Shown piece after piece: positions 1 through 64,000 of a stretch of 64,000 nt of DNA (positions are counted from its first letter, which is position 1; each line of letters begins with the position of its first letter). Under the pieces are notes generated by a model. The model ran no database searches. It saw nothing but the letters and a program-made list of their open reading frames with translations, and was not told where the DNA came from. Position numbers and translations under genes: made by a program. Origin of the DNA: Methylotenera sp. (GTDB taxonomy: Bacteria; Pseudomonadota; Gammaproteobacteria; Burkholderiales; Methylophilaceae); NCBI GenBank assembly GCA_009693255.1, contig SHXQ01000003.1:62001-126000 (forward strand), read 5' to 3'.

Positions 1-748
1 TACTGGCCGTCAAGGCTTTAACCGAAATTTAAGTGTTGCAGAAATCATTAGTCAGCTTGCCATCGCTAACCGGTCGTTGCGACAAGAGGCTGGTTACGAT
101 ATGTTGCCGGCAGGTGAGCGCATCATTAGCAATGTGGTCATGATGGGCATGGGTGAGCCGCTGGCAAATTACGATAATGTCGTGACAGCCATGCAAATTA
201 TGTTGGACGATAATGCTTATGGTTTAAGTCGCCGTCGCGTCACACTTTCAACCAGCGGTATGGTGCCAGCAATGGATAAGCTAAAAGAAGATTGTCCGGT
301 TGCGCTTGCTGTTAGCTTACATGCGCCGAATGACGCCTTGCGTGATGTGATCGTACCGATTAACAAAAAATATCCACTAAAAGAGTTAATGGCGGCATGC
401 AATCGGTATTTAGAAAAAGCGCCGCGCGATTTTGTCACTTTTGAATATGTGATGCTAGATGGCGTGAATGATACTGTTGAACACGCGCATCAATTAGTAG
501 ACTTGGTTAAAAATGTCTCCTGTAAATTCAACTTAATTCCGTTTAATCCATTTCCAAATAGCGGCTACGGGACTTCTAAAGCCAACCATATGCGTGTATT
601 TAGGGATATTTTAATGCAAGCAGGGTATGTGGTGACGGTGCGTAAAACCCGTGGCGAAGATATTGATGCAGCTTGTGGGCAATTAGCTGGTAAGGTGTTG
701 GATAAAACCAAACGTACTGCGACTAGAATTGCAATTGAGGCGATTTAA
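1..748 (+). CDS. rlmN: 23S rRNA / tRNA adenine-C2 methyltransferase RlmN (5' truncated by window)
   Basis: Radical-SAM enzyme that methylates C2 of A2503 in 23S rRNA and A37 of some tRNAs. The frame is already open at base 2 ([10 protein letters not shown], the stretch just after the CxxxCxxC cluster cysteines), so the ORF-track start at 77 is only an internal Met and the cysteine triad lies outside the window. Visible are the SAM-binding GEP motif in [12 protein letters not shown] and, near the C terminus, the conserved resolving cysteine in [11 protein letters not shown]. The stop overlaps the ATG of a 27-codon remnant that precedes rodZ. Identity is firm; only the N-terminal part is missing. 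Confidence 0.96.
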
Positions 749-831
749 TGAGGCTTGATATGAACATCTTAGAATTAAGACGAAAATATCCAGAGTCTGA
801 GCAAACCAAGCTATTACAGGGTGGAAAATAA
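748..831 (+). pseudogene. 27-codon ORF, probable C-terminal remnant of pilF
   Basis: A short ORF ([27 protein letters not shown]) starts on the rlmN stop (taATG) and ends two bases before rodZ. It is too short for the ORF track. In many beta- and gammaproteobacteria the lipoprotein gene pilF/pilW (type IV pilus secretin assembly) sits exactly between rlmN and rodZ, and PilF proteins commonly end in a stretch like LRR(K/R)(F/Y)PES with a few residues to follow. The match in position, frame and C-terminal wording suggests that pilF was removed by an internal deletion that kept translational coupling. It could alternatively be a leader peptide; that is less likely. Confidence 0.5.
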
Positions 832-833
832 CC

Positions 834-1847
834 ATGACTGATGATGTAGTAAGCAGTCCCGCCGTATCAGAGCCTACGGGAATTTCATTCTTGGGCGAAG
901 TGTTTTCTTCTGCTAGACGCGGTAAAAAGCTCTCAGTAAAAGAGGTATCTAATAAATTACGCCTAAGTATTAAGCAAATTGAAGCCTTAGAAAATAATGA
1001 TTTTGCAGCCTTACCGCAAGCTATGATTACGCGTGGTTTTATTCGTAATTATGCGCGTTTGCTAGAAGTTGATGCCGAGCCTTTACTTGAGCATTATCGT
1101 GCGTGTGTGCCAGATGTTTTGCCTGGAGCATTGACCGTGAAAACCTCTATCCATCAAGTCGCGATAACTAACAGTAGTCAAGCTTGGCCTAAATATACCG
1201 TCAGTAGCATTTTGTTGTTATCGGTCTTGTTGGTATGGTTTATTTATAGCCAGCACTTGCCAGAGCAAGTAAAGGCGCCTGTCGAAGCCGTGGTAGATGC
1301 CAGTACAAACAACGTAGCGTCTGTTGCCGTTGCGCTACCAGAAATAGCGCTACCAGTCGCTGAGCGCAAAGCAGAAAGCGTTGAGGCAATAAGTCCGGAG
1401 AAAGAGCTGGCAACTACTGCTGTTGCACAGAGCGCTACAGCAGTTAAAGAAAATGTGGCGCCCACAACGCCGTTAGCAAATCCTACACAGAGTGTGCAAT
1501 TGCGACCTTCGACGGATGTAGATTTTAGTACATTAAAAGAAAATGCTGGAAAATCTGCTCAGCAAGCACTTGTTGCTAACGAAAAAGTGAACGTGAGCGA
1601 TCTGACAAGTAGCAAGAATGTTAGTTTCTCAGCGTCAGAAGACTCTTGGGTGCAAGTGAAAGACAAGTCGGGTAAGGTTATATTCGAAAAAAAGTTGGCG
1701 GCAAATAGTACTGATAATTTTGATGGCCAGCCACCCTTCAAGTTATGGATAGGTAATGCCAAAGCAACGACGTTGACATTTTTAGGTCAGCCAGTAGATT
1801 TGACTGGCAAGACTAAAAATAATGTGGCGCGCATTACCCTTGAGTAG
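834..1847 (+). CDS. rodZ: RodZ-type cytoskeletal / cell-shape protein
   Basis: Inner-membrane protein that links MreB filaments to the elongation machinery. Residues about 16-85 form the XRE-like helix-turn-helix (GEVFSSARRGKKLSVKEVSNKL and following), residues 121-139 are a single membrane span (YTVSSILLLSVLLVWFIYS), then comes a low-complexity Ala/Val/Glu-rich periplasmic linker, and about 255-335 is the C-terminal DUF4115 domain. The length of 337 aa is normal. It lies between rlmN and ispG, the usual proteobacterial order, and is followed 16 bp later by ispG, so it is probably cotranscribed. Confidence 0.92.
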   Translation: MTDDVVSSPAVSEPTGISFLGEVFSSARRGKKLSVKEVSNKLRLSIKQIEALENNDFAALPQAMITRGFIRNYARLLEVDAEPLLEHYRACVPDVLPGALTVKTSIHQVAITNSSQAWPKYTVSSILLLSVLLVWFIYSQHLPEQVKAPVEAVVDASTNNVASVAVALPEIALPVAERKAESVEAISPEKELATTAVAQSATAVKENVAPTTPLANPTQSVQLRPSTDVDFSTLKENAGKSAQQALVANEKVNVSDLTSSKNVSFSASEDSWVQVKDKSGKVIFEKKLAANSTDNFDGQPPFKLWIGNAKATTLTFLGQPVDLTGKTKNNVARITLE

Positions 1848-1863
1848 TCTTTAGGAGCAATCG

Positions 1864-3192
1864 TTGAATTTATTTCACCTTAATCAGCCACGAAAAACTT
1901 TGCAGGTAATGATAGGTCATGTGCCTGTGGGTGGTGGTTTGGCGGGTACGCAGCCAAGTCCTGTGGTGGTGCAAAGTATGACCAATACCGATACCGCAGA
2001 TGCGCCAGCAACGATTAAACAAGTATTTGAGTTATGGCAAGCAGGTAGTGAGGTTGTGCGTATTACCGTCAATTCACCAGAAGCCGCTGCACAAGTGGCT
2101 AATATTCGACGCGGTTTAGATGCTTTAGGCTGTAATGTGCCGCTAGTGGGTGATTTTCATTACAACGGTCATAAACTATTGGCGCAGTATCCTGATTGTG
2201 CAGCAGCGCTTGCCAAGTACCGTATCAATCCAGGTAATGTAGGCAAAGGTTCTAAACGGGATGAGCAATTTGCGGCCATGATAGACGCGGCTATTCAGTA
2301 TAAAAAAGCGGTGCGTATTGGCGTTAATTGGGGCAGTTTAGACCAAGCAAAAATGGCGCAGATGATGGATGATAATGCTAAGTTGGCTACGCCATTATCG
2401 TCAGATGCCTTGATGCGCGAGGCCTTAATTCAATCAGCACTTGAAAGTGCGCAGCAAGCCGTTGCATTAGGCTTGTCGCCTAATCAAATCATTATTTCTT
2501 GCAAGGTTAGTAATGTGCAAGATTTGGTTAAAGTCTATGCTGATTTAGCTAGTCGCAGTGATTATCCCTTGCACTTAGGCTTGACAGAGGCTGGTATGGG
2601 TTCTAAAGGTATCGTGGCTTCTACCGCCGCGCTAGCCTTACTATTACAGCAAGGTATCGGCAATACCATCCGCGTATCTTTAACGCCAGAGCCTAACGAG
2701 TCACGCATTAAAGAAGTGATTGTCGCCCAAGAGATTTTGCAAACTATGGGCATACGGTCATTTACGCCTTTAGTCACTGCCTGCCCCGGTTGCGGTCGCA
2801 CTACTTCAACCTACTTTCAAGAGTTGGCGATGCAAATTCAAAGTTATTTGCGTAATCAAATGCCGGTGTGGCGTGAGCGCTATGCTGGCGTTGAAAATAT
2901 GAGTGTTGCGGTGATGGGTTGCGTGGTGAATGGTCCAGGTGAATCAAAATTGGCGAATATTGGCATTAGCTTGCCTGGCACAGGTGAGACGCCAGTCGCG
3001 CCAGTATTTGTTGATGGCGAAAAAACCGTCACCTTAAAAGGTCACCATATTGCACAAGAATTTCAGGCGATAGTGGAGCATTATGTGCAAACCAATTATG
3101 CCGCCGGCGCTAGGTTGCATCAGCCCAATGAGCCTACTAAAATAAAGGGCTTAAGCCCTACCAATAAAACAATTCCAATTAAAGTAGTGTAG
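1864..3192 (+). CDS. ispG: 4-hydroxy-3-methylbut-2-en-1-yl diphosphate synthase (IspG/GcpE)
   Basis: Penultimate step of the MEP isoprenoid pathway: reductive conversion of MEcPP to HMBPP by a [4Fe-4S] enzyme. Cluster ligands are visible in [13 protein letters not shown] (about residue 307) and [15 protein letters not shown] (about 351), and the substrate-binding N-terminal stretch [14 protein letters not shown] is typical. The TTG start at 1864 is chosen because TAGGAG lies at the right distance and no in-frame ATG precedes the conserved N terminus. At 442 aa it is of the longer proteobacterial type with an insert. hisS follows after 2 bp. ispD and ispF of the same pathway are at 54 kb. Confidence 0.96.
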
Positions 3193-3194
3193 TT

Positions 3195-4484
3195 ATGGTT
3201 GAAAATTCAACAAAAATTAAGCCCACAAAATTTCAAAGTATTAAAGGTTTTTACGACATTCTGCCTGAACATACGCCGCTTTGGTTCAAGCTAGAGGACA
3301 CAGCGCGCCGAGTACTGGCGCAGTACGGCTATAAAAATATTCGCATGCCTTTGGTTGAGCCTACCGATTTATTTGTGCGTTCTGTGGGTGAGCATACCGA
3401 TATCGTCGAAAAAGAAATGTACGCTTGGAAAGATGCGCTGAACGGCGACAAACTGACCTTGCGACCGGAAGGCACTGCCGGCTGCGTGCGGGCGGTGATA
3501 GAAAGCAATCTGACCTATAACAGCCCAGTTCGGTTGTGGTATAGCGGGGCTATGTTTAGGCACGAAAATGTGCAAAAAGGCCGTCAACGACAATTTCATC
3601 AGGTGGGTGTTGAGGCTTTTGGTTTTGATAGCCCGCAAGTGGATGCTGAGCAAATTGTCATGCTTGCAAGGCTTTGGCGCGAACTTGGCATTAAAGAGGT
3701 TGAGTTGCAAATTAACAGTATAGGCGATGCGCATGAGCGTGCTGAATATCGCAATGTGCTGATTGCTTACTTTGAGCAACACCTAGATTTATTAGATGAA
3801 GATGCGAAACGTCGTTTATACACCAATCCACTGCGTATTTTGGACACTAAAAACCCGCGCATGCAAGCACTATGTGAGGCAGCACCAAAGCTGATAGATG
3901 GTTTGGGTGAGGCTAGCCGTAGTCATTTTTCTGGCCTTTGTCGATTATTAGATGCTGCCGGTATTGCTTACTTAATCAATGCGCGTTTGGTGCGTGGTTT
4001 AGATTATTACAACCGTACCGTGTTCGAATGGGTCACGACAAAACTAGGTGCGCAAGGCACCATTGCTGGCGGTGGTCGCTATGATGCCTTGGTCGAGCGT
4101 TTAGGCGGCGAGGCAACACCTGCTTGTGGTTTTGGTATTGGCTTAGAACGGGTATTTTTACTGATGCAGGAATATGGCGTAATGGCAGATGATGCGCCAG
4201 ATGTGTATTTAGTTAATGTAGGCATATTGGCTGAAAATCAAGCATTCACCATCAGCGAAATATTACGCAACGCAGGTTTAAATGTAGTCTTGCATGCAGG
4301 CGGCGGTAGTTTTAAATCACAAATGAAAAAGGCAGATAGAAGCCAAGCCCGCTACGCCTTGATATTAGGCGATGATGAAGTGGCTAACCAGCAAGTCACC
4401 TTAAAACCAATGCTAGCCTCAGTTAAGGGCGAGCAGCAGCAATGTAGTGTGGAAGATGCTATTAGCTATTTAACGGCGAATTAA
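3195..4484 (+). CDS. hisS: Histidyl-tRNA synthetase
   Basis: Class II aminoacyl-tRNA synthetase that charges tRNA-His. The N-terminal signature KGFYDILPEHTPLWFKLE, motif 2 region FRHENVQKGRQRQFHQVGVE, the histidine-specific GLDYYNRTVFEWV and motif 3 GFGIGLERVFLLM appear in order; the C-terminal ~95 residues form the anticodon-binding domain. Length (429 aa) is usual. It starts 2 bp after ispG, a very common ispG-hisS pairing, so translational coupling is likely. The HisZ paralogue that regulates HisG is encoded at 21.9 kb. Confidence 0.97.
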   Translation: MVENSTKIKPTKFQSIKGFYDILPEHTPLWFKLEDTARRVLAQYGYKNIRMPLVEPTDLFVRSVGEHTDIVEKEMYAWKDALNGDKLTLRPEGTAGCVRAVIESNLTYNSPVRLWYSGAMFRHENVQKGRQRQFHQVGVEAFGFDSPQVDAEQIVMLARLWRELGIKEVELQINSIGDAHERAEYRNVLIAYFEQHLDLLDEDAKRRLYTNPLRILDTKNPRMQALCEAAPKLIDGLGEASRSHFSGLCRLLDAAGIAYLINARLVRGLDYYNRTVFEWVTTKLGAQGTIAGGGRYDALVERLGGEATPACGFGIGLERVFLLMQEYGVMADDAPDVYLVNVGILAENQAFTISEILRNAGLNVVLHAGGGSFKSQMKKADRSQARYALILGDDEVANQQVTLKPMLASVKGEQQQCSVEDAISYLTAN

Positions 4485-4510
4485 AGATTGATTGAGATAT
4501 TCAAAGGTGA

Positions 4511-5428
4511 ATGAATTGCATGGCCACTAACCTGAATAAAGCTAGCCCATTGTTGCAATTACAGCAGCTCAGCATTGCACCTAAAAAAATGCCCACGCGC
4601 TTGTTAGTCAACAATGTGAGCTTGACTATCGAGGTGGGAAAAACCACTTGTGTGGTTGGCGAATCAGGCAGCGGGAAAAGTTTAACCGCCTTATCTATCA
4701 TGGGATTATTGTCTCAACAGCTACAATTGACTGCGGGTAAGGTGTTGTTTAATGATGGGCAATCTGGTGAGCAAGATTTAACCAAGCTTGATGAAGCGAA
4801 TTTACGAAAAATTCGTGGCGCAAAGATTGCGATGATTTTTCAGGAGCCGATGACATCACTAAATCCGGTGCTGACCATTGGTTATCAGATTGGTGAAAGT
4901 TTGACCACCCATTTGGGTGTTAAGGGCGATCAGTTAAAAGCTAAAATTGCCAGTTTGCTAGAAATGGTGGGAATTCCTGCTGGTCGCGCCAATAATTACC
5001 CAGATGAACTATCTGGTGGTCAGCGGCAACGCGTCATGATCGCCATGAGTATTGCTTGTGAGCCGCGTTTGCTGATTGCGGATGAGCCAACGACCGCCTT
5101 AGATGTGACGGTGCAGGCACAAATACTTAAGTTGTTGGACGAACTTAAAACGCGCATGAATATGGGTATGCTATTTATTACGCACGATTTTGGTGTGGTG
5201 GCGGATATAGCGGACTATGTTGCGGTGATGTTCAGAGGTGAAATTGTCGAGTCTGGGACGAAAATGCAGGTGCTGAATAAGCCGCAGCACCCTTACACGC
5301 AAGCATTGCTGGCATGCGTGCCGGATGCTGAAGGTAAGAAACCACTGAAGCCCATTGATTATGCGTGGTTGCCAGAAAATCAGCAAATACTGCAGACTAG
5401 TGCGCAAAATTTAAAGACTGCCGCATGA
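4511..5428 (+). CDS. Peptide/nickel-type ABC transporter ATP-binding protein (DppD-like)
   Basis: Cytoplasmic ATPase of an oligopeptide/dipeptide/nickel importer family. Walker A GESGSGKS (about residue 53), Q-loop IFQEPMTSLNPV, signature LSGGQRQRV, Walker B LLIADEPTTALD and the H-loop FITHDF are all intact. The C-terminal HPYTQALLACVPD stretch is the oligo_HPY domain of peptide-type ABC ATPases. It overlaps the next ATPase gene by 4 bp (ATGA), giving a DppD/DppF-like pair. No permease or binding protein is in the window, so the substrate cannot be read; the pair could be a split YejF. Confidence 0.85.
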   Translation: MNCMATNLNKASPLLQLQQLSIAPKKMPTRLLVNNVSLTIEVGKTTCVVGESGSGKSLTALSIMGLLSQQLQLTAGKVLFNDGQSGEQDLTKLDEANLRKIRGAKIAMIFQEPMTSLNPVLTIGYQIGESLTTHLGVKGDQLKAKIASLLEMVGIPAGRANNYPDELSGGQRQRVMIAMSIACEPRLLIADEPTTALDVTVQAQILKLLDELKTRMNMGMLFITHDFGVVADIADYVAVMFRGEIVESGTKMQVLNKPQHPYTQALLACVPDAEGKKPLKPIDYAWLPENQQILQTSAQNLKTAA

Positions 5429-6234
5429 CTACGCCCATATTACAGGCCAATAATTTAGTTAAAACTTATACGCAACGTAGCGGTAAATTTGGCTTTGGCA
5501 CTAGCCTGGTAAAGGCCTTGGATGACGTCAGTATCAGTTTGACTGAAGGTAAAACGCTTGCCGTGGTCGGTGAATCTGGCAGTGGTAAATCCACCTTGGC
5601 ACGTTGTCTGTTACAATTGCAACCCTTAGACAGTGGTGAAGTGCTGTTTGCGGGTCAAGACCTTGCTAAATTAGACGGCGCAGCACTTAGAGTAGTGCGT
5701 AAAAACCTGCAAATGGTCTTTCAAGATCCATTTGCCTCGCTTAATCCACGCATGCGGGTGGGTGAGATTGTTGGCGAAGGGCTGCTTATTCATGGTTTAG
5801 GCAGTGGTGCAGAGCAGCAAAGAAAAGTAATTGCTATGTTAAATCGGGTAGGCTTAACCGAAGCGGATATGCAAAAATATCCCCATGAGTTTTCTGGTGG
5901 ACAAAGGCAGCGTGTAGGCATCGCCCGCGCATTGGTGCTTCAGCCTAAGGTGGTGGTGTGTGATGAGCCGGTTTCTGCATTAGATGTGTCGATTCAGGCG
6001 CAGATATTGTTGTTACTAAAAGAGTTGCAAGCTGAAATGGCCTTGAGTTATTTATTCATCAGCCATGATTTACGTGTCGTACGCCATATTGCAGATGACA
6101 TCGTCGTGATGCACCAGGGAAAAATTGTAGAATATGGTGCTGTGGTGGATATTTACCAACAACCGCAACATGAATATACGCGTAATTTACTTGCAGCCAT
6201 GCCCGGAAAATATATGGCTTTGGTCGGAAATTAG
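5425..6234 (+). CDS. Peptide/nickel-type ABC transporter ATP-binding protein (DppF-like)
   Basis: Second ATPase of the pair, translationally coupled to the previous gene by an ATGA overlap. Walker A GESGSGKST, Q-loop VFQDPFASLNPRM, signature FSGGQRQRVGIARAL, Walker B VVVCDEPVSALD and FISHDLRVV are complete. It has 269 aa, slightly short for DppF, but carries the oligo_HPY tail (HEYTRNLLAAMPG). Permease and solute-binding partners must be encoded elsewhere, if present. An exact 12-bp palindrome (AGGCTCGAGCCT) overlaps its stop codon. Confidence 0.85.
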   Translation: MTTPILQANNLVKTYTQRSGKFGFGTSLVKALDDVSISLTEGKTLAVVGESGSGKSTLARCLLQLQPLDSGEVLFAGQDLAKLDGAALRVVRKNLQMVFQDPFASLNPRMRVGEIVGEGLLIHGLGSGAEQQRKVIAMLNRVGLTEADMQKYPHEFSGGQRQRVGIARALVLQPKVVVCDEPVSALDVSIQAQILLLLKELQAEMALSYLFISHDLRVVRHIADDIVVMHQGKIVEYGAVVDIYQQPQHEYTRNLLAAMPGKYMALVGN

Positions 6235-6304
6235 GCTCGAGCCTGATATTTTGAATATAGAAAACAGTTAAATAAACTTAGATTAAGAAAATTAGGAAAA
6301 AGCA

Positions 6305-6928
6305 ATGGCATATGATTTAGAAGAGCAAGAACAGTTAGACGAGTTTAAAGCTTGGTGGAAACAAAATGGGGCGATGATTAGCACGTTGCTGATTGCTTTG
6401 TTAGTGGCTTATATTACTTTTCAGGGCTGGCATTACTATCAAAACAAGCAAGCTGTTGAAGCTTCTACGCAGTATCAAGAATTGTTAGTGACCGAAGGAA
6501 AAGATTTAAAAATCATACAAGCAAAGTCAACGGCCTTAATGGAAGGCTTCAGCGGAACGCCTTACGCAGGCCGTGCCGCATTATTTGCAGCTAGAGCCAA
6601 TTATCAAGCCAATGAAATTAAAAGTGCAAAAGCGCAGTTAGACTGGACTATTAAAAATGCAAAAGAAACGGCTATTAGTGCTTTAGCTAGTTTGCAGTTA
6701 GCTAATATTTTAGCTGAAGAAAAAGACTTTGCTGGGGCATTGAAATTACTTAATGCCTCACATGATGCCGGTTTTGATGGGTTGTTTTCTGATCTAAAAG
6801 GGGATATTTTGGTTGGTCTAGGTAAAAATGTAGAGGCAAAAGAAGCCTATCAGCAAGCCTTGACTAAGTTGGAGCCAAAAGGAAAATTTCGTGCACTAAC
6901 GCAGCAAAAACTTGAGTCGCTAGGTTAA
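6305..6928 (+). CDS. yfgM: YfgM-type ancillary SecYEG translocon protein
   Basis: Membrane-anchored periplasmic TPR-like protein, in E. coli associated with PpiD and SecYEG and implicated in periplasmic chaperone traffic. The cytoplasmic N terminus MAYDLEEQEQLDEFKAWWKQNG is the family signature, followed by one membrane span at about residues 24-43 and an Ala-rich helical repeat domain to the end (207 aa, normal). It sits directly before bamB and der, the conserved yfgM-bamB-der order. Confidence 0.92.
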   Translation: MAYDLEEQEQLDEFKAWWKQNGAMISTLLIALLVAYITFQGWHYYQNKQAVEASTQYQELLVTEGKDLKIIQAKSTALMEGFSGTPYAGRAALFAARANYQANEIKSAKAQLDWTIKNAKETAISALASLQLANILAEEKDFAGALKLLNASHDAGFDGLFSDLKGDILVGLGKNVEAKEAYQQALTKLEPKGKFRALTQQKLESLG

Positions 6929-6976
6929 TATTTTCTTCTTTAAATCATTAATCTTCAATAAATAAGCTGGAGTGCT

Positions 6977-8170
6977 GTGTTGTTATTACCTCAATATAAA
7001 AATGCATTATTCGTTTTAATTGCTATCTCTAGTCTGTTGCTCATGTCTGCATGTAGCGTTATTGGTGAGTTGAAAACGGACATCACTGACCGAGTCATGG
7101 GTCGCGTGGGGGCGGATGCACCTGACCCATTAACTGAGATTAAAGAAACGTATGTTAGCAAGTTGCTATGGCAAACAAAAGTTGGCGCATCTAAAGACTT
7201 TGATTTCTCGCCAGTGGTGGAAGCAGGCTACGCATATGTGGCCAGTGCTACAGGTGAAATAGTTAAGTTAGATGCCGTCACCGGCAAGCAAGAGTGGCGC
7301 GTTAATGCCGGAGAAGTGTTGTCCGGTGGTGTTGGTGTTGGTGGAAGTCTGGTGATGGTCGGTACGCAAAAAGGCATTGTTTACGCCTATGACATTGCTG
7401 GCAAGCTACAATGGAAATCAAAACTAAGCAGCGAAGTATTAAGTGCCCCTAAGTATTTTGATGGACTAGTAATTGTTCGCACCGGCGATAGTCATATTTA
7501 TGGCATTAATGCTAATGATGGTAGTCGTAAATGGGTGTATGACCGCGCCAGTCCAGCGCTTACCTTACGCAGTAGCGCTGGTGTGGTCGTTGATGGAGGT
7601 GCTGTTTATGCGGGCTTTGGCGGAGGTAAGCTGATTGCCGTGCGGGCAGATAACGGAAAAATGTTATGGGAAGCCTCAGTCGCCCAACCTAAAGGCGTGA
7701 CAGAGATCGAACGTATTGCTGATATCACTAGTTTACCGGTAGTCGATGGCCCGCTAATTTATGCGGTTGCTTATCAAGGCCGCATCGCCGCGGTTGATAG
7801 AGCTTCAGGTCGCGTGGTATGGAATCGCGAAATTTCGAGCTTATCTGGCTTAAGTGTAGAAGATGGCCGTATTTTTGTGTCGCATACTGCGGGCTCAGTG
7901 TATGCGCTTGATTACAGCACGGGTAAAACTTTTTGGCGACAAGCCGCGCTTAAAAACCGTCAGTTATCGGTACCAGTGCCTATGGGTAGTTTGACTGCTG
8001 TCGGTGATTTAGAAGGGTACGTGCACATGCTGAGTCGTGATGATGGCGCCTTAGTGTCTAGAATTAAAGTGGATGACAGCTCTGTGATGCCTAAAATGGC
8101 GCTGATTAATAGTAATACGGTGTTAGCACAAACGCGAGATGGCGGCGTTTACGCCATTCAAGTTAAGTAA
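6977..8170 (+). CDS. bamB: Outer membrane assembly lipoprotein BamB
   Basis: Subunit of the BAM complex that inserts beta-barrel proteins into the outer membrane. Starts at GTG with GGAG upstream; the N terminus is a lipoprotein signal peptide with lipobox LLMSAC (Cys at about residue 26). The rest is an eight-bladed PQQ-like beta-propeller with repeated patterns such as GEIVKLDAVTGKQEWR and GRIAAVDRASGRVVWNR. Length 397 aa fits the family. BamD, its partner, is encoded at 10.6 kb on the other strand. Confidence 0.95.
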   Translation: MLLLPQYKNALFVLIAISSLLLMSACSVIGELKTDITDRVMGRVGADAPDPLTEIKETYVSKLLWQTKVGASKDFDFSPVVEAGYAYVASATGEIVKLDAVTGKQEWRVNAGEVLSGGVGVGGSLVMVGTQKGIVYAYDIAGKLQWKSKLSSEVLSAPKYFDGLVIVRTGDSHIYGINANDGSRKWVYDRASPALTLRSSAGVVVDGGAVYAGFGGGKLIAVRADNGKMLWEASVAQPKGVTEIERIADITSLPVVDGPLIYAVAYQGRIAAVDRASGRVVWNREISSLSGLSVEDGRIFVSHTAGSVYALDYSTGKTFWRQAALKNRQLSVPVPMGSLTAVGDLEGYVHMLSRDDGALVSRIKVDDSSVMPKMALINSNTVLAQTRDGGVYAIQVK

Positions 8171-8212
8171 ACCCAAGAGCAATCTAGCTCAAGAATTATA
8201 TAGAAGAGTTTC

Positions 8213-9667
8213 ATGTTACCTACCCTAGTTTTGGTTGGCCGACCCAACGTCGGAAAATCTACATTATTTAATCGCCTAACTAAAAGCCGCGACGCACTGG
8301 TTGCCGACTTGCCAGGGCTTACGCGTGACCGCCATTATGGACGTGGCGTAGGCGCCAGTCAGCCCTATTTGGTAGTGGATACTGGAGGTTTTGAGCCTAA
8401 TACCGACAGTGGCATCCTTAAAGCGATGGCGGTACAAACCTTATTGGCGATTGATGAAGCCGATGTGATTATCTTTATCGTTGATGGACGTCAAGGCGCT
8501 ACGCCACAAGATATGGAAATCGCCAATCGTTTGCGTCGGAGTAAATGTCCAGTATTACTCGCGGTGAATAAAACGGAAGGTATGAACAAAGCTGTTGTCA
8601 GTGCGGAATTCCATGAATTAGGTTTGGGTGACCCGTTGTCAATATCCTCCGCGCATGGTGAAGGTGTGAAAGATATTATTGATTTAGCGCTTGAGAGCTT
8701 TCAAGTGATTGAAGAAGAGCCTGAACTAGATCAAACTGGTGATAGAGTGCCGAAAGTGGCGATTGTTGGCCGCCCTAACGTCGGAAAATCAACCTTAGTT
8801 AACGCCTTACTAGGGGAAGATCGCGTCATCGCTTTTGACGAACCGGGCACGACACGTGATTCTATCTCGATTGATTTAGAAAAAAATGGTAAACATTACA
8901 CGCTGATCGATACCGCTGGTGTGCGTAAGCGCGGTCGCGTGTTAGAAGCGATTGAAAAATTCTCAGTCATTAAAACCATACAGTCGATTGAAGAAGCGAA
9001 TGTGGTGATTTTGGTGGTGGATGCACAAGAAGGCATCACCGAGCAAGATGCACACGTCGCCGCCTATATATTAGAAGCCGGTCGTGCACTGGTGGTAGCG
9101 ATTAACAAATGGGATGGCTTAAAAGAAGAAGAGCGCGATTGGGTGAAACGTGAAATTGACCGTAAATTGATGTTTTTAGATTTTGCTGAGTTTCATTACA
9201 TTTCAGCGCTACGTAAAAAAGGCCTGCCAGAATTATTTAAGTCGGTGGATATTGCCTTTAAAGCCGCGTTTGCTAAATTAGCCACACCGCAACTTACGCG
9301 CGTGCTGATTGACGCGCTACAACAGCATCAACCGCCTATCAGCAAGGGTATACGCCCTAAATTACGCTATGCGCACCAAGGCGGTAGCAATCCACCGATT
9401 GTGGTCATACATGGTAACCATGTCGATGGCGTAAAAGACGCTTATACCAGATTTTTGGAAAAGACTTTTCGCAGAACATTCCAGCTATCAGGCACACCGC
9501 TGCGCGTGCAATACAAGCAAGGTAGCAACCCGTTCGCTGAAGATGAGGATAAGCGTAAGCCAGGCGAAGGTATCGTCAGTATGCGCCGTCGTAAAACGGC
9601 CCATAGAGCCGAATTAAAAGCCAAAAAAGTGGTGGAAGATAAAGATAGAAGCGCTAAAAAGCGTTAA
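8213..9667 (+). CDS. der: Ribosome biogenesis GTPase Der (EngA)
   Basis: Essential GTPase for 50S subunit maturation. Two tandem G domains are present: [14 protein letters not shown] at about residue 9 and [15 protein letters not shown] at about 185, each with DTGG/DTAG and NKxxG/NKWDG motifs, then a KH-like C-terminal domain. The 484-aa length includes a basic tail ([12 protein letters not shown]) that binds the ribosome. In many betaproteobacteria hfq follows der directly; here hfq is 8.4 kb away. Its stop overlaps the stop of the minus-strand M48 relic. Confidence 0.97.
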
Positions 9668-10306
9668 TTGTTACTCATTTTAATCAGGCTTGGGTAGAAT
9701 CTGGTCATATTTGACGCTGTAATATTGACCACCCTATTTTTTGCATCAGGGTGTGTGCTTGACGCATTACCACCTAGCATCATGTGGGTCTCTGCAAGGG
9801 CTGTATCAAAATTATAGCCAGCAGCCTGCATTAAACGTTTGCCCACTATATCTGCATCGCATTCCTCTTTCCAGGCATCAAACGGTATGATGAGCACTTG
9901 CTTCACTCTACCATGCCACAGTTCGCAGTGCTCTAACTCATGACCAATGACCTAGGCTAAGGTCATCCGATATATTCAGCCTTTCCATAGTGTTTTGATT
10001 GACTGTGATTTCGTAGCGGGCAGACATTCCATAGCCTGCGGTGTAATTCCATACTTTGGCTTCTGATATAGCACCCTTGTTTGTGGCACTTATTGTGTAA
10101 TAAGATGCAGAGTCTTCACAAAACTTATTCATGGGCTCAGCCATCTTTTCAATTTTTGATTGAAATTCGGCTGACGTTATATCTCGCGCTATAACTACAT
10201 TTGAAACTGCTAAACCAGTCATCAAACATACGCAGGCTAATATTTTTTTAAAATCAGATCTTTTGTTCAAAGGCAATTTCCTATGCGTTAATTGGAAATA
10301 GGGCAT
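9664..10306 (-). pseudogene. Frameshifted M48-type secreted zinc metallopeptidase
   Basis: Two minus-strand ORFs (9938-10306 and 9664-9906) are the halves of one gene. The first carries a signal-peptide-like N terminus (FKKILACVCLMTGLAVSNVVIA) and runs into ...NISDDLSLGHWS-stop. Shifting one base at about 9951 gives VIGHELEHCELWHGRVKQVL, restoring the zinc motif HELEH and joining the second half, which has the third ligand in KEECDADIVGKRLMQAAGY and the M48-like STHPDAKNRV. One extra G in the GG at 9951-9952 explains everything; repaired length would be about 213 aa. Either a real recent inactivation or a sequencing error; no other lesion is seen. Confidence 0.85.
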
Positions 10307-10598
10307 TTAAATAAATAATGGATGCTAATTGAGATTCTTTAAACAGAACACGAGAATAGCTGTGTGGAAGTGCGAATGAGAAATCAAGACTAGGCTTAAT
10401 GCAATAAGAGTATTAATGCTGAGTTGATGTTTGGCCGGACATGTTTTGTGTGCTTATTGGTATGGGCACATACGGGCGATGATTTTTACATCATTGGAAT
10501 AAACTTGATAACTATCAGAATGGTGTTGGCAGAGTTTGCCTGAAGACTAGCTATTTGACTGGGGCTTGCGAAACTTTATTTCACAAGCCCTTAACTTC
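10307..10598. other. Intergenic region between M48 relic and bamD
   Basis: About 290 bases without a convincing ORF on either strand. It should contain the promoter of the minus-strand M48 gene and the 3' end of bamD with its hairpin. A small inverted repeat (ATGAT-ttttac-ATCAT) lies near 10480. Nothing else recognisable. Confidence 0.5.
10561..10590 (-). terminator. Hairpin downstream of bamD
   Basis: On the minus strand GGGCTTGTGAAA and TTTCGCAAGCCC form a 12-bp stem (one G-T pair) with a short loop, 9 bases after the bamD stop. The following bases are not a clean U run, so termination efficiency is uncertain. Confidence 0.45.
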
Positions 10599-11402
10599 TT
10601 AATGCAGACTTTCCCAAAACTTCCACCATACGCGTTCATCTGTTGATACGCCTTTGCCGAACATTTGACTGTTGGGGTAATTCGTTTTTAAGATGCGTAG
10701 GGTGTCATTTTTAAGGTCGTCTAGGCTGAGTAAATCGTAAGCACTAATCATAATCACTAACGCTTGTTCAACCATTGGTGATTGAGGGAAATATTCCAGC
10801 ACATATTTGCAGCGATTGACCGCCGCTACATAAGCCTGGCGTTTCATGTAATAGCGCGCCACATGCAACTCATGTTCTGACAAGCTGTTGGATAAGTAAA
10901 CCATGCGCTGCATGGCATCTTTTGTGTATTTGCTGTTAGGGTAACGGGTGGCCAACTCTTTGAAGCTAGCAAAAGAGTCGCGCAGTGCGCGCGGGTCGCG
11001 ATCACTGATTTGTTGTTCAGTCAGCTTTTCAATCACACCACGTTCGTTAAAAACGGCTAAGCCTTTTAAGTAATAGGCGTAGTCCACATTGGTATGGTTA
11101 GGATGTAATTTAATAAAGCGGTCTGCTGCCGCCACGCATAAAACGGGGTCTTGATCTTTATAGTGCGCATAGGCAGTTTCAAGTTGGGCTTGGGCGGCGT
11201 AGCGGCCATTGGGGTAGCGAGATTCTAATTTACCAAAATATTTGACGGCTTTATCATAGTCTTTATCAAACATTTTAGCCTGACCTTCGGCGTAAATGTG
11301 CTCAGCGGTCCAGCCTTTAGTATCATCTAACTCAGTGGGGTCGCCAAAAATGGCACAAGCATTGAGAAACAAGGCAAACATTAAAACTAAGATATACTTC
11401 AT
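10599..11402 (-). CDS. bamD: Outer membrane assembly lipoprotein BamD
   Basis: Essential TPR lipoprotein of the BAM complex (ComL family). The ATG at 11402 is preferred to the TTG at 11432 because it puts the lipoprotein signal MKYILVLMFALFLNAC with its lipobox cysteine at the N terminus. TPR-like repeats follow (AEGQAKMFDKDYDKAVKYFGKLESRYP, ALRDSFASFKELATRYPNSKY). 267 aa is the usual size. It diverges from rluD with 39 bp between starts, the classic bamD/rluD arrangement. Confidence 0.94.
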   Translation of the reverse strand: MKYILVLMFALFLNACAIFGDPTELDDTKGWTAEHIYAEGQAKMFDKDYDKAVKYFGKLESRYPNGRYAAQAQLETAYAHYKDQDPVLCVAAADRFIKLHPNHTNVDYAYYLKGLAVFNERGVIEKLTEQQISDRDPRALRDSFASFKELATRYPNSKYTKDAMQRMVYLSNSLSEHELHVARYYMKRQAYVAAVNRCKYVLEYFPQSPMVEQALVIMISAYDLLSLDDLKNDTLRILKTNYPNSQMFGKGVSTDERVWWKFWESLH

Positions 11403-11441
11403 GCTAAAACCACCATTAAGAATTATAGACAATTATACCCG

Positions 11442-12572
11442 ATGACAGACACCACTCAACACTCTCTTAGTAATTCAACCATTGTTAACCAAGCGCTAGC
11501 GCTGACTATCCCACAAGATTTGGGGGGGTTGCGCTTAGATGTTGCATTGCAACGGCTGTTGCCAGACCACTCACGCTCAAGATTGCAAGCTTGGATTAAG
11601 GACGGCTTAGTGACTGTGGGTGGTCAAGCCAGTACCTCTAAAACCAAAGTGTGGGGCGGTGAGCAAGTATTGGTGCAAGTGCAGACTAAGCCTGAACAGC
11701 ATGCATTTACCGCAGAAAACATTCCGCTGGATATTGTTTTTGAAGATGAGCATATTTTGGTGATCAATAAACCGGCTGGCATGGTGGTACACCCAGCCGC
11801 AGGTAATTGGAGTGGTACTTTACTCAATGCCTTATTGTTTCATGCGCCAGCATTAAAAGACGTGCCGCGCGCCGGTATTGTGCATCGACTCGATAAAGAT
11901 ACCAGCGGCTTGTTAGTGGTGGCTAGAACCTTGGCCGCACAAACTAATTTGGTCCGACAATTACAAGCGCGTACCGTAAAACGCGAGTATCGCGCTATTG
12001 TTTGGGGTCAGATTTGGCGCAATGGCATGATAGATCAGCCGATTGGGCGTGACCCACGGTCACGCACAAAAATGGCCATTAATCGTGGCGGAAAACCTGC
12101 CATTACGCGGTATGAGATGTTGGAAAGGTTTTCAGTGCAGACCTATATGCGCTGTAATTTAGAAACCGGCCGTACGCACCAAATTCGTGTACACATGCAG
12201 CATTTAAAAGCGCCGATCGTTGGTGACCCTATTTATGGCTTTCGTGGAATTGTGCCGATTCGCGCCATGACGCAAACCTTGCGTGATACCGTCAGTCAGT
12301 TTAATCGTCAAGCATTGCATGCCATCAAGTTAGGTTTTCTACACCCAGCGACTAACGAGTTTGTCGAATGGCAAATTGAGTTAGCAGATGATATGAAAGC
12401 CTTGTTAGAGGCTATGCGTCATGAAGATCCGCGTAATGATGAATATGATTTTGAATTAAGTTTCGGTGGCTTGCAAACTGAGCCATACCTCGCAGATGAA
12501 GATTACGAGGATGATGAAGACGATGCAGAGTTTGATGACAACGACGATTTGGAACTGGAAGACGAAGAGTAA
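11442..12572 (+). CDS. rluD: 23S rRNA pseudouridine synthase RluD
   Basis: Makes pseudouridines 1911/1915/1917 in helix 69 of 23S rRNA. An S4 RNA-binding domain (LDVALQRLLPDHSRSRLQAWIKDGLVTV) is followed by the RluA-type catalytic core with the active-site Asp in HRLDKDTSG (about residue 150) and GRTHQIRVHM. The last ~30 residues are almost entirely Asp/Glu (YEDDEDDAEFDDNDDLELEDEE), an acidic tail not part of the catalytic fold. 376 aa. pgeF follows after 3 bp. Confidence 0.95.
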   Translation: MTDTTQHSLSNSTIVNQALALTIPQDLGGLRLDVALQRLLPDHSRSRLQAWIKDGLVTVGGQASTSKTKVWGGEQVLVQVQTKPEQHAFTAENIPLDIVFEDEHILVINKPAGMVVHPAAGNWSGTLLNALLFHAPALKDVPRAGIVHRLDKDTSGLLVVARTLAAQTNLVRQLQARTVKREYRAIVWGQIWRNGMIDQPIGRDPRSRTKMAINRGGKPAITRYEMLERFSVQTYMRCNLETGRTHQIRVHMQHLKAPIVGDPIYGFRGIVPIRAMTQTLRDTVSQFNRQALHAIKLGFLHPATNEFVEWQIELADDMKALLEAMRHEDPRNDEYDFELSFGGLQTEPYLADEDYEDDEDDAEFDDNDDLELEDEE

Positions 12573-12575
12573 ACA

Positions 12576-13325
12576 GTGTCTGCATTAAACTTTATTACGC
12601 CCGATTGGCCAGTGCCCGCTAATGTGAAAGCGGTGCAAACGACGCGATTAGGCGGTGTTAGCTTAGCGCCTTATGCCAGCCTTAATTTAGGCGCACATGT
12701 CAGTGATGATGCAACTGCGGTAGCGACTAATCGTCAATTACTCAAGCCCTATTTACCCAGTGAGCCGGTGTGGCTGAATCAAGTGCATGGCATAGCGGTG
12801 ATTGATGCGGCACAAAGTACTTGTTTGCAAAATGCCGATGCCTCATTGACCACGCAGCCGAATGTGGTGTGCGTGACCATGACGGCAGATTGTTTACCGG
12901 TGTTGTTGTGCGATAAAGCGGGTACGGTGGTGGCTGCAGTGCACGCCGGTTGGCGTGGTTTGTGTGATGGCGCCATTGAAGCCACAGTGCATAAAATGCA
13001 AGTGCCCCCAAATGAAATTTTAGCTTGGCTAGGCCCAGCCATTGGACCTAATGCGTTTGAGGTGGACGCTGAGGTGCGATCACAGTTTATACAGCACGAC
13101 CAACAGGCAGCGCTGGCGTTTAAGACGCATGGCGATAAGTGGCTGTGTAGTATGTATTTAATCGCCCAGCAACGTTTAAATGCCCTTGGCGTAACGCAGA
13201 TTTATGGCTGTGGCGTGAATGAAGATTTTTGTACTTATAGCGACGAGGCACGGTTTTTTTCATTTCGGCGCGACAATATGACTGGTCGTATGGCTAGTCT
13301 AATTTGGCTTTCAGCTGCGATTTAA
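12576..13325 (+). CDS. pgeF: PgeF/YfiH family protein (multicopper-oxidase-fold; peptidoglycan editing factor)
   Basis: YfiH/DUF152 family, described both as a purine nucleoside phosphorylase/laccase-like enzyme and as a peptidoglycan editing factor that prevents L-Ser misincorporation. The metal-site motifs are visible: NQVHG, VTMTADCLPVLLCD and HAGWRG, plus a C-terminal FFSFRRD. Starts at GTG 3 bp after rluD, the conserved rluD-pgeF pair. 249 aa, normal. Confidence 0.92.
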   Translation: MSALNFITPDWPVPANVKAVQTTRLGGVSLAPYASLNLGAHVSDDATAVATNRQLLKPYLPSEPVWLNQVHGIAVIDAAQSTCLQNADASLTTQPNVVCVTMTADCLPVLLCDKAGTVVAAVHAGWRGLCDGAIEATVHKMQVPPNEILAWLGPAIGPNAFEVDAEVRSQFIQHDQQAALAFKTHGDKWLCSMYLIAQQRLNALGVTQIYGCGVNEDFCTYSDEARFFSFRRDNMTGRMASLIWLSAAI

Positions 13326-13431
13326 AGCTGTGGTTACAATTTGACGATATGACGAGTCGTTTCTAAACTATAATGTGCACTGCAAGGATGTCTTGCTAGT
13401 GATTATATAAAGATCTATCGATAAATAGCGC

Positions 13432-14349
13432 ATGTATTTTTCTGAATATTCAGCCCTTACCTACATTATCAGTTTTAGCCTGTTAGGCGGCGTATTGAGC
13501 GTATCTCTGGCGGCGTTATTGGCGTTGAGCGTGCGCACGACATGGCTACCTATGCTAGTCAGTTATGCTATTGGCGCGATGCTGGGTGCAGTTTTTTTAG
13601 AGATCTTGCCGCATGCGTTTAGCCTTGCAAGCAATGTAGAGAGCATTTCGGTCACATTGCTGCTTGGATTGTTGCTATTTTTCATCCTTGAAAAGCTGGT
13701 GATTTGGCGCCATTGTCATGGCGATCATTGTGAAGTCCATGCCATACATACTGAAGAACGTTGCCCAGTCACGCATCCGGAAATTCCACTTGAACAACAA
13801 CATAGTGCTAAAGACGGCGCCACCAAGTATAAGGCGGTCACCACAGCACAAACTTCGGTGTTGCTAGCTAGTGGTCATAGTCATAATCATGCGCACGACA
13901 GTGGTCGTAGCGGTTTGATGATTATGATAGGGGATACTTTCCATAATTTTATTGACGGTATATTAATCGCCGCCGCTTTTACGGCAGATATAAAATTAGG
14001 CGTAGTGACGGCGCTGGCGATTATTGCCCATGAAATACCGCAAGAAGTCGGAGATTTTTTAATCTTACTGCATTCAGGTTATAGCAAAAAACAAGCCTTA
14101 ATATTTAATCTGGTATCCAGTGTGGCGACCATGGCGGGGGGCTTAATCGCTTATTATGCACTGCAATATGTACAAAGTTGGATACCGTTTATTCTAGCCA
14201 TCGCCGCTTCTAGTTTGATTTATGTCGCCGTGGCAGATTTGATTCCCGGCTTACACAAGCGCACAGAATTGAAAGCCACCTTAGCGCAGGTTTTACTCAT
14301 TTTAATCGGTGTCAGTACGATCTGGATCGCGCACGTCGTTCTCGAGTAG
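13432..14349 (+). CDS. ZIP family divalent metal transporter
   Basis: Inner-membrane Zn2+/Fe2+ type transporter. About eight hydrophobic segments, with the ZIP transmembrane 4/5 metal-binding signatures GDTFHNFIDGILIAAAF and IIAHEIPQEVGDFLILL. The loop before them is rich in His and Cys (WRHCHGDHCEVHAIH, GHSHNHAHD), as in metal-sensing ZIP loops. 305 aa. Its own promoter may lie just upstream (a perfect TATAAT at 13369-13374, although the spacing to TTGACG is too long). The 3' end overlaps a small minus-strand gene. Confidence 0.9.
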   Translation: MYFSEYSALTYIISFSLLGGVLSVSLAALLALSVRTTWLPMLVSYAIGAMLGAVFLEILPHAFSLASNVESISVTLLLGLLLFFILEKLVIWRHCHGDHCEVHAIHTEERCPVTHPEIPLEQQHSAKDGATKYKAVTTAQTSVLLASGHSHNHAHDSGRSGLMIMIGDTFHNFIDGILIAAAFTADIKLGVVTALAIIAHEIPQEVGDFLILLHSGYSKKQALIFNLVSSVATMAGGLIAYYALQYVQSWIPFILAIAASSLIYVAVADLIPGLHKRTELKATLAQVLLILIGVSTIWIAHVVLE

Positions 14350-14520
14350 GTTCTTTTTTTGTTGAATATAGCGTCTATGCTTGACGCCAAGTAACCACAG
14401 CAATAAAGCGCACGGTAATAGCCCGTAAAATATAAAGGTCATGAATCCCGCGGTAAGTGTTTTTTCGGTCGCTGCCATTAAAGTGACAACGTACATCCAA
14501 GCAATGGCAATAATATACAT
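14302..14520 (-). CDS. Small conserved betaproteobacterial membrane protein
   Basis: 72 aa with two predicted membrane spans (IAIAWMYVVTLMAATEKTLTAG and FMTFIFYGLLPCALLLWLLGV) and a basic/charged C-terminal tail (KHRRYIQQKKN). The wording IAWxYVVxxMAxTE...GxxTFxFYGLLPxALxLWLxG is one I recognise from uncharacterised betaproteobacterial proteins. Function unknown. Its last 48 bases overlap the end of the ZIP gene in antiparallel orientation, so the tail is the part constrained by overlap. Confidence 0.75.
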   Translation of the reverse strand: MYIIAIAWMYVVTLMAATEKTLTAGFMTFIFYGLLPCALLLWLLGVKHRRYIQQKKNLLENDVRDPDRTDTD

Positions 14521-14556
14521 AAGTAATAAATTTAATTTAAAGGTTGGTTAGTATTA

Positions 14557-15894
14557 ATGAGTTTAGCAAATCCAAAAGTTGGTTTCGTATCGCTAGGTTG
14601 TCCTAAAGCCGGCTCAGATGCAGAGCGTATTCTCACCCAATTGCGGGCGGAAGGCTATGAAATTTCAGCGAGCTATGAAGATGCTGATTTAGTCGTGGTG
14701 AACACCTGTGGCTTTATTGATAGCGCGGTAGAAGAATCACTTGATGCCATTGGTGAGGCCATTAAAAAGAACGGTAAAGTGATTGTGACTGGCTGTTTAG
14801 GTGCTAAAAAAGGCGTGGTAGAAGCGGCTCACCCAAGCGTTCTCGCGGTAACCGGCCCGCATGCCCTAGAAGAAGTCATGATTGCGGTACATGCTAACTT
14901 GCCAAAATTGCACGAGCCATTTATTGATTTAGTGCCGCCACAAGGCGTTCGTTTAACCCCTAGCCATTATGCCTACCTAAAGATTTCAGAAGGCTGTAAC
15001 CACCGTTGTAGCTTCTGCATTATTCCAAGCATGCGTGGCGATTTAGTCAGCCGGCCGATAGGCGAAGTATTGAATGAAGCTGAAAATTTAGTCAATGCTG
15101 GGGTTAGCGAGATTTTGGTTATTTCACAAGATACGTCTGCTTATGGCGTTGATGTTAAATATCGTTCAGGCTTTTGGAATGGTCGCCCAGTCAAAACGCG
15201 TATGACCGAACTATGTCAAAGTTTGAGCGAGCTGGGCGTATGGACGCGCTTACATTATGTTTACCCTTATCCGCATGTCGATGAAGTGATCCCATTGATG
15301 GCCGATGGCTTGATTTTGCCGTATTTAGATGTGCCATTTCAGCATGCCAGCCCACGCATTTTAAAAGCGATGAAGCGACCAGCGCATGCTGAAAATAACT
15401 TAGCACGCATTAAAGCCTGGCGAGAAATCTGCCCGGACATTACCGTGCGCAGTACCTTTATTGCCGGTTTTCCAGGTGAAACGGAAGATGATTTCCAGAT
15501 GATGCTAGACTTTTTAGAAGAAGCTCAATTGGATCGGGTAGGCTGTTTTGCTTACTCCGCAGTGGATGGCGCAAAAGCTAATGCACTGCCAGACCAAGTG
15601 CCAGAAGAACTAAAACAAGAGCGTTTAAGCCGATTTATGGCAGTGCAAGAACGTATCAGTGCCGCTAAATTACATCACAAAATAGGCAGCATTCAAACCG
15701 TGTTGGTCGACGAAATTGTGCAGGATGCGGAAGGCAATATTGAAGCGATAGGGCGTACTAAAGCCGATGCACCTGAGATTGATGGCGTGGTCTATATGGA
15801 AGATGCTGAGGGTTTAACGCCGGGTGATTTTGTTGAGGTTGAGATTTACAGTGCGGATGGCCATGATTTGCGCGGTGGCCCACCACGGGGTTAG
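14557..15894 (+). CDS. rimO: Ribosomal protein S12 methylthiotransferase RimO
   Basis: Radical-SAM methylthiotransferase acting on Asp of ribosomal protein uS12. Order of domains: N-terminal UPF0004 ([36 protein letters not shown] providing three cysteines for the auxiliary cluster), radical-SAM cluster [15 protein letters not shown] (about residue 148), and C-terminal TRAM domain. 445 aa is typical. Stands alone between divergent/convergent neighbours. Confidence 0.96.
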
Positions 15895-15903
15895 CGCTTT
15901 TTT
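15870..15903 (+). terminator. Probable rimO terminator overlapping the stop codon
   Basis: GCGC-GGTG-gcc-CACC-...-GCGC can fold into a two-part stem that includes the rimO stop and is followed directly by TTTTTT. Fits an intrinsic terminator between convergent genes. Confidence 0.45.
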
Positions 15904-15908
15904 GAGGA

Positions 15909-16229
15909 CTAGTTAAATAAGTCAGGTAAGATCGGTGTGGGTCTTTGACTGTCAGCACGGTCTTCTAGGAAATCAAAAGTCAGTGGGCAACGGGTGGGTT
16001 TACGTGCCGCTTTGCGTTTTTTAGGGGTGGCGGCTAAATCAATATAGGGGGTCTGGCTGATGCGCACATAGCCTGAGCTGGCTAGTTTTTGTGCAGTGGT
16101 TTCAAAGAGGCTGAGTGGGTTGTCAATATTTTGCAGGGTGACAATGGTCTTGCTGACCTTCAGTACGTTGTACATGACGAATTTAGCTGCAGTTTGTTTC
16201 CCATAAATTTCGCCTGTGTGTATATCCAT
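15909..16229 (-). CDS. Hypothetical protein, 106 aa
   Basis: Not recognised. The start ATG at 16229 is chosen over 16244 because a strong GGGAGG lies just upstream of it. The protein begins MDIHTGEIYGKQTAAKFVMYNVLKVSKTIVTLQ, has a central KLASSGYVRISQTPYIDL and a basic patch PKKRKAARKPTR followed by CPLTFDFLED. No signal peptide or membrane span, so probably cytosolic; the basic patch would suit a nucleic-acid contact, but that is a guess. Convergent with rimO. Ribosome-binding site and codon use look genuine. Confidence 0.7.
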   Translation of the reverse strand: MDIHTGEIYGKQTAAKFVMYNVLKVSKTIVTLQNIDNPLSLFETTAQKLASSGYVRISQTPYIDLAATPKKRKAARKPTRCPLTFDFLEDRADSQRPTPILPDLFN

Positions 16230-16350
16230 AATGCCTCCCAGCACTAATGTTTTCCTATATTATCGCTACAATTGGCGATTCACAAGCGTTTTACTACGAC
16301 TTCAAGGTGTTTATATGTGAAAATGCATGAACTAGCAGTAGTTATTTTGC

Positions 16351-16443
16351 AAGAAGCATTTTGATCCAGACATGACAGATACCTTTATTAATCACTTTGA
16401 TGATTTTGTGGTGATTGCTAAGAATCATCTTGAGGCAGATTAA
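16351..16443 (+). pseudogene. Possible C-terminal remnant of an HD-GYP response-regulator phosphodiesterase
   Basis: In the 370-base gap before gltX one frame reads KKHFDPDMTDTFINHFDDFVVIAKNHLEAD-stop, with a stop immediately upstream. HD-GYP c-di-GMP phosphodiesterases of the RpfG type typically end in G(K/T)HFDPDxVDAFxxxxDxFxxIA followed by a short tail, which this matches closely. Only about 30 codons survive and no start is available, so this is read as a deletion scar. The rest of the gap (16230-16350 and 16444-16555) holds nothing I recognise. Confidence 0.5.
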
Positions 16444-16555
16444 TTTTCAATTGCAGGATAGCGAGCAAAGCGCTAGGCATGATGGCAAGACCTGCCCAGA
16501 CTTATATTGGGCCTCGAATATCGCAATGATAACTTTAGAGCTATGACCTGAGCCA

Positions 16556-16564
16556 TGTTAAAAT
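16556..16564 (+). promoter_or_regulatory. Putative extended -10 promoter of gltX
   Basis: TGtTAAAAT lies about 36 bases before the gltX ATG and forms an extended -10 element. No good -35 is visible. Confidence 0.35.
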
Positions 16565-16599
16565 AAGCGTCTCGTAATTATTGTTTATTCTTGTTTAAT

Positions 16600-18012
16600 A
16601 TGACTGTTCGCACCCGCTTTGCCCCTAGCCCCACAGGTTTTCTTCACATCGGTGGTGCCCGTACCGCCTTATTTTCCTGGGCTTTTGCTAAAAAACATGC
16701 AGGTGATTTTATTCTTCGTATTGAAGATACCGATGTTGCGCGCAGTACGCCAGAAGCAGTGCAAGCCATATTGGATGGAATGCACTGGCTAGGCTTAGAC
16801 TATGACGAAGGTCCTTTTTACCAAATGCAAAGAATGGATCGCTATAAACAAGTGATTCAAACCATGTTGGATGCAGGAAATGCCTATTATTGCTATAGCA
16901 GTAAAGAAGAACTTGATGCCTTACGTGAGCATCAAATGGCCAATAAGCTAAAGCCGCGTTACGATGGTAAATGGCGCCCAGAAGCGGGTAAATTACTACC
17001 TACACCACCACAAGATATTTCACCGACTATTCGATTTAAAAACCCGCAAGAGGGGGTAGTGGCTTGGGATGATTTAGTCAAAGGACGCATTGAAATTGCC
17101 AATAGCGAGCTAGATGATTTGATTATTGCGCGTGCCGATGGCACGCCGACCTACAATTTTTGTGTGGTGGTCGATGATAGTGATATGGGTATTACTCAGG
17201 TCATCCGTGGGGATGACCATGTGAACAATACGCCGCGACAAATTAATATGCTTACGGCTTTGGCTGAAATAGATGCAAGCATTAAAGTGCCGCAGTACGC
17301 CCATTTATCCATGATTTTGGGGGGTGATGGGCAAAAGCTTTCTAAGCGTCATGGCGCTGTGAGTGTCATGCAATATGATGAAGATGGCTATTTACCAGAG
17401 GCGGTGATTAATTATTTGGCGCGCTTGGGTTGGAGTCATGGTGATGAAGAAGTATTCAGTAAGCAGCAGTTTGCGCAATGGTTTGATTTAGATCACATCA
17501 CGCCTTCTGCTGCGCAGTTTAATACTGAAAAGCTGAATTGGTTAAACGCGTATTATATTAAGCAGGCGGATATTGAATATTTGGTCAGCGACATTGGCAA
17601 GCGGCTCAATAAGTTAAATGTAGTGCTCAATGAGTCGCTTAGTTTGTCAGCAATCATTCATTTATACAAAGAGCGCGTCAATACTTTAAACGAGCTTGCC
17701 GCGAACATTACTTACTTTTATCAAAAGCCCATCATTGACCCTGTTGCAACAGAAAAACATTTAACGGCTGATATTAAACCCATTATCGCAGCGTTGGCTA
17801 ATGCATTGCGAACTATTGATTGGCAAGCCGAGGCGATTCATCATGAGATTGAGTCAGCCGTGACAACACATGGCCTTAAGTTTCCCAAAGTAGCGATGCC
17901 ACTACGCGTGATGCTGACGGGGATTGCGCAATCGCCTAGCATAGACCAGGTCATGGCCTTGTTAGGTAAAAATGAAGTATTGGCTAGAATTGATTTAGCT
18001 TTAAAAAATTAG
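16600..18012 (+). CDS. gltX: Glutamyl-tRNA synthetase
   Basis: Class I aminoacyl-tRNA synthetase charging tRNA-Glu. HIGH-type motif in FAPSPTGFLHIGGARTALFSW at the N terminus and KMSKS-type motif KLSKRHG at about residue 245. The ATG at 16600 (MTVRTRFAPSPTG) is taken as start rather than the TTG at 16591, because family members begin a few residues before RFAPSPTG. 470 aa is normal. A hairpin and then hfq follow. Confidence 0.96.
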   Translation: MTVRTRFAPSPTGFLHIGGARTALFSWAFAKKHAGDFILRIEDTDVARSTPEAVQAILDGMHWLGLDYDEGPFYQMQRMDRYKQVIQTMLDAGNAYYCYSSKEELDALREHQMANKLKPRYDGKWRPEAGKLLPTPPQDISPTIRFKNPQEGVVAWDDLVKGRIEIANSELDDLIIARADGTPTYNFCVVVDDSDMGITQVIRGDDHVNNTPRQINMLTALAEIDASIKVPQYAHLSMILGGDGQKLSKRHGAVSVMQYDEDGYLPEAVINYLARLGWSHGDEEVFSKQQFAQWFDLDHITPSAAQFNTEKLNWLNAYYIKQADIEYLVSDIGKRLNKLNVVLNESLSLSAIIHLYKERVNTLNELAANITYFYQKPIIDPVATEKHLTADIKPIIAALANALRTIDWQAEAIHHEIESAVTTHGLKFPKVAMPLRVMLTGIAQSPSIDQVMALLGKNEVLARIDLALKN

Positions 18013-18046
18013 ATTAAAATAGAACAAATTGCATTGTTCTTAATCT
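18011..18046 (+). terminator. Inverted repeat / hairpin between gltX and hfq
   Basis: AGATTAA-aata-GAACAA-attgca-TTGTTC-TTAATCT: 13 paired bases with a 4-base bulge on the 5' side, starting at the gltX stop. AT-rich with no U run, so it may be a weak terminator or an mRNA 3'-end stabiliser rather than an efficient stop. Confidence 0.4.
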
Positions 18047-18117
18047 TAAAGGAGTAACATCAGCGATGTAGCTGGTGCTATGTACTATTTATTTAACTCC
18101 AAACAATAGGAGAAATC

Positions 18118-18354
18118 ATGAATCAAAAAGGGCAAATGTTACAAGACCCATTTCTTAACGCTTTACGCAAAGAACACGTCGCTGTATCAATCTATCTCGT
18201 CAATGGTATTAAATTGCAAGGTCAAGTGGATTCATTCGATCAATACGTAATTTTGCTTAAAAATACCGTCACCCAAATGGTCTATAAGCATGCTATTTCA
18301 ACCATTGTGCCTGCGCGTATGGTCACGATTGCTTTGGCTGAAGATGAAGCGTAG
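18118..18354 (+). CDS. hfq: RNA chaperone Hfq
   Basis: Sm-like hexameric RNA chaperone that pairs small RNAs with mRNAs. 78 aa with the Sm1 motif ([41 protein letters not shown]) and Sm2 motif ([13 protein letters not shown]) intact; the C-terminal tail is short, as in other betaproteobacteria. GGAG lies upstream of the ATG. hflX follows 19 bp later in the conserved hfq-hflX-hflKC order. Confidence 0.98.
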
Positions 18355-18373
18355 GCAGTGGGTTGAATAAGCG

Positions 18374-19510
18374 TTGAAAGACCTGTTTGAAAGACCAAGT
18401 GGCGGCGATGCTGCCATTATGGTCAGCGTGGATTTTGGGGACCATGATTACGAAGAAAGCTTGCATGAACTTAGGCAGCTAAGCCTTAGTGCCGGCTTGA
18501 CTATACGCGGTACGGTTGAAACAAAGCGATCTAGTCCTGATGCAAAACATTTTATTGGCAGTGGTAAAGCAGATGAACTGTCACAAATGATGCAAGCCAG
18601 TGAGTCCAATATTGCGGTATTTAATCACGATCTTTCCCCTTCGCAACAACGCAATTTAGAGCGCTTGCTCAAGGCGCTGGTGGTCGATAGAACGGGCTTG
18701 ATTCTAGATATTTTCAGTCAGCGCGCACAGAGTCATGAAGGTAAGTTGCAAGTTGAATTAGCGCAGTTGGAACATCTGTCGACACGCTTAGTCAGAGGCT
18801 GGACTCACTTAGAGCGACAAAAAGGCGGGATTGGTGTGCGTGGAGGCCCTGGTGAAACCCAGTTAGAACTTGACCGTCGTATGTTGCGCGTGCGCGTTAA
18901 GCAATTACGTGAGAAGCTGGTTAAACTTAAAGCGCAACGGGGTATGCAACGCCGGGCACGTAAGCGTTCAAATGTCATGACCGTTTCTTTAGTGGGCTAT
19001 ACCAACGCAGGAAAGTCTACGATTTTTAATCGTTTAACCAAGGCGGATATTTACGTGGCAGATCAATTATTTGCCACGTTAGATACGACGACACATAAGA
19101 TTTTTATTGCAGATTGTGGGTCTGTGGTACTTTCAGATACAGTTGGTTTTATTAAGCATTTGCCACACGCGCTGGTCGAGGCTTTTAGTGCTACTTTAGA
19201 AGAGGCTGTGCAGGCTGATTTATTGTTGCATATTGTGGATACTGCCAGCACTAATCGTGACGAGCAGATAATGCAAGTGAATAAGGTGCTGCTTGAGATT
19301 GGTGCTGGTAACGTGCCGCAAATTTTAGTGCACAATCAGATTGATAGAGTCGGCTTGATGCCAGCTATTAGCCGTGACGAATATGGTAGAATTACAAGCA
19401 TACATGTCTCTGCTCTTACAGGTGAAGGAATGGATTTATTAAGGATGGTTATGGCAGAGCATAGCCAGCATTTACAAAAAATGAGCACAGAAGAAAGTGC
19501 TTATGCGTAG
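18374..19510 (+). CDS. hflX: GTPase HflX (ribosome-splitting)
   Basis: GTPase that splits stalled or heat-damaged 70S ribosomes. N-terminal HflX domain (DLFERPSGGDAAIMVSVDFG..., with GSGKADEL) and a glycine-rich linker GGIGVRGGPGETQLELDRR, then the G domain with P-loop GYTNAGKSTIFNRLT (about residue 208), DTVGFI and HNQID. The start is a TTG at 18374; the frame before it gives no better choice. 378 aa, normal. Confidence 0.95.
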   Translation: MKDLFERPSGGDAAIMVSVDFGDHDYEESLHELRQLSLSAGLTIRGTVETKRSSPDAKHFIGSGKADELSQMMQASESNIAVFNHDLSPSQQRNLERLLKALVVDRTGLILDIFSQRAQSHEGKLQVELAQLEHLSTRLVRGWTHLERQKGGIGVRGGPGETQLELDRRMLRVRVKQLREKLVKLKAQRGMQRRARKRSNVMTVSLVGYTNAGKSTIFNRLTKADIYVADQLFATLDTTTHKIFIADCGSVVLSDTVGFIKHLPHALVEAFSATLEEAVQADLLLHIVDTASTNRDEQIMQVNKVLLEIGAGNVPQILVHNQIDRVGLMPAISRDEYGRITSIHVSALTGEGMDLLRMVMAEHSQHLQKMSTEESAYA

Positions 19511-19615
19511 TTGATTGATTACTCCAGCCTAGTAAAGGATGGCTTACATTTATAGATAGGTGCGACGTATGATAAGATTTTGCATGATAAGTGATGATTT
19601 TTTTTGGAGCTTTAA

Positions 19616-20818
19616 ATGATCAAATTTCCCGGATGGGGACAGCGTAATAATGAAGGCCCGCCTGATTTGGATCAGGTCATGCGTGATTTAAGTCGGAAAA
19701 TTAACACCTTGTTTGGTAGGGGCGGCGGCAATCAGCCTAAGCGACCATCTGACAATCAGGGCAGAACACCGAATGACAACGGGGCAAATTTTCCACTACT
19801 ACCTATCCTAGTAGTGATTATTGCTGTTTGGTTGGCGACAGGATTCTATATTGTTGATCAAGGTTCCTTGGGCGTTGTTAAGCGCTTTGGTAACTTTGTG
19901 GAAACTTCAGAACCCGGCCCACGCTGGCATTTCCCTTATCCGCTAGAATCAGCAGATGTCGTGAATATGGAGCAAGTGCGTAGGCTAGAAGTGGGCTACA
20001 GAAGTGCAGGTGAGGCTAGCGGCAGTAAAATTAAACAGCCAAAAGAAGCGCTGATGTTGACTGAAGATGAGAATATTATTGATCTGCAGTTTGCCGTGCA
20101 GTACAACGTTAAAAATGCTAAAGACTATTTATTTAACAACCGCTCAACTGACGAAGCGGTGATGTCTGCAGCCGAAACGGCGATTCGTGAAGTGGTCGGT
20201 AAAAGTAAGCTGGATGATTTGCTGCAAAAAGGGTTGGCTGATACTTCTGAACGTATGCAGATTATTTTGGATAGCTATAAAACTGGGGTAAATATCACGA
20301 GTGTGTCGCTGCAAAGTGCGCAACCACCTGAACAAGTGCAGGAGGCTTTTGAGGATGTGAACCGGGCTAACCAAGATAATCAACGTCAAATTAACGAGGG
20401 GCAAGCTTACGCTAATGATGTGATTCCTAAAGCGCGCGGAACAGCTTCACGATTGCTAGCTGAATCAGCAGGCTATAAATTAAAAATAGAAAGCGAAGCC
20501 AAAGGTAATGCTAGTCGTTTTGATCAAATTTTAGCGCAGTATAATAATGCGCCTGCAGTGACGCGCCAGCGCTTATTTTTAGATGCACAGGAACAGATTT
20601 TGTCTAGCGTGACCAAAGTATTGGTGGATCAAAAGGCCGGCAATAACATGCTATATTTACCGCTAGATAAGTTGATTAGTGCTAACGGCAATGCCACTGT
20701 TCAGCAGTCGCAATCAGTCCAGTCGCTTAATCCACAGACCGTTGTTGCGCCAGAGCAGGCTGCTACAACGGATCGTACACGAGATGCTTTTCGCAGTCGT
20801 GATAGAGAAAGTAGGTAA
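19616..20818 (+). CDS. hflK: FtsH-associated membrane protein HflK
   Basis: SPFH/band-7 protein that forms the HflKC cage around FtsH protease. Gly/Asn-rich cytoplasmic N terminus, single membrane span at residues 61-80 (LLPILVVIIAVWLATGFYIV), then the periplasmic band-7 domain starting VDQGSLGVVKRFG, a coiled-coil region (GQAYANDVIPKARGTASRLLAESAGYKLKIESEAKG) and a Gln-rich tail. 400 aa. hflC starts 9 bp later. Confidence 0.95.
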   Translation: MIKFPGWGQRNNEGPPDLDQVMRDLSRKINTLFGRGGGNQPKRPSDNQGRTPNDNGANFPLLPILVVIIAVWLATGFYIVDQGSLGVVKRFGNFVETSEPGPRWHFPYPLESADVVNMEQVRRLEVGYRSAGEASGSKIKQPKEALMLTEDENIIDLQFAVQYNVKNAKDYLFNNRSTDEAVMSAAETAIREVVGKSKLDDLLQKGLADTSERMQIILDSYKTGVNITSVSLQSAQPPEQVQEAFEDVNRANQDNQRQINEGQAYANDVIPKARGTASRLLAESAGYKLKIESEAKGNASRFDQILAQYNNAPAVTRQRLFLDAQEQILSSVTKVLVDQKAGNNMLYLPLDKLISANGNATVQQSQSVQSLNPQTVVAPEQAATTDRTRDAFRSRDRESR

Positions 20819-20827
20819 GGAGTAGCG

Positions 20828-21700
20828 ATGAAAAATTTAACGAATATTCTTGTTGCTACGCTAGTTGCAATCTTATTGTTTTCAGCCTCGGCCTTTACTG
20901 TTGATCAAACGCAGTTCGTGTTAGTACAACGTCTGGGTGAAATTATCGCAGTGAAAAAAGACCCCGGCATTCACTTTAAACTGCCTATCATTGATAATTT
21001 AAAGTATTTCGACAATCGTATATTGACTTTAGATTGGGAACAACCAGCCAAATTTATTACCAGTGAAAATAAATACATGATGGTTGATTCTTTTGTGAAG
21101 TGGCGCATTATTGACCCTGCTAAGTATTATGTTTCGATCAAAGATGGTGGTGAAGCTGCCGCAGAAGACCGGCTTTCAAAAGTGGTAAATGCAGGCTTGC
21201 GCGCTGAGTTTGGTAAACGCACCGTGCATGATGTGATTGCAGGGGAACGCACCGTCATTATGGACAGCTTGCGTAAAAGAGCGGATATGGAAGCGCGTCA
21301 AATCGGCATTCAAGTGGTTGATGTTCGATTGAAACGCGTCGATTACGCTGAAGAAATCAGCAAGTCAGTTTTTGACCGTATGATCGCCGAGAGGAAGCGT
21401 CTGGCTAACCAACTTCGGTCAGAAGGCTCAGCCGCATCAGAGAAAATTCGTGCTGATGCAGACAAGCAGCGTGAAGTCATTATTGCTGAAGCTTATCGCG
21501 ATGCGCAAAAAGCCAAGGGTGAGGGCGATGCAACAGCGGCGGCTATTTACAATCAGTCCTATGGTAAAAACCCAGAGTTTTATGCATTTTATCGCAGTAC
21601 TGAAGCCTACAAAAATAGCTTTAAAAGTAAGAGCGACGTCATGGTGTTAGATCCAGGTTCAGACTTCTTTAAGTACTTGCGCAGCCCTGCAAAAAAATAA
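20828..21700 (+). CDS. hflC: FtsH-associated membrane protein HflC
   Basis: Partner of HflK. N-terminal membrane anchor (residues about 5-24), band-7 domain with TVDQTQFVLVQRLGEI and FDNRILTLDWEQPAKFITSENKYM, and the conserved C-terminal region AEAYRDAQKAKGEGDATAAAIYNQSYGKNPEFYAFYRS. 290 aa is normal. Sits between hflK and a DUF2065 gene that starts 1 bp after its stop. Confidence 0.96.
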   Translation: MKNLTNILVATLVAILLFSASAFTVDQTQFVLVQRLGEIIAVKKDPGIHFKLPIIDNLKYFDNRILTLDWEQPAKFITSENKYMMVDSFVKWRIIDPAKYYVSIKDGGEAAAEDRLSKVVNAGLRAEFGKRTVHDVIAGERTVIMDSLRKRADMEARQIGIQVVDVRLKRVDYAEEISKSVFDRMIAERKRLANQLRSEGSAASEKIRADADKQREVIIAEAYRDAQKAKGEGDATAAAIYNQSYGKNPEFYAFYRSTEAYKNSFKSKSDVMVLDPGSDFFKYLRSPAKK

Positions 21701-21701
21701 A

Positions 21702-21887
21702 GTGAACAGCACCTTACTGACAGCATTAGGTTTGATGATGGTGCTGGAAGGTCTGTTGCCCTTGTTGTTGCCTCAAACTTGGCGCGACACTTTTATACGC
21801 ATGATTGCGTTTAAAGACGGTCAGCTAAGATTTGTGGGCTTGCTGTCTGTCGTGGGTGGTGCTGTGTTAATTTTGTTAAGTAAATAA
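21702..21887 (+). CDS. DUF2065 (YjeT-like) small membrane protein
   Basis: 61 aa with two membrane segments (LLTALGLMMVLEGLLPLLLP and GQLRFVGLLSVVGGAVLILL) and the family motif RDTFIRMIAFKDGQLRFVGL. GTG start 1 bp after hflC, typical translational coupling. Found in the same place (hflC-yjeT-purA) across proteobacteria; function unknown, presumably connected to HflKC. Confidence 0.9.
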   Translation: MNSTLLTALGLMMVLEGLLPLLLPQTWRDTFIRMIAFKDGQLRFVGLLSVVGGAVLILLSK

Positions 21888-21908
21888 TGGTGTTTAAGAA
21901 GAGAGAAA

Positions 21909-23078
21909 ATGCGTAATTGGCTACTCCCAGAATATATTGAAGACGTGTTGCCTGCAGAAGCTGCTCGTATAGAGTTATTGCGTCGTACTTTATTGGACTT
22001 ATTCCGTGTGCATGGCTATCAATACGTGATTCCGCCGATGTTGGAATACATGGAATCGTTGATTACCGGAGTGGGGCATGATTTAGATTTAGCGACCTTC
22101 AAAGTGGTTGATCAGTTGACGGGTCGTTTGATGGGTGTGCGTGCAGATATGACGCCACAAGCCGCCCGCATTGATGCGCACTTATTAAACCATCAAGGGA
22201 TTACGCGTTTATGTTATGCGGGCAGCGTGTTGCGAACTAAGCCAGACGGCCTTGCTGTCACGCGTGAACCTTTGCAATTGGGTGCAGAGTTATATGGTCA
22301 TGCGGGTGTAGCAAGTGATATTGAAATTCAACGCCTGTTGATTAAAGCCTTGCAAGCCATCGGTATTGATCAATTGCACATAGATTTTAGCCATGTCAAT
22401 ATATTTGGTAGTTTAATCGCCGCCAGCGACATTGCACCGCAACTGGAGCAAGAGTTGTATGCGGCACTACAAAGTAAAGATCAATCTAGTGTTGCGGCAC
22501 TTTCACAGCATTTAGATAAAACCACGCGCGAGGCTTTATTACATTTAACTGAGCTCAATGGTGATAAGACGATATTGCTAAAAGCAGCCAAGCTATTGCC
22601 TGCTATCCCAGCAATACAAGAAGCTTTGGCGAGTTTAACGCAGGTAAGTGCTGCATTAAGCGACCTAGAGGTATCCGTGAGTTTTGACTTAAGCGAACTG
22701 CGTGGTTATCACTATCATAGCGGCATCGTCTTTGCGACTTATGCGCAAGGCTATAAAGGCCCGTTGGCTTTAGGGGGGCGTTATGATGAAGTGGGTCAGG
22801 CGTTCGGGCGCGCGCGCCCTGCGACAGGGTTCAGTTTAGATTTGCGTGGGGTAGTCACGGCTTTAGCACCAGCTAAATCTGCAATGACAATCTTTGCGCC
22901 AGCAAATGACGACCAATCTTTATCTGTTAAAATTGCCACATTAAGAACTGAAGGGCATATTGTCATTCAAGAACTCGCAGGATTCCAGTCTAATCTTGCA
23001 GAATTAAATTGTGACCGGAAGTTAGCGCGTTACAACTCTGGTTGGCATGTGGTCGCCATTGATAAAGACGCAAAATAA
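21909..23078 (+). CDS. hisZ: ATP phosphoribosyltransferase regulatory subunit HisZ
   Basis: Class II aaRS-like paralogue of HisS that activates the short form of HisG in histidine biosynthesis. Starts MRNWLLPEYIEDVLPAEAARIELLRR, has the motif-2-like LCYAGSVLRTK and motif-3 region LGGRYDEVGQAFGRARPATGFSLDLR, and lacks the HisS anticodon-binding domain. 389 aa. Its presence predicts that the organism has a short HisG elsewhere. Followed by purA, as in other betaproteobacteria. Confidence 0.95.
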   Translation: MRNWLLPEYIEDVLPAEAARIELLRRTLLDLFRVHGYQYVIPPMLEYMESLITGVGHDLDLATFKVVDQLTGRLMGVRADMTPQAARIDAHLLNHQGITRLCYAGSVLRTKPDGLAVTREPLQLGAELYGHAGVASDIEIQRLLIKALQAIGIDQLHIDFSHVNIFGSLIAASDIAPQLEQELYAALQSKDQSSVAALSQHLDKTTREALLHLTELNGDKTILLKAAKLLPAIPAIQEALASLTQVSAALSDLEVSVSFDLSELRGYHYHSGIVFATYAQGYKGPLALGGRYDEVGQAFGRARPATGFSLDLRGVVTALAPAKSAMTIFAPANDDQSLSVKIATLRTEGHIVIQELAGFQSNLAELNCDRKLARYNSGWHVVAIDKDAK

Positions 23079-23115
23079 ATAAAATATTCAAAACTAAAAT
23101 TATAAAGTTAACGTT

Positions 23116-24462
23116 ATGTCAAACAAAGTAGTAAAAAATACCGTAGCAAAAAATGTCGTCGTCATCGGTACGCAATGGGGTGATGAAGGCAAAGGTAAGA
23201 TAGTCGATTGGCTCACTGACCATGCGCAAGGCGTGGTGCGCTTTCAAGGGGGTCATAATGCAGGTCATACGCTAGTGGTTGGGCAGGGTGATGCTCAGCG
23301 CGTATACAAACTTAATCTCGTGCCTTCAGGCATTGTGCGTTCTGGTATCAATTGCTATATCGGCAATGGTGTCGTGTTAGATGCCGGTCACTTGTTGGGT
23401 GAAATTGCCGCACTAGAGAAAGATGGTCTAGAAGTCAAAAACCGTTTAAAAGTAAGTTCCGGTTGTCCGCTCATTTTAAGTCATCACGTGGCAGTAGATG
23501 TGGCGCGTGAAGCCAAGCGTAGTGCAGATAAAAAAATTGGCACCACCGGCAAAGGCATAGGCCCAACTTATGAAGATAAAGTTGCGCGCCGCGCGTTGCG
23601 TGTTTATGATTTATTCTACCCCGAAAGATTCTCAGAAAAATTACGCGAAGTGATGGATTACCATAACTTTGTGCTGACTAATTATTTAGGGGCGAAAGCT
23701 GTTGATTTTAATCAACAATATGATGCCAGCATGCAGCATGCTATTGCTTTAAAGCCTATGATTAGCGATATTTCTGCTGAGCTTTATGCCGCCAATGCCC
23801 GTGGCGACAACCTACTGTTTGAAGGAGCACAAGGCACACTATTGGATATAGACCACGGTACTTACCCCTATGTGACTTCAAGTAACTGTATTGCCGGTCA
23901 AGCTTCAGCCGGTGCAGGCGTGGGCGCTAATATGTTGCATTACGTGCTGGGTATTACTAAGGCTTACACAACGCGTGTCGGTGGCGGTCCGTTCCCAAGT
24001 GAATTGAATATCGATACTGAGGGTGCACCAGGTACGCAAATGTCGGTAAAAGGTCGAGAGATTGGTACAGTCACCAAGCGTAAACGCCGTTGCGGCTGGT
24101 TTGATGCCGCTGCACTGCGTCGTTCAGCCATGATTAACGGACTTACCGGGCTATGCATCACTAAATTAGATGTATTGGATGGCATTAAAACGCTCAATAT
24201 TTGCATCGGTTACGAGTTGGATGGACAAAAAATAGACTTACTACCAATAGGCGCAGACGATGTGGCGGGTTGTAAACCTATTTATGAAACCGTAGCCGGT
24301 TGGTCAGAAAATACTTTTGGTGTAAAAACTTGGGATGGTTTGCCAAAAAATGCACAACACTATCTTAAACGACTAGAAGCCTTATGTGGCGTGCCAGTGG
24401 CAATTGTTTCTACCGGCCCTGAGCGCGATGAAACCATTGTGATTGAACATCCATTTGCTTAA
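23116..24462 (+). CDS. purA: Adenylosuccinate synthetase
   Basis: Converts IMP plus Asp plus GTP to adenylosuccinate in AMP synthesis. The GTP-binding/catalytic N terminus [21 protein letters not shown] and [11 protein letters not shown] are intact, as are [14 protein letters not shown] and the [12 protein letters not shown] loop. 448 aa, including a short N-terminal extension. The methanopterin-cofactor operon starts 7 bp downstream in the same direction, so purA and hisZ may be cotranscribed with it. Confidence 0.97.
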
Positions 24463-24469
24463 TTAAGCC

Positions 24470-25018
24470 ATGCAAAAACAGCGCTTAGCATGGGCTATTA
24501 CCGGCTCGGGGCATTATTTGCGCGAGTCTCTGGCTATACTCAGTACGCTGGAAAATGTGGATATATTCTTAAGCAAAGCAGCGGCGGAAATCATCAAACA
24601 ATATGGTTTTCAAGCCATGTTAGACGCAAGCAATCACCGGGTATATCAAGATAAAACAGCCAGTAGCGTCCCTGTTGAACTGTTTTATGAAGGTCAATAT
24701 CACACCCTAGTGATTGCGCCAGCTACTTCAAATACCATTGCTAAAATGGCCTACGGATTCTCAGACTCACTGGTGACTAATCTTTATGCGCAAGCAGGTA
24801 AAACGCGCATTCCAAGCATAGTGTTTGCTTGTGATACCGCGCCAGAGATTGAATCTGAAGCGCCACGTGCGCATGTGGTTAAGGTTTATCCGCGCCAAAT
24901 TGATTTAGATAATGTGGCAAAGTTAGCTGCGTTTGAGGCAACAAAAGTCGTGGCTGACATGGCTACACTGTCAGTAGCTATTCATCTGCGCATCAATGAA
25001 GTCCTGAGTAAAAGTTAA
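24470..25018 (+). CDS. DmrB/AfpA-type flavoprotein (dihydromethanopterin reductase family)
   Basis: Flavoprotein-family (PF02441-like) protein starting RLAWAITGSGHYLRESLAIL with the FMN-site stretches LVIAPATSNTIAKMAYGFSDSLVTN and PSIVFACDTAPE. In betaproteobacteria with tetrahydromethanopterin (H4MPT), such archaeal-like flavoproteins (AfpA/DmrB) reduce dihydromethanopterin to H4MPT, the last biosynthetic step. 182 aa, soluble. First gene of a tight four-gene operon (spacings 3, 3 and -4 bp) that otherwise contains only H4MPT/methylofuran-associated families, which supports the assignment. Biochemical role here is inferred. Confidence 0.82.
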   Translation: MQKQRLAWAITGSGHYLRESLAILSTLENVDIFLSKAAAEIIKQYGFQAMLDASNHRVYQDKTASSVPVELFYEGQYHTLVIAPATSNTIAKMAYGFSDSLVTNLYAQAGKTRIPSIVFACDTAPEIESEAPRAHVVKVYPRQIDLDNVAKLAAFEATKVVADMATLSVAIHLRINEVLSKS

Positions 25019-25021
25019 ACC

Positions 25022-26440
25022 ATGGTCACTGAGAATTTACTTTTTTTAACAGGTAAATTGGCCGAAAAAAGCTTGCATAAAGTGTTAGCTGAAGTGCAGA
25101 ATAATCCAAAAATACCCCCTTTCAAATACCGCGTTCAGCAAATCGGCGTCTCTGTCGCGGCCTTAATGACGCCGGATTTAATTGCTCGCCGACTTAAAGA
25201 AACAGGCGATGCGGACAAAGTGATTGTGCCTGGACTCTGTTTAGGGGATATATCACCGTTAGCCGTGCAATATGGCGTGCCGGTTGAGCGTGGACCGGAA
25301 GATTTAAAAGATTTACCACAATACTTTGGACAAACCGGTGTGACGCCAGACTTAAGCCGCTATCGGGTACAGATTTTTGCTGAAATTGTGGATGCGCCTT
25401 TTTTAAGCGTAGCAGGCATTGTTAATAAAGCGCAGCAATACCGGGCTCAAGGTGCTAATGTGATTGATTTAGGTTGCTTGCCCGCGGTACCTTTTCTGCA
25501 TTTAAAAGAGGCCGTTCAAGCATTAAAAACATTGGAATTTCAAGTCAGTGTAGATTCTCTTAACACCGATGATTTGCTCACTGCGGGGCATGCCGGGGCA
25601 GATTATTTACTCAGTCTCACGGAAAAAACGTTATGGATTTCTGATGAAGTCGCGTCTATACCCATTCTAATTCCTGCTAAGCCGCATAGCTTAGCTTCGC
25701 TTTATCGGGCGATAGAGGCTTGCTTGCAAACGGGTAAGCCATTTATTGCCGACGCCATTCTAGACCCCATTCACTTTGGTTTAACCAACTCAATTGTGCG
25801 TTATCAAAAGTTACGTAAAAAGTATCCTGATATTCAAATCATGATGGGGATAGGCAATTTAACGGAACTGACAGATGCTGATACGACAGGCATCAATGCG
25901 CTATTATTTGGCATGATTAGCGAACTGGATATTAATGCGGTACTAGCGACATCGGTGAGCCCGCATGCGGTGAATGCCATTACTGAAGCCGATATTGCTA
26001 GACGCATGATGTATGCGTCTAAAAATGATGATAGGCTGCCGCGGGGTTATAGCAGCGGCTTGTTAGGGCTGCATGATAGACGGCCATTTAGCTACAGTGT
26101 CGCTGAAATTAATGAAATTGCCAGCATGGTGAAAGACCCAAGTTTTCGCATTCAAGTGAGTGAAACAGGGCTGCATATTTACAATCGAGATGGGCTACAC
26201 GTGGCCACTGACCCCTACACGCTTTACCCTAAACTTAAGCTTGATGATGATGCCTCACATGCATTTTATTTAGGGGTTGAACTGGCGCGCGCGCAAATTG
26301 CTTGGCAGCTTAAAAAGCGCTATGTGCAAGATCAGGCGCTTGAGTGGGGCGTGAATAGCCTACCGCAGCCAGTCACGGCTAAAACAGCGCATCGCGAGGC
26401 TTCGATAAAAGCGCGTAAAGAGATGGCGAAGAAAACTTAA
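25022..26440 (+). CDS. Dihydropteroate-synthase-like protein with DUF6513 N-terminal domain
   Basis: 472 aa. Residues about 1-130 look like the DUF6513 domain (LLFLTGKLAEKSLHKVL...VIVPGLCLGDI), followed by a TIM-barrel related to dihydropteroate synthase (GANVIDLGCLPAVP, FQVSVDSLNTDDLLTAGHAGADYLLSL, MMGIGNLTELTDADT) and a C-terminal extension ending in a basic helix. Homologues occur in methanogens and in H4MPT-containing methylotrophs, where they belong to the H4MPT biosynthesis gene set. The exact reaction is not established to my knowledge. Starts 3 bp after the flavoprotein gene. Confidence 0.8.
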   Translation: MVTENLLFLTGKLAEKSLHKVLAEVQNNPKIPPFKYRVQQIGVSVAALMTPDLIARRLKETGDADKVIVPGLCLGDISPLAVQYGVPVERGPEDLKDLPQYFGQTGVTPDLSRYRVQIFAEIVDAPFLSVAGIVNKAQQYRAQGANVIDLGCLPAVPFLHLKEAVQALKTLEFQVSVDSLNTDDLLTAGHAGADYLLSLTEKTLWISDEVASIPILIPAKPHSLASLYRAIEACLQTGKPFIADAILDPIHFGLTNSIVRYQKLRKKYPDIQIMMGIGNLTELTDADTTGINALLFGMISELDINAVLATSVSPHAVNAITEADIARRMMYASKNDDRLPRGYSSGLLGLHDRRPFSYSVAEINEIASMVKDPSFRIQVSETGLHIYNRDGLHVATDPYTLYPKLKLDDDASHAFYLGVELARAQIAWQLKKRYVQDQALEWGVNSLPQPVTAKTAHREASIKARKEMAKKT

Positions 26441-26443
26441 ATC

Positions 26444-27019
26444 ATGATCTATGAAGCTATTATTAGTACGGTGAACAGTCGTGGTGATTCCCATGTGGCG
26501 CCGTTTGGCATACAAATGCAAGATGGATTAGTGCTTATTTCGCCCTATAAGCCTTCTGTCACGCTGGATAATATTTTAGCTACCCAGCACGCGGTGTTGA
26601 ACTTGACGGATGATGTGCGCGTATTTTCCGGGGCATTGACTAGGCGGCAAGCATGGGCGCTGTTGCCGGCTGAAAAAGTAATGGGCTTTAGGTTGGCCGA
26701 TAGTTTGTTACATAAAGAGTTAACGTTAGTCAACGTGGTCGATGACGCCTTACGCCCGCAATTGACGATGGAGGTGATGCACGAGGTGCAGCATCTGCCA
26801 TTTCAAGGCTTCAATCGCGCACAAGCTGCCGTGATCGAGTTGGCCGTGCTGGTTAGCCGTTTGCACTTGTTGGCAAAAGACAAAGTGCTGGCTGACATGA
26901 AGTATTTGCAAATTGCGATTGATAAAACGGCTGGTGAGCGAGAGTTGCAAGCGTGGTGCTGGTTGACGGAGAAAGTAGAAAACTATTATGCGGAGCAAGC
27001 AGGGAAGAACTTTGCATGA
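26444..27019 (+). CDS. DUF447 family protein (flavin-reductase-like split barrel)
   Basis: 191 aa, opening MIYEAIISTVNSRGDSHVAPFGIQ, the typical DUF447 start with an FMN-binding split-barrel look, then a helical C-terminal half (FNRAQAAVIELAVLVSRLHLL). DUF447 proteins are shared between methanogens and H4MPT methylotrophs and are needed for the H4MPT pathway in the latter, but without a proven reaction. Starts 3 bp after the previous gene and overlaps the next by 4 bp. Confidence 0.8.
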   Translation: MIYEAIISTVNSRGDSHVAPFGIQMQDGLVLISPYKPSVTLDNILATQHAVLNLTDDVRVFSGALTRRQAWALLPAEKVMGFRLADSLLHKELTLVNVVDDALRPQLTMEVMHEVQHLPFQGFNRAQAAVIELAVLVSRLHLLAKDKVLADMKYLQIAIDKTAGERELQAWCWLTEKVENYYAEQAGKNFA

Positions 27020-27732
27020 ATTCGCCCATCATGCCTATCGTCAATAGCACGCAATTGCTCATTAGCGTCACCAGTATCGAGGAGGCGCAGATTGCCTTAG
27101 CACATGGTGCGGACATCATAGACTTAAAGAATCCGAGTGCGGGTGCGCTTGGAGCTTTGCCGGTAGAGCAAATTAAAGCGATTATTAGCTTTGTCCGCAA
27201 TAACAAAGGCTTAAGTAAAAAAATAACCAGCGCAACGATAGGCGATTTGCCCATGCACCCCCAGTTGTTGCGGCAGCATGTGGTGAACATGGCGGCCACA
27301 GGCGTGGATATTATCAAAATTGGTTTTTTTGAATGCGACAACTATCAAGCCTGTTTAGAGGCGTTGGCGACATTAACGCAAGCGGGAACAAAATTGATGG
27401 CGGTGTTATTTGCCGAAACTAGCTATCCAGAAAACCTCATTGCATCAATCAAAGCAGCTGGTTTTATGGGCGTGATGTTGGATACCGCCCAAAAAAATGG
27501 CTTAACTTTGTTGGATTATTACTCAGAAACCCAGCGACGAGCATTGGCACAAAAAGTATTGAACTGCCACTTGCGGTTTGGCTTAGCAGGTTCTTTAAAA
27601 CAAGAACACGTGGCGATGATTAAGGCGCTCAATCCAAGCTATATAGGCTTTAGAGGCGGCGTTTGTAATAATCATCAGCGTGAACTGCACTTAGATGCCG
27701 AGAAAATAAAAGCTATTCGGCAGCTATTGTAA
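27016..27732 (+). CDS. (5-formylfuran-3-yl)methyl phosphate synthase (MfnB-like, DUF556)
   Basis: TIM-barrel synthase that in methanogens condenses two glyceraldehyde-3-phosphates to the furan precursor of methanofuran. The motif DIIDLKNPSAGALGALP carries the D-x-K pair (residues 36-38) of the active site, and GLAGSLK and IGFRGGVC match the family's C-terminal region. The ATG at 27016 is chosen over the GTG at 26953 because it gives an ATGA overlap with the DUF447 stop and the right N terminus. 238 aa. Its presence predicts a methanofuran-like C1 carrier (methylofuran) in this organism. Confidence 0.85.
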   Translation: MNSPIMPIVNSTQLLISVTSIEEAQIALAHGADIIDLKNPSAGALGALPVEQIKAIISFVRNNKGLSKKITSATIGDLPMHPQLLRQHVVNMAATGVDIIKIGFFECDNYQACLEALATLTQAGTKLMAVLFAETSYPENLIASIKAAGFMGVMLDTAQKNGLTLLDYYSETQRRALAQKVLNCHLRFGLAGSLKQEHVAMIKALNPSYIGFRGGVCNNHQRELHLDAEKIKAIRQLL

Positions 27733-27833
27733 TTTTTTTGCTAAAAAACAACACTAGCTATCAATAATTGATCATTTCTTGTGATTAATCATTGCGCTAA
27801 ATGTCTAGTGTGGGTAATATCCAGCCATAGATG

Positions 27834-27855
27834 AAGTTTGAAAATAGACAAACTT
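27834..27855 (+). promoter_or_regulatory. Hairpin in the ompA-like 5' untranslated region
   Basis: AAGTTTG-aaaataga-CAAACTT, a perfect 7-bp stem ending about 31 bases before the ATG and before the GGAG-type ribosome-binding site. Structured leaders of this sort stabilise ompA mRNAs in enterobacteria; that role here is inferred. Confidence 0.35.
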
Positions 27856-27886
27856 TAACTGCCGCAGTTATTAGGAGTTAGGACCA

Positions 27887-28963
27887 ATGAAAAATAATCT
27901 TATTAACATCGCAGTGGCGGCAACATTAGGTTTGGTAGCGTGCGCCGCATCTGCAGCTGACATGTACCGTGGTGCTTGGTATGCGGTACCTGGCGTTAGC
28001 TACATGAACACCGATAGCGATTTAGATGCAAAAAATGGCGCTGGTGCTTTTATTCGTTTAGGTCAAGAATTAAGCCCTAAATGGGATATTCAAGGTGGTC
28101 TAGGCTATAACCGTGCTAGTGAAGATACTGATATTGCTACTGGCCATTATAAACAAACTACGTTAGGCTTAGATGCCTTGTATATGTTTAGTCGCGACAG
28201 CTTCCGCCCATTCTTGTTAACAGGTTTAGGTGTGGCACATAACAATGCAGACTATTCAATTCCAACCATTCAAGGCAAAAGCAAAACCTCATGGTTAGCG
28301 AACATTGGTTTGGGTGCTCAGTATCTCATCAACGATTCCTTTGGCTTGCAAGCGGATGTGCGGCATCAATGGTTTCGTTCAAATGCTAAAGCGCCAACAA
28401 CAACATTTGATGCAGATAGCGTACTTGGTAATACTTTATTTAATCTAGGCGGTATTTTCCGTTTTGGTGCACCAACCCCTATGCCGGTCGTCGAACTTGC
28501 ACCAGCACCAGCACCAGTAGATGTAGCAGAGGCACCGCCAGAAAAGGCAGATGCTCAACCATGCAAACCAACATTTGAAACCGCTACTATCTCTGCAGAA
28601 AAACTATTTGGTTTTGATAAGGCTAAGTTACAAGAGGGCTCTAAGCCTATTCTTGATGAAGCGGCTGCTAAAATTAAGGCAAACGCAGATATTGAGTTGG
28701 TTATGGTGACAGGGCATACCGACCGATTAGGCTCAGACGCTTACAATCAAAAACTATCAGAGCGCCGGGCTAATCAAGTAAAAGCTTATTTGGTTTCACA
28801 AGGTGTTCCTACTAACCGATTGCAAGCCATTGGTAAAGGCGAGTCAGAGCCAGTAGTGGCCTGTAATGGTATTAAAGGCGCTAAAAAATTAATTGAATGT
28901 TTGCAGCCTAATCGTCGTGTGGTGATTTCAGCTGAAAAGCAACGTGAAAAATCTTGTCAATAG
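27887..28963 (+). CDS. OmpA-family outer membrane protein
   Basis: Outer-membrane beta-barrel anchored to peptidoglycan. Signal peptide of about 23 residues ending CAASAA, an N-terminal eight-strand barrel (residues about 30-205, ending FNLGGIFRFGAP), a Pro/Ala hinge (APAPAPVDVAEAPPEK), then an OmpA C-terminal domain (KLFGFDKAKLQEGSKPILDEAA, VTGHTDRLGSDAYNQKLSERRANQVKAYL) with the Asp and Arg that bind diaminopimelate. Four cysteines in the C-terminal part (CKP, ACNG, ECLQ, SCQ) could pair. 358 aa; monocistronic, with a strong terminator. Confidence 0.93.
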   Translation: MKNNLINIAVAATLGLVACAASAADMYRGAWYAVPGVSYMNTDSDLDAKNGAGAFIRLGQELSPKWDIQGGLGYNRASEDTDIATGHYKQTTLGLDALYMFSRDSFRPFLLTGLGVAHNNADYSIPTIQGKSKTSWLANIGLGAQYLINDSFGLQADVRHQWFRSNAKAPTTTFDADSVLGNTLFNLGGIFRFGAPTPMPVVELAPAPAPVDVAEAPPEKADAQPCKPTFETATISAEKLFGFDKAKLQEGSKPILDEAAAKIKANADIELVMVTGHTDRLGSDAYNQKLSERRANQVKAYLVSQGVPTNRLQAIGKGESEPVVACNGIKGAKKLIECLQPNRRVVISAEKQREKSCQ

Positions 28964-29008
28964 CGCACTTGAATTGAGCTATTTAAGCTAAATTTAATAA
29001 GTAAAACT

Positions 29009-29034
29009 AAAGCCCCGCAATGTGGGGCTTTTTT
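29009..29034 (+). terminator. Rho-independent terminator of the ompA-like gene
   Basis: AAAGCCCC-gcaatgt-GGGGCTTT followed by more T: an 8-bp GC-rich stem with U tail, 45 bases after the stop. Textbook intrinsic terminator. Confidence 0.9.
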
Positions 29035-29052
29035 ATTGGTAAAATAAGCGGT

Positions 29053-30426
29053 ATGTCTAATATCAGTCCATTATATCCATCCCCTATCAATGCAGATCTT
29101 GTTATTGAGGCGCGCTGGATTGCGACCGTTGATGTTAATCAAACGGTACTTGAAAATCATGCCGTTGTTGTCGTTGCCGAGACTATCGTTGATCTATTGC
29201 CGATACATGAGGCTAGACAAAAATACACGGCAACTTCACGGGTATGTTTAGATGCGCATATATTAATGCCAGGTTTAATTAATACGCACACCCATGCGGC
29301 AATGAGTTTAATGCGTGGTTTCGCTGATGATTTATCACTCGTGCCATGGTTAGAGCAGCATATCTGGCCAACTGAGCGTGTCATCGTTACTGAGTCTTAT
29401 GTGCAGGATGCCTCTTTATTAGCCTGTGCTGAAATGTTAAGTGGTGGTATTACCTGTTTTAATGACATGTATTTTTACCCACAAGCCACGGCAACGGCTG
29501 CCACGCAAGCCGGTATGCGGGCTAATTTAGGCTTGCTGGTGCTGGACTTTCCTTCAGCCTATGCCAATGATGCAGATGACTATTTGCAAAAAGGTTTTGA
29601 TGCGCATGACGCTTGGCGTAACAATCCACTGATTAGCTCATCGATAGCACCGCATGCGCCTTATACGGTTTCTAATCAAACTTTGCAGAAAGTGATTACT
29701 TATGCCGAGCAATTAAGGCTAGGCATACATACACACTTGCATGAAAGCCAAGATGAGATTGTAAAAAGTGAAGCACAGTATGGTTTACGGCCAATACAAA
29801 GATTAGCGGAGTTTGGTTTGCTAGGCCCTAACTTTGTCGCGGCACATGGCGTGCATTTACTGGCAAATGAAATTGAGCTGTTGGCTGAGTACGGTTGCCA
29901 TATTGCCCATTGTCCGAGCTCTAATTTAAAGCTCGCCAGCGGTATTGCGCCGGTAGCACAACTGTTGGCTAAGGGCGTGAATGTTGCTTTGGGCACGGAT
30001 GGCGCTGCGAGCAATAACCGCTTGGATATTTTTAGTGAGATGCGCTTAGCGGCTTTATTAGCTAAAGGGGTGAGTGGCGATGCTACCGTTTTGCCGGCCC
30101 ATCAAGCGTTAGCTATGGCGACTATTCATGCGGCTAAAGCTTTGGGTTTGGATCATAAAATTGGCTCTATCGCAGTGGCTAAGTTAGCCGACCTAACGGC
30201 GATAAAGTTAGATGATATGGTAACCGCACCTTATTACGACCCAATATCCCACTTAGTTTATTGCTGTGGTCGTGAGCATGTGACGCATACTTGGGTGGCG
30301 GGGGAATTACGCTATAGTCATGGCATCTACGCCAATATAGAACCCAATGAATTAAAGGAAATTGTTAACGTATGGCAACCAAAACTAGCGCAGTTGAAAC
30401 GGGAGCAAGACAAAAATGAACGCTGA
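29053..30426 (+). CDS. mtaD: 5-methylthioadenosine / S-adenosylhomocysteine deaminase (TRZ/ATZ family)
   Basis: Zinc amidohydrolase that deaminates MTA/SAH in SAM recycling. Metal-site motifs [32 protein letters not shown] and [15 protein letters not shown] are in order. The ORF-track start (29020) lies inside the upstream terminator; the ATG at 29053 (MSNISPLYP) is the sensible start. 457 aa. A TAAAAT box lies only 7 bases before this ATG, so the transcript may be nearly leaderless. Overlaps ubiG by 11 bp; mtaD-ubiG-gph is a common betaproteobacterial operon. Confidence 0.9.
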
Positions 30427-31129
30427 CACCCCGCGCAATGCGGATGATTTGGAATTGCAAAAGTTTGGTGATCTTGCCCATAAGTGGTGGGATAAAAACA
30501 GTGAGTTCAAGCCCTTGCATGAAATTAACCCAATTAGATTGCAGTGGATAGACCGTTTAGCTCCGCTGAAAGGTAAGCGGGTACTTGATGTAGGTTGTGG
30601 TGGTGGCATTTTGTCAGAATCAATGTCTGTTAAGGGTGCTGATGTGACGGGGATAGACTTGGGCGAAAAAGCACTCAGTGTCGCTAAACTACACCAGTTA
30701 GAAAGTGGTACAAAGGTTAATTACCAATACATCTCGGTAGAACAATTAGCCGCAGAACAACCGGCAAGTTTTGATGTGGTCACTTGCATGGAAATGCTAG
30801 AGCACGTGCCTGATCCAGCAGCTATAGTTGCGGCCTGCGCTAAGTTGGTGAAGCCTAACGGCGCGGTATTTTTCTCAACTATTAATCGCAATTCTAAAGC
30901 TTACTTGTTCGCCGTGGTAGGTGCGGAATACCTGTTAAATATGTTGCCGAAAGGCACGCATGACTATGCTAAATTTATTAAGCCTTCTGAGTTGTCTAGC
31001 TGGGCTAGGCAAGCTGATTTAAATGTAATGGCTATGCGCGGCATGCGTTTTAATCCTATTACACAAGTCTATAGTTTGGACGATGACGTGTCTGTTAATT
31101 ACCTCATGCATACTATGCCCTCAATATGA
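30416..31129 (+). CDS. ubiG: Ubiquinone biosynthesis O-methyltransferase UbiG
   Basis: SAM-dependent methyltransferase for both O-methylation steps in ubiquinone synthesis. SAM-binding motif [16 protein letters not shown], conserved [24 protein letters not shown] at the N terminus and the C-terminal [13 protein letters not shown]. 237 aa. Starts within the end of mtaD and overlaps gph by 4 bp (ATGA). Confidence 0.95.
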
Positions 31130-31788
31130 GCGTGGTGTTATTCGATTTAGACGGCACCTTAGTCGATACTGCCCATGATCTGGGCTTGGCACTTAATATG
31201 CAGTTGGCGCGACATGGCAAGCCGGCATTATCACATGACGACATTTGGCCGGTAGCCTCACATGGCACGCGTGGTTTATTAGCATTAGGGTTTGCGATTA
31301 CGCCAGCTGATAGTCATTATGAAGCGATGCAATTAGAGTATTTAGCCTTATACCAATCTGTGTTTACCAACAACCCCTTGCTCTTACCAGGTATAGCGTT
31401 GCTACTAGAGGCCTTAGATGTGCGCGGAATTCAATGGGGCATCGTCACTAATAAACCAAGGCGATTTTCGGTAGATTTAACGAAAGCTGTGCAATTGGGT
31501 CATCAGACTTTATATGCACGTTCGGCTTGTCTGTTGTGTGGTGATGATGCCACACAACCAAAACCAGCGCCAGATACCCTATTAATGGCTTGTGCCGCGA
31601 TGAATAGTCAGCCGAGTGCGTGCATTTATGTGGGTGACGCAGAGCGTGATGTAGAAGCGGGAAGATCGGCGGGGATGAAAACCGTGGTGGCCTTGTTTGG
31701 CTATATTGCTGAAACGGATAAACCTAGAGAGTGGGGGGCTGATATTTTGATTCACTCACCACATGAATTGTTGAGCTACCTTAGCTAA
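31126..31788 (+). CDS. gph: Phosphoglycolate phosphatase-type HAD hydrolase
   Basis: HAD-superfamily phosphatase expected to remove 2-phosphoglycolate. HAD motif [16 protein letters not shown], motif II IVTNKP, motif [13 protein letters not shown] and [17 protein letters not shown] are complete. 220 aa. Last gene of the mtaD-ubiG-gph operon; converges on recR with 32 bp between the stops. Confidence 0.9.
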
Positions 31789-31820
31789 TATAACAAGCAA
31801 TGCGTGGGGACTTAAGGGCC

Positions 31821-32423
31821 TTAAGCAACAGTTCGTCTTTCCATCATAGCCTGCGCTAGCGTACCACTATCCACATATTCAATTTCACCGCCCATAGGCA
31901 TGCCGCGTGCAATACGACTGGTTTTAATGCCGCGTGCTTTGAGTAGTTCGCTAATGTAATGCGCAGTAGCATCACCTTCTACCGTGTAGTTGGTGGCGAG
32001 GATGACTTCTTGTACCAGCCCGTCTTGTGCGCGTTTAATGAGTTTATCTAGATGAATTTCTTTAGGCCCTATGCCATCTAGGGGCGACAATCTGCCCATC
32101 AACACAAAATACATACCCGTGTAGGCATGGGTGTTCTCAAGCATTAACAGGTCAGTCGGCATTTCCACCACGCATAACAAACTTTTATCGCGCTGGTCAG
32201 AGGCGCATAAGGGGCAAATGGCTTGTTCGCTAAAGGTGTTACACAAACTGCAATGATCAACCACCTGCAAGGCGTTATCTAATGCGATTGCTAGACCAGA
32301 CGCACCTTTTCTGTCGCGCTGTAGTAAGTAATACGCCATGCGCTGCGCTGATTTTGGCCCGACACCAGGTAAGCAACGCAAGCTATCGATTAACTGTTCT
32401 AGTGCAGGCGGATTTTTCATCAA
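31821..32423 (-). CDS. recR: Recombination protein RecR
   Basis: RecFOR-pathway protein that loads RecA at gaps. Helix-hairpin-helix [21 protein letters not shown], a C4 zinc finger [16 protein letters not shown], and the Toprim domain ([36 protein letters not shown]) in order. 200 aa. Third gene of dnaX-ybaB-recR. Confidence 0.97.
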
Positions 32424-32445
32424 TGGGTGTGATTAAACCATGCGC

Positions 32446-32754
32446 TTAAAATGGCAGTTTCATGCCGGCGGGCATAAAACTGCCCATGCGTGATGAAGAA
32501 GTGACTTCAACTTTTGCGCTGGCGTCCTTTAAGGCAATCACCAGCAAATCTTCTAAAGTTTCTTTATCATCCATCACGCTGTCATCTAAAGTGATGCGTT
32601 TCACGACATTATTGCAAGCCATAGTCACTTTTACTAAGCCATTACTCGCCACGCCTTCAACATCAATATTAGCTAGTTCGGCTTGCGCCTTTTGCATATT
32701 GGCTTGCATTTGCTGAGCCTGCTTCATCATGTTGGCCATGCCACCTTTCATCAT
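32446..32754 (-). CDS. ybaB: YbaB/EbfC family nucleoid-associated protein
   Basis: Small DNA-binding dimer. The Met/Gln-rich N-terminal helix (MANMMKQAQQMQANMQKAQAEL) is followed by the ELANIDVEGVASNGLVKVTM beta-sheet region and a C-terminal KVEVTSSSRMGSFMPAG. 102 aa. TAGGAG upstream fixes the start. Between dnaX and recR, as almost everywhere in proteobacteria. Confidence 0.95.
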   Translation of the reverse strand: MMKGGMANMMKQAQQMQANMQKAQAELANIDVEGVASNGLVKVTMACNNVVKRITLDDSVMDDKETLEDLLVIALKDASAKVEVTSSSRMGSFMPAGMKLPF

Positions 32755-32794
32755 ATTACTACTCCTAGGGCTAAGTTAAAATTGGTTAAATAAG

Positions 32795-34522
32795 TCAGAT
32801 AGGTTTAATTGAGTTTGGAATAATGGACGCACCAAATTCATTAATTAAGTCCTGCACAAAGCCGTCATCTTCAATGGTGCTTTCTGCGTTGGCTTGGGCG
32901 CGGGCTTTTTCTTGTGAGATTTGTTTGGCAGGAGTGTTGCCAGTGCCACCTACACTAAATTGCAATTTTATTTTTTTATCAAAATGCTGGCAAATGGCAC
33001 TGCTTAACTTTTCTTGATAATTGGGCAGTAGTAAGTGTTTTTGCGCTTCTGGCACACTGAGTGAAATACTGTTTTCATCATAAGCCACCAGCTCACAATG
33101 TTGCGATAAGGCTCGGGCTAATCCAAGTTTCAATTCATCCACCAAGCCACGCCAATTGCCATTAAATTGATGAGGGCTGGCAAGCAGTGGTAGATTTTCA
33201 ATGCCTTGCGCAACGATAAGCTCTGGCAGTGGGATAGTTTGTGTCTGATCAAGCATGACAACATCTGGGACGTAATCAGTCGGTGCTGTTTGTTGCGCTA
33301 TGTTGTTCTGTACGACTTCTGGGGTAGATGTTGGTGCCGCTGGCATTGTAGTCCGCGGCTTTAATGCACTCGCCAAAGCAGCGCTGGTTTGTCTAACCGG
33401 TGCTTTTTCTGTGCTGCCATCATTCTGCGTGCCATTACTGTCTGGCGTAAAAGCCAACATGCGCAATAAACTCATGCTAAAGCCAGCAAACTCGTCCGGT
33501 GCAAGGCTAATATCACGGCGGCCTAACAAGGCAATTTGGTAGTACAGTTGCAAGGTTTCTGCTGGCATTCTTTGGGCTAAATCGAGCAAAACTTCACGCT
33601 CTGGTAGGTCGTCCGCCACACTGTCTGGTACGATTTGCGCTACGGCGATTTGGTGTAGTAATTGTGCTAAATCATTTAATGCACTTTCAAAAGAAAGGCT
33701 ACGTTCGGCCATCAACTTGGCTTGTGCGATGAGCGCATGACCATCATTGGCAAGCAAGGCGTTGATGAGTAGATATAAATAACTTTGGTCTATCGCCCCC
33801 AACATGGCACGGACTTCGGACTCATTGACTGTTTGGCCGCCATAAGCAATGGCTTGGTCGGTGAGTGATAAGGCGTCGCGCATACTCCCATCCGCGGCCC
33901 GCGCTATTAGGTGTAGCGCCGCAGGCTCATACGGAATATTTTCTTGGCCAAGAATATATTGTAAATGTCCGGTAATGGAAGTGCCAGCCATTTGCCGTAA
34001 ATTAAACTGTAAGCAGCGTGACAGCACGGTCACCGGTACTTTTTGTGGGTCTGTGGTGGCAAGAATGAATTTTACATGTGCAGGCGGCTCTTCTAGCGTT
34101 TTGAGCATGGCATTAAACGCGCTTTTAGACAGCATGTGTACTTCATCGATGATATACACTTTAAAGCGGCCAGCAGTGGGCGCGTATTGCGCGTTATCGA
34201 GCAAGTCACGCATGGCATCCACTTGTGTATTGCTAGCGGCATCCACCTCAATTAAATCAACAAAACGGCCGCGATCAATTTCGCTACAAGCGCCACAAAT
34301 ACCACACGGTTTGGCCGTAATGCCGATTTCACAGTTAAGAGACTTGGCTAAAATGCGGGCCAGTGTGGTTTTGCCTACCCCGCGCGTACCCGTAAACAAG
34401 TAGGCGTGATGCAAACGATTTTGTTCTAGCGCATTGGTCAGCGCACGTACGACATGGTCTTGTCCGACCAAGGTTTCGAAAGATTTTGGGCGCCATTTGC
34501 GCGCGAGGACTTGATAGCTCAT
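32795..34522 (-). CDS. dnaX: DNA polymerase III subunits gamma/tau
   Basis: AAA+ clamp-loader ATPase. Walker A GTRGVGKTTLARILAKSLNC, zinc-binding cysteines CEIGITAKPCGICGAC, Walker B IIDEVHMLS, SRC sensor VLSRCLQF; after about residue 360 a low-conservation linker leads to the tau-specific C-terminal domain. 575 aa, on the short side for DnaX. I saw no convincing slippery site at the gamma position, so a separate gamma product is not predicted. The 4.5S RNA gene lies 81 bp upstream in the same direction. Confidence 0.96.
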   Translation of the reverse strand: MSYQVLARKWRPKSFETLVGQDHVVRALTNALEQNRLHHAYLFTGTRGVGKTTLARILAKSLNCEIGITAKPCGICGACSEIDRGRFVDLIEVDAASNTQVDAMRDLLDNAQYAPTAGRFKVYIIDEVHMLSKSAFNAMLKTLEEPPAHVKFILATTDPQKVPVTVLSRCLQFNLRQMAGTSITGHLQYILGQENIPYEPAALHLIARAADGSMRDALSLTDQAIAYGGQTVNESEVRAMLGAIDQSYLYLLINALLANDGHALIAQAKLMAERSLSFESALNDLAQLLHQIAVAQIVPDSVADDLPEREVLLDLAQRMPAETLQLYYQIALLGRRDISLAPDEFAGFSMSLLRMLAFTPDSNGTQNDGSTEKAPVRQTSAALASALKPRTTMPAAPTSTPEVVQNNIAQQTAPTDYVPDVVMLDQTQTIPLPELIVAQGIENLPLLASPHQFNGNWRGLVDELKLGLARALSQHCELVAYDENSISLSVPEAQKHLLLPNYQEKLSSAICQHFDKKIKLQFSVGGTGNTPAKQISQEKARAQANAESTIEDDGFVQDLINEFGASIIPNSIKPI

Positions 34523-34603
34523 GAGCTCAACTTTAGCTGAAAAGTTAGATTACGCAATGTATTTTACCTTGAGTTAAAAACATTGTAGCCTCAACATTAA
34601 AGA

Positions 34604-34697
34604 GGCGAGCCTTTACCCCGGCACTTGCTTAATAGTTGTGGCTGCTTGCTTCCGCATCTGACCAGATTGGCTACTTCACAATGCGGGGAGGCCCGCC
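34604..34697 (-). ncRNA. ffs: Signal recognition particle 4.5S RNA
   Basis: On the minus strand GGCGGGCCTCCCCGC... contains the conserved SRP apical domain GGTCAGATGCGGAAGCAAGCAGCC, with the two internal loops that bind Ffh flanking a GGAA-like tetraloop region. The ends GGCGGGCCT and AGGCTCGCC pair, as do CCCCGC and GCCGGGG-type inner stretches, giving the long hairpin of a ~94-nt bacterial SRP RNA. Position upstream of dnaX is common in proteobacteria. Ends are set from the terminal pairing. Confidence 0.93.
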
Positions 34698-34705
34698 AAG
34701 ATGGC

Positions 34706-34711
34706 ATTTTA
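34706..34711 (-). promoter_or_regulatory. Putative -10 box of ffs
   Basis: TAAAAT on the minus strand with 8 bases to the predicted first base of the 4.5S RNA (34697). The -35 region is poor. Confidence 0.45.
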
Positions 34712-34945
34712 CAATACTTTAATGGCTTAGTTGCACCACAAAATACAATATTTTTATATTGGTATTCATGTCATCCATCTAGGCTTATCAAATCGGACCT
34801 CCGTCTAAGCGCCAGCGCTTGGTTTACTTAAATAGCGAGGTAAAAGCATCACTTACCTTGCTTTTGATTTTTAGGCTAAGCATGAGAATGCAAGCTATAT
34901 GTTTTGGCTAATAAGCTATTCAATAGCCGGCAATATGATGAACTT
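34712..34945. other. Intergenic stretch upstream of ffs
   Basis: About 230 AT-rich bases with no supported gene. Two small inverted repeats are visible: AAGCGC-ca-GCGCTT near 34806 and AAAAGCA-...-TGCTTTT around 34843-34866. The latter has a T-rich flank and could be a weak terminator. A 68-aa ORF-track entry here (34625-34831) mostly covers the antisense strand of ffs and is not a gene. Confidence 0.4.
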
Positions 34946-35310
34946 ATGACGAATAATGAAAAAATTACACCTGCACTAGCGCCCACTAGACATTGCCAGT
35001 AAAACTTTTAGGCAGATGGCGCGCAGCGTATAGCGCCTACCCCAGATAATTATCAACTTATTTATCACAAAATAGCTGGTATTTTAGCGCAAAAGGCGCT
35101 GAATATTGCCTTTACCAAAACACCGAAGCAATTGTCGAATGAAACCGCAGCATAAAGAAAATAAATTAATCTCTGGCTAAAATTATTAAAACAGAAGGAT
35201 TGGACGACATTGCCTGCATTATTATGAATAAACAAACTGAGGAAAATGTGTTGAAAGATGCCATTGCAGTTATGTGACTTCGGACTCAAGTGTGCATGAG
35301 CTTGGTGAGG
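34946..35310 (+). pseudogene. Decayed N-terminal part of a GGDEF-type diguanylate cyclase
   Basis: Plus-strand fragments in shifting frames read MTNNEKITPALA, then RQMAR, then IAPTPDNYQLIYHKIAGILAQKALN, then LKQKDWTTLPALL and ENVLKDAIAVM. The order and wording match the N-terminal region of GGDEF proteins common in betaproteobacteria (ARETLRQxAxRRxxPTPDNYxxxYxxIAG ... DWxxLPALL). Several frameshifts and stops separate the pieces, and no GGDEF domain follows before the YgjP gene, so the gene is broken and truncated. Family assignment rests on motif memory only. Confidence 0.55.
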
Positions 35311-35366
35311 CGATACTAAACCCTTAATATAAGCCTAGACAAGTTTGGCGGCTATACGCTTAAGGG

Positions 35367-35888
35367 CTACAAAGATTCAGGTAATATTTTTTTGTTACGG
35401 TCACTGTCCCATAGCAAATAAACGCGACAATCAAATTCCAACTGGTGATAGCTTGGCTCCATATATTGGCAAAGCTGGTAAAACGCCTTGTCATGATTGC
35501 GCTCTTTTAGGTGGGCTAATTCGTGTACAACAATCATCCGTAAAAATTCAGCAGGGCTAGTCTTGAAAAAAGAGGAGATTTTGATTTCTTTTTTTGCTTT
35601 CAACTTGCCACCCTGTACGCGCGAGATTGCTGTATTTAGACCAAGCGCATGATGATCGATACTGAGTCTGTTGTCGTAATGCACTTTGTCTAATAATGGC
35701 GCGTTACGTAAAAATTCTTGTTTAATCTCGTTACTGTATTGGTAAAGTGCTTTATCCGTTTGGATGGTATGTGCTTGTGGGTAGCGTTGTGCGATGTAAT
35801 CGCCGAGCTTATCTTGTGCTTGCAGTAGCCGGATTTTGTCTTGCAGTGCGGCAGGGTAGTGCTGTAGATATTGGAGTGGTGGTATCAT
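35367..35888 (-). CDS. YgjP-like (DUF45) zinc metallopeptidase
   Basis: M48-related cytosolic metallopeptidase family. Zinc motif VVHELAHLKERNHDKAFYQLC (HExxH plus the third His in NHDKAF), with the preceding RVQGGKLKAKKEIKISSFF resembling the DUF45 strand that precedes the zinc site. 173 aa, shorter than E. coli YgjP-type proteins at the N terminus, but the catalytic half is complete. Lies downstream of fdxA on the same strand, separated by a hairpin. Substrate unknown. Confidence 0.82.
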   Translation of the reverse strand: MIPPLQYLQHYPAALQDKIRLLQAQDKLGDYIAQRYPQAHTIQTDKALYQYSNEIKQEFLRNAPLLDKVHYDNRLSIDHHALGLNTAISRVQGGKLKAKKEIKISSFFKTSPAEFLRMIVVHELAHLKERNHDKAFYQLCQYMEPSYHQLEFDCRVYLLWDSDRNKKILPESL

Positions 35889-35929
35889 CGGCTAACTGAG
35901 TATTAACGATTCACTGTGATGTGAAACGC

Positions 35930-35952
35930 AAAAGGAGGCAAGCGCCCCCTTT
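35930..35952 (-). terminator. Probable terminator of fdxA
   Basis: Minus strand AAAGGGGGC-gctt-GCCTCCTTT followed by one more T: a 9-bp stem with one G-U pair, a tetraloop and a short U tail, 24 bases after the fdxA stop. Confidence 0.55.
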
Positions 35953-35975
35953 GTATGCTTAGAACAGTACACACA

Positions 35976-36299
35976 TTATTCTATGAGTAAATCACGTTTG
36001 CCCGGTACGCCATTCATAGCCTCGGCATCTTCTAGCGGGGGTTTACGCGATGTGATGACTGGCCATAGTGCTGATAAACGCGCATTGAGTGCAATAAATT
36101 CTTGCTGATCTGCGGGTACATCATCTTCTGCAAAAATGGCTTCGACAGGACATTCCGCAACACATAGCGTGCAGTCGATACATTCATCAGGGTTAATGGC
36201 TAAGAAGTTCGGACCTTCTACAAAACAATCTACAGGGCAGACATCAACGCAATCGGTAAATTTGCATTGAATACAATTTTCGGTGACAACATAAGTCAT
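35976..36299 (-). CDS. fdxA: 7Fe ferredoxin (FdxA)
   Basis: Small electron carrier of the Azotobacter ferredoxin I type. N-terminal cluster motif [18 protein letters not shown] gives the [3Fe-4S]/[4Fe-4S] pattern, second motif [16 protein letters not shown]; a C-terminal extension (about 45 residues) is usual for this subfamily. 107 aa. Encoded just downstream of the cys genes and could supply electrons to sulfite or APS reduction, though this is inference from position only. Confidence 0.93.
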
Positions 36300-36375
36300 G
36301 TTTTATTCCTTTATAGCTTAAAAGCTAAAACGTTATTTTACTTGATTGTTAAAAACAAATCATTCAAAAATTTAA

Positions 36376-37650
36376 CTAAACAATCATGCCCGCACCGACA
36401 GTATTATTTGTACTTTCATCGATGATAATGAATGCCCCAGTAGCACGATTTAAACTATAACTATCGACCATCAGCGGTTGCGCTAGTTTAAAGGTAATGC
36501 GTGCAATGTCATTCATTTTTAAATCAGTGGTGGCTAGTTCTTCAAGGGTGTTGACGTCTACTTTATATTGAATAGCGCCAACTTTTGCTTTTGATTCGCG
36601 CGTGGTATGACGAATGACATAGGTGCGTGCAGTTGACATTGGGGTCTCAGATAACCAGCAGACAAAAGCATCAATTTGTTTGACGGATTCAATGGCACTA
36701 CCCGTTTTGACGATGATGTCACCACGTGAAGTGTCAATTTCATCTTCTAGTAATAGCGTGACACTTTGCTCGGTTTGAGCACTTGTCAATTGCGCATCAC
36801 CAAGTTGAATCGCTTTAATTTTTGATTGATAGCCATTGGGCAATACAGTGACGGCATCCCCCACTTTGATTATGCCACTTTCAATGCGCCCCATAAACCC
36901 TCTGAAGTCATGCAAGTCAGCATCTGCGCTAGCATGAGGACGACAGACGAACTGTACGGGGAAGCGAAATTCTTCATGACCTTCAGTATGCGCGGCGGGC
37001 GCTTTTTCTAACATGTCTAGTAGCGTTTCGCCGGTGTACCAGGGCATGTTTTCTAAGCGATCAACCAACATATCGCCTACTAAGGCAGACATAGGAATAA
37101 AGCGAATATCTCTTGCTTGCGCCAAGCCAATCTCTGTTGCAAAAGCTAAGTAATCGGCACAAATTTTGTCATAGACTACTTGGTCGTAATTGACCAAATC
37201 CATTTTGTTCACAGCTACAACGATATGCTGAATACCGACCAAATGTGCTAAGTAGCTGTGGCGGCGTGTTTGTGTGAGTACGCCACGGCGCGCATCGATT
37301 AAGATAATTGCCAGGTTGGCGGTAGATGCAGCGGTGACCATGTTACGGGTATATTGCTCATGGCCAGGGGCGTCGGCAATGATGTATTTGCGCGTTCCCG
37401 TTGAAAAGTAGCGGTAGGCCACGTCTATGGTAATGCCTTGCTCACGCTCTGCTTGTAAGCCGTCAGTGAGTAAGGATAAGTCGACAGCTTCCATACCGCG
37501 CTTTTTCGAGGTATTGGAAATTTGCGTTAGCGTGTCGGCCAAAATGGTTTTGGTGTCAAACAGCAGGCGTCCAATAAGTGTACTTTTACCGTCATCTACA
37601 GAGCCGCAGGTCATAAAGCGGAGAAGTGAATCGTTGTGTTGAGTTGTCAT
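36376..37650 (-). CDS. cysN: Sulfate adenylyltransferase subunit 1 (GTPase)
   Basis: Regulatory GTPase of ATP sulfurylase; GTP hydrolysis drives APS synthesis by CysD. EF-Tu-like G domain with P-loop TCGSVDDGKSTLIGRLLFDTK, DAPGHEQYTRNMV and AVNKMDLVNYD, then two beta-barrel domains. 424 aa, without a fused CysC kinase domain. Follows cysD on the minus strand after a 90-bp spacer that carries an inverted repeat. Confidence 0.95.
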   Translation of the reverse strand: MTTQHNDSLLRFMTCGSVDDGKSTLIGRLLFDTKTILADTLTQISNTSKKRGMEAVDLSLLTDGLQAEREQGITIDVAYRYFSTGTRKYIIADAPGHEQYTRNMVTAASTANLAIILIDARRGVLTQTRRHSYLAHLVGIQHIVVAVNKMDLVNYDQVVYDKICADYLAFATEIGLAQARDIRFIPMSALVGDMLVDRLENMPWYTGETLLDMLEKAPAAHTEGHEEFRFPVQFVCRPHASADADLHDFRGFMGRIESGIIKVGDAVTVLPNGYQSKIKAIQLGDAQLTSAQTEQSVTLLLEDEIDTSRGDIIVKTGSAIESVKQIDAFVCWLSETPMSTARTYVIRHTTRESKAKVGAIQYKVDVNTLEELATTDLKMNDIARITFKLAQPLMVDSYSLNRATGAFIIIDESTNNTVGAGMIV

Positions 37651-37669
37651 AATTTAAAACTTTATTTTT

Positions 37670-37734
37670 GCCACAGAGAGCGCAGAGTTTACAGAGCAAT
37701 TAGATTTTATCTGTGGCACCTGTGTTCTCTGTGG
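37670..37734. repeat. Inverted repeat GCCACAGAGA / TCTCTGTGGC in the cysD-cysN spacer
   Basis: GCCACAGAGAGCGCAGAG (37670 onward) is matched on the opposite strand by the complement of CTGTGTTCTCTGTGGC (ending 37734); a third partial copy, TCTGTGGCAC, lies between. CACAGAG-type repeats of this kind occur between genes in many proteobacterial genomes. It sits inside an otherwise tight operon and could form a large stem in the mRNA. Confidence 0.7.
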
Positions 37735-37740
37735 CTATTA

Positions 37741-38673
37741 TTAAAAGTACCCTTCCTTTTTACGTTGCTCCATACTGGCATCTGAGGTTTGGTCATCTAA
37801 GCGCGTTGCGCCGCGCTCGGTAATGGTGGATGTGGCGGTCTCAAGTACGATTTTTGATACGGTGTCTGCATTAGAAATCACAGGTGCGGTACAGCTAATA
37901 TCACCTACGGTTCTAAAGCGTACTTGCATGTTGATGATTTCTTCGCCAGCTTTAACTGGGTTAGTAATTTCGCCGTTTACCAGAGGCACATTCACAGGCA
38001 CAATAGAACCGCTACGCATAACCACATCACGTTGGTGAGAAAAGTAGATGCTAGGCAAAGCTAGATCTTCACGTTCGATATATTGCCAGACATCCATTTC
38101 TGTCCAGTTAGAAATGGGGAAGGCGCGAATATTTTCACCTTTGTGCGAACGGGCGTTATATAAACTCCATAGTTCAGGACGTTGATTTTTTGGATCCCAT
38201 TGACCAAATTCATCACGAAAACTCATGATACGTTCTTTGGCGCGAGCTTTTTCTTCATCGCGACGTGCGCCGCCAATGCAGCAGTCAAAGCCGAATTCCT
38301 CAATCGCCTCAAGCAAAGTCACTGATTGATGTTTGTTGCGTGATTCGTCTGGCGTTTTAAGCACTACAGTACCGCGTTTCATTGAATCTTCAACGGAACG
38401 TACAATCAAGCGTTCGCCTAGCTCCGTCGCGCGTTGATCACGGAAATCAATCACTTCTTGATAGTTGTGACCGGTGTCAATATGCATGAGTGGAAAAGGA
38501 AAACGTCCAGGCCTAAAGGCTTTTTCTGCAAGACGTAAAATACACAGTGAGTCTTTTCCGCCGGAAAACAGCAGTACCGGGTTGCTACATTGGCCAGCGA
38601 CTTCGCGCAGAATATAAATCGCTTCAGATTCTAGCCAGTCTAGATGGGAAAGGGGTTGTTTAGTGGTTGTCAT
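37741..38673 (-). CDS. cysD: Sulfate adenylyltransferase subunit 2
   Basis: Catalytic ATP-pyrophosphatase subunit of ATP sulfurylase. PP-loop VLLFSGGKDSLCILRLAEKAF, then DTGHNYQEVIDFRDQ, GGARRDEEKARAKERI and WTEMDVWQYI. The C-terminal end RKKEGYF is the family signature. 310 aa. Works with CysN to make APS for CysH. Confidence 0.97.
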   Translation of the reverse strand: MTTTKQPLSHLDWLESEAIYILREVAGQCSNPVLLFSGGKDSLCILRLAEKAFRPGRFPFPLMHIDTGHNYQEVIDFRDQRATELGERLIVRSVEDSMKRGTVVLKTPDESRNKHQSVTLLEAIEEFGFDCCIGGARRDEEKARAKERIMSFRDEFGQWDPKNQRPELWSLYNARSHKGENIRAFPISNWTEMDVWQYIEREDLALPSIYFSHQRDVVMRSGSIVPVNVPLVNGEITNPVKAGEEIINMQVRFRTVGDISCTAPVISNADTVSKIVLETATSTITERGATRLDDQTSDASMEQRKKEGYF

Positions 38674-38694
38674 AGTATTTTAAGTTCTAAGTAA

Positions 38695-39453
38695 TTATTT
38701 TTTGACGTGCAGTCCGCATTCTTTATTTAAAGGGTCTTCCCACCACCAGCGGCCAGCACGCACATCTTCGCCCATGGCAATAGCGCGGGTGCAAGGGGCG
38801 CAGCCTATGCTAGGGTAAAACTGTTCGTGTAGTTTGTTGTAGGGCACAGCATGCATACGAATATAAGCCCATACCTCTTGCTCAGTCCAATCACTCAATG
38901 GATTGAATTTTTCAAGTTGATTCGCTTCGTCAAATTCACGTAGCGGCAGACTGGCACGCGTAGTTGCTTGCGCGGCGCGCATGCCGGTAATCCAAGCACT
39001 TTTTCCGGCTAAGGCCCGCTGTAATGGTTCTACTTTACGCATGAAGCAGCAGCTTTTGCGTAGTGTTATGCTCTGGTAGAAGGCGTTAATGCCATTACTT
39101 TTAACGTAAAATTCAACGGTTTCATTTTTTGGAAAAAAGACCTGCAATTGGGTTTGATAATGGCTTTCAACAAGTGCCATTAAATCGTAAGTTTCACTAG
39201 GTAGGCGGCCGGTATCTAATGAAAAAATTTCAATAGCCAATTTATTTTGCAAGATAATGTCACTCAGCACCATATCTTCTGCACCAAAACTATTGGCGAA
39301 AGCAATGTTTGCTAGTTCGACACTGGCATTTTTCAATAAGCTTAATACCTGAACAGTTTTGTGATTAACGCGGGCAAGTAGCGCTTCAGTTAGTTCTGGC
39401 GTAATCGCGGGATTGCTGGCGCTAGGCTTTAATATTGAAACTTCATTAGACAT
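38695..39453 (-). CDS. cysH: Adenylyl-sulfate (APS) reductase, CysH family
   Basis: Reduces APS (or PAPS) to sulfite with thioredoxin. The PP-loop-like region is followed by KSCCFMRKVEPLQRAL (Cys-Cys) and GCAPCTRAI (CxxC), i.e. the [4Fe-4S] ligands that mark the APS-reducing type; the C-terminal ECGLH carries the catalytic cysteine. 252 aa. No APS kinase gene (cysC) is nearby, in agreement with direct APS reduction. Starts immediately after the DUF934 stop. Confidence 0.93.
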   Translation of the reverse strand: MSNEVSILKPSASNPAITPELTEALLARVNHKTVQVLSLLKNASVELANIAFANSFGAEDMVLSDIILQNKLAIEIFSLDTGRLPSETYDLMALVESHYQTQLQVFFPKNETVEFYVKSNGINAFYQSITLRKSCCFMRKVEPLQRALAGKSAWITGMRAAQATTRASLPLREFDEANQLEKFNPLSDWTEQEVWAYIRMHAVPYNKLHEQFYPSIGCAPCTRAIAMGEDVRAGRWWWEDPLNKECGLHVKK

Positions 39454-40071
39454 TTAGCCAGCCCTGTTGTAACGCGTAAAAGCGGGACGCACTTCATCGA
39501 CCGCGCCTTGATAAGGCTGAGTGAAATCGTTTAGACTGGCAATGGCTTCAGTCGCGCTTCTGTCGGCACGAATTGCGAAGCTAGTAAAGCCGCTACGTTT
39601 AAGGAAAAACAATTGATCGCGCAGTACATCGCCGATAGCGCGTAGCTCGTTTTTAAAACCGTAGCGCGTGCGTAACAAAACGCCAAGTGAAAAAATACGA
39701 CCATCTGCACAGCGTTCTACATGGACTGCGATGAGAGGGAGTGCGTTTAAATTGGCTTGATTTTCAATTAAAGTTTCCAGCACTTCATGGGTATCTAGCC
39801 ATACGCCAATTTCATTGGCATCAATGCGTGTTTGCAACTCCGCTTTGCGAGCAATCAGTACCGTTAAGGGCACAATCAACTTGCCATTAGCCGGAATAAC
39901 GGTGTTGGCGACTTGTGTCTCCGTGACGGTTTTTTCGCCTGTGAGTTTGAATAGCACGACTTTGCCGGCCTGTTTACGTGCTTCAACTTGAGTTGCTGGC
40001 AGCTTAATCAGCGTCCATGCGTTGTCGACTATGTGCGCCGCGCCATTAGTGAGTTGAATTAAATTACTCAT
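39454..40071 (-). CDS. DUF934 protein, sulfite-reductase-associated
   Basis: 205 aa DUF934 protein: the conserved C-terminal half ERCADGRIFSLGVLLRTRYGFKNELRAIGDVLRDQLFFLKRSGFTSFAIR is the family hallmark. DUF934 genes nearly always sit between cysI-type reductase and cysH in beta/alphaproteobacteria. Here the start overlaps the cysI stop by 4 bp and the stop abuts cysH. Biochemical function unknown; position indicates a role in sulfite reduction. Confidence 0.88.
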   Translation of the reverse strand: MSNLIQLTNGAAHIVDNAWTLIKLPATQVEARKQAGKVVLFKLTGEKTVTETQVANTVIPANGKLIVPLTVLIARKAELQTRIDANEIGVWLDTHEVLETLIENQANLNALPLIAVHVERCADGRIFSLGVLLRTRYGFKNELRAIGDVLRDQLFFLKRSGFTSFAIRADRSATEAIASLNDFTQPYQGAVDEVRPAFTRYNRAG

Positions 40072-41750
40072 ACTGCCACCTCATTTTGAGCAGAATTCTT
40101 TTCTCCGTAAACCTGTGCTTTAAAAGGGGCAATACCTAAGCGTCTTACCGTGTCGATAAACTGTTCTTCAGCAGTGCGTTCTTGTAGGTAAACATCAATT
40201 AATTTTTGCACGACAGATGGCATTTCATCTGCAGAGAAAGAAGGGCCAATCACGCTACCAAGGCTGGCATGATTGCCTTGACTGCCGCCAATAGACACTT
40301 GATACCATTCTGAGCCGTCTTTATCGATACCTAAAATGCCGATATGACCCACATGGTGATGACCGCAGGCGTTCATACAGCCAGAGATATTGAGTTCAAT
40401 ATTGCCGATGTCATGTAAGTAGTCTAGGTCATCGAACTGTATTTGAATCGCCTCAGCAATGGGGATGCTTTTAGCATTAGCTAGGCTGCAGAAATCACCG
40501 CCTGGGCAACAAATAATGTCAGTCAGCAAGCCGATGTTGGGTGAAGCCAGACCATTCGCGCGGGCTTTTTCCCATACGCTCAATAAATCACTTACTTTGA
40601 CGTCGGCTAGAATCAAATTCTGCTCATGCGACACGCGTAACTCGCCAAAGCTATATTGGTCGGCTAAGTCAGCCACGCTATGCATTTGTGCGCTAGTGGC
40701 ATCGCCCGGCGGCTTGCCGTGAGGTTTAAGCGACAATGTGACGGCACGGTAGCCAGGCACTTTATGGGCATGTACGTTGCGCTTAGCCCATGCGGCAAAG
40801 CCTAAGTTGCTGGCAATTGCAACATCAAAACTTGCGTCCTCGTCAGCCAAGGCTAGGTAGGGCATAGGTGCAAAATGGGGTGATACGCGCGCTAATTCTG
40901 CTTCTGTAATAGTATTCGGCGCATCTTTCAAATGCGCCCATTCGGCTTCCACTTGGCTTTTAAATGCGTCTATGCCCAAGGCTTTAACCAGTATCTTAAT
41001 GCGTGCTTTGTATGAATTATCACGGCGGCCATGCAGGTTATACACCCGTACAATCGCTTCACAATAGGTGAGTGCGTGTTGCCATTCAAGATGCTCGCGA
41101 ATTACGGTGCCTAAGATAGGCGTACGACCTAAGCCGCCACCGACCCACACTTTGATGGCGAGCTTGTGATGATGGTCTAGATAAAATTCCATGCCAATAT
41201 CGTGCATTTGTACGACGGCGCGATCTTCTTTAGTGCCAGAAACCGCAATTTTAAATTTACGCGGCAATAGCGCAAACTCTGGATGAAAGGTGCTCCATTG
41301 GCGGATGATTTCAGCCATGGCACGTGGATCCACCACTTCATCAGGCGCTACGCCGGCAAATTGGTCGGTGGTAATGTTACGAATACAATTACCTGAAGTT
41401 TGAATCGCATGCATTTCAACAGTGGCCAGTTCTGCCAAAATATCAGGCACATCTTCCAGTTTAGGCCAGTTAAGTTGTATGTTTTGGCGCGTAGTGAAAT
41501 GTCCATAAGCTTTGTCATAGCGACTGGCAATGTCGGCTAATTTTCGCAATTGCTTACTGGATAACATGCCGTAAGGTACGGCAATTCTAAGCATAGGGGC
41601 GTGCCGTTGAATATATAAGCCATTTTGTAAGCGCAAGGGGCGAAATTCATCTTCGCTCAGTTCGCCCGCAAGGTAGCGGCGTGTTTGTTCGCGATACTGC
41701 GTCACGCGTTCATCAACAAGTCTTTGGTCTATTTCATCGTACTTATACAT
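40068..41750 (-). CDS. cysI: Siroheme sulfite reductase (CysI-type hemoprotein)
   Basis: Reduces sulfite to sulfide. Two ferredoxin-nitrite/sulfite reductase repeats, siroheme/[4Fe-4S] ligands CCPGGDFC (C-x5-C) at about residue 415 and GCMNACGHH (C-x3-C) at about 455. The ATG at 41750 (MYKYDEIDQR) is preferred to the TTG at 41774. 560 aa. No CysJ flavoprotein in the window; electrons may come from ferredoxin (fdxA is close by) or another reductase. Nitrite reduction is the alternative activity, but the context is sulfate assimilation. Confidence 0.9.
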   Translation of the reverse strand: MYKYDEIDQRLVDERVTQYREQTRRYLAGELSEDEFRPLRLQNGLYIQRHAPMLRIAVPYGMLSSKQLRKLADIASRYDKAYGHFTTRQNIQLNWPKLEDVPDILAELATVEMHAIQTSGNCIRNITTDQFAGVAPDEVVDPRAMAEIIRQWSTFHPEFALLPRKFKIAVSGTKEDRAVVQMHDIGMEFYLDHHHKLAIKVWVGGGLGRTPILGTVIREHLEWQHALTYCEAIVRVYNLHGRRDNSYKARIKILVKALGIDAFKSQVEAEWAHLKDAPNTITEAELARVSPHFAPMPYLALADEDASFDVAIASNLGFAAWAKRNVHAHKVPGYRAVTLSLKPHGKPPGDATSAQMHSVADLADQYSFGELRVSHEQNLILADVKVSDLLSVWEKARANGLASPNIGLLTDIICCPGGDFCSLANAKSIPIAEAIQIQFDDLDYLHDIGNIELNISGCMNACGHHHVGHIGILGIDKDGSEWYQVSIGGSQGNHASLGSVIGPSFSADEMPSVVQKLIDVYLQERTAEEQFIDTVRRLGIAPFKAQVYGEKNSAQNEVAV

Positions 41751-41852
41751 AATACACTTTTCTTTACATAACAAGCTTCACAACACTGCGTTGCTCGGTT
41801 AAATTTATTGTCCATACACAACTACTAAAACGCGATATGGCACCCCGTCATT

Positions 41853-42623
41853 TTAATGGAAAATGAGCTTTAAGCCCACAAAAATCAGTATTAATGCCAG
41901 TGCTATCCGTACCGAATGCTCAGCCAGTTTGGAGCTTAAATGGCTGCCAATCCAAATGCCTGGAATAGAACCCATTAACAGTGTGCCTAACAAGCTGTAA
42001 TCTACTGTACCAATGCTGGCGTGACCTAGGCCGGCGACCAGCGTTAATGGTACCGCGTGGGCAATATCAGTACCAATAATGGTGGTAATGGCTCTATTAG
42101 GATAAATAATGAGTAGTGCCGTAACGCCTAACGCCCCCGCGCCAACCGAGGTTAGTGTGACCAAGGCGCCTAAAACGAGCCCTAACAGCACGGTCAAGTA
42201 AGGCGTACATTTAGCGCTGATTAAATGCTCTTTTTTAGAATATTTTGCGAGTTGGGTACGAAAAAGTACCGACAGCGAAGTCACTAGTAGCGCGATGCCT
42301 AACCAAAATTTAATAGTATTGACGGCGGCATCCGAAGCCATGTCCATATATTTTAAATTGAATGTGGTAATGATTGATGCCGGTACACTGCCGCATGCTA
42401 ACAACCGTACAATTTTCCAGTTGATGTTGCCTAGTTTACCGTGGGCAAATATACCTACGCTTTTCGTCACCGCAGCGTAAAGCAGATCGGTACCGACCGC
42501 TAGTGCAGGTTTGATGTGAAAAAATAGCACGAGTATTGGCGTCATCAGTGAGCCACCACCTACGCCGGTTAGACCAACCAACAGGCCAACCACGAAGCCA
42601 GCAACAATATAAGAAAATTCCAT
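41853..42623 (-). CDS. TauE/SafE family sulfite/anion exporter
   Basis: Inner-membrane protein with about eight hydrophobic helices and the family motifs GLLVGLTGVGGGSLMTPIL and LGALVTLTSVGAGALGVTALLI. 256 aa. Located at the promoter-proximal end of the cys cluster, so probably moves sulfite, sulfate or an organosulfonate product; direction and substrate cannot be read. Confidence 0.9.
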   Translation of the reverse strand: MEFSYIVAGFVVGLLVGLTGVGGGSLMTPILVLFFHIKPALAVGTDLLYAAVTKSVGIFAHGKLGNINWKIVRLLACGSVPASIITTFNLKYMDMASDAAVNTIKFWLGIALLVTSLSVLFRTQLAKYSKKEHLISAKCTPYLTVLLGLVLGALVTLTSVGAGALGVTALLIIYPNRAITTIIGTDIAHAVPLTLVAGLGHASIGTVDYSLLGTLLMGSIPGIWIGSHLSSKLAEHSVRIALALILIFVGLKLIFH

Positions 42624-42639
42624 GGGGTGTCCGTACTCG

Positions 42640-42765
42640 CGGTGATTTATTTAGTTGACTCACTATATCAATAAATAAAAAATTATTTAATAATATGTTA
42701 TTCTATGGTTATATTATTTTGTTATATAGATGGCATGTGAGGTCTAGTGCTATAAAGGAATTTAA
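42640..42765. promoter_or_regulatory. Divergent control region between the cys cluster and the cysB-type gene
   Basis: Very AT-rich 140-bp spacer (e.g. around 42661-42730) with several ATAT/TTAT stretches and near-palindromic AATAATATGTTATT. CysB-type regulators bind such AT-rich regions containing ATAAC-like half sites. Binding here is inferred from divergence and composition. Confidence 0.35.
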
Positions 42766-43692
42766 ATGAAACTACATCAATTACGTTATTTACATGAGGT
42801 GGCGCGTCAAGGCCTTAATATTACTAGTGCGGCCGAAGCTTTGTTCACATCACAACCTGGCGTGAGTAAGCAAATTCAATTGTTTGAAGATGAGCTAGGA
42901 TTGCAAATTTTCCAGCGTAATGGCAAGCGCCTAACGGGTATCACGGAGCCCGGTGAAAAAATATTAGCGTTAGCGGCCAAAGTGATTCTTGATGTAGAGA
43001 ATATCAAGCGCGTGGGGGATGAGTTTAGTCAGGTGGAAACGGGCACCTTGACCATTGCGACCACGCACACGCAGGCGCGCTATAAGTTGCCTGCTGCCGT
43101 TAAAGCTTTTATGGCAAATTATCCTCAAGTGAAACTCAATATTCATCAAGGTAACCCCAGTCAAGTGGCCCAGCAAGTGGCCAGCGGTGAGGCGGATATT
43201 GGCATCGCAACTGAGGTCATCAGCCAGTACAACAATATATTGTGTTTACCTTGCTATAAATGGAACCGTTGCGTGGTCGCGCCACAAGGTCATCCTTTGT
43301 TAAGCGATGGTGTGCTTACCCTAGCAAAGTTAGCGAGCTACCCACTCATCACTTATGACTTTGCTTTTACTGGGGGCACCTTGGTCTCGAAAATATTCAG
43401 TGATGCGGGGCTGTCACCCAATGTGGTGTTGACGGCCATAGATGCCGATGTGATTAAAACTTATGTGACCTTAGGTTTAGGCGTCGGTTTGCTGGCCAAT
43501 ATGGCTTATGATGCGGATCGCGATGTGAATTTGGTCAAGGTCGATGTGAGCCATCTATTTCCAGACAGCACCACTTACTTGGGTGTGCGTAAAGATGCAT
43601 TTTTACGCGCTTATATGGTTGGGTTTATTGAATTAATTGCACCACAATTTAATCACCAAGCAGTGATTGCGGCACTTAAAATAAGTGCATAA
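42766..43692 (+). CDS. cysB: CysB-type LysR transcriptional regulator
   Basis: Regulator of sulfur assimilation. N-terminal HTH MKLHQLRYLHEVARQGLNITSAAEALFTSQPGVSKQIQLFEDELG is typical of CysB/Cbl, followed by a periplasmic-binding-protein-like effector domain with TTHTQARYKLPAAVKAF and HQGNPSQVAQQVASGEADIGIATE (the sulfate/O-acetylserine pocket region). 308 aa, a little shorter than E. coli CysB. Divergent from the cys cluster it probably controls; Cbl is the alternative name. Confidence 0.9.
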   Translation: MKLHQLRYLHEVARQGLNITSAAEALFTSQPGVSKQIQLFEDELGLQIFQRNGKRLTGITEPGEKILALAAKVILDVENIKRVGDEFSQVETGTLTIATTHTQARYKLPAAVKAFMANYPQVKLNIHQGNPSQVAQQVASGEADIGIATEVISQYNNILCLPCYKWNRCVVAPQGHPLLSDGVLTLAKLASYPLITYDFAFTGGTLVSKIFSDAGLSPNVVLTAIDADVIKTYVTLGLGVGLLANMAYDADRDVNLVKVDVSHLFPDSTTYLGVRKDAFLRAYMVGFIELIAPQFNHQAVIAALKISA

Positions 43693-43739
43693 TTGCTATC
43701 GATGACAATCAATAAGACAAATTAACGGCTAGGAGTTTT

Positions 43740-44279
43740 ATGCATAAATTCGTGGTAATTTTCCTATTGTTATGTGCATGCTCCGCTTGTAGTACGGTGA
43801 GCAGTAACTCGCTTACGGGTAAAGTGGCCAATGGAATGCCGGCGATAGACAGCAGCACAGCAATTTACGAGCTGGCTGTACGTGATGGTGTCAGTTATCA
43901 AGACGTGGTCGATAGCTTAAAAAGCGTTTCGGTAGGCATGAATTTCGTGAATCCGGCTAATTTCCCGATTGCTGAGCATATTCAAAAACGGGGCATAGAT
44001 CCGCAAGGCGTTAAAGAAGTACAAAGTTTTTGTAATTTGAGTTTAGGCACGGATATTTTTTTAGATCACCCTGAGTTTTTAGTTTTTGCACCCTGTAGAA
44101 TTGCGCTATATGAAAAGTTAGATGCGCAGCATAAGTTGAAATTATTTATCGCGCTCGCACGCCCAACATTCGATTTAAAAAGTATTAAACACCCGACACT
44201 ACGTGCGAAAAAGGCGGCACAAGCCATAGAAACAAGCTTGCTGGAAATAATCTACAAGGCGAGTCAGGGTGATTTGTAG
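43740..44279 (+). CDS. DUF302-like lipoprotein
   Basis: 179 aa. N-terminal lipoprotein-type signal VVIFLLLCACSACSTVSS with a lipobox cysteine, then a domain resembling DUF302 (YQDVVDSLKSVSVGMNFVNPANFPIAEHI ... FLVFAPCRIALYEKLDAQHKLKLFIALARP). Probably periplasmic, membrane-anchored. Function unknown. GGAG upstream fixes the ATG. Follows the cysB-type gene by 47 bp; whether it belongs to that transcript is unclear. Confidence 0.7.
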   Translation: MHKFVVIFLLLCACSACSTVSSNSLTGKVANGMPAIDSSTAIYELAVRDGVSYQDVVDSLKSVSVGMNFVNPANFPIAEHIQKRGIDPQGVKEVQSFCNLSLGTDIFLDHPEFLVFAPCRIALYEKLDAQHKLKLFIALARPTFDLKSIKHPTLRAKKAAQAIETSLLEIIYKASQGDL

Positions 44280-44355
44280 CGATTCATCAACTTTAGTGGC
44301 GATAAAAGTCAGGGTGGTGGTTATATTGAATAGATTAATGAATGGAGACTAGTCA

Positions 44356-46080
44356 TTGAACCCTAAAATGCTGAGTGACATTGAAATCGCACAAGCCGCC
44401 ACACTTAAGCCGATGTCCAAGATAGCCGCTCAACTTAATCTTCATGCGGATGACCTGATTCCTTATGGGCATCATATTGCTAAGTTAAGTGAAGTTTGTA
44501 TTCAAAATTTGCAAGACCAAGCAGATGGTAAGCTGATTTTAGTCACCGCCATCAGTCCTACCCCTGCTGGTGAGGGTAAAACGACTACGACCATAGGCTT
44601 GGCGGACGCCATTAATCAGGTGTTAGCTGATAGCAGTAAGCATGCCATGGTGTGCATGCGCGAACCTTCGTTAGGGCCGGTATTTGGCTTAAAAGGGGGT
44701 GCAACAGGCGGTGGTTATGCGCAAGTGGTGCCTATGGAAGAAATTAATTTACATTTCACCGGTGATTTTCATGCCATTGGCAGTGCGAATAATTTACTTG
44801 CAGCCCTAATCGACAATCACATCTATCAAGGTAACACACTCAACATCGAGCCCTCAAGTATCACTTGGCGTCGTTGTTTAGATATGAATGACCGTGCCTT
44901 GCGTCACATCACGCTCAATAGCCAAGCAAAAGATGCCGAATCAAACGTGCTTAAGTCGTATGATAGACAGACTGGTTTTGACATTACCGCGGCCAGTGAA
45001 GTGATGGCGATATTTTGTTTAGCCACTTCCCTTGAAGATCTACAAGCTAGATTAGGCAATATTCAAATTGGCTTAACCACGCAGCAACAACCAGTATTTG
45101 CCAGTGATTTGCAAGCTGAAGGCGCTATGACGGCGCTATTAAAAAATGCATTTCAACCGACCCTAGTACAAAGCTTAGAGCATACTGCGGCAATTGTGCA
45201 TGGTGGCCCTTTTGCCAATATCGCGCATGGTTGTAATTCTGTGATTGCCACCAAGACCGCATTAAAGTTAGCCGATTACGTGGTGACAGAAGCGGGGTTT
45301 GGTGCGGATTTAGGCGCTGAAAAATTCATTGATATCAAGTGTAGAAAAACTGGGCTAGAGCCTGCAGTGGCCGTATTGGTGGCTACCGTGCGCGCACTTA
45401 AATATCACGGTGGCGCGGATGTACCCGCCTTAAACCAAGAAAATTTAGCTGCCTTAAAGACGGGCATGGTGAATTTACAAAAACATGTCGAAAACCTTCA
45501 ACAACATTTTGGTTTGCAAGTGATTGTAGCCATCAATCATTTCGCCAGTGATACCGACGCTGAAGTTAGTTTATTGCAGACGGAAGTCGCAAAGTTTGCT
45601 GTGAAGGCCATTGTTTGTAAGCATTGGGCACATGGTGGAGCAGGCGCCAAAGCATTGGCGCTAGAAGTGTTGCGTGTGGTAGATCACAACGCAGTACAGG
45701 CAAGCAGTCAATTTAAGTTATTGTACCCAGACCATCTACCTTTATTGCAAAAAATAGAAACGATTGCGCAAAAAATATATGGCGCAAGTCAGGTTGAATG
45801 GTCTGCTGTTGCCACGCTTAGTTTGACTACGCTAGAAAAAAACTATGGCCATTATCCGGTTTGTATTGCCAAAACACAGTATTCATTTTCATCAAATCCT
45901 GCTTTGCGTGGCGCACCAACCGGACATACATTGCAAGTGCGTGAATTAAGATTGTCGCGTGGCGCAGAATTTATAGTGGCAATCTGCGGCGACATCATGA
46001 CTATGCCTGGTCTACCTAAGCAACCCGCCAGTGAGCGCGTCAGCGTCAATCAGGCCGGCACTATTACTGGTTTGAATTAG
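44356..46080 (+). CDS. fhs: Formate-tetrahydrofolate ligase
   Basis: Forms 10-formyl-H4folate from formate, ATP and H4folate; in methylotrophs it feeds formate carbon into serine, purine and fMet synthesis. P-loop [62 protein letters not shown] and the C-terminal [16 protein letters not shown] are diagnostic. The TTG start at 44356 has GGAG at the right distance; an in-frame ATG at 44368 is less well placed. 574 aa, normal to slightly long. Confidence 0.95.
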
Positions 46081-46090
46081 CCCGATTGAA

Positions 46091-46666
46091 ATGATGCTGG
46101 TGATAGCGCAAGCAGGTTTCGCAGAGCAAACCATTACAAAATCACGCTTTATTGCGATGGCTTTGGCTAGTGCTGATGAGCGTGAAGTGAGTTTGGCATT
46201 GCGTGCTTTTGCGGCTCAGCACCCAACAGCGCATCATTTGGCTTATGCTTTTCGCCTTAAAACTTTGCAGGGCATTGTGCCGCGTTTTTCAGATGCAGGC
46301 GAACCTTCTGGTACGGCAGGGTTGCCCGTGTTAAAGCTGATTGAAGGTCGCGATTTAATCAATGTCTGTGTGGCAGTGATTAGGTATTATGGAGGCATTA
46401 ATTTAGGTACAGGAGGGCTGGCACGGGCTTATGGCGGCACGGCCAAGCTAGCACTCGATGTAGCAAAAACAATAGCGTTTGTTGAAATGCAGACCTATCC
46501 ATTAACCATTAGTTACAAACAAATGGATATGATGAGCAATGCTTTAGCTAAGTGTAATGGCAGTATCGTCACTAAGGCCTTTAACCAGCAGGTAGAGCTG
46601 CTTGTGTCATTGCCGGTAGATGAAGCGCCAAATTTTTTGAATCGTTTCAAGCAATGTGCTGAATAA
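46091..46666 (+). CDS. yigZ: YigZ/IMPACT family protein
   Basis: UPF0029 (IMPACT) N-terminal domain with KSRFIAMALASADEREVSLALRAFAAQHPTAHHLAYAFRL, then RFSDAGEPSGTAGLPVLKLIEG and YYGGINLGTGGLARAYGGTAK, followed by a ferredoxin-like C-terminal domain. 191 aa, soluble. Role unclear (translation- or proteolysis-linked in some species). Starts 10 bp after fhs. Confidence 0.9.
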   Translation: MMLVIAQAGFAEQTITKSRFIAMALASADEREVSLALRAFAAQHPTAHHLAYAFRLKTLQGIVPRFSDAGEPSGTAGLPVLKLIEGRDLINVCVAVIRYYGGINLGTGGLARAYGGTAKLALDVAKTIAFVEMQTYPLTISYKQMDMMSNALAKCNGSIVTKAFNQQVELLVSLPVDEAPNFLNRFKQCAE

Positions 46667-46738
46667 GTCAAGATTAAACGACCAAATAAAGTGGGTTGTG
46701 ATATTGTTCAGTCAACTTAACTAAGTTTCATTTGCCCT

Positions 46739-47773
46739 ATGACTAAAATTTCAAAAGTATTGGCACCAACACCCTACGAGCTCGCCGCTTGGGTAATAAC
46801 GGCTTTCGTTATGGTTTTTACGCTCAAATTTAATTTATTACCCGCATTATTAGCGGGTTTGTTGGTGTATGCCTTGGTGCACATTATTACCCCTTTTATT
46901 GCCAGTAGATTCCCTAGTAAAAACCCTAACAACATCTCTAAATTGTGGGCAGTGGCGATTTTAGTCATTATCATTGTCAGCTTGCTGGCGTTTGCTGGCG
47001 CGGGCTTAGTGGCATTTTTTAGGTCTGAATCTGGTAGCTTAACGGTGCTATTGGCAAAAATGGCGCAAATTATTGAAGATTCACGCAAAATCCTGCCTAA
47101 TGGCTTGCTTAAGTATTTGCCGGCTGATGCCATAACCTTTAAAGAACAAGCCTCTGATTGGCTGCGTACCCACGCCGATGAATTGCAGGTGGTGGGTAAA
47201 GAAGCGGGCCGCGCGACGGCACATATTTTAATCGGTATGATTATTGGTGGTATTTTGGCGGTACGGGAGGCGGTGGCGATGGATAACTTTAAGCCATTTG
47301 CGCGGGCACTAGCCTGCCGCGGTGAATTGTTTAGCGACGCATTTAGGCGTGTCGTCTTTGCCCAATTGCGTATTTCGGCCATCAATACAATTTTCACAGC
47401 CACTTATTTGGCCGTCGTTTTGCCTTTAATGGGTATACACCTGCCACTCATTAAAACCATGATCGCCATTACCTTTGTCGTGGGTTTAATCCCCGTGATT
47501 GGCAATTTGATTTCTAATTCTATGATTGTAATTGTCAGTTTAAGTCAGTCATTAGGCGTTGCAATCGCTTCATTAGTCTATTTGGTGGTGATACACAAAT
47601 TAGAATATTTCTTAAACGCAAGGATAGTTGGCAGTCAAATTCGCGCTAATGCTTGGGAGCTGTTAATTGCCATGCTCTGCATGGAGGCTGCCTTTGGTTT
47701 AGCAGGCATCGTTGCGGCGCCTATTTATTATGCCTACATTAAAGCAGAATTACGTGCCAGAGATTTGGTCTAG
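46739..47773 (+). CDS. AI-2E family transporter-like membrane protein
   Basis: PF01594-type integral membrane protein of 344 aa with about seven to eight helices; FKLNLLPALLAGLLVYALVHIITPFI at the N terminus and VVLPLMGIHLPLIKTMIAITFVVGLIPVIGNLISNSMIVIVSLS toward the C terminus are typical. The family includes AI-2 exporter TqsA and Na+/H+ antiporters; the substrate here cannot be told. Confidence 0.85.
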   Translation: MTKISKVLAPTPYELAAWVITAFVMVFTLKFNLLPALLAGLLVYALVHIITPFIASRFPSKNPNNISKLWAVAILVIIIVSLLAFAGAGLVAFFRSESGSLTVLLAKMAQIIEDSRKILPNGLLKYLPADAITFKEQASDWLRTHADELQVVGKEAGRATAHILIGMIIGGILAVREAVAMDNFKPFARALACRGELFSDAFRRVVFAQLRISAINTIFTATYLAVVLPLMGIHLPLIKTMIAITFVVGLIPVIGNLISNSMIVIVSLSQSLGVAIASLVYLVVIHKLEYFLNARIVGSQIRANAWELLIAMLCMEAAFGLAGIVAAPIYYAYIKAELRARDLV

Positions 47774-47811
47774 CATGATACTGAATAAGCGCGGTAGTTG
47801 GGAATTAAACA

Positions 47812-48609
47812 TTGAGAGATAAGACCATTGCTATTTTAGAGAATAGGTCTGGCGAGCAGTTGGCAGATTTAGTCAGAAAGTATGGCGGCACGCCATTTTC
47901 CGCGCCTGCGTTGGCTGAAGTGCCTGATATTGATCCGGTGTTAATCGCACAAATGATTAAGGATTGGCAGTCAGATCCGCCTAATTTTTTTATTTTCCAG
48001 ACTGGTGTAGGCGTTAAAGCACTGTTCGCTACGACTGATAGCTTAAATATCAGCGCGCAATTTTCACAAATTCTGGCGACTTCAATCGTGGCCGTACGCG
48101 GCCCCAAACCCACAGCAGCATTGCGTTCACGCCACGTGCGCATTGATTTATCCGCCAGTGAACCGTATACCACCATTGAAGTGCTGGCGGCGCTTGATAC
48201 GCATAGCCTTGCGGGTCAATTAGTCATTGTGCAACGCTACGGTGACACCAACTGGGAACTGCAAAAAGCACTAGCAGCGAGAGAGGCGCGGGTGATAGAG
48301 ATGGCCACTTATCGCTGGAGTCTGCCAGAAAATACTCAGCCTATGGTGGCGATGATGGATGCGCTAGACGCTGACGCGATTGATATGGTTTGTTTTACCA
48401 GTGCCTCACAAGTCCATAATCTATTTGTGGTTGCCGAGCAATTAGCCCGAACAGCGTCACTACAAGCGGGTTTGAATAGAAGTATGGTCGCATCCATAGG
48501 CCCAGTATGTAGCAAGGCGCTCGCTGTTTTTGGGATTCAGGTTGATGTCGAGCCGAATCCGCCTAAGTTGGGACCTTTTATCCATGCTATTAATCACAAG
48601 TTTACCTAA
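47812..48609 (+). CDS. Uroporphyrinogen-III synthase family protein (HemD-like)
   Basis: Two-lobed HemD fold: IAILENRSGEQLADLVRKYGGTPFSAPALAEVP in lobe one, FFIFQTGVGVKALFATTD, then IEVLAALDTHSLAGQLVIVQRYGDTNWELQKALAAREARVIEMATYRW and DMVCFTSASQVHNLF in lobe two. 265 aa with a TTG start. Canonical HemD usually lies next to hemC, which is not here, so this may be a second copy of the kind linked to siroheme/nitrite assimilation. Activity as a cyclase is likely but not certain. Confidence 0.75.
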   Translation: MRDKTIAILENRSGEQLADLVRKYGGTPFSAPALAEVPDIDPVLIAQMIKDWQSDPPNFFIFQTGVGVKALFATTDSLNISAQFSQILATSIVAVRGPKPTAALRSRHVRIDLSASEPYTTIEVLAALDTHSLAGQLVIVQRYGDTNWELQKALAAREARVIEMATYRWSLPENTQPMVAMMDALDADAIDMVCFTSASQVHNLFVVAEQLARTASLQAGLNRSMVASIGPVCSKALAVFGIQVDVEPNPPKLGPFIHAINHKFT

Positions 48610-48641
48610 AGATTTCTAAAAATTAGGCAAACTGCATCAGG

Positions 48642-48647
48642 TATAAT
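48642..48647 (+). promoter_or_regulatory. Consensus -10 box directly before rmuC
   Basis: TATAAT ends 8 bases before the rmuC ATG, so transcription from it would begin at or within a few bases of the start codon. The -35 region is weak. Confidence 0.45.
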
Positions 48648-48655
48648 TCAGCCCT

Positions 48656-49975
48656 ATGATATCCACTATAATTTTACTGATCGCCATTGCCATTTTATTG
48701 CTAGTGCTTTGGCAAATTTTTCGCGGTAATTCGCTGGATCAAAGTACTATTATTGCGCAACAGCTAGAAGAAAAACACCGTGCCATGTTGTTAGATTTTA
48801 ATGATGGTTTAAATAAACTAGGTGACCGGTTAAACGCATCATCCAATGAAGCGAGCGAGCGATTGCGCGCCAGTGTGGCTGCAGAGTTGCAAGCCACGCG
48901 TGATGCAATGCAGGCTTTGCAGTTGGCGCAGAACAATAGCTTGTCGCTTACGCGTGAAACGGTGCTAGAGAAGTTGCATACCACTTTGAGCGAGCAGGGC
49001 AAGGCGCAACAGTCATTAATTAATGACACCATGCTAAAAGCCACTACTACACTAACGCAAAGTATAGAAAGTTTGACTAAAGTGGTGGACGGACGGTTAG
49101 AACAAATCGGCGGTAAAGTTTCTGAGCGTTTGGATGAGGGTTTCAAAAAGACCAATCAAACCTTTATTGATGTGATGGCGCGCCTTGCCACCATTGATGA
49201 AGCACAAAAGAAAATTGATGGATTAACCACCAATGTCGTGAGTTTACAAGAGTTGTTGGGCGATAAGCGCAGTCGTGGCGTGTTCGGTGAGGTGCAGTTG
49301 GAAGCGCTGGTGCGTAATGTGTTGCCGGTCAATTCATTTGCCATGCAACACACCTTTGAAAACGGCACGCGCGCAGATTGTGCCTTGTTTTTGCCAGAAC
49401 CTACCGGTACGGTGGCGGTGGATAGTAAATTTCCACTTGAAAATTACCACCGTATGTTCGACAGTAAATTGACTGAAGCAGAGCAGTCGCAGGCTAAAAA
49501 GCAGTTTAAGTTAGACGTTAAAAAACATGTGGATGATATCGCCAATAAGTACATCATTTCTAATGTGACGTCTGATGGCGCAGTGATGTTTATTCCGGCA
49601 GAGGCGGTGTTTGCAGAGTTGCATGCCTATCACAATGATGTGATTGAATACGCCATGAATAAGCGCGTTTGGGTAGTTTCACCGACCACCTTGATGGCAG
49701 TACTCAATACTGCACGGGCGGTGCTAAAGGATGTTGAAATGCGTAAGCAAGTGCATGTCATTAAAGATGAATTAGGTAAGTTAAGTAAGGATTTCGGTCG
49801 CTTTGACCAGCGCATGAAAAAGCTGGCTGATAATATTCGCCAAGCGCATGAGAATGCGCAAGATGTGCATATTTCTAGCCAGAAAATTACACAACGTTTT
49901 GCAAAAATTGAGCGTGCTGAGTTGACCAATCACCCGACTGATGCGCTGGATGTTGTGGATGATGTAGAAGATTAA
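48656..49975 (+). CDS. rmuC: DNA recombination protein RmuC
   Basis: N-terminal membrane anchor (residues about 2-20), long coiled coil (residues about 30-190, heptad-rich AELQATRDAMQALQLAQ), then the RmuC nuclease-like domain with RGVFGEVQLEALVRNVLP, FENGTRADCALFLPEPTGTVAVDSKFPLENY (the D-x-K type active site) and FIPAEAVFAELHAY. 439 aa. Limits inversions between short repeats in E. coli. Confidence 0.93.
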   Translation: MISTIILLIAIAILLLVLWQIFRGNSLDQSTIIAQQLEEKHRAMLLDFNDGLNKLGDRLNASSNEASERLRASVAAELQATRDAMQALQLAQNNSLSLTRETVLEKLHTTLSEQGKAQQSLINDTMLKATTTLTQSIESLTKVVDGRLEQIGGKVSERLDEGFKKTNQTFIDVMARLATIDEAQKKIDGLTTNVVSLQELLGDKRSRGVFGEVQLEALVRNVLPVNSFAMQHTFENGTRADCALFLPEPTGTVAVDSKFPLENYHRMFDSKLTEAEQSQAKKQFKLDVKKHVDDIANKYIISNVTSDGAVMFIPAEAVFAELHAYHNDVIEYAMNKRVWVVSPTTLMAVLNTARAVLKDVEMRKQVHVIKDELGKLSKDFGRFDQRMKKLADNIRQAHENAQDVHISSQKITQRFAKIERAELTNHPTDALDVVDDVED

Positions 49976-49982
49976 TAAAATT

Positions 49983-50252
49983 ATGAAAATTAAAGTATTT
50001 TATTTTGCAAGACTCAAAGAAACGCTCAAGTTTTCCACTGAAGATTTAGTGTTGCCGGATGACGTCTTTGCCAGCACCTTGACGCTACTTAAGCTGAAAG
50101 CCCATCTAGCAAAACGTAGTGATGTTTGGCAGCAAATGTTGATGGGTAAGTTAAAAGTTCGTGGCGCAATTAACCATGTATTGGTGGATGATCATGCGCC
50201 CATCAGCGATGGCGATGAAGTGGCTTTTTTCCCTCCAGTGACTGGTGGATAA
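49983..50252 (+). CDS. moaD: Molybdopterin synthase small subunit MoaD
   Basis: Ubiquitin-fold sulfur carrier. Starts MKIKVFYFARLKETL and ends in the diagnostic PPVTGG, whose terminal Gly becomes the thiocarboxylate. 89 aa. moaE follows after 15 bp; together they form molybdopterin synthase for molybdenum-cofactor synthesis. Confidence 0.95.
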   Translation: MKIKVFYFARLKETLKFSTEDLVLPDDVFASTLTLLKLKAHLAKRSDVWQQMLMGKLKVRGAINHVLVDDHAPISDGDEVAFFPPVTGG

Positions 50253-50267
50253 GTACTACACTCAATC

Positions 50268-50720
50268 ATGACTGTACGCGTACAGACTCAAGACTTCGAC
50301 GCTGGCTTTGAAATCAGCCAGTTACGTAGCGCCCGTAAGGACACCGGCGCTGTGGTGAGCTTTGTTGGGCTAGTGCGTGATTTAAATGAGGGTGATCAAG
50401 TCTCGCAACTGACATTAGAGCATTATCCAGGCATGACAGAAAAGGCCTTAGAGGCCATTGTGAGTCAAGCGCAAAGTCGTTGGAATATTTTTGAGGTGAC
50501 AGTGATTCACCGAGTAGGCACCTTGCAAGCCACCGAGCAGATTGTATTGGTAACGGTGGCTGGCGCGCATAGAGGCGAAGCTTTCAAGGCGTGTGAATTT
50601 ATTATGGATTACCTGAAAACTGAAGCGCCATTTTGGAAAAAAGAGCGCACGCAAGCGGGTGAGCGTTGGTTGGACGCAAAAAATACCGATGATGCGGCGC
50701 GCGAGCGCTGGAATAAATAA
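50268..50720 (+). CDS. moaE: Molybdopterin synthase catalytic subunit MoaE
   Basis: Inserts sulfur from MoaD thiocarboxylate into precursor Z. Signature stretches DTGAVVSFVGLVRDLNEGDQVSQLTLEHYPGM, VIHRVGTLQATEQIVLVTVAGAHRGEAFKACEFIMDYLKTEAPFWKKE (catalytic Lys residues) are intact. 150 aa, normal. Second gene of moaDE. Confidence 0.96.
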   Translation: MTVRVQTQDFDAGFEISQLRSARKDTGAVVSFVGLVRDLNEGDQVSQLTLEHYPGMTEKALEAIVSQAQSRWNIFEVTVIHRVGTLQATEQIVLVTVAGAHRGEAFKACEFIMDYLKTEAPFWKKERTQAGERWLDAKNTDDAARERWNK

Positions 50721-50824
50721 TTTCCATTAATAAATCGCGCTGCGATGGTTGGTTTTTTGCAGGAACGCAATTTATTGCGCCAATAGCAGTTAGAATTAGA
50801 TATCAACTCAATTAGTCAGGCAAT

Positions 50825-52972
50825 ATGTCACAACACTTAACACCGCAGCAATTAACTCTCAATATTTCTGCCAAACAATTTAATTTTGCAGATACTTCTG
50901 AATTACTAGGCGCAAAGCATCTCAGTGCCCAGCATCAGGCATGGGTTGCCCAATCAGAAGCTAAAAAGGCGGCAGAATTCGGTTTGAATATTCGGCAACC
51001 GGGCTTTAATTTACTTGCACTGGGTGAGCCGGGTACCGGCCGCACCAGCTTAATGTTAAGTGCGATGCACGAGGCGGCGGCAAAGCAAGTCGCGCCTTGT
51101 GATTTGATTGCTTTGTATCAGTTTGAGAGTAATGGCAAGCCGCTATTCTTAAAGTTAGCTGCCGGCGTTGGCCAACAGCTCAAGCAAGCCTTAGACCAAT
51201 TCATTCGTCAACTGGCAAAAGATCTAGCGACCCTGCTTGAAGCGCGTATTAAAGATAATTCATCTGCACTGATTGTTCAATTTTTAGCCACGCAATTAAC
51301 CGCTATTAAAACTAATGTGCCACATATTGCCGCCAATAAAGCGCTGATACTTTATTTTGAATTGTTGCAAAAAGATGTTTTAGACTACCTAGAAGCTTGG
51401 CAGCCTAACGCTTCTGGCGATAGTGAGAATAACTTAGACGCCTTGCTTAGCGAGAGTTTTTTTGGTCGTTACCGTGTCAATGTGTTGGTCGAGCATGGCG
51501 CTGGCCTTATCGAGGACAATCAAGTGACGCTGGGTGCTCCAGTGGTGTACGATAATGACCCAAGCTTACAATCTCTGTTTGGTGGCATCGAAAGTGCAGG
51601 GGAATCTAGCAGCACGCCAGATTTCATGCGTTTACGTGCTGGTAATTTATTGCGCGCCGATGGCGGTACTTTATTACTCAATTTACGTGATATTTTAGCC
51701 GATGAGGCAAGTGGTTCGCAGCTGCTAGAGAAATTACATCGTTTTTTACGTAATGGCACGTTGCAGATTGAAGATTTGGCCAGTAGTAGCAGCCAAGGTG
51801 GTGGTTTTGTCAGCGCGCAAGCCGCTATTGCTGTGTCAGTTAAACTGGTGCTAGTGGCAACCCGTGAAGATTACTATTTGCTGATTGATGAAAAATATGA
51901 TTTTTTCAGTTACTTTCCTATCAAAATTGAGTTTGCGGAAAAAGTAAAAGCCAGCGCAGAGAATTATGCGGCCTATGCAGCGTTTATTGCAAAAAAATGC
52001 CAGCAATTCAATTGCAGTCACTTTACTGCAGATGCTGTGGTGGGCTTATTACATGCCATGCATAGGCTAGAAGAAGATCAAATGCGCATTAGTACGCAAT
52101 TTGCTGTGTTAGAGAAATTGATGTTAGAAAGCGCCGCTGTGGCAGATTTGCGCGGTGCAAACATTGTTGCCATTACCGACGTTAAAGCTGCGATTAGCAG
52201 AAGATATGCGCGTCATGGCTATATTGAAGGCCATATGCGTGACTCTATCGTGGATAACGAATTAATGATCACTGTGCAAGGTGACGTGGTTGGGCAAATT
52301 AATGGTCTCACGCACATTGATTTAGCCGATGCGAGCTTTGGCTCACCGGTACGCATCTCAGCCAACTGCTACGCGGGTCGCCGCGATGTGCTCACCATAG
52401 ACCGCGAAGTGTTAATGAGCGGCCCCACGCACGATAAAGGCGTGATGATATTGCAAAGCTGGTTGCATACTAATTTTGCAAAACTTAACCCGCTTAATAT
52501 GACCGCCTCCTTGGTATTTGAGCAAGAATACAATGGGGTTGATGGCGACTCAGCCTCATGTGCCGAGCTATTCGTATTGTTATCTTCTTTATCTCAATTG
52601 CCCATCAAGCAAGGCATCGCAGTTACTGGTGCGCTCAATCAACACGGTGAGGTGTTGCCCGTTGGTGGGTTAAACGAAAAAATTGAAGGTTACTTCAGGG
52701 TCTGTAAAGACATTGGTCTAGATGGTAAGCAGGGCGTACTCATCCCTGGGCGTAATATGCGACATTTGGTGCTGGCCGATGAGGTGGTCGAGGCGGTCGC
52801 CAATGGCCAGTTTCACATCACCACCATGAACAATGTTGCCGAAGGAATTTTGCACCTGACTGGACATAGTTTAGAGGAAGTCAGTCGTATCGCAGCAGAG
52901 ACGCTGTGCGCATTTAAATTGGTGCTAGAACAGAACTTACCGAAAACCGCACTCCTTGAATCGGCACGCTGA
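50825..52972 (+). CDS. Lon-like AAA+ S16 protease (YcbZ/LonH-type)
   Basis: 715 aa. N-terminal region with P-loop-like GEPGTGRTSLMLSAM, Walker-B-like RADGGTLLLNLRDIL, and ATREDYYLLIDEKYDFFSYFPIKIEFAEKV in the AAA part; helical lid with AAISRRYARHGYIEGH; C-terminal Lon protease domain GDVVGQINGLTHIDLADASFGSPVRIS, catalytic Ser in VDGDSASCAELFVLLSSLSQLP and Lys in GGLNEKIEGYF. Lacks the Lon N-terminal substrate domain. The A motif has GRTS instead of GKT/S, so ATPase activity may be reduced or absent. Substrates unknown. Confidence 0.88.
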   Translation: MSQHLTPQQLTLNISAKQFNFADTSELLGAKHLSAQHQAWVAQSEAKKAAEFGLNIRQPGFNLLALGEPGTGRTSLMLSAMHEAAAKQVAPCDLIALYQFESNGKPLFLKLAAGVGQQLKQALDQFIRQLAKDLATLLEARIKDNSSALIVQFLATQLTAIKTNVPHIAANKALILYFELLQKDVLDYLEAWQPNASGDSENNLDALLSESFFGRYRVNVLVEHGAGLIEDNQVTLGAPVVYDNDPSLQSLFGGIESAGESSSTPDFMRLRAGNLLRADGGTLLLNLRDILADEASGSQLLEKLHRFLRNGTLQIEDLASSSSQGGGFVSAQAAIAVSVKLVLVATREDYYLLIDEKYDFFSYFPIKIEFAEKVKASAENYAAYAAFIAKKCQQFNCSHFTADAVVGLLHAMHRLEEDQMRISTQFAVLEKLMLESAAVADLRGANIVAITDVKAAISRRYARHGYIEGHMRDSIVDNELMITVQGDVVGQINGLTHIDLADASFGSPVRISANCYAGRRDVLTIDREVLMSGPTHDKGVMILQSWLHTNFAKLNPLNMTASLVFEQEYNGVDGDSASCAELFVLLSSLSQLPIKQGIAVTGALNQHGEVLPVGGLNEKIEGYFRVCKDIGLDGKQGVLIPGRNMRHLVLADEVVEAVANGQFHITTMNNVAEGILHLTGHSLEEVSRIAAETLCAFKLVLEQNLPKTALLESAR

Positions 52973-52990
52973 AGCGTTCAGTAAAGTACC

Positions 52991-53389
52991 ATGACTGAAC
53001 TTGAACTTAAGTGCAGATTAGACAAATGGTTGTGGGCAGCACGATTCTTTAAAACCCGTAGTTTGGCGACGGCGGCTATTGAAACCGGCAAAGTACACGT
53101 AGATGGTGACCGCATAAAACCGGCTAAAGAAGTGCATATTGCGCAAGTTATCCATATACGTAACCGTGACTTTGAGGTTGAAGTCAGCGTGCTTGCCCTT
53201 GCCAATATACGTAAAGGCGCAGTTGATGCCACGCTGTTATACGGCGAAACAGCAGCGAGTATCACTAGGCGCGAAAATGCCAAAGTGACTGGTGAAAACG
53301 ACCATGCACTGCGCGACCGAGGAGCAGGGCGCCCAACCAAGCGGCAGTTGCGTGACATTAAAAAATTTACCGGTGACACATTTTCTTAA
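52991..53389 (+). CDS. hslR: S4-domain RNA-binding protein HslR (Hsp15)
   Basis: Binds free 50S subunits carrying nascent peptidyl-tRNA. S4 domain RLDKWLWAARFFKTRSLATAAIETGKVHVDGDRIKPAKEVHIAQVIHI, then a basic C-terminal tail RGAGRPTKRQLRDIKKFTGD. 132 aa. 18 bp after the Lon-like gene. Confidence 0.93.
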   Translation: MTELELKCRLDKWLWAARFFKTRSLATAAIETGKVHVDGDRIKPAKEVHIAQVIHIRNRDFEVEVSVLALANIRKGAVDATLLYGETAASITRRENAKVTGENDHALRDRGAGRPTKRQLRDIKKFTGDTFS

Positions 53390-53440
53390 TCAGCAGACTG
53401 CATAAATAAGCGGTTTTTTTACAACAAAGAATGTAGTTCA

Positions 53441-53980
53441 ATGCACAAACAAAGCCCACAACAGTTACTCGATCAAGCCGAGCTTATCCATGCTTCAGCG
53501 GTGGTTGATGCGGCGATTGCGCGCTTAAGTGAAGACATTACGCAGGTATTGGCCGACGCTTGCCCTATCGTCATCTGCGTGATGCGTGGCGGTATTGTGT
53601 TTGCTGGACAATTATTAGCGCAGTTGAATTTTCCGCTGCAAGTAGATTATTTACATGCTAGTCGCTATCAAAATAACACCGTAGGCAATACACTGATTTG
53701 GCAAGCGTTGCCTAAGTTGGATTTAAGTAATCGTACGGTGTTGCTACTAGATGATATTTTAGATGAAGGCATTACCCTGCTAGCCATTAAAGAAAAATGT
53801 TTGGCATTAGGCGCTAAGCAAGTTTTATCGGCGGTGTTGCTCGAAAAGAAACTCAGTTATAGCAAGCCTATTGCGGCTGACTTTGTCGGGCTTGAGGTGC
53901 CAAATCGCTACGTATTTGGTTGCGGCATGGATGTGTATGGTTGGTGGCGCAACCTGCCGGCGATTTATGCACTTAAGTAA
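53441..53980 (+). CDS. hpt: Hypoxanthine-guanine phosphoribosyltransferase family protein
   Basis: Type I phosphoribosyltransferase with the PRPP loop VLLLDDILDEGITLLAIKEKC, PIVICVMRGGIVFAGQLLAQL and DFVGLEVPNRYVFGCGMDVYGWWRNLPAIYAL, the latter typical of proteobacterial hypoxanthine-guanine salvage enzymes. 179 aa. Complements de novo purine synthesis (purA is at 23 kb). Confidence 0.9.
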   Translation: MHKQSPQQLLDQAELIHASAVVDAAIARLSEDITQVLADACPIVICVMRGGIVFAGQLLAQLNFPLQVDYLHASRYQNNTVGNTLIWQALPKLDLSNRTVLLLDDILDEGITLLAIKEKCLALGAKQVLSAVLLEKKLSYSKPIAADFVGLEVPNRYVFGCGMDVYGWWRNLPAIYALK

Positions 53981-53991
53981 GCGGCAGGCTA

Positions 53992-54000
53992 TGTTAAAAT
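53992..54000 (+). promoter_or_regulatory. Putative extended -10 promoter of ispD-ispF
   Basis: TGtTAAAAT about 32 bases before the ispD ATG, the same extended -10 wording as before gltX. No clear -35. Confidence 0.35.
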
Positions 54001-54031
54001 TTCAGCATGTATTCTAAAGTTAAAATCTAAC

Positions 54032-54721
54032 ATGTCGCGTTTTCATGTCATTATTCCCGCCGCTGGTAGTGGTAGTCGAATGGGTGCGGATGCGCCTAAA
54101 CAGTACCTGAGCTTAAATGGCAAATCGCTGATTCAGCATGTGATTAAGGTGTTTGATCAAGCGAGTAAAATCAATAGCATGCATATCATTCTGAGCGAAG
54201 GTGATGCGTATTGGCGCAACGCTTACCTTAACTTAAGCCACAAGGCACAGGTACACTATTGTGGCGGCGATACGCGCTCAACTACCGTGCTCAATGGCTT
54301 GCAAGCGATTGAATCACAAGTGGGCGCGGATGACTGGATATTGGTGCATGATGCGGCGCGCCCTGGCTTAAGTAATCTGCTATTGAGTCAGCTGTTAACG
54401 ACACTAGAAAACGATGCGGTCGGTGGCCTGTTGGCGCTACCATTGGCCGACACCTTAAAGAGGGCTGATGATGCGCAACGGGTTGCCGCGACTTTGCCAC
54501 GAGCGGATTTGTGGCAGGCACAAACGCCGCAAATGTTTCGTTACGCCACGCTCAAAAAAGCGCTCACGGGGTTTAATGGCACACCAACCGATGAAGCCGA
54601 GGCCATTGAGGCTTTGGGTTTAAAGCCTAAGTTGGTGGCGGGCGAGCTACGTAACCTTAAGGTGACTTACCCACAAGATTTAGCAATACTTTCTGCACTA
54701 TTGAACACGAATTCCCAGTAA
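54032..54721 (+). CDS. ispD: 2-C-methyl-D-erythritol 4-phosphate cytidylyltransferase
   Basis: MEP-pathway enzyme joining MEP and CTP. Nucleotide-binding loop VIIPAAGSGSRMGADAPKQYLSLNGKSLIQH, DDWILVHDAARPGLS, and the late motif LWQAQTPQMFRYATLKKAL ... TDEAEAIEALG. 229 aa. ispF follows after 15 bp, giving the classic ispDF pair. Confidence 0.96.
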   Translation: MSRFHVIIPAAGSGSRMGADAPKQYLSLNGKSLIQHVIKVFDQASKINSMHIILSEGDAYWRNAYLNLSHKAQVHYCGGDTRSTTVLNGLQAIESQVGADDWILVHDAARPGLSNLLLSQLLTTLENDAVGGLLALPLADTLKRADDAQRVAATLPRADLWQAQTPQMFRYATLKKALTGFNGTPTDEAEAIEALGLKPKLVAGELRNLKVTYPQDLAILSALLNTNSQ

Positions 54722-54736
54722 ACAGGGGTTAAAAAT

Positions 54737-55216
54737 ATGACAATACGTATCGGTCACGGTTTTGATGTTCACCAGTTAGTTACAGGGCGAAAATGTATCA
54801 TCGGCGGTGTGCATATTCCTTTTGAAAAGGGCTTAGACGGGCATTCAGATGCCGATGTGCTGTTGCATGCGATTTGCGATGCGCTATTGGGCGCAGCAGC
54901 GCTGGGGGACATCGGTCAGCATTTTCCACCCAGTGATACACGCTATCAAGGTATAGATTCACGTGCGTTGTTAAGGCATGTAGTGGGTTTACTTAAGGCT
55001 AAGGGTTTTGTGTTGAGCAACATTGATTGTACGGTGATTTGTGAGCTGCCGAAATTATCGCCGCACACGCCACAAATGCGTCGCCATATTGCCGATGATT
55101 GTCAGGTGGATTTAGAGGCGGTGAATGTGAAAGCAACCACCACTGAAAAATTAGGCTTTACCGGCAGGGGCGAAGGCATAGCGGCTGAAGCGGTTTGTTT
55201 GATTGTAAAAATATAA
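54737..55216 (+). CDS. ispF: 2-C-methyl-D-erythritol 2,4-cyclodiphosphate synthase
   Basis: Zinc-dependent cyclase producing MEcPP, the substrate of IspG (encoded at 1.9 kb). [12 protein letters not shown] with the metal ligands Asp/His, [31 protein letters not shown], and [28 protein letters not shown] at the end. 159 aa, complete. Confidence 0.97.
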
Positions 55217-55299
55217 CATTACCCAAACCCATCTCAGTCAACTGTTAACGACTGCACTGCTCATAAAGTTAGCACTAAATCCTAATATAAAGTCACGCG

Positions 55300-57123
55300 A
55301 TGCTCTCATGGTTTGAAAATCTATTAAATCCATTTCCTAGCAAAGAAATAGATCCGCCGCCCAATGCGCTGTGGCCATTTGTCTGGGCTTGTACCGGCGG
55401 TTCGCGACTATTTATTCTAGCGATGACGGTATTTACTGCGCTTATTGGTGGTTTCGAAGCCTTGCTATTCGCGGCCATGGGTAAGGTGGTAGATTGGTTG
55501 AGTAAAACCTCACCTGCCTTGTTGTGGAGTACGGAAAAGCATCACTTGTTGCTGTTGGTTACTTTGCTACTTTTAAGCCCCTTACTCATTACCATGCAAA
55601 CGCTGATTAAGCACCAAACGTTGGCGGGTAACTTTCCCATGCGCTTACGCTGGAATTTTCATCGACTGATGCTTAGTCAAAGCATGAGTTTCTACCAAGA
55701 TGAATTTGCTGGTCGGGTGGCGGCAAAGGTCATGCAAACCGCCTTGGCTGTGCGTGATATATGGTTTATCGTGGCGGATATTTTAGTGTTTGTGGTGATT
55801 TATTTTGTAACGATGGTGGCGGTCGTCGGGCATTTTAGTGCCGCGGTGATGCTGCCATTTTTAGTGTGGGTCATTTGTTACATCACCTCATTAAGTTACT
55901 TTGTGCCGCGATTGGCCAAGGTATCGCAAAAACAGGCTGACGCCCGCTCACTAATGACAGGTCGTATCACCGATGCTTATACCAACATTAGTACCGTCAA
56001 GCTGTTCTCACACGCTGGCCGTGAGGCGGGCTATGCAAAATCTGCCATGCATGAATTTTTAGTCACGGTGCACGCCCAAATGCGTTATGTATCGGGTGTG
56101 GAGGTGATGAATCACGTGCTCAATATGCTACTGATTATTACAACCTCCGGGGTGGCTTTATGGTTGTGGACCAAAGGTGGGGTCAGTGTAGGCGGTGTCG
56201 CCGCAGTCACCGCCATGGCGCTGCGTCTTAACGGTATTTCGCACTGGGTGATGTGGGAAATGACCAGTTTATATGAGCAGATTGGTACCGCCCATGATGG
56301 GGTGAATACCTTATCTATTGCCCATCAGATTACCGACAGTGCAGAGGCTAAACCTCTTGTGGTTAGCGCCGGCCATATTCAATTTGAGCAGCTTGATTTT
56401 TCTTACGGCATGTCAAAACCCATATTGCAGGCACTTAACTTAACGATCAGCGCTGGCGAAAAAGTAGGTTTGGTCGGCCGCTCCGGTGCCGGTAAATCCA
56501 CCATCGTTAATTTGTTGCTGCGTTTTTACGATGTAGCGCAGGGACGCGTGCTGATCGATGGGCAAGACATTAAGCAGGTCACGCAAAACAGTTTGCGCAG
56601 CCAAATTGGCATGGTCACCCAAGACACTTCACTGTTGCATCGCAGTGTGCGTGACAATATTTTATATGGTCGCCCGCATGCCACAGAAGCTGACATGATA
56701 AGTGCCGCCCAGCGTGCTGAGGCGCATGACTTTATTATGGGTCTAGCCGATGCCAAGGGGCGCAAGGGTTATGATGCGCATGTTGGCGAGCGCGGTGTCA
56801 AGCTGTCTGGTGGGCAACGCCAGCGCATTGCCATTGCCCGCGTCATGCTAAAAGATGCGCCTATATTATTGTTAGATGAGGCCACCAGCGCTTTGGATTC
56901 TGAGGTAGAGCAGGCCATACAAGCCAGTTTATACAATCTAATGCAAGGTAAAACCGTAGTGGCCATCGCCCATCGTTTATCCACGATTGCCGCCATGGAT
57001 AGGTTGATTGTGTTAGATCAGGGTAATATTGTTGAAGAAGGTAGCCATAAAAAGTTGCTAACTAACAAGGGTTTATATGCGAGTCTTTGGGCGCATCAAA
57101 GTGGTGGATTCTTGGGTGAGTAA
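55300..57123 (+). CDS. ABC exporter, fused permease and ATPase
   Basis: Half-transporter of the MsbA/multidrug type: residues about 30-330 hold six membrane helices (e.g. LFILAMTVFTALIGGFEALLFAAM, LLLLVTLLLLSPLLITMQTLI, FVVIYFVTMVAVVGHFSAAVMLPFLVWVICYITSL), then the ATPase with Walker A GRSGAGKSTIVNLLLRFYD, signature LSGGQRQRIAIARVML, Walker B PILLLDEATSALD and AIAHRLSTI. 607 aa, works as a homodimer or heterodimer. Substrate unknown; its neighbours give no hint. Confidence 0.92.
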   Translation: MLSWFENLLNPFPSKEIDPPPNALWPFVWACTGGSRLFILAMTVFTALIGGFEALLFAAMGKVVDWLSKTSPALLWSTEKHHLLLLVTLLLLSPLLITMQTLIKHQTLAGNFPMRLRWNFHRLMLSQSMSFYQDEFAGRVAAKVMQTALAVRDIWFIVADILVFVVIYFVTMVAVVGHFSAAVMLPFLVWVICYITSLSYFVPRLAKVSQKQADARSLMTGRITDAYTNISTVKLFSHAGREAGYAKSAMHEFLVTVHAQMRYVSGVEVMNHVLNMLLIITTSGVALWLWTKGGVSVGGVAAVTAMALRLNGISHWVMWEMTSLYEQIGTAHDGVNTLSIAHQITDSAEAKPLVVSAGHIQFEQLDFSYGMSKPILQALNLTISAGEKVGLVGRSGAGKSTIVNLLLRFYDVAQGRVLIDGQDIKQVTQNSLRSQIGMVTQDTSLLHRSVRDNILYGRPHATEADMISAAQRAEAHDFIMGLADAKGRKGYDAHVGERGVKLSGGQRQRIAIARVMLKDAPILLLDEATSALDSEVEQAIQASLYNLMQGKTVVAIAHRLSTIAAMDRLIVLDQGNIVEEGSHKKLLTNKGLYASLWAHQSGGFLGE

Positions 57124-57163
57124 AGACGCTAAATTTAAGCTATTGCTGAGTCTAAATGTCGTG

Positions 57164-57712
57164 TTAATAGGCTTTGAGTAGCACAATCACCGCACCGCTA
57201 CCACCATCTTGTTTTTTAGCTTCCGCATAAGCAATCACCTCATCTTTTTGCATTAGCCAACCGCGCAGTTTTTGTTTGAGTATGGGTTCGCGGTTGTGTG
57301 AGCCTAAGCCCTTGCCATGCACAATGCGCGCACAACGCACGCCACGTTTTTTGCAATCGCTAATAAAAGTCGACACATAAAGCCGCGCCTCATCACTGAC
57401 TAAGCCATGCAGGTCTATATTGGCCTGCACCACCCATTTTCCTTTGCGTAATTTACTTAAAATATCTGGCGAGTGGCCATCCCGTAAATACAACATTTCC
57501 TCATCTGTTTCTAGATCGTAGGCGGGGATGTAATAATCTGATAGTGAATCTACCAGCGCTTGTTGCTCATCGCGAATAAATTTCTTGGGAATGGGTTTAG
57601 GTTTTTTTACAGGCAGCACTGCACGGTCGTCATTGGCTAGTGGTCGGACATCTTTAACCGCTTGTGAAAAAATATCAACATCAGATAGATTATCGTTAGT
57701 TGTGACTGCCAT
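57164..57712 (-). CDS. Smr domain protein
   Basis: 182 aa with a C-terminal Smr (small MutS-related) domain: NIDLHGLVSDEARLYVSTFISDCKKRGVRCARIVHGKGLGSHNREPILKQKLRGWL, ending GGSGAVIVLLK. The DLHG and HGKG motifs are those of Smr endonucleases such as SmrA/SmrB (SmrB cleaves mRNA at collided ribosomes in E. coli). The N-terminal region is a family-typical extension. Converges with the ABC exporter gene. Confidence 0.9.
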   Translation of the reverse strand: MAVTTNDNLSDVDIFSQAVKDVRPLANDDRAVLPVKKPKPIPKKFIRDEQQALVDSLSDYYIPAYDLETDEEMLYLRDGHSPDILSKLRKGKWVVQANIDLHGLVSDEARLYVSTFISDCKKRGVRCARIVHGKGLGSHNREPILKQKLRGWLMQKDEVIAYAEAKKQDGGSGAVIVLLKAY

Positions 57713-57762
57713 ATAAATCCCACTTCAACGCCATGCTCTATCCTAGAAAGGGGAGGGAATTG

Positions 57763-58764
<1,002 letters not shown>

Positions 58765-58821
58765 TTAAAGACAACTTAAAAATAGTTAGATATTGTATTA
58801 GCTACTAAGCGACTTTGATAC

Positions 58822-58830
58822 TGCTATAAT
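58822..58830 (+). promoter_or_regulatory. Putative extended -10 promoter of ftsK
   Basis: TGcTATAAT, a perfect extended -10, about 35 bases before the ftsK start. No obvious -35, as expected for extended -10 promoters. Confidence 0.45.
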
Positions 58831-58865
58831 TAAAATTAACTTCAAATCTGTAAGGTTTTACTATC

Positions 58866-61184
58866 TTGTTTTTCAAAAAATCAGCCTCAGTGAACGCACG
58901 ACGCGCCGCCGAAGTGACTAAATCGCAAGCCGTCAGCGCCAAATTGATTAAAGAAGCTTGGTGGCTAGGCTTAGTGCTCACTGGGATTTATATTGCGGTA
59001 ATTCTATTTACTTACCATCGCGACGACCCTTCCTGGTCATATATGGCGGCCGATCATGCTGTGATTTATAATGGTGGCGGTAATGTTGGCGCCTGGCTGT
59101 CTGACATGCTGCTGTATTTATTTGGCTTTTCGGCATGGTGGTGGGTGGTGCTGGCTTTTTATGCCATGTGGCTGGTCTATTTAAAGTTAGAAGTGGTTGA
59201 TGTTAACGAGAAACCCTTTTTACTCTTTAACTTTATCGGTTTTGCCTTATTGTTAATCGCATCATGTGCTTTAGAAGCCGGGCATTTAATTAGCTTGCCT
59301 GCCTCATTACCGATCGACCCTAATGGCGCTGGCGGAATGTTAGGCGTCTCGGTAGACGGTTTGTTGCGTAGCCTATTTGGCTACACCGGCTCTAGTATGC
59401 TGTTGCTGTCGATGTTTGTGGTGGGCTTTAGCTTATTCACTGGTTGGTCTTGGATTATGCTCACCGAGAAGTTTGGCGCAGGCTTAATCGCCAGCTATAC
59501 ATTCATTAAGTATAAATGGCAAGATTGGCGAGATAGAAAAGCCGGTGAAGTGGTTGGATTAGAGCGCGCAGAGTTTGTGCAAATTGAGCGTAAACGGGTA
59601 GGAGCGCGCGAACCAGTCATTATTGCGTCACCAGCACCGGAAATTGCCCAAAGCGCCCGCGTGCAAAAAGAGAAGCAAGCACCACTATTTGAAACCTTGC
59701 CAGATTCTTTGCTGCCGCCTATCCATTTGCTGGATGATCCATCTGGCATCGTTGAATTACCATCCGCCGAGACGCTCGATTTCACCTCGCGTTTGATAGA
59801 GCGCAAGCTGATGGACTTTGGTATTGAGGTCAAGGTCTTAACCGCGCAACCAGGGCCAGTCATTACCCGTTTTGAGTTAGAGCCAGCGGCTGGGGTGAAG
59901 GGCAGTCAAGTGACTAATTTAGTGCGAGACTTGGCACGCGCGTTGTCTGTGGTCAGTGTTCGTGTGGTCGAGACTATTCCGGGTAAAACTTGCATGGGTT
60001 TAGAAATTCCTAACCCTAAACGCCAAATTGTGTATTTGTCTGAAATTATGGGTAGTCAGGCCTACGCCGACGTGCACTCGCCACTTGCCATCTGCTTGGG
60101 CAAAGACATCGCCGGCAAGCCCGCCGTGGCTGACCTAGCAAAAATGCCGCATGTATTGGTGGCAGGGACTACCGGCTCGGGTAAATCGGTGGCAATTAAT
60201 GCGCTGATATTAAGCTTGTTGTATAAGGCCGACACTAGCCAAGTGCGCTTGATTTTAATTGACCCAAAAATGTTAGAACTGTCGGTCTATGAAGGTATTC
60301 CGCATTTGTTAGCACCGGTGGTGACTGATATGCGTCAGGCTTCCAGCGCATTAAACTGGTGTGTTGCAGAGATGGAGAGGCGCTATAAATTAATGTCTAT
60401 GCTAGGCGTACGTAACTTAGCCGGCTACAACCTAAAAATTAGAGAGGCCGAAAAAGCCGGTGAGAAAATACCGCACCCCTTTAGTCTAACGCCAGATGAT
60501 CCTGAGCCCTTAATTGAAATGCCGCTGATTGTGGTGGTGATTGATGAGTTGGCTGACTTAATGATGGTGGTCGGTAAAAAAGTAGAAGAGTTGATTGCCA
60601 GATTGGCACAAAAAGCCCGTGCTTCTGGCATCCATTTGGTATTGGCCACACAACGCCCGTCGGTAGATGTGATTACCGGTTTGATTAAAGCCAATGTGCC
60701 GACGCGTATTTCTTTTCAGGTATCCAGCAAAATTGATTCTCGTACCATACTAGACCAAATGGGCGCTGAAGCCTTGTTAGGTCAAGGCGATATGCTCTAT
60801 ATGCCGCCGGGCACTGGCTACCCGGTGCGGATTCATGGGGCGTTTGTGTCAGACCAAGAAGTGCATAAAGTGGTGAACTATATCAAAGCGCACGGCGAGC
60901 CTAATTATATTGAAGGCATTTTAACCAACGAAGCAGAAGAGGGCGGTGCAGGTTTTTCGGATAATGGCGCTGGGGCGGGTTCAGAGGTTGATCCACTTTA
61001 CGATGAGGCGGTTGGCATTGTTCTCAAAACGCGTAGAGCCAGCATTTCTGGGGTACAGCGTCAATTACGCATAGGCTATAACCGTGCCGCACGCTTAATC
61101 GAAGATATGGAACGCGCTGGTTTGGTGTCTGCTATGCAAAGCAATGGCAACCGCGAAGTGCTCACCCCGCATAATGAGGATTAA
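58866..61184 (+). CDS. ftsK: DNA translocase FtsK
   Basis: Septal DNA pump that coordinates chromosome segregation with division. Four to five N-terminal membrane helices (residues about 30-215), a short linker (about 80 residues, much shorter than in E. coli), the motor with Walker [22 protein letters not shown] and [40 protein letters not shown], and a gamma winged helix ([38 protein letters not shown]) that reads KOPS sites. 772 aa with a TTG start. lolA follows, a conserved ftsK-lolA-rarA order. Confidence 0.96.
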
Positions 61185-61202
61185 CCGCTATTTTCGCGGT
61201 TA
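61182..61202 (+). terminator. Small hairpin at the ftsK stop codon
   Basis: TAACCGC-tattttc-GCGGTTA, a perfect 7-bp stem that includes the stop codon and lies between ftsK and lolA. No U run follows, so it may only attenuate or protect the mRNA. Confidence 0.3.
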
Positions 61203-61219
61203 TAGACTGCTGTTACAGA

Positions 61220-61852
61220 ATGCCTAAGGTGTACATACCTAACATAAAAGCCTTGATACTAGCCGGTATGCTGGCTATGCCATTATTGGCACAGGCCGAT
61301 GGCATTGCCAGTTTAAAGAAGTTTTACAAAGAAACGCGGACCATGCGCGCTGATTTTTATCAAGTCGTAACCGATAAAAAAGGTCAAAAAATACAAGAGG
61401 TTTATGGTCAAATGCAGTTGCAGCGACCCAACCAATTTAGGTGGGATTATCACAAGCCGTTTGAGCAGCAAATTATCAGCGATGGCACTAGCGTGTGGTT
61501 ATACGACCCTGAGTTAGCGCAAGTCACCGTGCGCGAGTTAAGTAAGGCTTTAGGCGCTAGCCCAGCCGCCTTGTTGGCTGGTGAAGATAGTTTAGAAAAA
61601 AACTTCAAACTCGTCACCGCCTACCGTAAAGGTAATCTGGAATGGGTGAGTACCAATCCAAAAGACGCAGACTCAGGATTCAACAAAATATCTTTAGGGT
61701 TTAAGGGTGAGTATTTACAAGAGATGGACATGATTGATAGCTTTGGCCACCAAACAAAAATAGTCTTTAGCAACTTAGTGCACAACCCTAGCCTAGCCCC
61801 TAAAGCGTTTTTATTTAAACCGCCTAAAGGTGTGGATGTGGTGGGCGAATAA
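61220..61852 (+). CDS. lolA: Outer-membrane lipoprotein carrier protein LolA
   Basis: Periplasmic chaperone shuttling lipoproteins from LolCDE to LolB. Signal peptide of about 26 residues (ALILAGMLAMPLLAQA), then LKKFYKETRTMRADFYQVVTDKKGQKIQEVYGQMQLQRPNQFRWDYHKPFEQQIISDG, typical LolA wording, ending NPSLAPKAFLFKPPKGVDVVGE. 210 aa. Downstream partner rarA is pushed about 1.1 kb away by the relic region. Confidence 0.95.
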   Translation: MPKVYIPNIKALILAGMLAMPLLAQADGIASLKKFYKETRTMRADFYQVVTDKKGQKIQEVYGQMQLQRPNQFRWDYHKPFEQQIISDGTSVWLYDPELAQVTVRELSKALGASPAALLAGEDSLEKNFKLVTAYRKGNLEWVSTNPKDADSGFNKISLGFKGEYLQEMDMIDSFGHQTKIVFSNLVHNPSLAPKAFLFKPPKGVDVVGE

Positions 61853-61930
61853 AGTCTAGGCATAGGTTTTACGTTAAAAATAGCTTAAATATAATTTTTT
61901 CAAAGCCTATCATAGGAAAATTGAAAGTAG

Positions 61931-62192
61931 GGGGAACTTGCATATTTATTTGTAGGCCGCTTTGGCAGCTTGGTGTTAGCTGGTTTAATGTCATTAAGTT
62001 TGCCAATTTCAGCATTCGCTGATACGCTAGATGCGGGTCAAATTTTACGCGACACCAAACCAGCAAACCCCTTGTCGCCGGCGCGTCCGCTAGATCAAAA
62101 CCTAATCCAAGAGCAAGAAAAACCCATTGTGGCACCTAGCCCATCAGATGATGTGAGTGTCACCATCAGTCATTTTACCTTTACGGGCAATG
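61931..62192 (+). pseudogene. Truncated TpsB (ShlB/FhaC-type) secretion pore, N-terminal remnant
   Basis: An open frame reads VGRFGSLVLAGLMSLSLPISAFADTLDAGQILRDTKPANP (signal peptide and mature start), a Pro-rich linker, then VSVTISHFTFTGN, which looks like the first strand of a ShlB-type POTRA domain. TpsB proteins are outer-membrane barrels that export a partner exoprotein. After FTGN the frame enters the start of a FecR-type gene and stops at 62245; the remaining ~450 residues of TpsB are missing. The bona fide start codon is unclear (TTG 61970 is possible). Read as a deletion junction near 62190. Confidence 0.65.
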
Positions 62193-62799
62193 TCTGTAGG
62201 CCTCTGTTTGATTATGTTGCTGGCTTTTACCATGTGCAGCTTTAGCTTGGCTGCCTTGGCCAACGGTACGCTTACGCATTTGTCTGGCAAAGTATCGGTA
62301 CAAAAAGCCGATGGTACCACTGCAGCTGGTGCGGCAGGTGTTCAGGTGGTGGAGAGTGGCACCGTGGTGACCGGTGCTGATGGTTTTGTGCGCATGGAAC
62401 TCACTGATGGCGGCGAAATGGTGATTGGGCCAGATACGCAACTCAGAATTGAAAACTATCATTACAGCAAAGATAAACCAGAAAAGGATAGCTTCATATT
62501 CCGCACCATTAAAGGTGGTTTCCGGTAATGTGCAGGGCAATTTAGACTTTAAAGCTGGTCAGGTTGGTTTTATTCCACCTAACCAGCCACCAATACTACT
62601 GCCACATGATCCGGGTGTTGGTTTTACGCCACCAGCTGTGATTCCAAAATTAGACGAAAAGAAAAAACGGTCTAGTGAGCAAGAGGGCAGTTCATCCGCT
62701 AATAGCGGAGATGCCAATGGTCAGAATAAACAGTCGGATGACCAGAAAGAGCCTGCCAATAGCGCATATAATGGCGGGCAAAACTGCTCGATTCAATAG
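62190..62799 (+). pseudogene. FecR-domain secreted protein, internally deleted and frameshifted
   Basis: From ATG 62190 the frame encodes a signal peptide (LCLIMLLAFTMCSFSLAALA) and the first half of a FecR domain (GTLTHLSGKVSVQKADG ... VVESGTVVTGADGFVRMELTDGGEMVIGPDTQLRIENYHY ... FIFRTIKGGFR) and stops at 62528. In the next frame NLDFKAGQVGFIPPNQPPILLPHDPGVGFTPP and a Ser/Gln/Asn-rich tail continue to 62799. The middle of the FecR domain (about 60 residues) seems to be missing at the join. Such periplasmic FecR-like proteins often accompany two-partner secretion loci. Confidence 0.7.
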
Positions 62800-62955
62800 C
62801 CAACCCTGCCCTAGTTATTCAAGTGATTATCTAGGGTTTTTCTTTACCGACTATCACCATACAAAAAATCTTGCAATGCTATTCTGATGGCTTGCCACCT
62901 GTTAATATGCAGGTAATTAATAATCATGTAGTTGCTATCGCAACCCAAGCACATT

Positions 62956-64000
62956 TTGAATAGTTTATTTCAACCTAATCGCCCAATCGCGCCACTCGCT
63001 GAAAGATTACGCCCCAAAACTTTAGATGAGGTAGTGGGGCAGTCTCATCTTTTAGGTGAAAGTAAGCCACTGCGTTTGGCATTTCAATCCGGAAAATTAC
63101 CTTCTATGATTTTATGGGGCCCGCCAGGCGTAGGTAAAACTACCTTGGCACGCTTAATTGCCAATACGGCAGATGCTGATTTTATTCCACTGTCTGCCGT
63201 ATTATCTGGCATTAAAGACATTCGCGACGCGGTAGAGCGTGCCGAACTCACCTTGCAACAACATGGCCGTAAAACTATATTATTTGTGGATGAGGTGCAT
63301 CGCTTCAATAAAGGCCAGCAAGATGCATTTTTACCTTTTGTTGAAAGTGGACTCATTACCTTTATTGGTGCAACCACTGAAAACCCTTCCTTTGAAGTCA
63401 ATAGTGCCTTATTAAGTCGTTCGCAGGTGTTTGTATTGAATGCATTATCTGAGCCAGAGTTAGGCTTATTACTGCAGCGTGCACAGGATTTGGTAGCGAC
63501 AAATATCAGTATGGCGGATGAAGTGCGTGAACAAGTTATTGCTTATGCAGATGGCGATGCCAGACGCTTACTTAATTTTGTTGAAGGTTTGTTTAATGCG
63601 GCCGAAGGTGCGGCAGTTAATGAAATTGATGAGGCGTTTTTACAAACCACGATGGCCAGTAAGCTGAGGCGTTTTGATAAAGGTGGTGAAGCCTTTTATG
63701 ACCAAATTTCAGCGCTACATAAATCGGTGCGTGGCTCAAACCCTGATGCAGCGTTATATTGGTTTTTACGCATGATAGATGGTGGGGTAGACCCATTGTA
63801 CTTAGGGCGGCGCATTGTGCGCATGGCGATTGAAGACGTGGGTTTGGCTGACCCGCGAGCGCAAAGTATGGCACTTGAAGCTTGCCAAATTTTTGAACGA
63901 TTAGGCTCGCCAGAAGGGGAGTTAGCGCTGTCTAATGCGGTGATTTATTTAGCGGTGGCAGCTAAAAGTAATGCGTCTTATCACGCCTATAACCAAGCTA
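62956..64000 (+). CDS. rarA: Replication-associated recombination protein RarA (MgsA), 3' end beyond window
   Basis: AAA+ ATPase acting at stalled replication forks; not in the ORF track because no stop lies in the window. Starts at TTG 62956: NSLFQPNRPIAPLAERLRPKTLDEVVGQSHLLGE. Walker A LWGPPGVGKTTLARLIA, Walker B ILFVDEVHRFNKGQQDAFLP, sensor IGATTENPSFEVNSALLSRSQVF and the C-terminal MIDGGVDPLYLGRRIVRMAIEDVGLADPRA are clear. 348 codons are seen of the usual ~430-440. An upstream in-frame TTG (62932) is a less likely start. The 156 bases before it hold nothing recognisable. Confidence 0.95.
   Translation, partial: MNSLFQPNRPIAPLAERLRPKTLDEVVGQSHLLGESKPLRLAFQSGKLPSMILWGPPGVGKTTLARLIANTADADFIPLSAVLSGIKDIRDAVERAELTLQQHGRKTILFVDEVHRFNKGQQDAFLPFVESGLITFIGATTENPSFEVNSALLSRSQVFVLNALSEPELGLLLQRAQDLVATNISMADEVREQVIAYADGDARRLLNFVEGLFNAAEGAAVNEIDEAFLQTTMASKLRRFDKGGEAFYDQISALHKSVRGSNPDAALYWFLRMIDGGVDPLYLGRRIVRMAIEDVGLADPRAQSMALEACQIFERLGSPEGELALSNAVIYLAVAAKSNASYHAYNQA

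Follow-up and report, generated by a model that had tools for sequence, protein, structure and literature searches.

A four-gene H4MPT/methylofuran cassette behind purA in a Methylotenera-like methylotroph

Four genes whose products resemble proteins of methanogenic archaea are packed closely behind purA, a gene of purine metabolism, in the stretch of bacterial DNA analyzed here (the window, 64,000 nucleotides long, corresponding to C7:62001-126000 of a 1.40-Mb, 84.7% complete assembly). This arrangement raises the question of which pathway the four genes serve and whether their position next to purA has any bearing on it. The sequences closest to the window come from records labelled as Methylotenera or as unnamed proteobacteria. 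We consider, with a probability of about 0.9, that the operon is the second half of the chromosomal gene set with which a Methylotenera-like freshwater methylotroph of the Methylophilaceae makes H4MPT and methylofuran, a reading built on what could be observed directly, namely gene content and order, co-occurrence with Mch, conserved residues of MfnB, predicted folds and the remaining pathway genes elsewhere in the genome.

Gene content of the locus and the rest of the pathway

The five genes of interest are all encoded on the + strand. Downstream of hisZ, purA (23116..24462), which codes for adenylosuccinate synthase (PF00709; NF002223, 629 bits for a cut-off of 402), is followed by afpA/dmrB (24470..25018), coding for an FMN flavoprotein that is the proposed dihydromethanopterin reductase of the last H4MPT step (PF02441, match to 3wis). 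Next come orf20 (25022..26440), whose product combines a DUF6513 domain, a DHPS-like TIM barrel and a C-terminal PterinBD-DUF4346-like piece (PF20123, TIGR00284, weak PF14251), orf19 (26444..27019), coding for a DUF447 protein of the FMN-binding split-barrel type (PF04289/PF20766), and mfnB/orf22 (27016..27732), a member of the 4-HFC-P synthase family (PF04476, homology to MJ1099). A gap of 7 bp separates the purA stop at 24462 from the afpA start at 24470, and the following spacings are 3, 3 and −4 bp, the last one being the 4-bp overlap of orf19 with the mfnB ATG at 27016. A sequence-only reading of the window had proposed these coordinates and spacings, the hisZ-purA order upstream, the family of each of the four proteins and their kinship with methanogen proteins; our coordinates agree with it, and matches to Pfam, NCBIfam and PDB entries bear out the families, the gene order and the kinship. 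The ORF listing also offered a longer GTG start for mfnB at 26953, which we set aside in favor of the ATG because, counted from the ATG, the Pfam match starts at residue 14, and because the ATGA overlap recurs in relatives.

We infer that these genes are co-transcribed, probably as one short operon that includes read-through from purA. Scans for promoters and terminators gave 6 versus 11.6 and 7 versus 7.2 in shuffled sequences, respectively, hence no excess over shuffles and no discrimination either way. The same genes are found in the same order in about 80 related genomes, so the four-gene arrangement is not due to chance.

The main archaeal-like C1 cluster of the genome is located on the same contig, approximately 47-60 kb downstream of the operon and beyond the window. 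Its genes, named from their families and from the M. extorquens mapping in PMC8141765, include those for RFAP synthase (GHMP kinase), MtdB, an ATP-grasp protein, Mch, a RimK-type ligase (orf5/myfB) and a CitG-type protein (orf7), the RuMP genes for a transaldolase, an OMPdecase/HUMPS-family protein and a SIS protein, and finally orf17, an ATP-grasp gene (mfnD-like), a hydantoinase-type gene (mfnF/orf9-like), pabB and an amino-acid kinase gene (mfnE/orf21-like). Exactly afpA, orf20, orf19 and mfnB are missing from this cluster, and whole-genome searches detected DUF6513, DUF447 and MfnB solely in the window operon. The fhc region (C7:55.9-61.1 kb), which precedes the operon by some 25 kb, encodes FTR, a GXGXG protein, an amidohydrolase-type protein and one unmatched ORF. 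The H4MPT C1 enzymes are also encoded by this genome, with Mch at C7:139939, MtdB adjoining it, a full Fae at C23:19152 and FTR/Fhc at C7:57140.

The set of genes itself is already known. The same AfpA, Orf20, Orf19 and Orf22/MfnB belong to the "archaeal-like" H4MPT/methylofuran cluster of methylotrophic Proteobacteria such as Methylosinus trichosporium and M. extorquens (orf19-22) (PMC3615186, PMC8141765), in which Orf22 corresponds to MfnB (PMC8141765). Compared with the orf19-orf20-afpA-orf21-orf22 island of Methylosinus trichosporium (PMC3615186), the window displays the order afpA-orf20-orf19-mfnB and has its island behind purA, while orf21/mfnE is not part of this island and lies in the main cluster at a distance of some 60 kb. 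Plasmid pAZKH of Azoarcus sp. KH32C (NC_020548) carries the same four genes, touching or overlapping and in the same order, along with the same partner genes, but there the cassette sits inside a complete, uninterrupted H4MPT/C1 cluster that follows a sigma-54 regulator and is accompanied by genes for methanol and formate dehydrogenases, and purA is absent. The four genes also occur in this order on a Thiodictyon plasmid, again without purA, the other cofactor genes being absent from the stretch seen. The locus is thus a correctly described, family-specific case of a known and widespread cassette.

Distribution, inheritance and the purA junction

Among 150 Burkholderiales genomes, 21 encode both DUF6513 and Mch and only one genome each encodes either of them alone (Fisher p = 2e-23, a value that ignores phylogeny); DUF447 and MfnB are distributed in the same way. 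Likewise, in 299 Pseudomonadota genomes the 14 carriers of DUF6513 and the 14 carriers of Mch are identical sets. Regarding the two sole carriers, the Burkholderiales genome with Mch and without DUF6513 (G136) is 79% complete, and the one with DUF6513 and without detected Mch (G084) is 97% complete, encodes DUF447 and MfnB as well, and bears an apparently frameshifted orf19. The cassette can therefore at least persist without the pathway. Nearly all of the 14 loci belonging to other Burkholderiales families keep the afpA-orf20-orf19-mfnB order and strand, and the cassette usually neighbours a sigma-54 regulator or the remaining C1-cofactor genes. In two of these 14 loci it is broken up, with mfnB approximately 17 kb away (L125) or approximately 10 kb between orf20 and orf19 (L126).

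Given that all four families are common to methanogens and that other genera carry the cassette on plasmids or chromids, one could view the four genes as a recently acquired archaeal island. The gene trees built for orf20 and mfnB argue strongly against such an origin, which we consider extremely improbable: the window genes are nested among those of Methylophilaceae, and both trees yield the same three family-wide groups, which, together with a fixed chromosomal site across Methylophilaceae, points to vertical inheritance within the family. An in-situ replacement of mfnB had also been suspected from its identities (32-41% to Methylophilus-type versus 43-47% to Methylobacillus-type sequences, purA and afpA ranking in the opposite way). 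This scenario is ruled out by the same three groups in the two unrooted trees; unlike MJ1099 of Methanocaldococcus jannaschii, bacterial MfnB is simply fast-evolving, with a median end branch of 0.26 versus 0.10 for orf20.

The position of the cassette behind purA is a matter of lineage. We compared 80 related loci, from which L047, cut by a contig end, and L082, belonging to another lineage, were left out. purA lies directly upstream of afpA in 78 out of 78 testable Methylophilaceae-type loci and beside the cassette in none of the 14 loci of other families, hence the junction is specific to Methylophilaceae-type loci, and we regard it as a derived relocation in this family. The 7-bp gap of the window and the lack of any terminator found by our scan between purA and afpA make co-transcription of purA with the cassette likely, which is a statement on transcription and not on metabolism. 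It had been suggested from the window that the junction couples purine and GTP supply to pterin cofactor synthesis, an idea in line with the short gap, with the adjacency in every testable locus of the family and with purA-afpA distances that do not exceed 50 bp in about 66 of the 78 loci (extrapolated from alignments; for example 12 bp in both L030 and L045). We find this functional coupling quite unlikely on several grounds. PurA works on the AMP branch, turning IMP towards AMP, and uses up GTP in doing so, which makes the purine-supply rationale weak. Moreover, the cassette does without purA in the 14 other-family loci and in both plasmid cases (Azoarcus and Thiodictyon), and some Methylophilaceae-type relatives have 100-1400 bp between purA and afpA (332 bp in L024, up to 1.4 kb in others) or even an unrelated reverse-strand gene (L038). 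Finally, the chain hflX-hflK-hflC-hisZ-purA-afpA-orf20-orf19-mfnB-(ompA)-mtaD-ubiG-gph is kept wherever contigs show it, and genes unrelated to the cassette are thus retained there as faithfully as purA. The H4MPT/methylofuran role put forward by the sequence-only reading is upheld by the protein families, by the pathway in the genome, by the co-occurrence with Mch and by the literature, whereas its purine link is not. purA is probably co-transcribed with the cassette and stands outside the cofactor pathway.

Predicted roles of the four proteins

The best PDB match of AfpA is 3wis, "Putative dihydromethanopterin reductase (AfpA)", which aligns over nearly the whole protein (phmmer, E 1.3e-50). 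Its scores remain below the equivalog cut-offs of TIGR02699 (archaeal AfpA; 101 versus 192 bits) and TIGR02700 (96 versus 251 bits), and since these models describe archaeal proteins, we filed it as a bacterial AfpA and not as the archaeal equivalog. The protein of entries 3wis and 4mwg, the characterised beta-proteobacterial AfpA/DmrB of Burkholderia xenovorans (PMC6193120), is a homologue of the window AfpA, whose activity is predicted from this homology. PMC6193120, with works cited there, attributes to AfpA/DmrB the final reduction to H4MPT. Based on this literature, AfpA would reduce dihydromethanopterin to its tetrahydro form.

On the furan side, MfnB matches PF04476 (E 7.6e-70; 235.7 bits for a cut-off of 22.4) and is a full-length homologue of the MfnB of Methanocaldococcus jannaschii, MJ1099 (4rc1, 4u9p; E 2.2e-29 to 4rc1). 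The residues that we take to be catalytic in MJ1099, Asp25, Lys27, Lys85, Asp151 and Lys155 (the numbering of the PDB sequence is 7 higher), are each conserved in at least 97% of 75 MfnB sequences, and all of them are kept in the window protein. MfnB is predicted from its sequence to make (5-formylfuran-3-yl)methyl phosphate, the furan precursor of methylofuran, the synthesis of which would be finished by the main-cluster proteins MfnE, MfnF, MfnD, MyfA and MyfB.

Orf20 and Orf19 are better placed on the pterin side. Among the control archaea, M. jannaschii and Sulfolobus give matches to both DUF447 and DUF6513, and Haloferax and Methanosarcina to DUF447; MfnB and Ftr are matched only in M. 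jannaschii and Methanosarcina. We favor the pterin over the furan branch for both proteins because their families occur in archaea in which MfnB and Ftr were not found, a distribution that sets afpA, orf20 and orf19 on the pterin side apart from mfnB on the furan side.

Orf20 matches PF20123 (DUF6513, E 1.8e-36) and the DHPS-like model TIGR00284 (7e-55, below the curated cut-off); scores stay below curated equivalog cut-offs for AfpA, TIGR00284 and NF002576 alike. Its AlphaFold model (mean pLDDT 80) displays a DHPS-like barrel preceded by the DUF6513 domain, and its fold neighbours found in the PDB with Foldseek are DHPS first (4d9p, E 4.6e-10, TM on target 0.65), then MetH. When searched against the genome, the Pfam model Pterin_bind (PF00809) recovered FolP and MetH only and left Orf20 unmatched. 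The Orf20 profile matched Sul2/Sul3 weakly, and its comparison with the FolP of the genome aligned a single stretch with a probability of 48%, too weak for residue mapping. No Orf20 homologue was found in the phage records searched. A canonical FolP (contig C1) and MetH are encoded separately, so Orf20 is dispensable for folate.

We give even odds to Orf20 being the pterin-RFAP condensing enzyme, i.e. the DHPS of H4MPT synthesis. The TIGR00284 match, the DHPS folds as closest neighbours, the separate FolP, the co-occurrence with Mch and two invariant aspartates on strands 3 and 6 of the barrel (D178 and D244), which correspond to conserved DHPS aspartates, all favor this role. A manual strand-by-strand mapping, to be taken as a lead, points the other way: no counterpart was seen in Orf20 for the Lys of DHPS on strand 7 (SRKS) or for the Arg/His on strand 8 (RVH), and strand 7 bears an invariant GxGNxTE, reading GxGNLTE, that is nearer to the Asn of MetH methyltransferase barrels. 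Orf20 might then form a pterin-binding, methyltransferase-like pocket in which Asn replaces the catalytic Lys and, together with the FMN protein Orf19, carry out an undescribed step that tailors H4MPT as opposed to folate, for instance pterin methylation or reduction, a proposal that we advance as doubtful. The most economical reading of the models is that Orf20 may join RFAP to the pterin or act one step later.

For Orf19, both DUF447 halves are matched (PF04289/PF20766) and the predicted structure (pLDDT 95.7) is a split-barrel whose best folds are 3b5m (Rhodopirellula) and three FMN-complex structures, 2nr4, 2iml and 2ptf; flavin reductases are more distant matches. This relatedness of an FMN split-barrel to flavin reductases, and the operon shared with afpA, would suit a protein that reduces AfpA/DmrB as its flavin or electron-transfer partner. 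However, DUF447 is also matched in Haloferax and Sulfolobus, and Methylobacterium presumably carries an Orf19 homologue. Methylobacterium has been described as using DmrA in place of AfpA (PMC5020050, PMC6193120). Because of these occurrences, the role of Orf19 is probably not tied to AfpA, and we see it as an unlikely reductant of that protein. A flavin-dependent pterin step is the most economical reading of the Orf19 model.

In the resulting scheme, Orf20, through its pterin-binding barrel, and Orf19 would act in the pterin branch, likely in or after the joining of the pterin to the RFAP unit that the main-cluster RFAP synthase supplies. The finished cofactors would then serve Fae, MtdB, Mch and Fhc in the conversion of formaldehyde to formate.

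Implications for H4MPT synthesis in Methylophilaceae

Across several families and on plasmids, the four genes form a single conserved unit that fills exactly the gap of the main cluster. Viewing the purA link as a lineage-specific relocation removes a tempting and poorly supported functional inference. By their distribution and folds, Orf19 and Orf20 are pterin-branch candidates for steps of bacterial H4MPT synthesis.

C1 genes elsewhere in the source genome

A folate-linked C1 gene encoding formate--tetrahydrofolate ligase (FTHFS; window 44356-46080) lies within the window less than 20 kb from H4MPT-linked C1 genes. The main H4MPT/methylofuran cluster, located downstream on the same contig (C7), is split by transaldolase, HUMPS-family and SIS genes (L087:11264-19825 and L088:386-5349), which apparently represent the RuMP pathway. 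We also observed a 5′ remnant of fae, a gene of H4MPT-linked formaldehyde oxidation, in which about 42 codons are followed by TAG. This remnant leads straight into sequence encoding the C-terminal portion of a universal stress protein (L133:2180-2635, corresponding to G000:C7:52179-52634 of the source assembly), and the junction appears to be a deletion scar. An intact copy of fae is found on contig C23.

The cassette without its usual partners

On Thiodictyon plasmid pTs485 (locus L135), the four-gene cassette is flanked by formate dehydrogenase genes and DISARM drmA, and the rest of the cofactor cluster is absent from the 17 kb viewed around it. The cassette afpA-orf20-orf19-mfnB is also present in a 97%-complete Burkholderiales genome (L122; G084:C87:1-13383), in which a search for the pathway marker Mch detected none. 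In this locus orf19 is spread over two reading frames, which could mark a relict or a sequencing error.

Variation and unexpected carriers

In L052, L055, L057, L058, L070 and L078, no ompA-like gene separates mfnB from mtaD; gene order is otherwise unchanged. Another locus, L069, lies on a contig assigned to a Sulfuritalea MAG and shares 95% (purA) and 85% (orf20) identity with the window; it is probably a misbinned Methylotenera-type contig. Finally, the operon is present in L029, L046 and L070, which are Candidatus Methylopumilus by record label only, whereas small-genome planktonic Methylophilaceae have been described as lacking H4MPT functions (PMC5020050).
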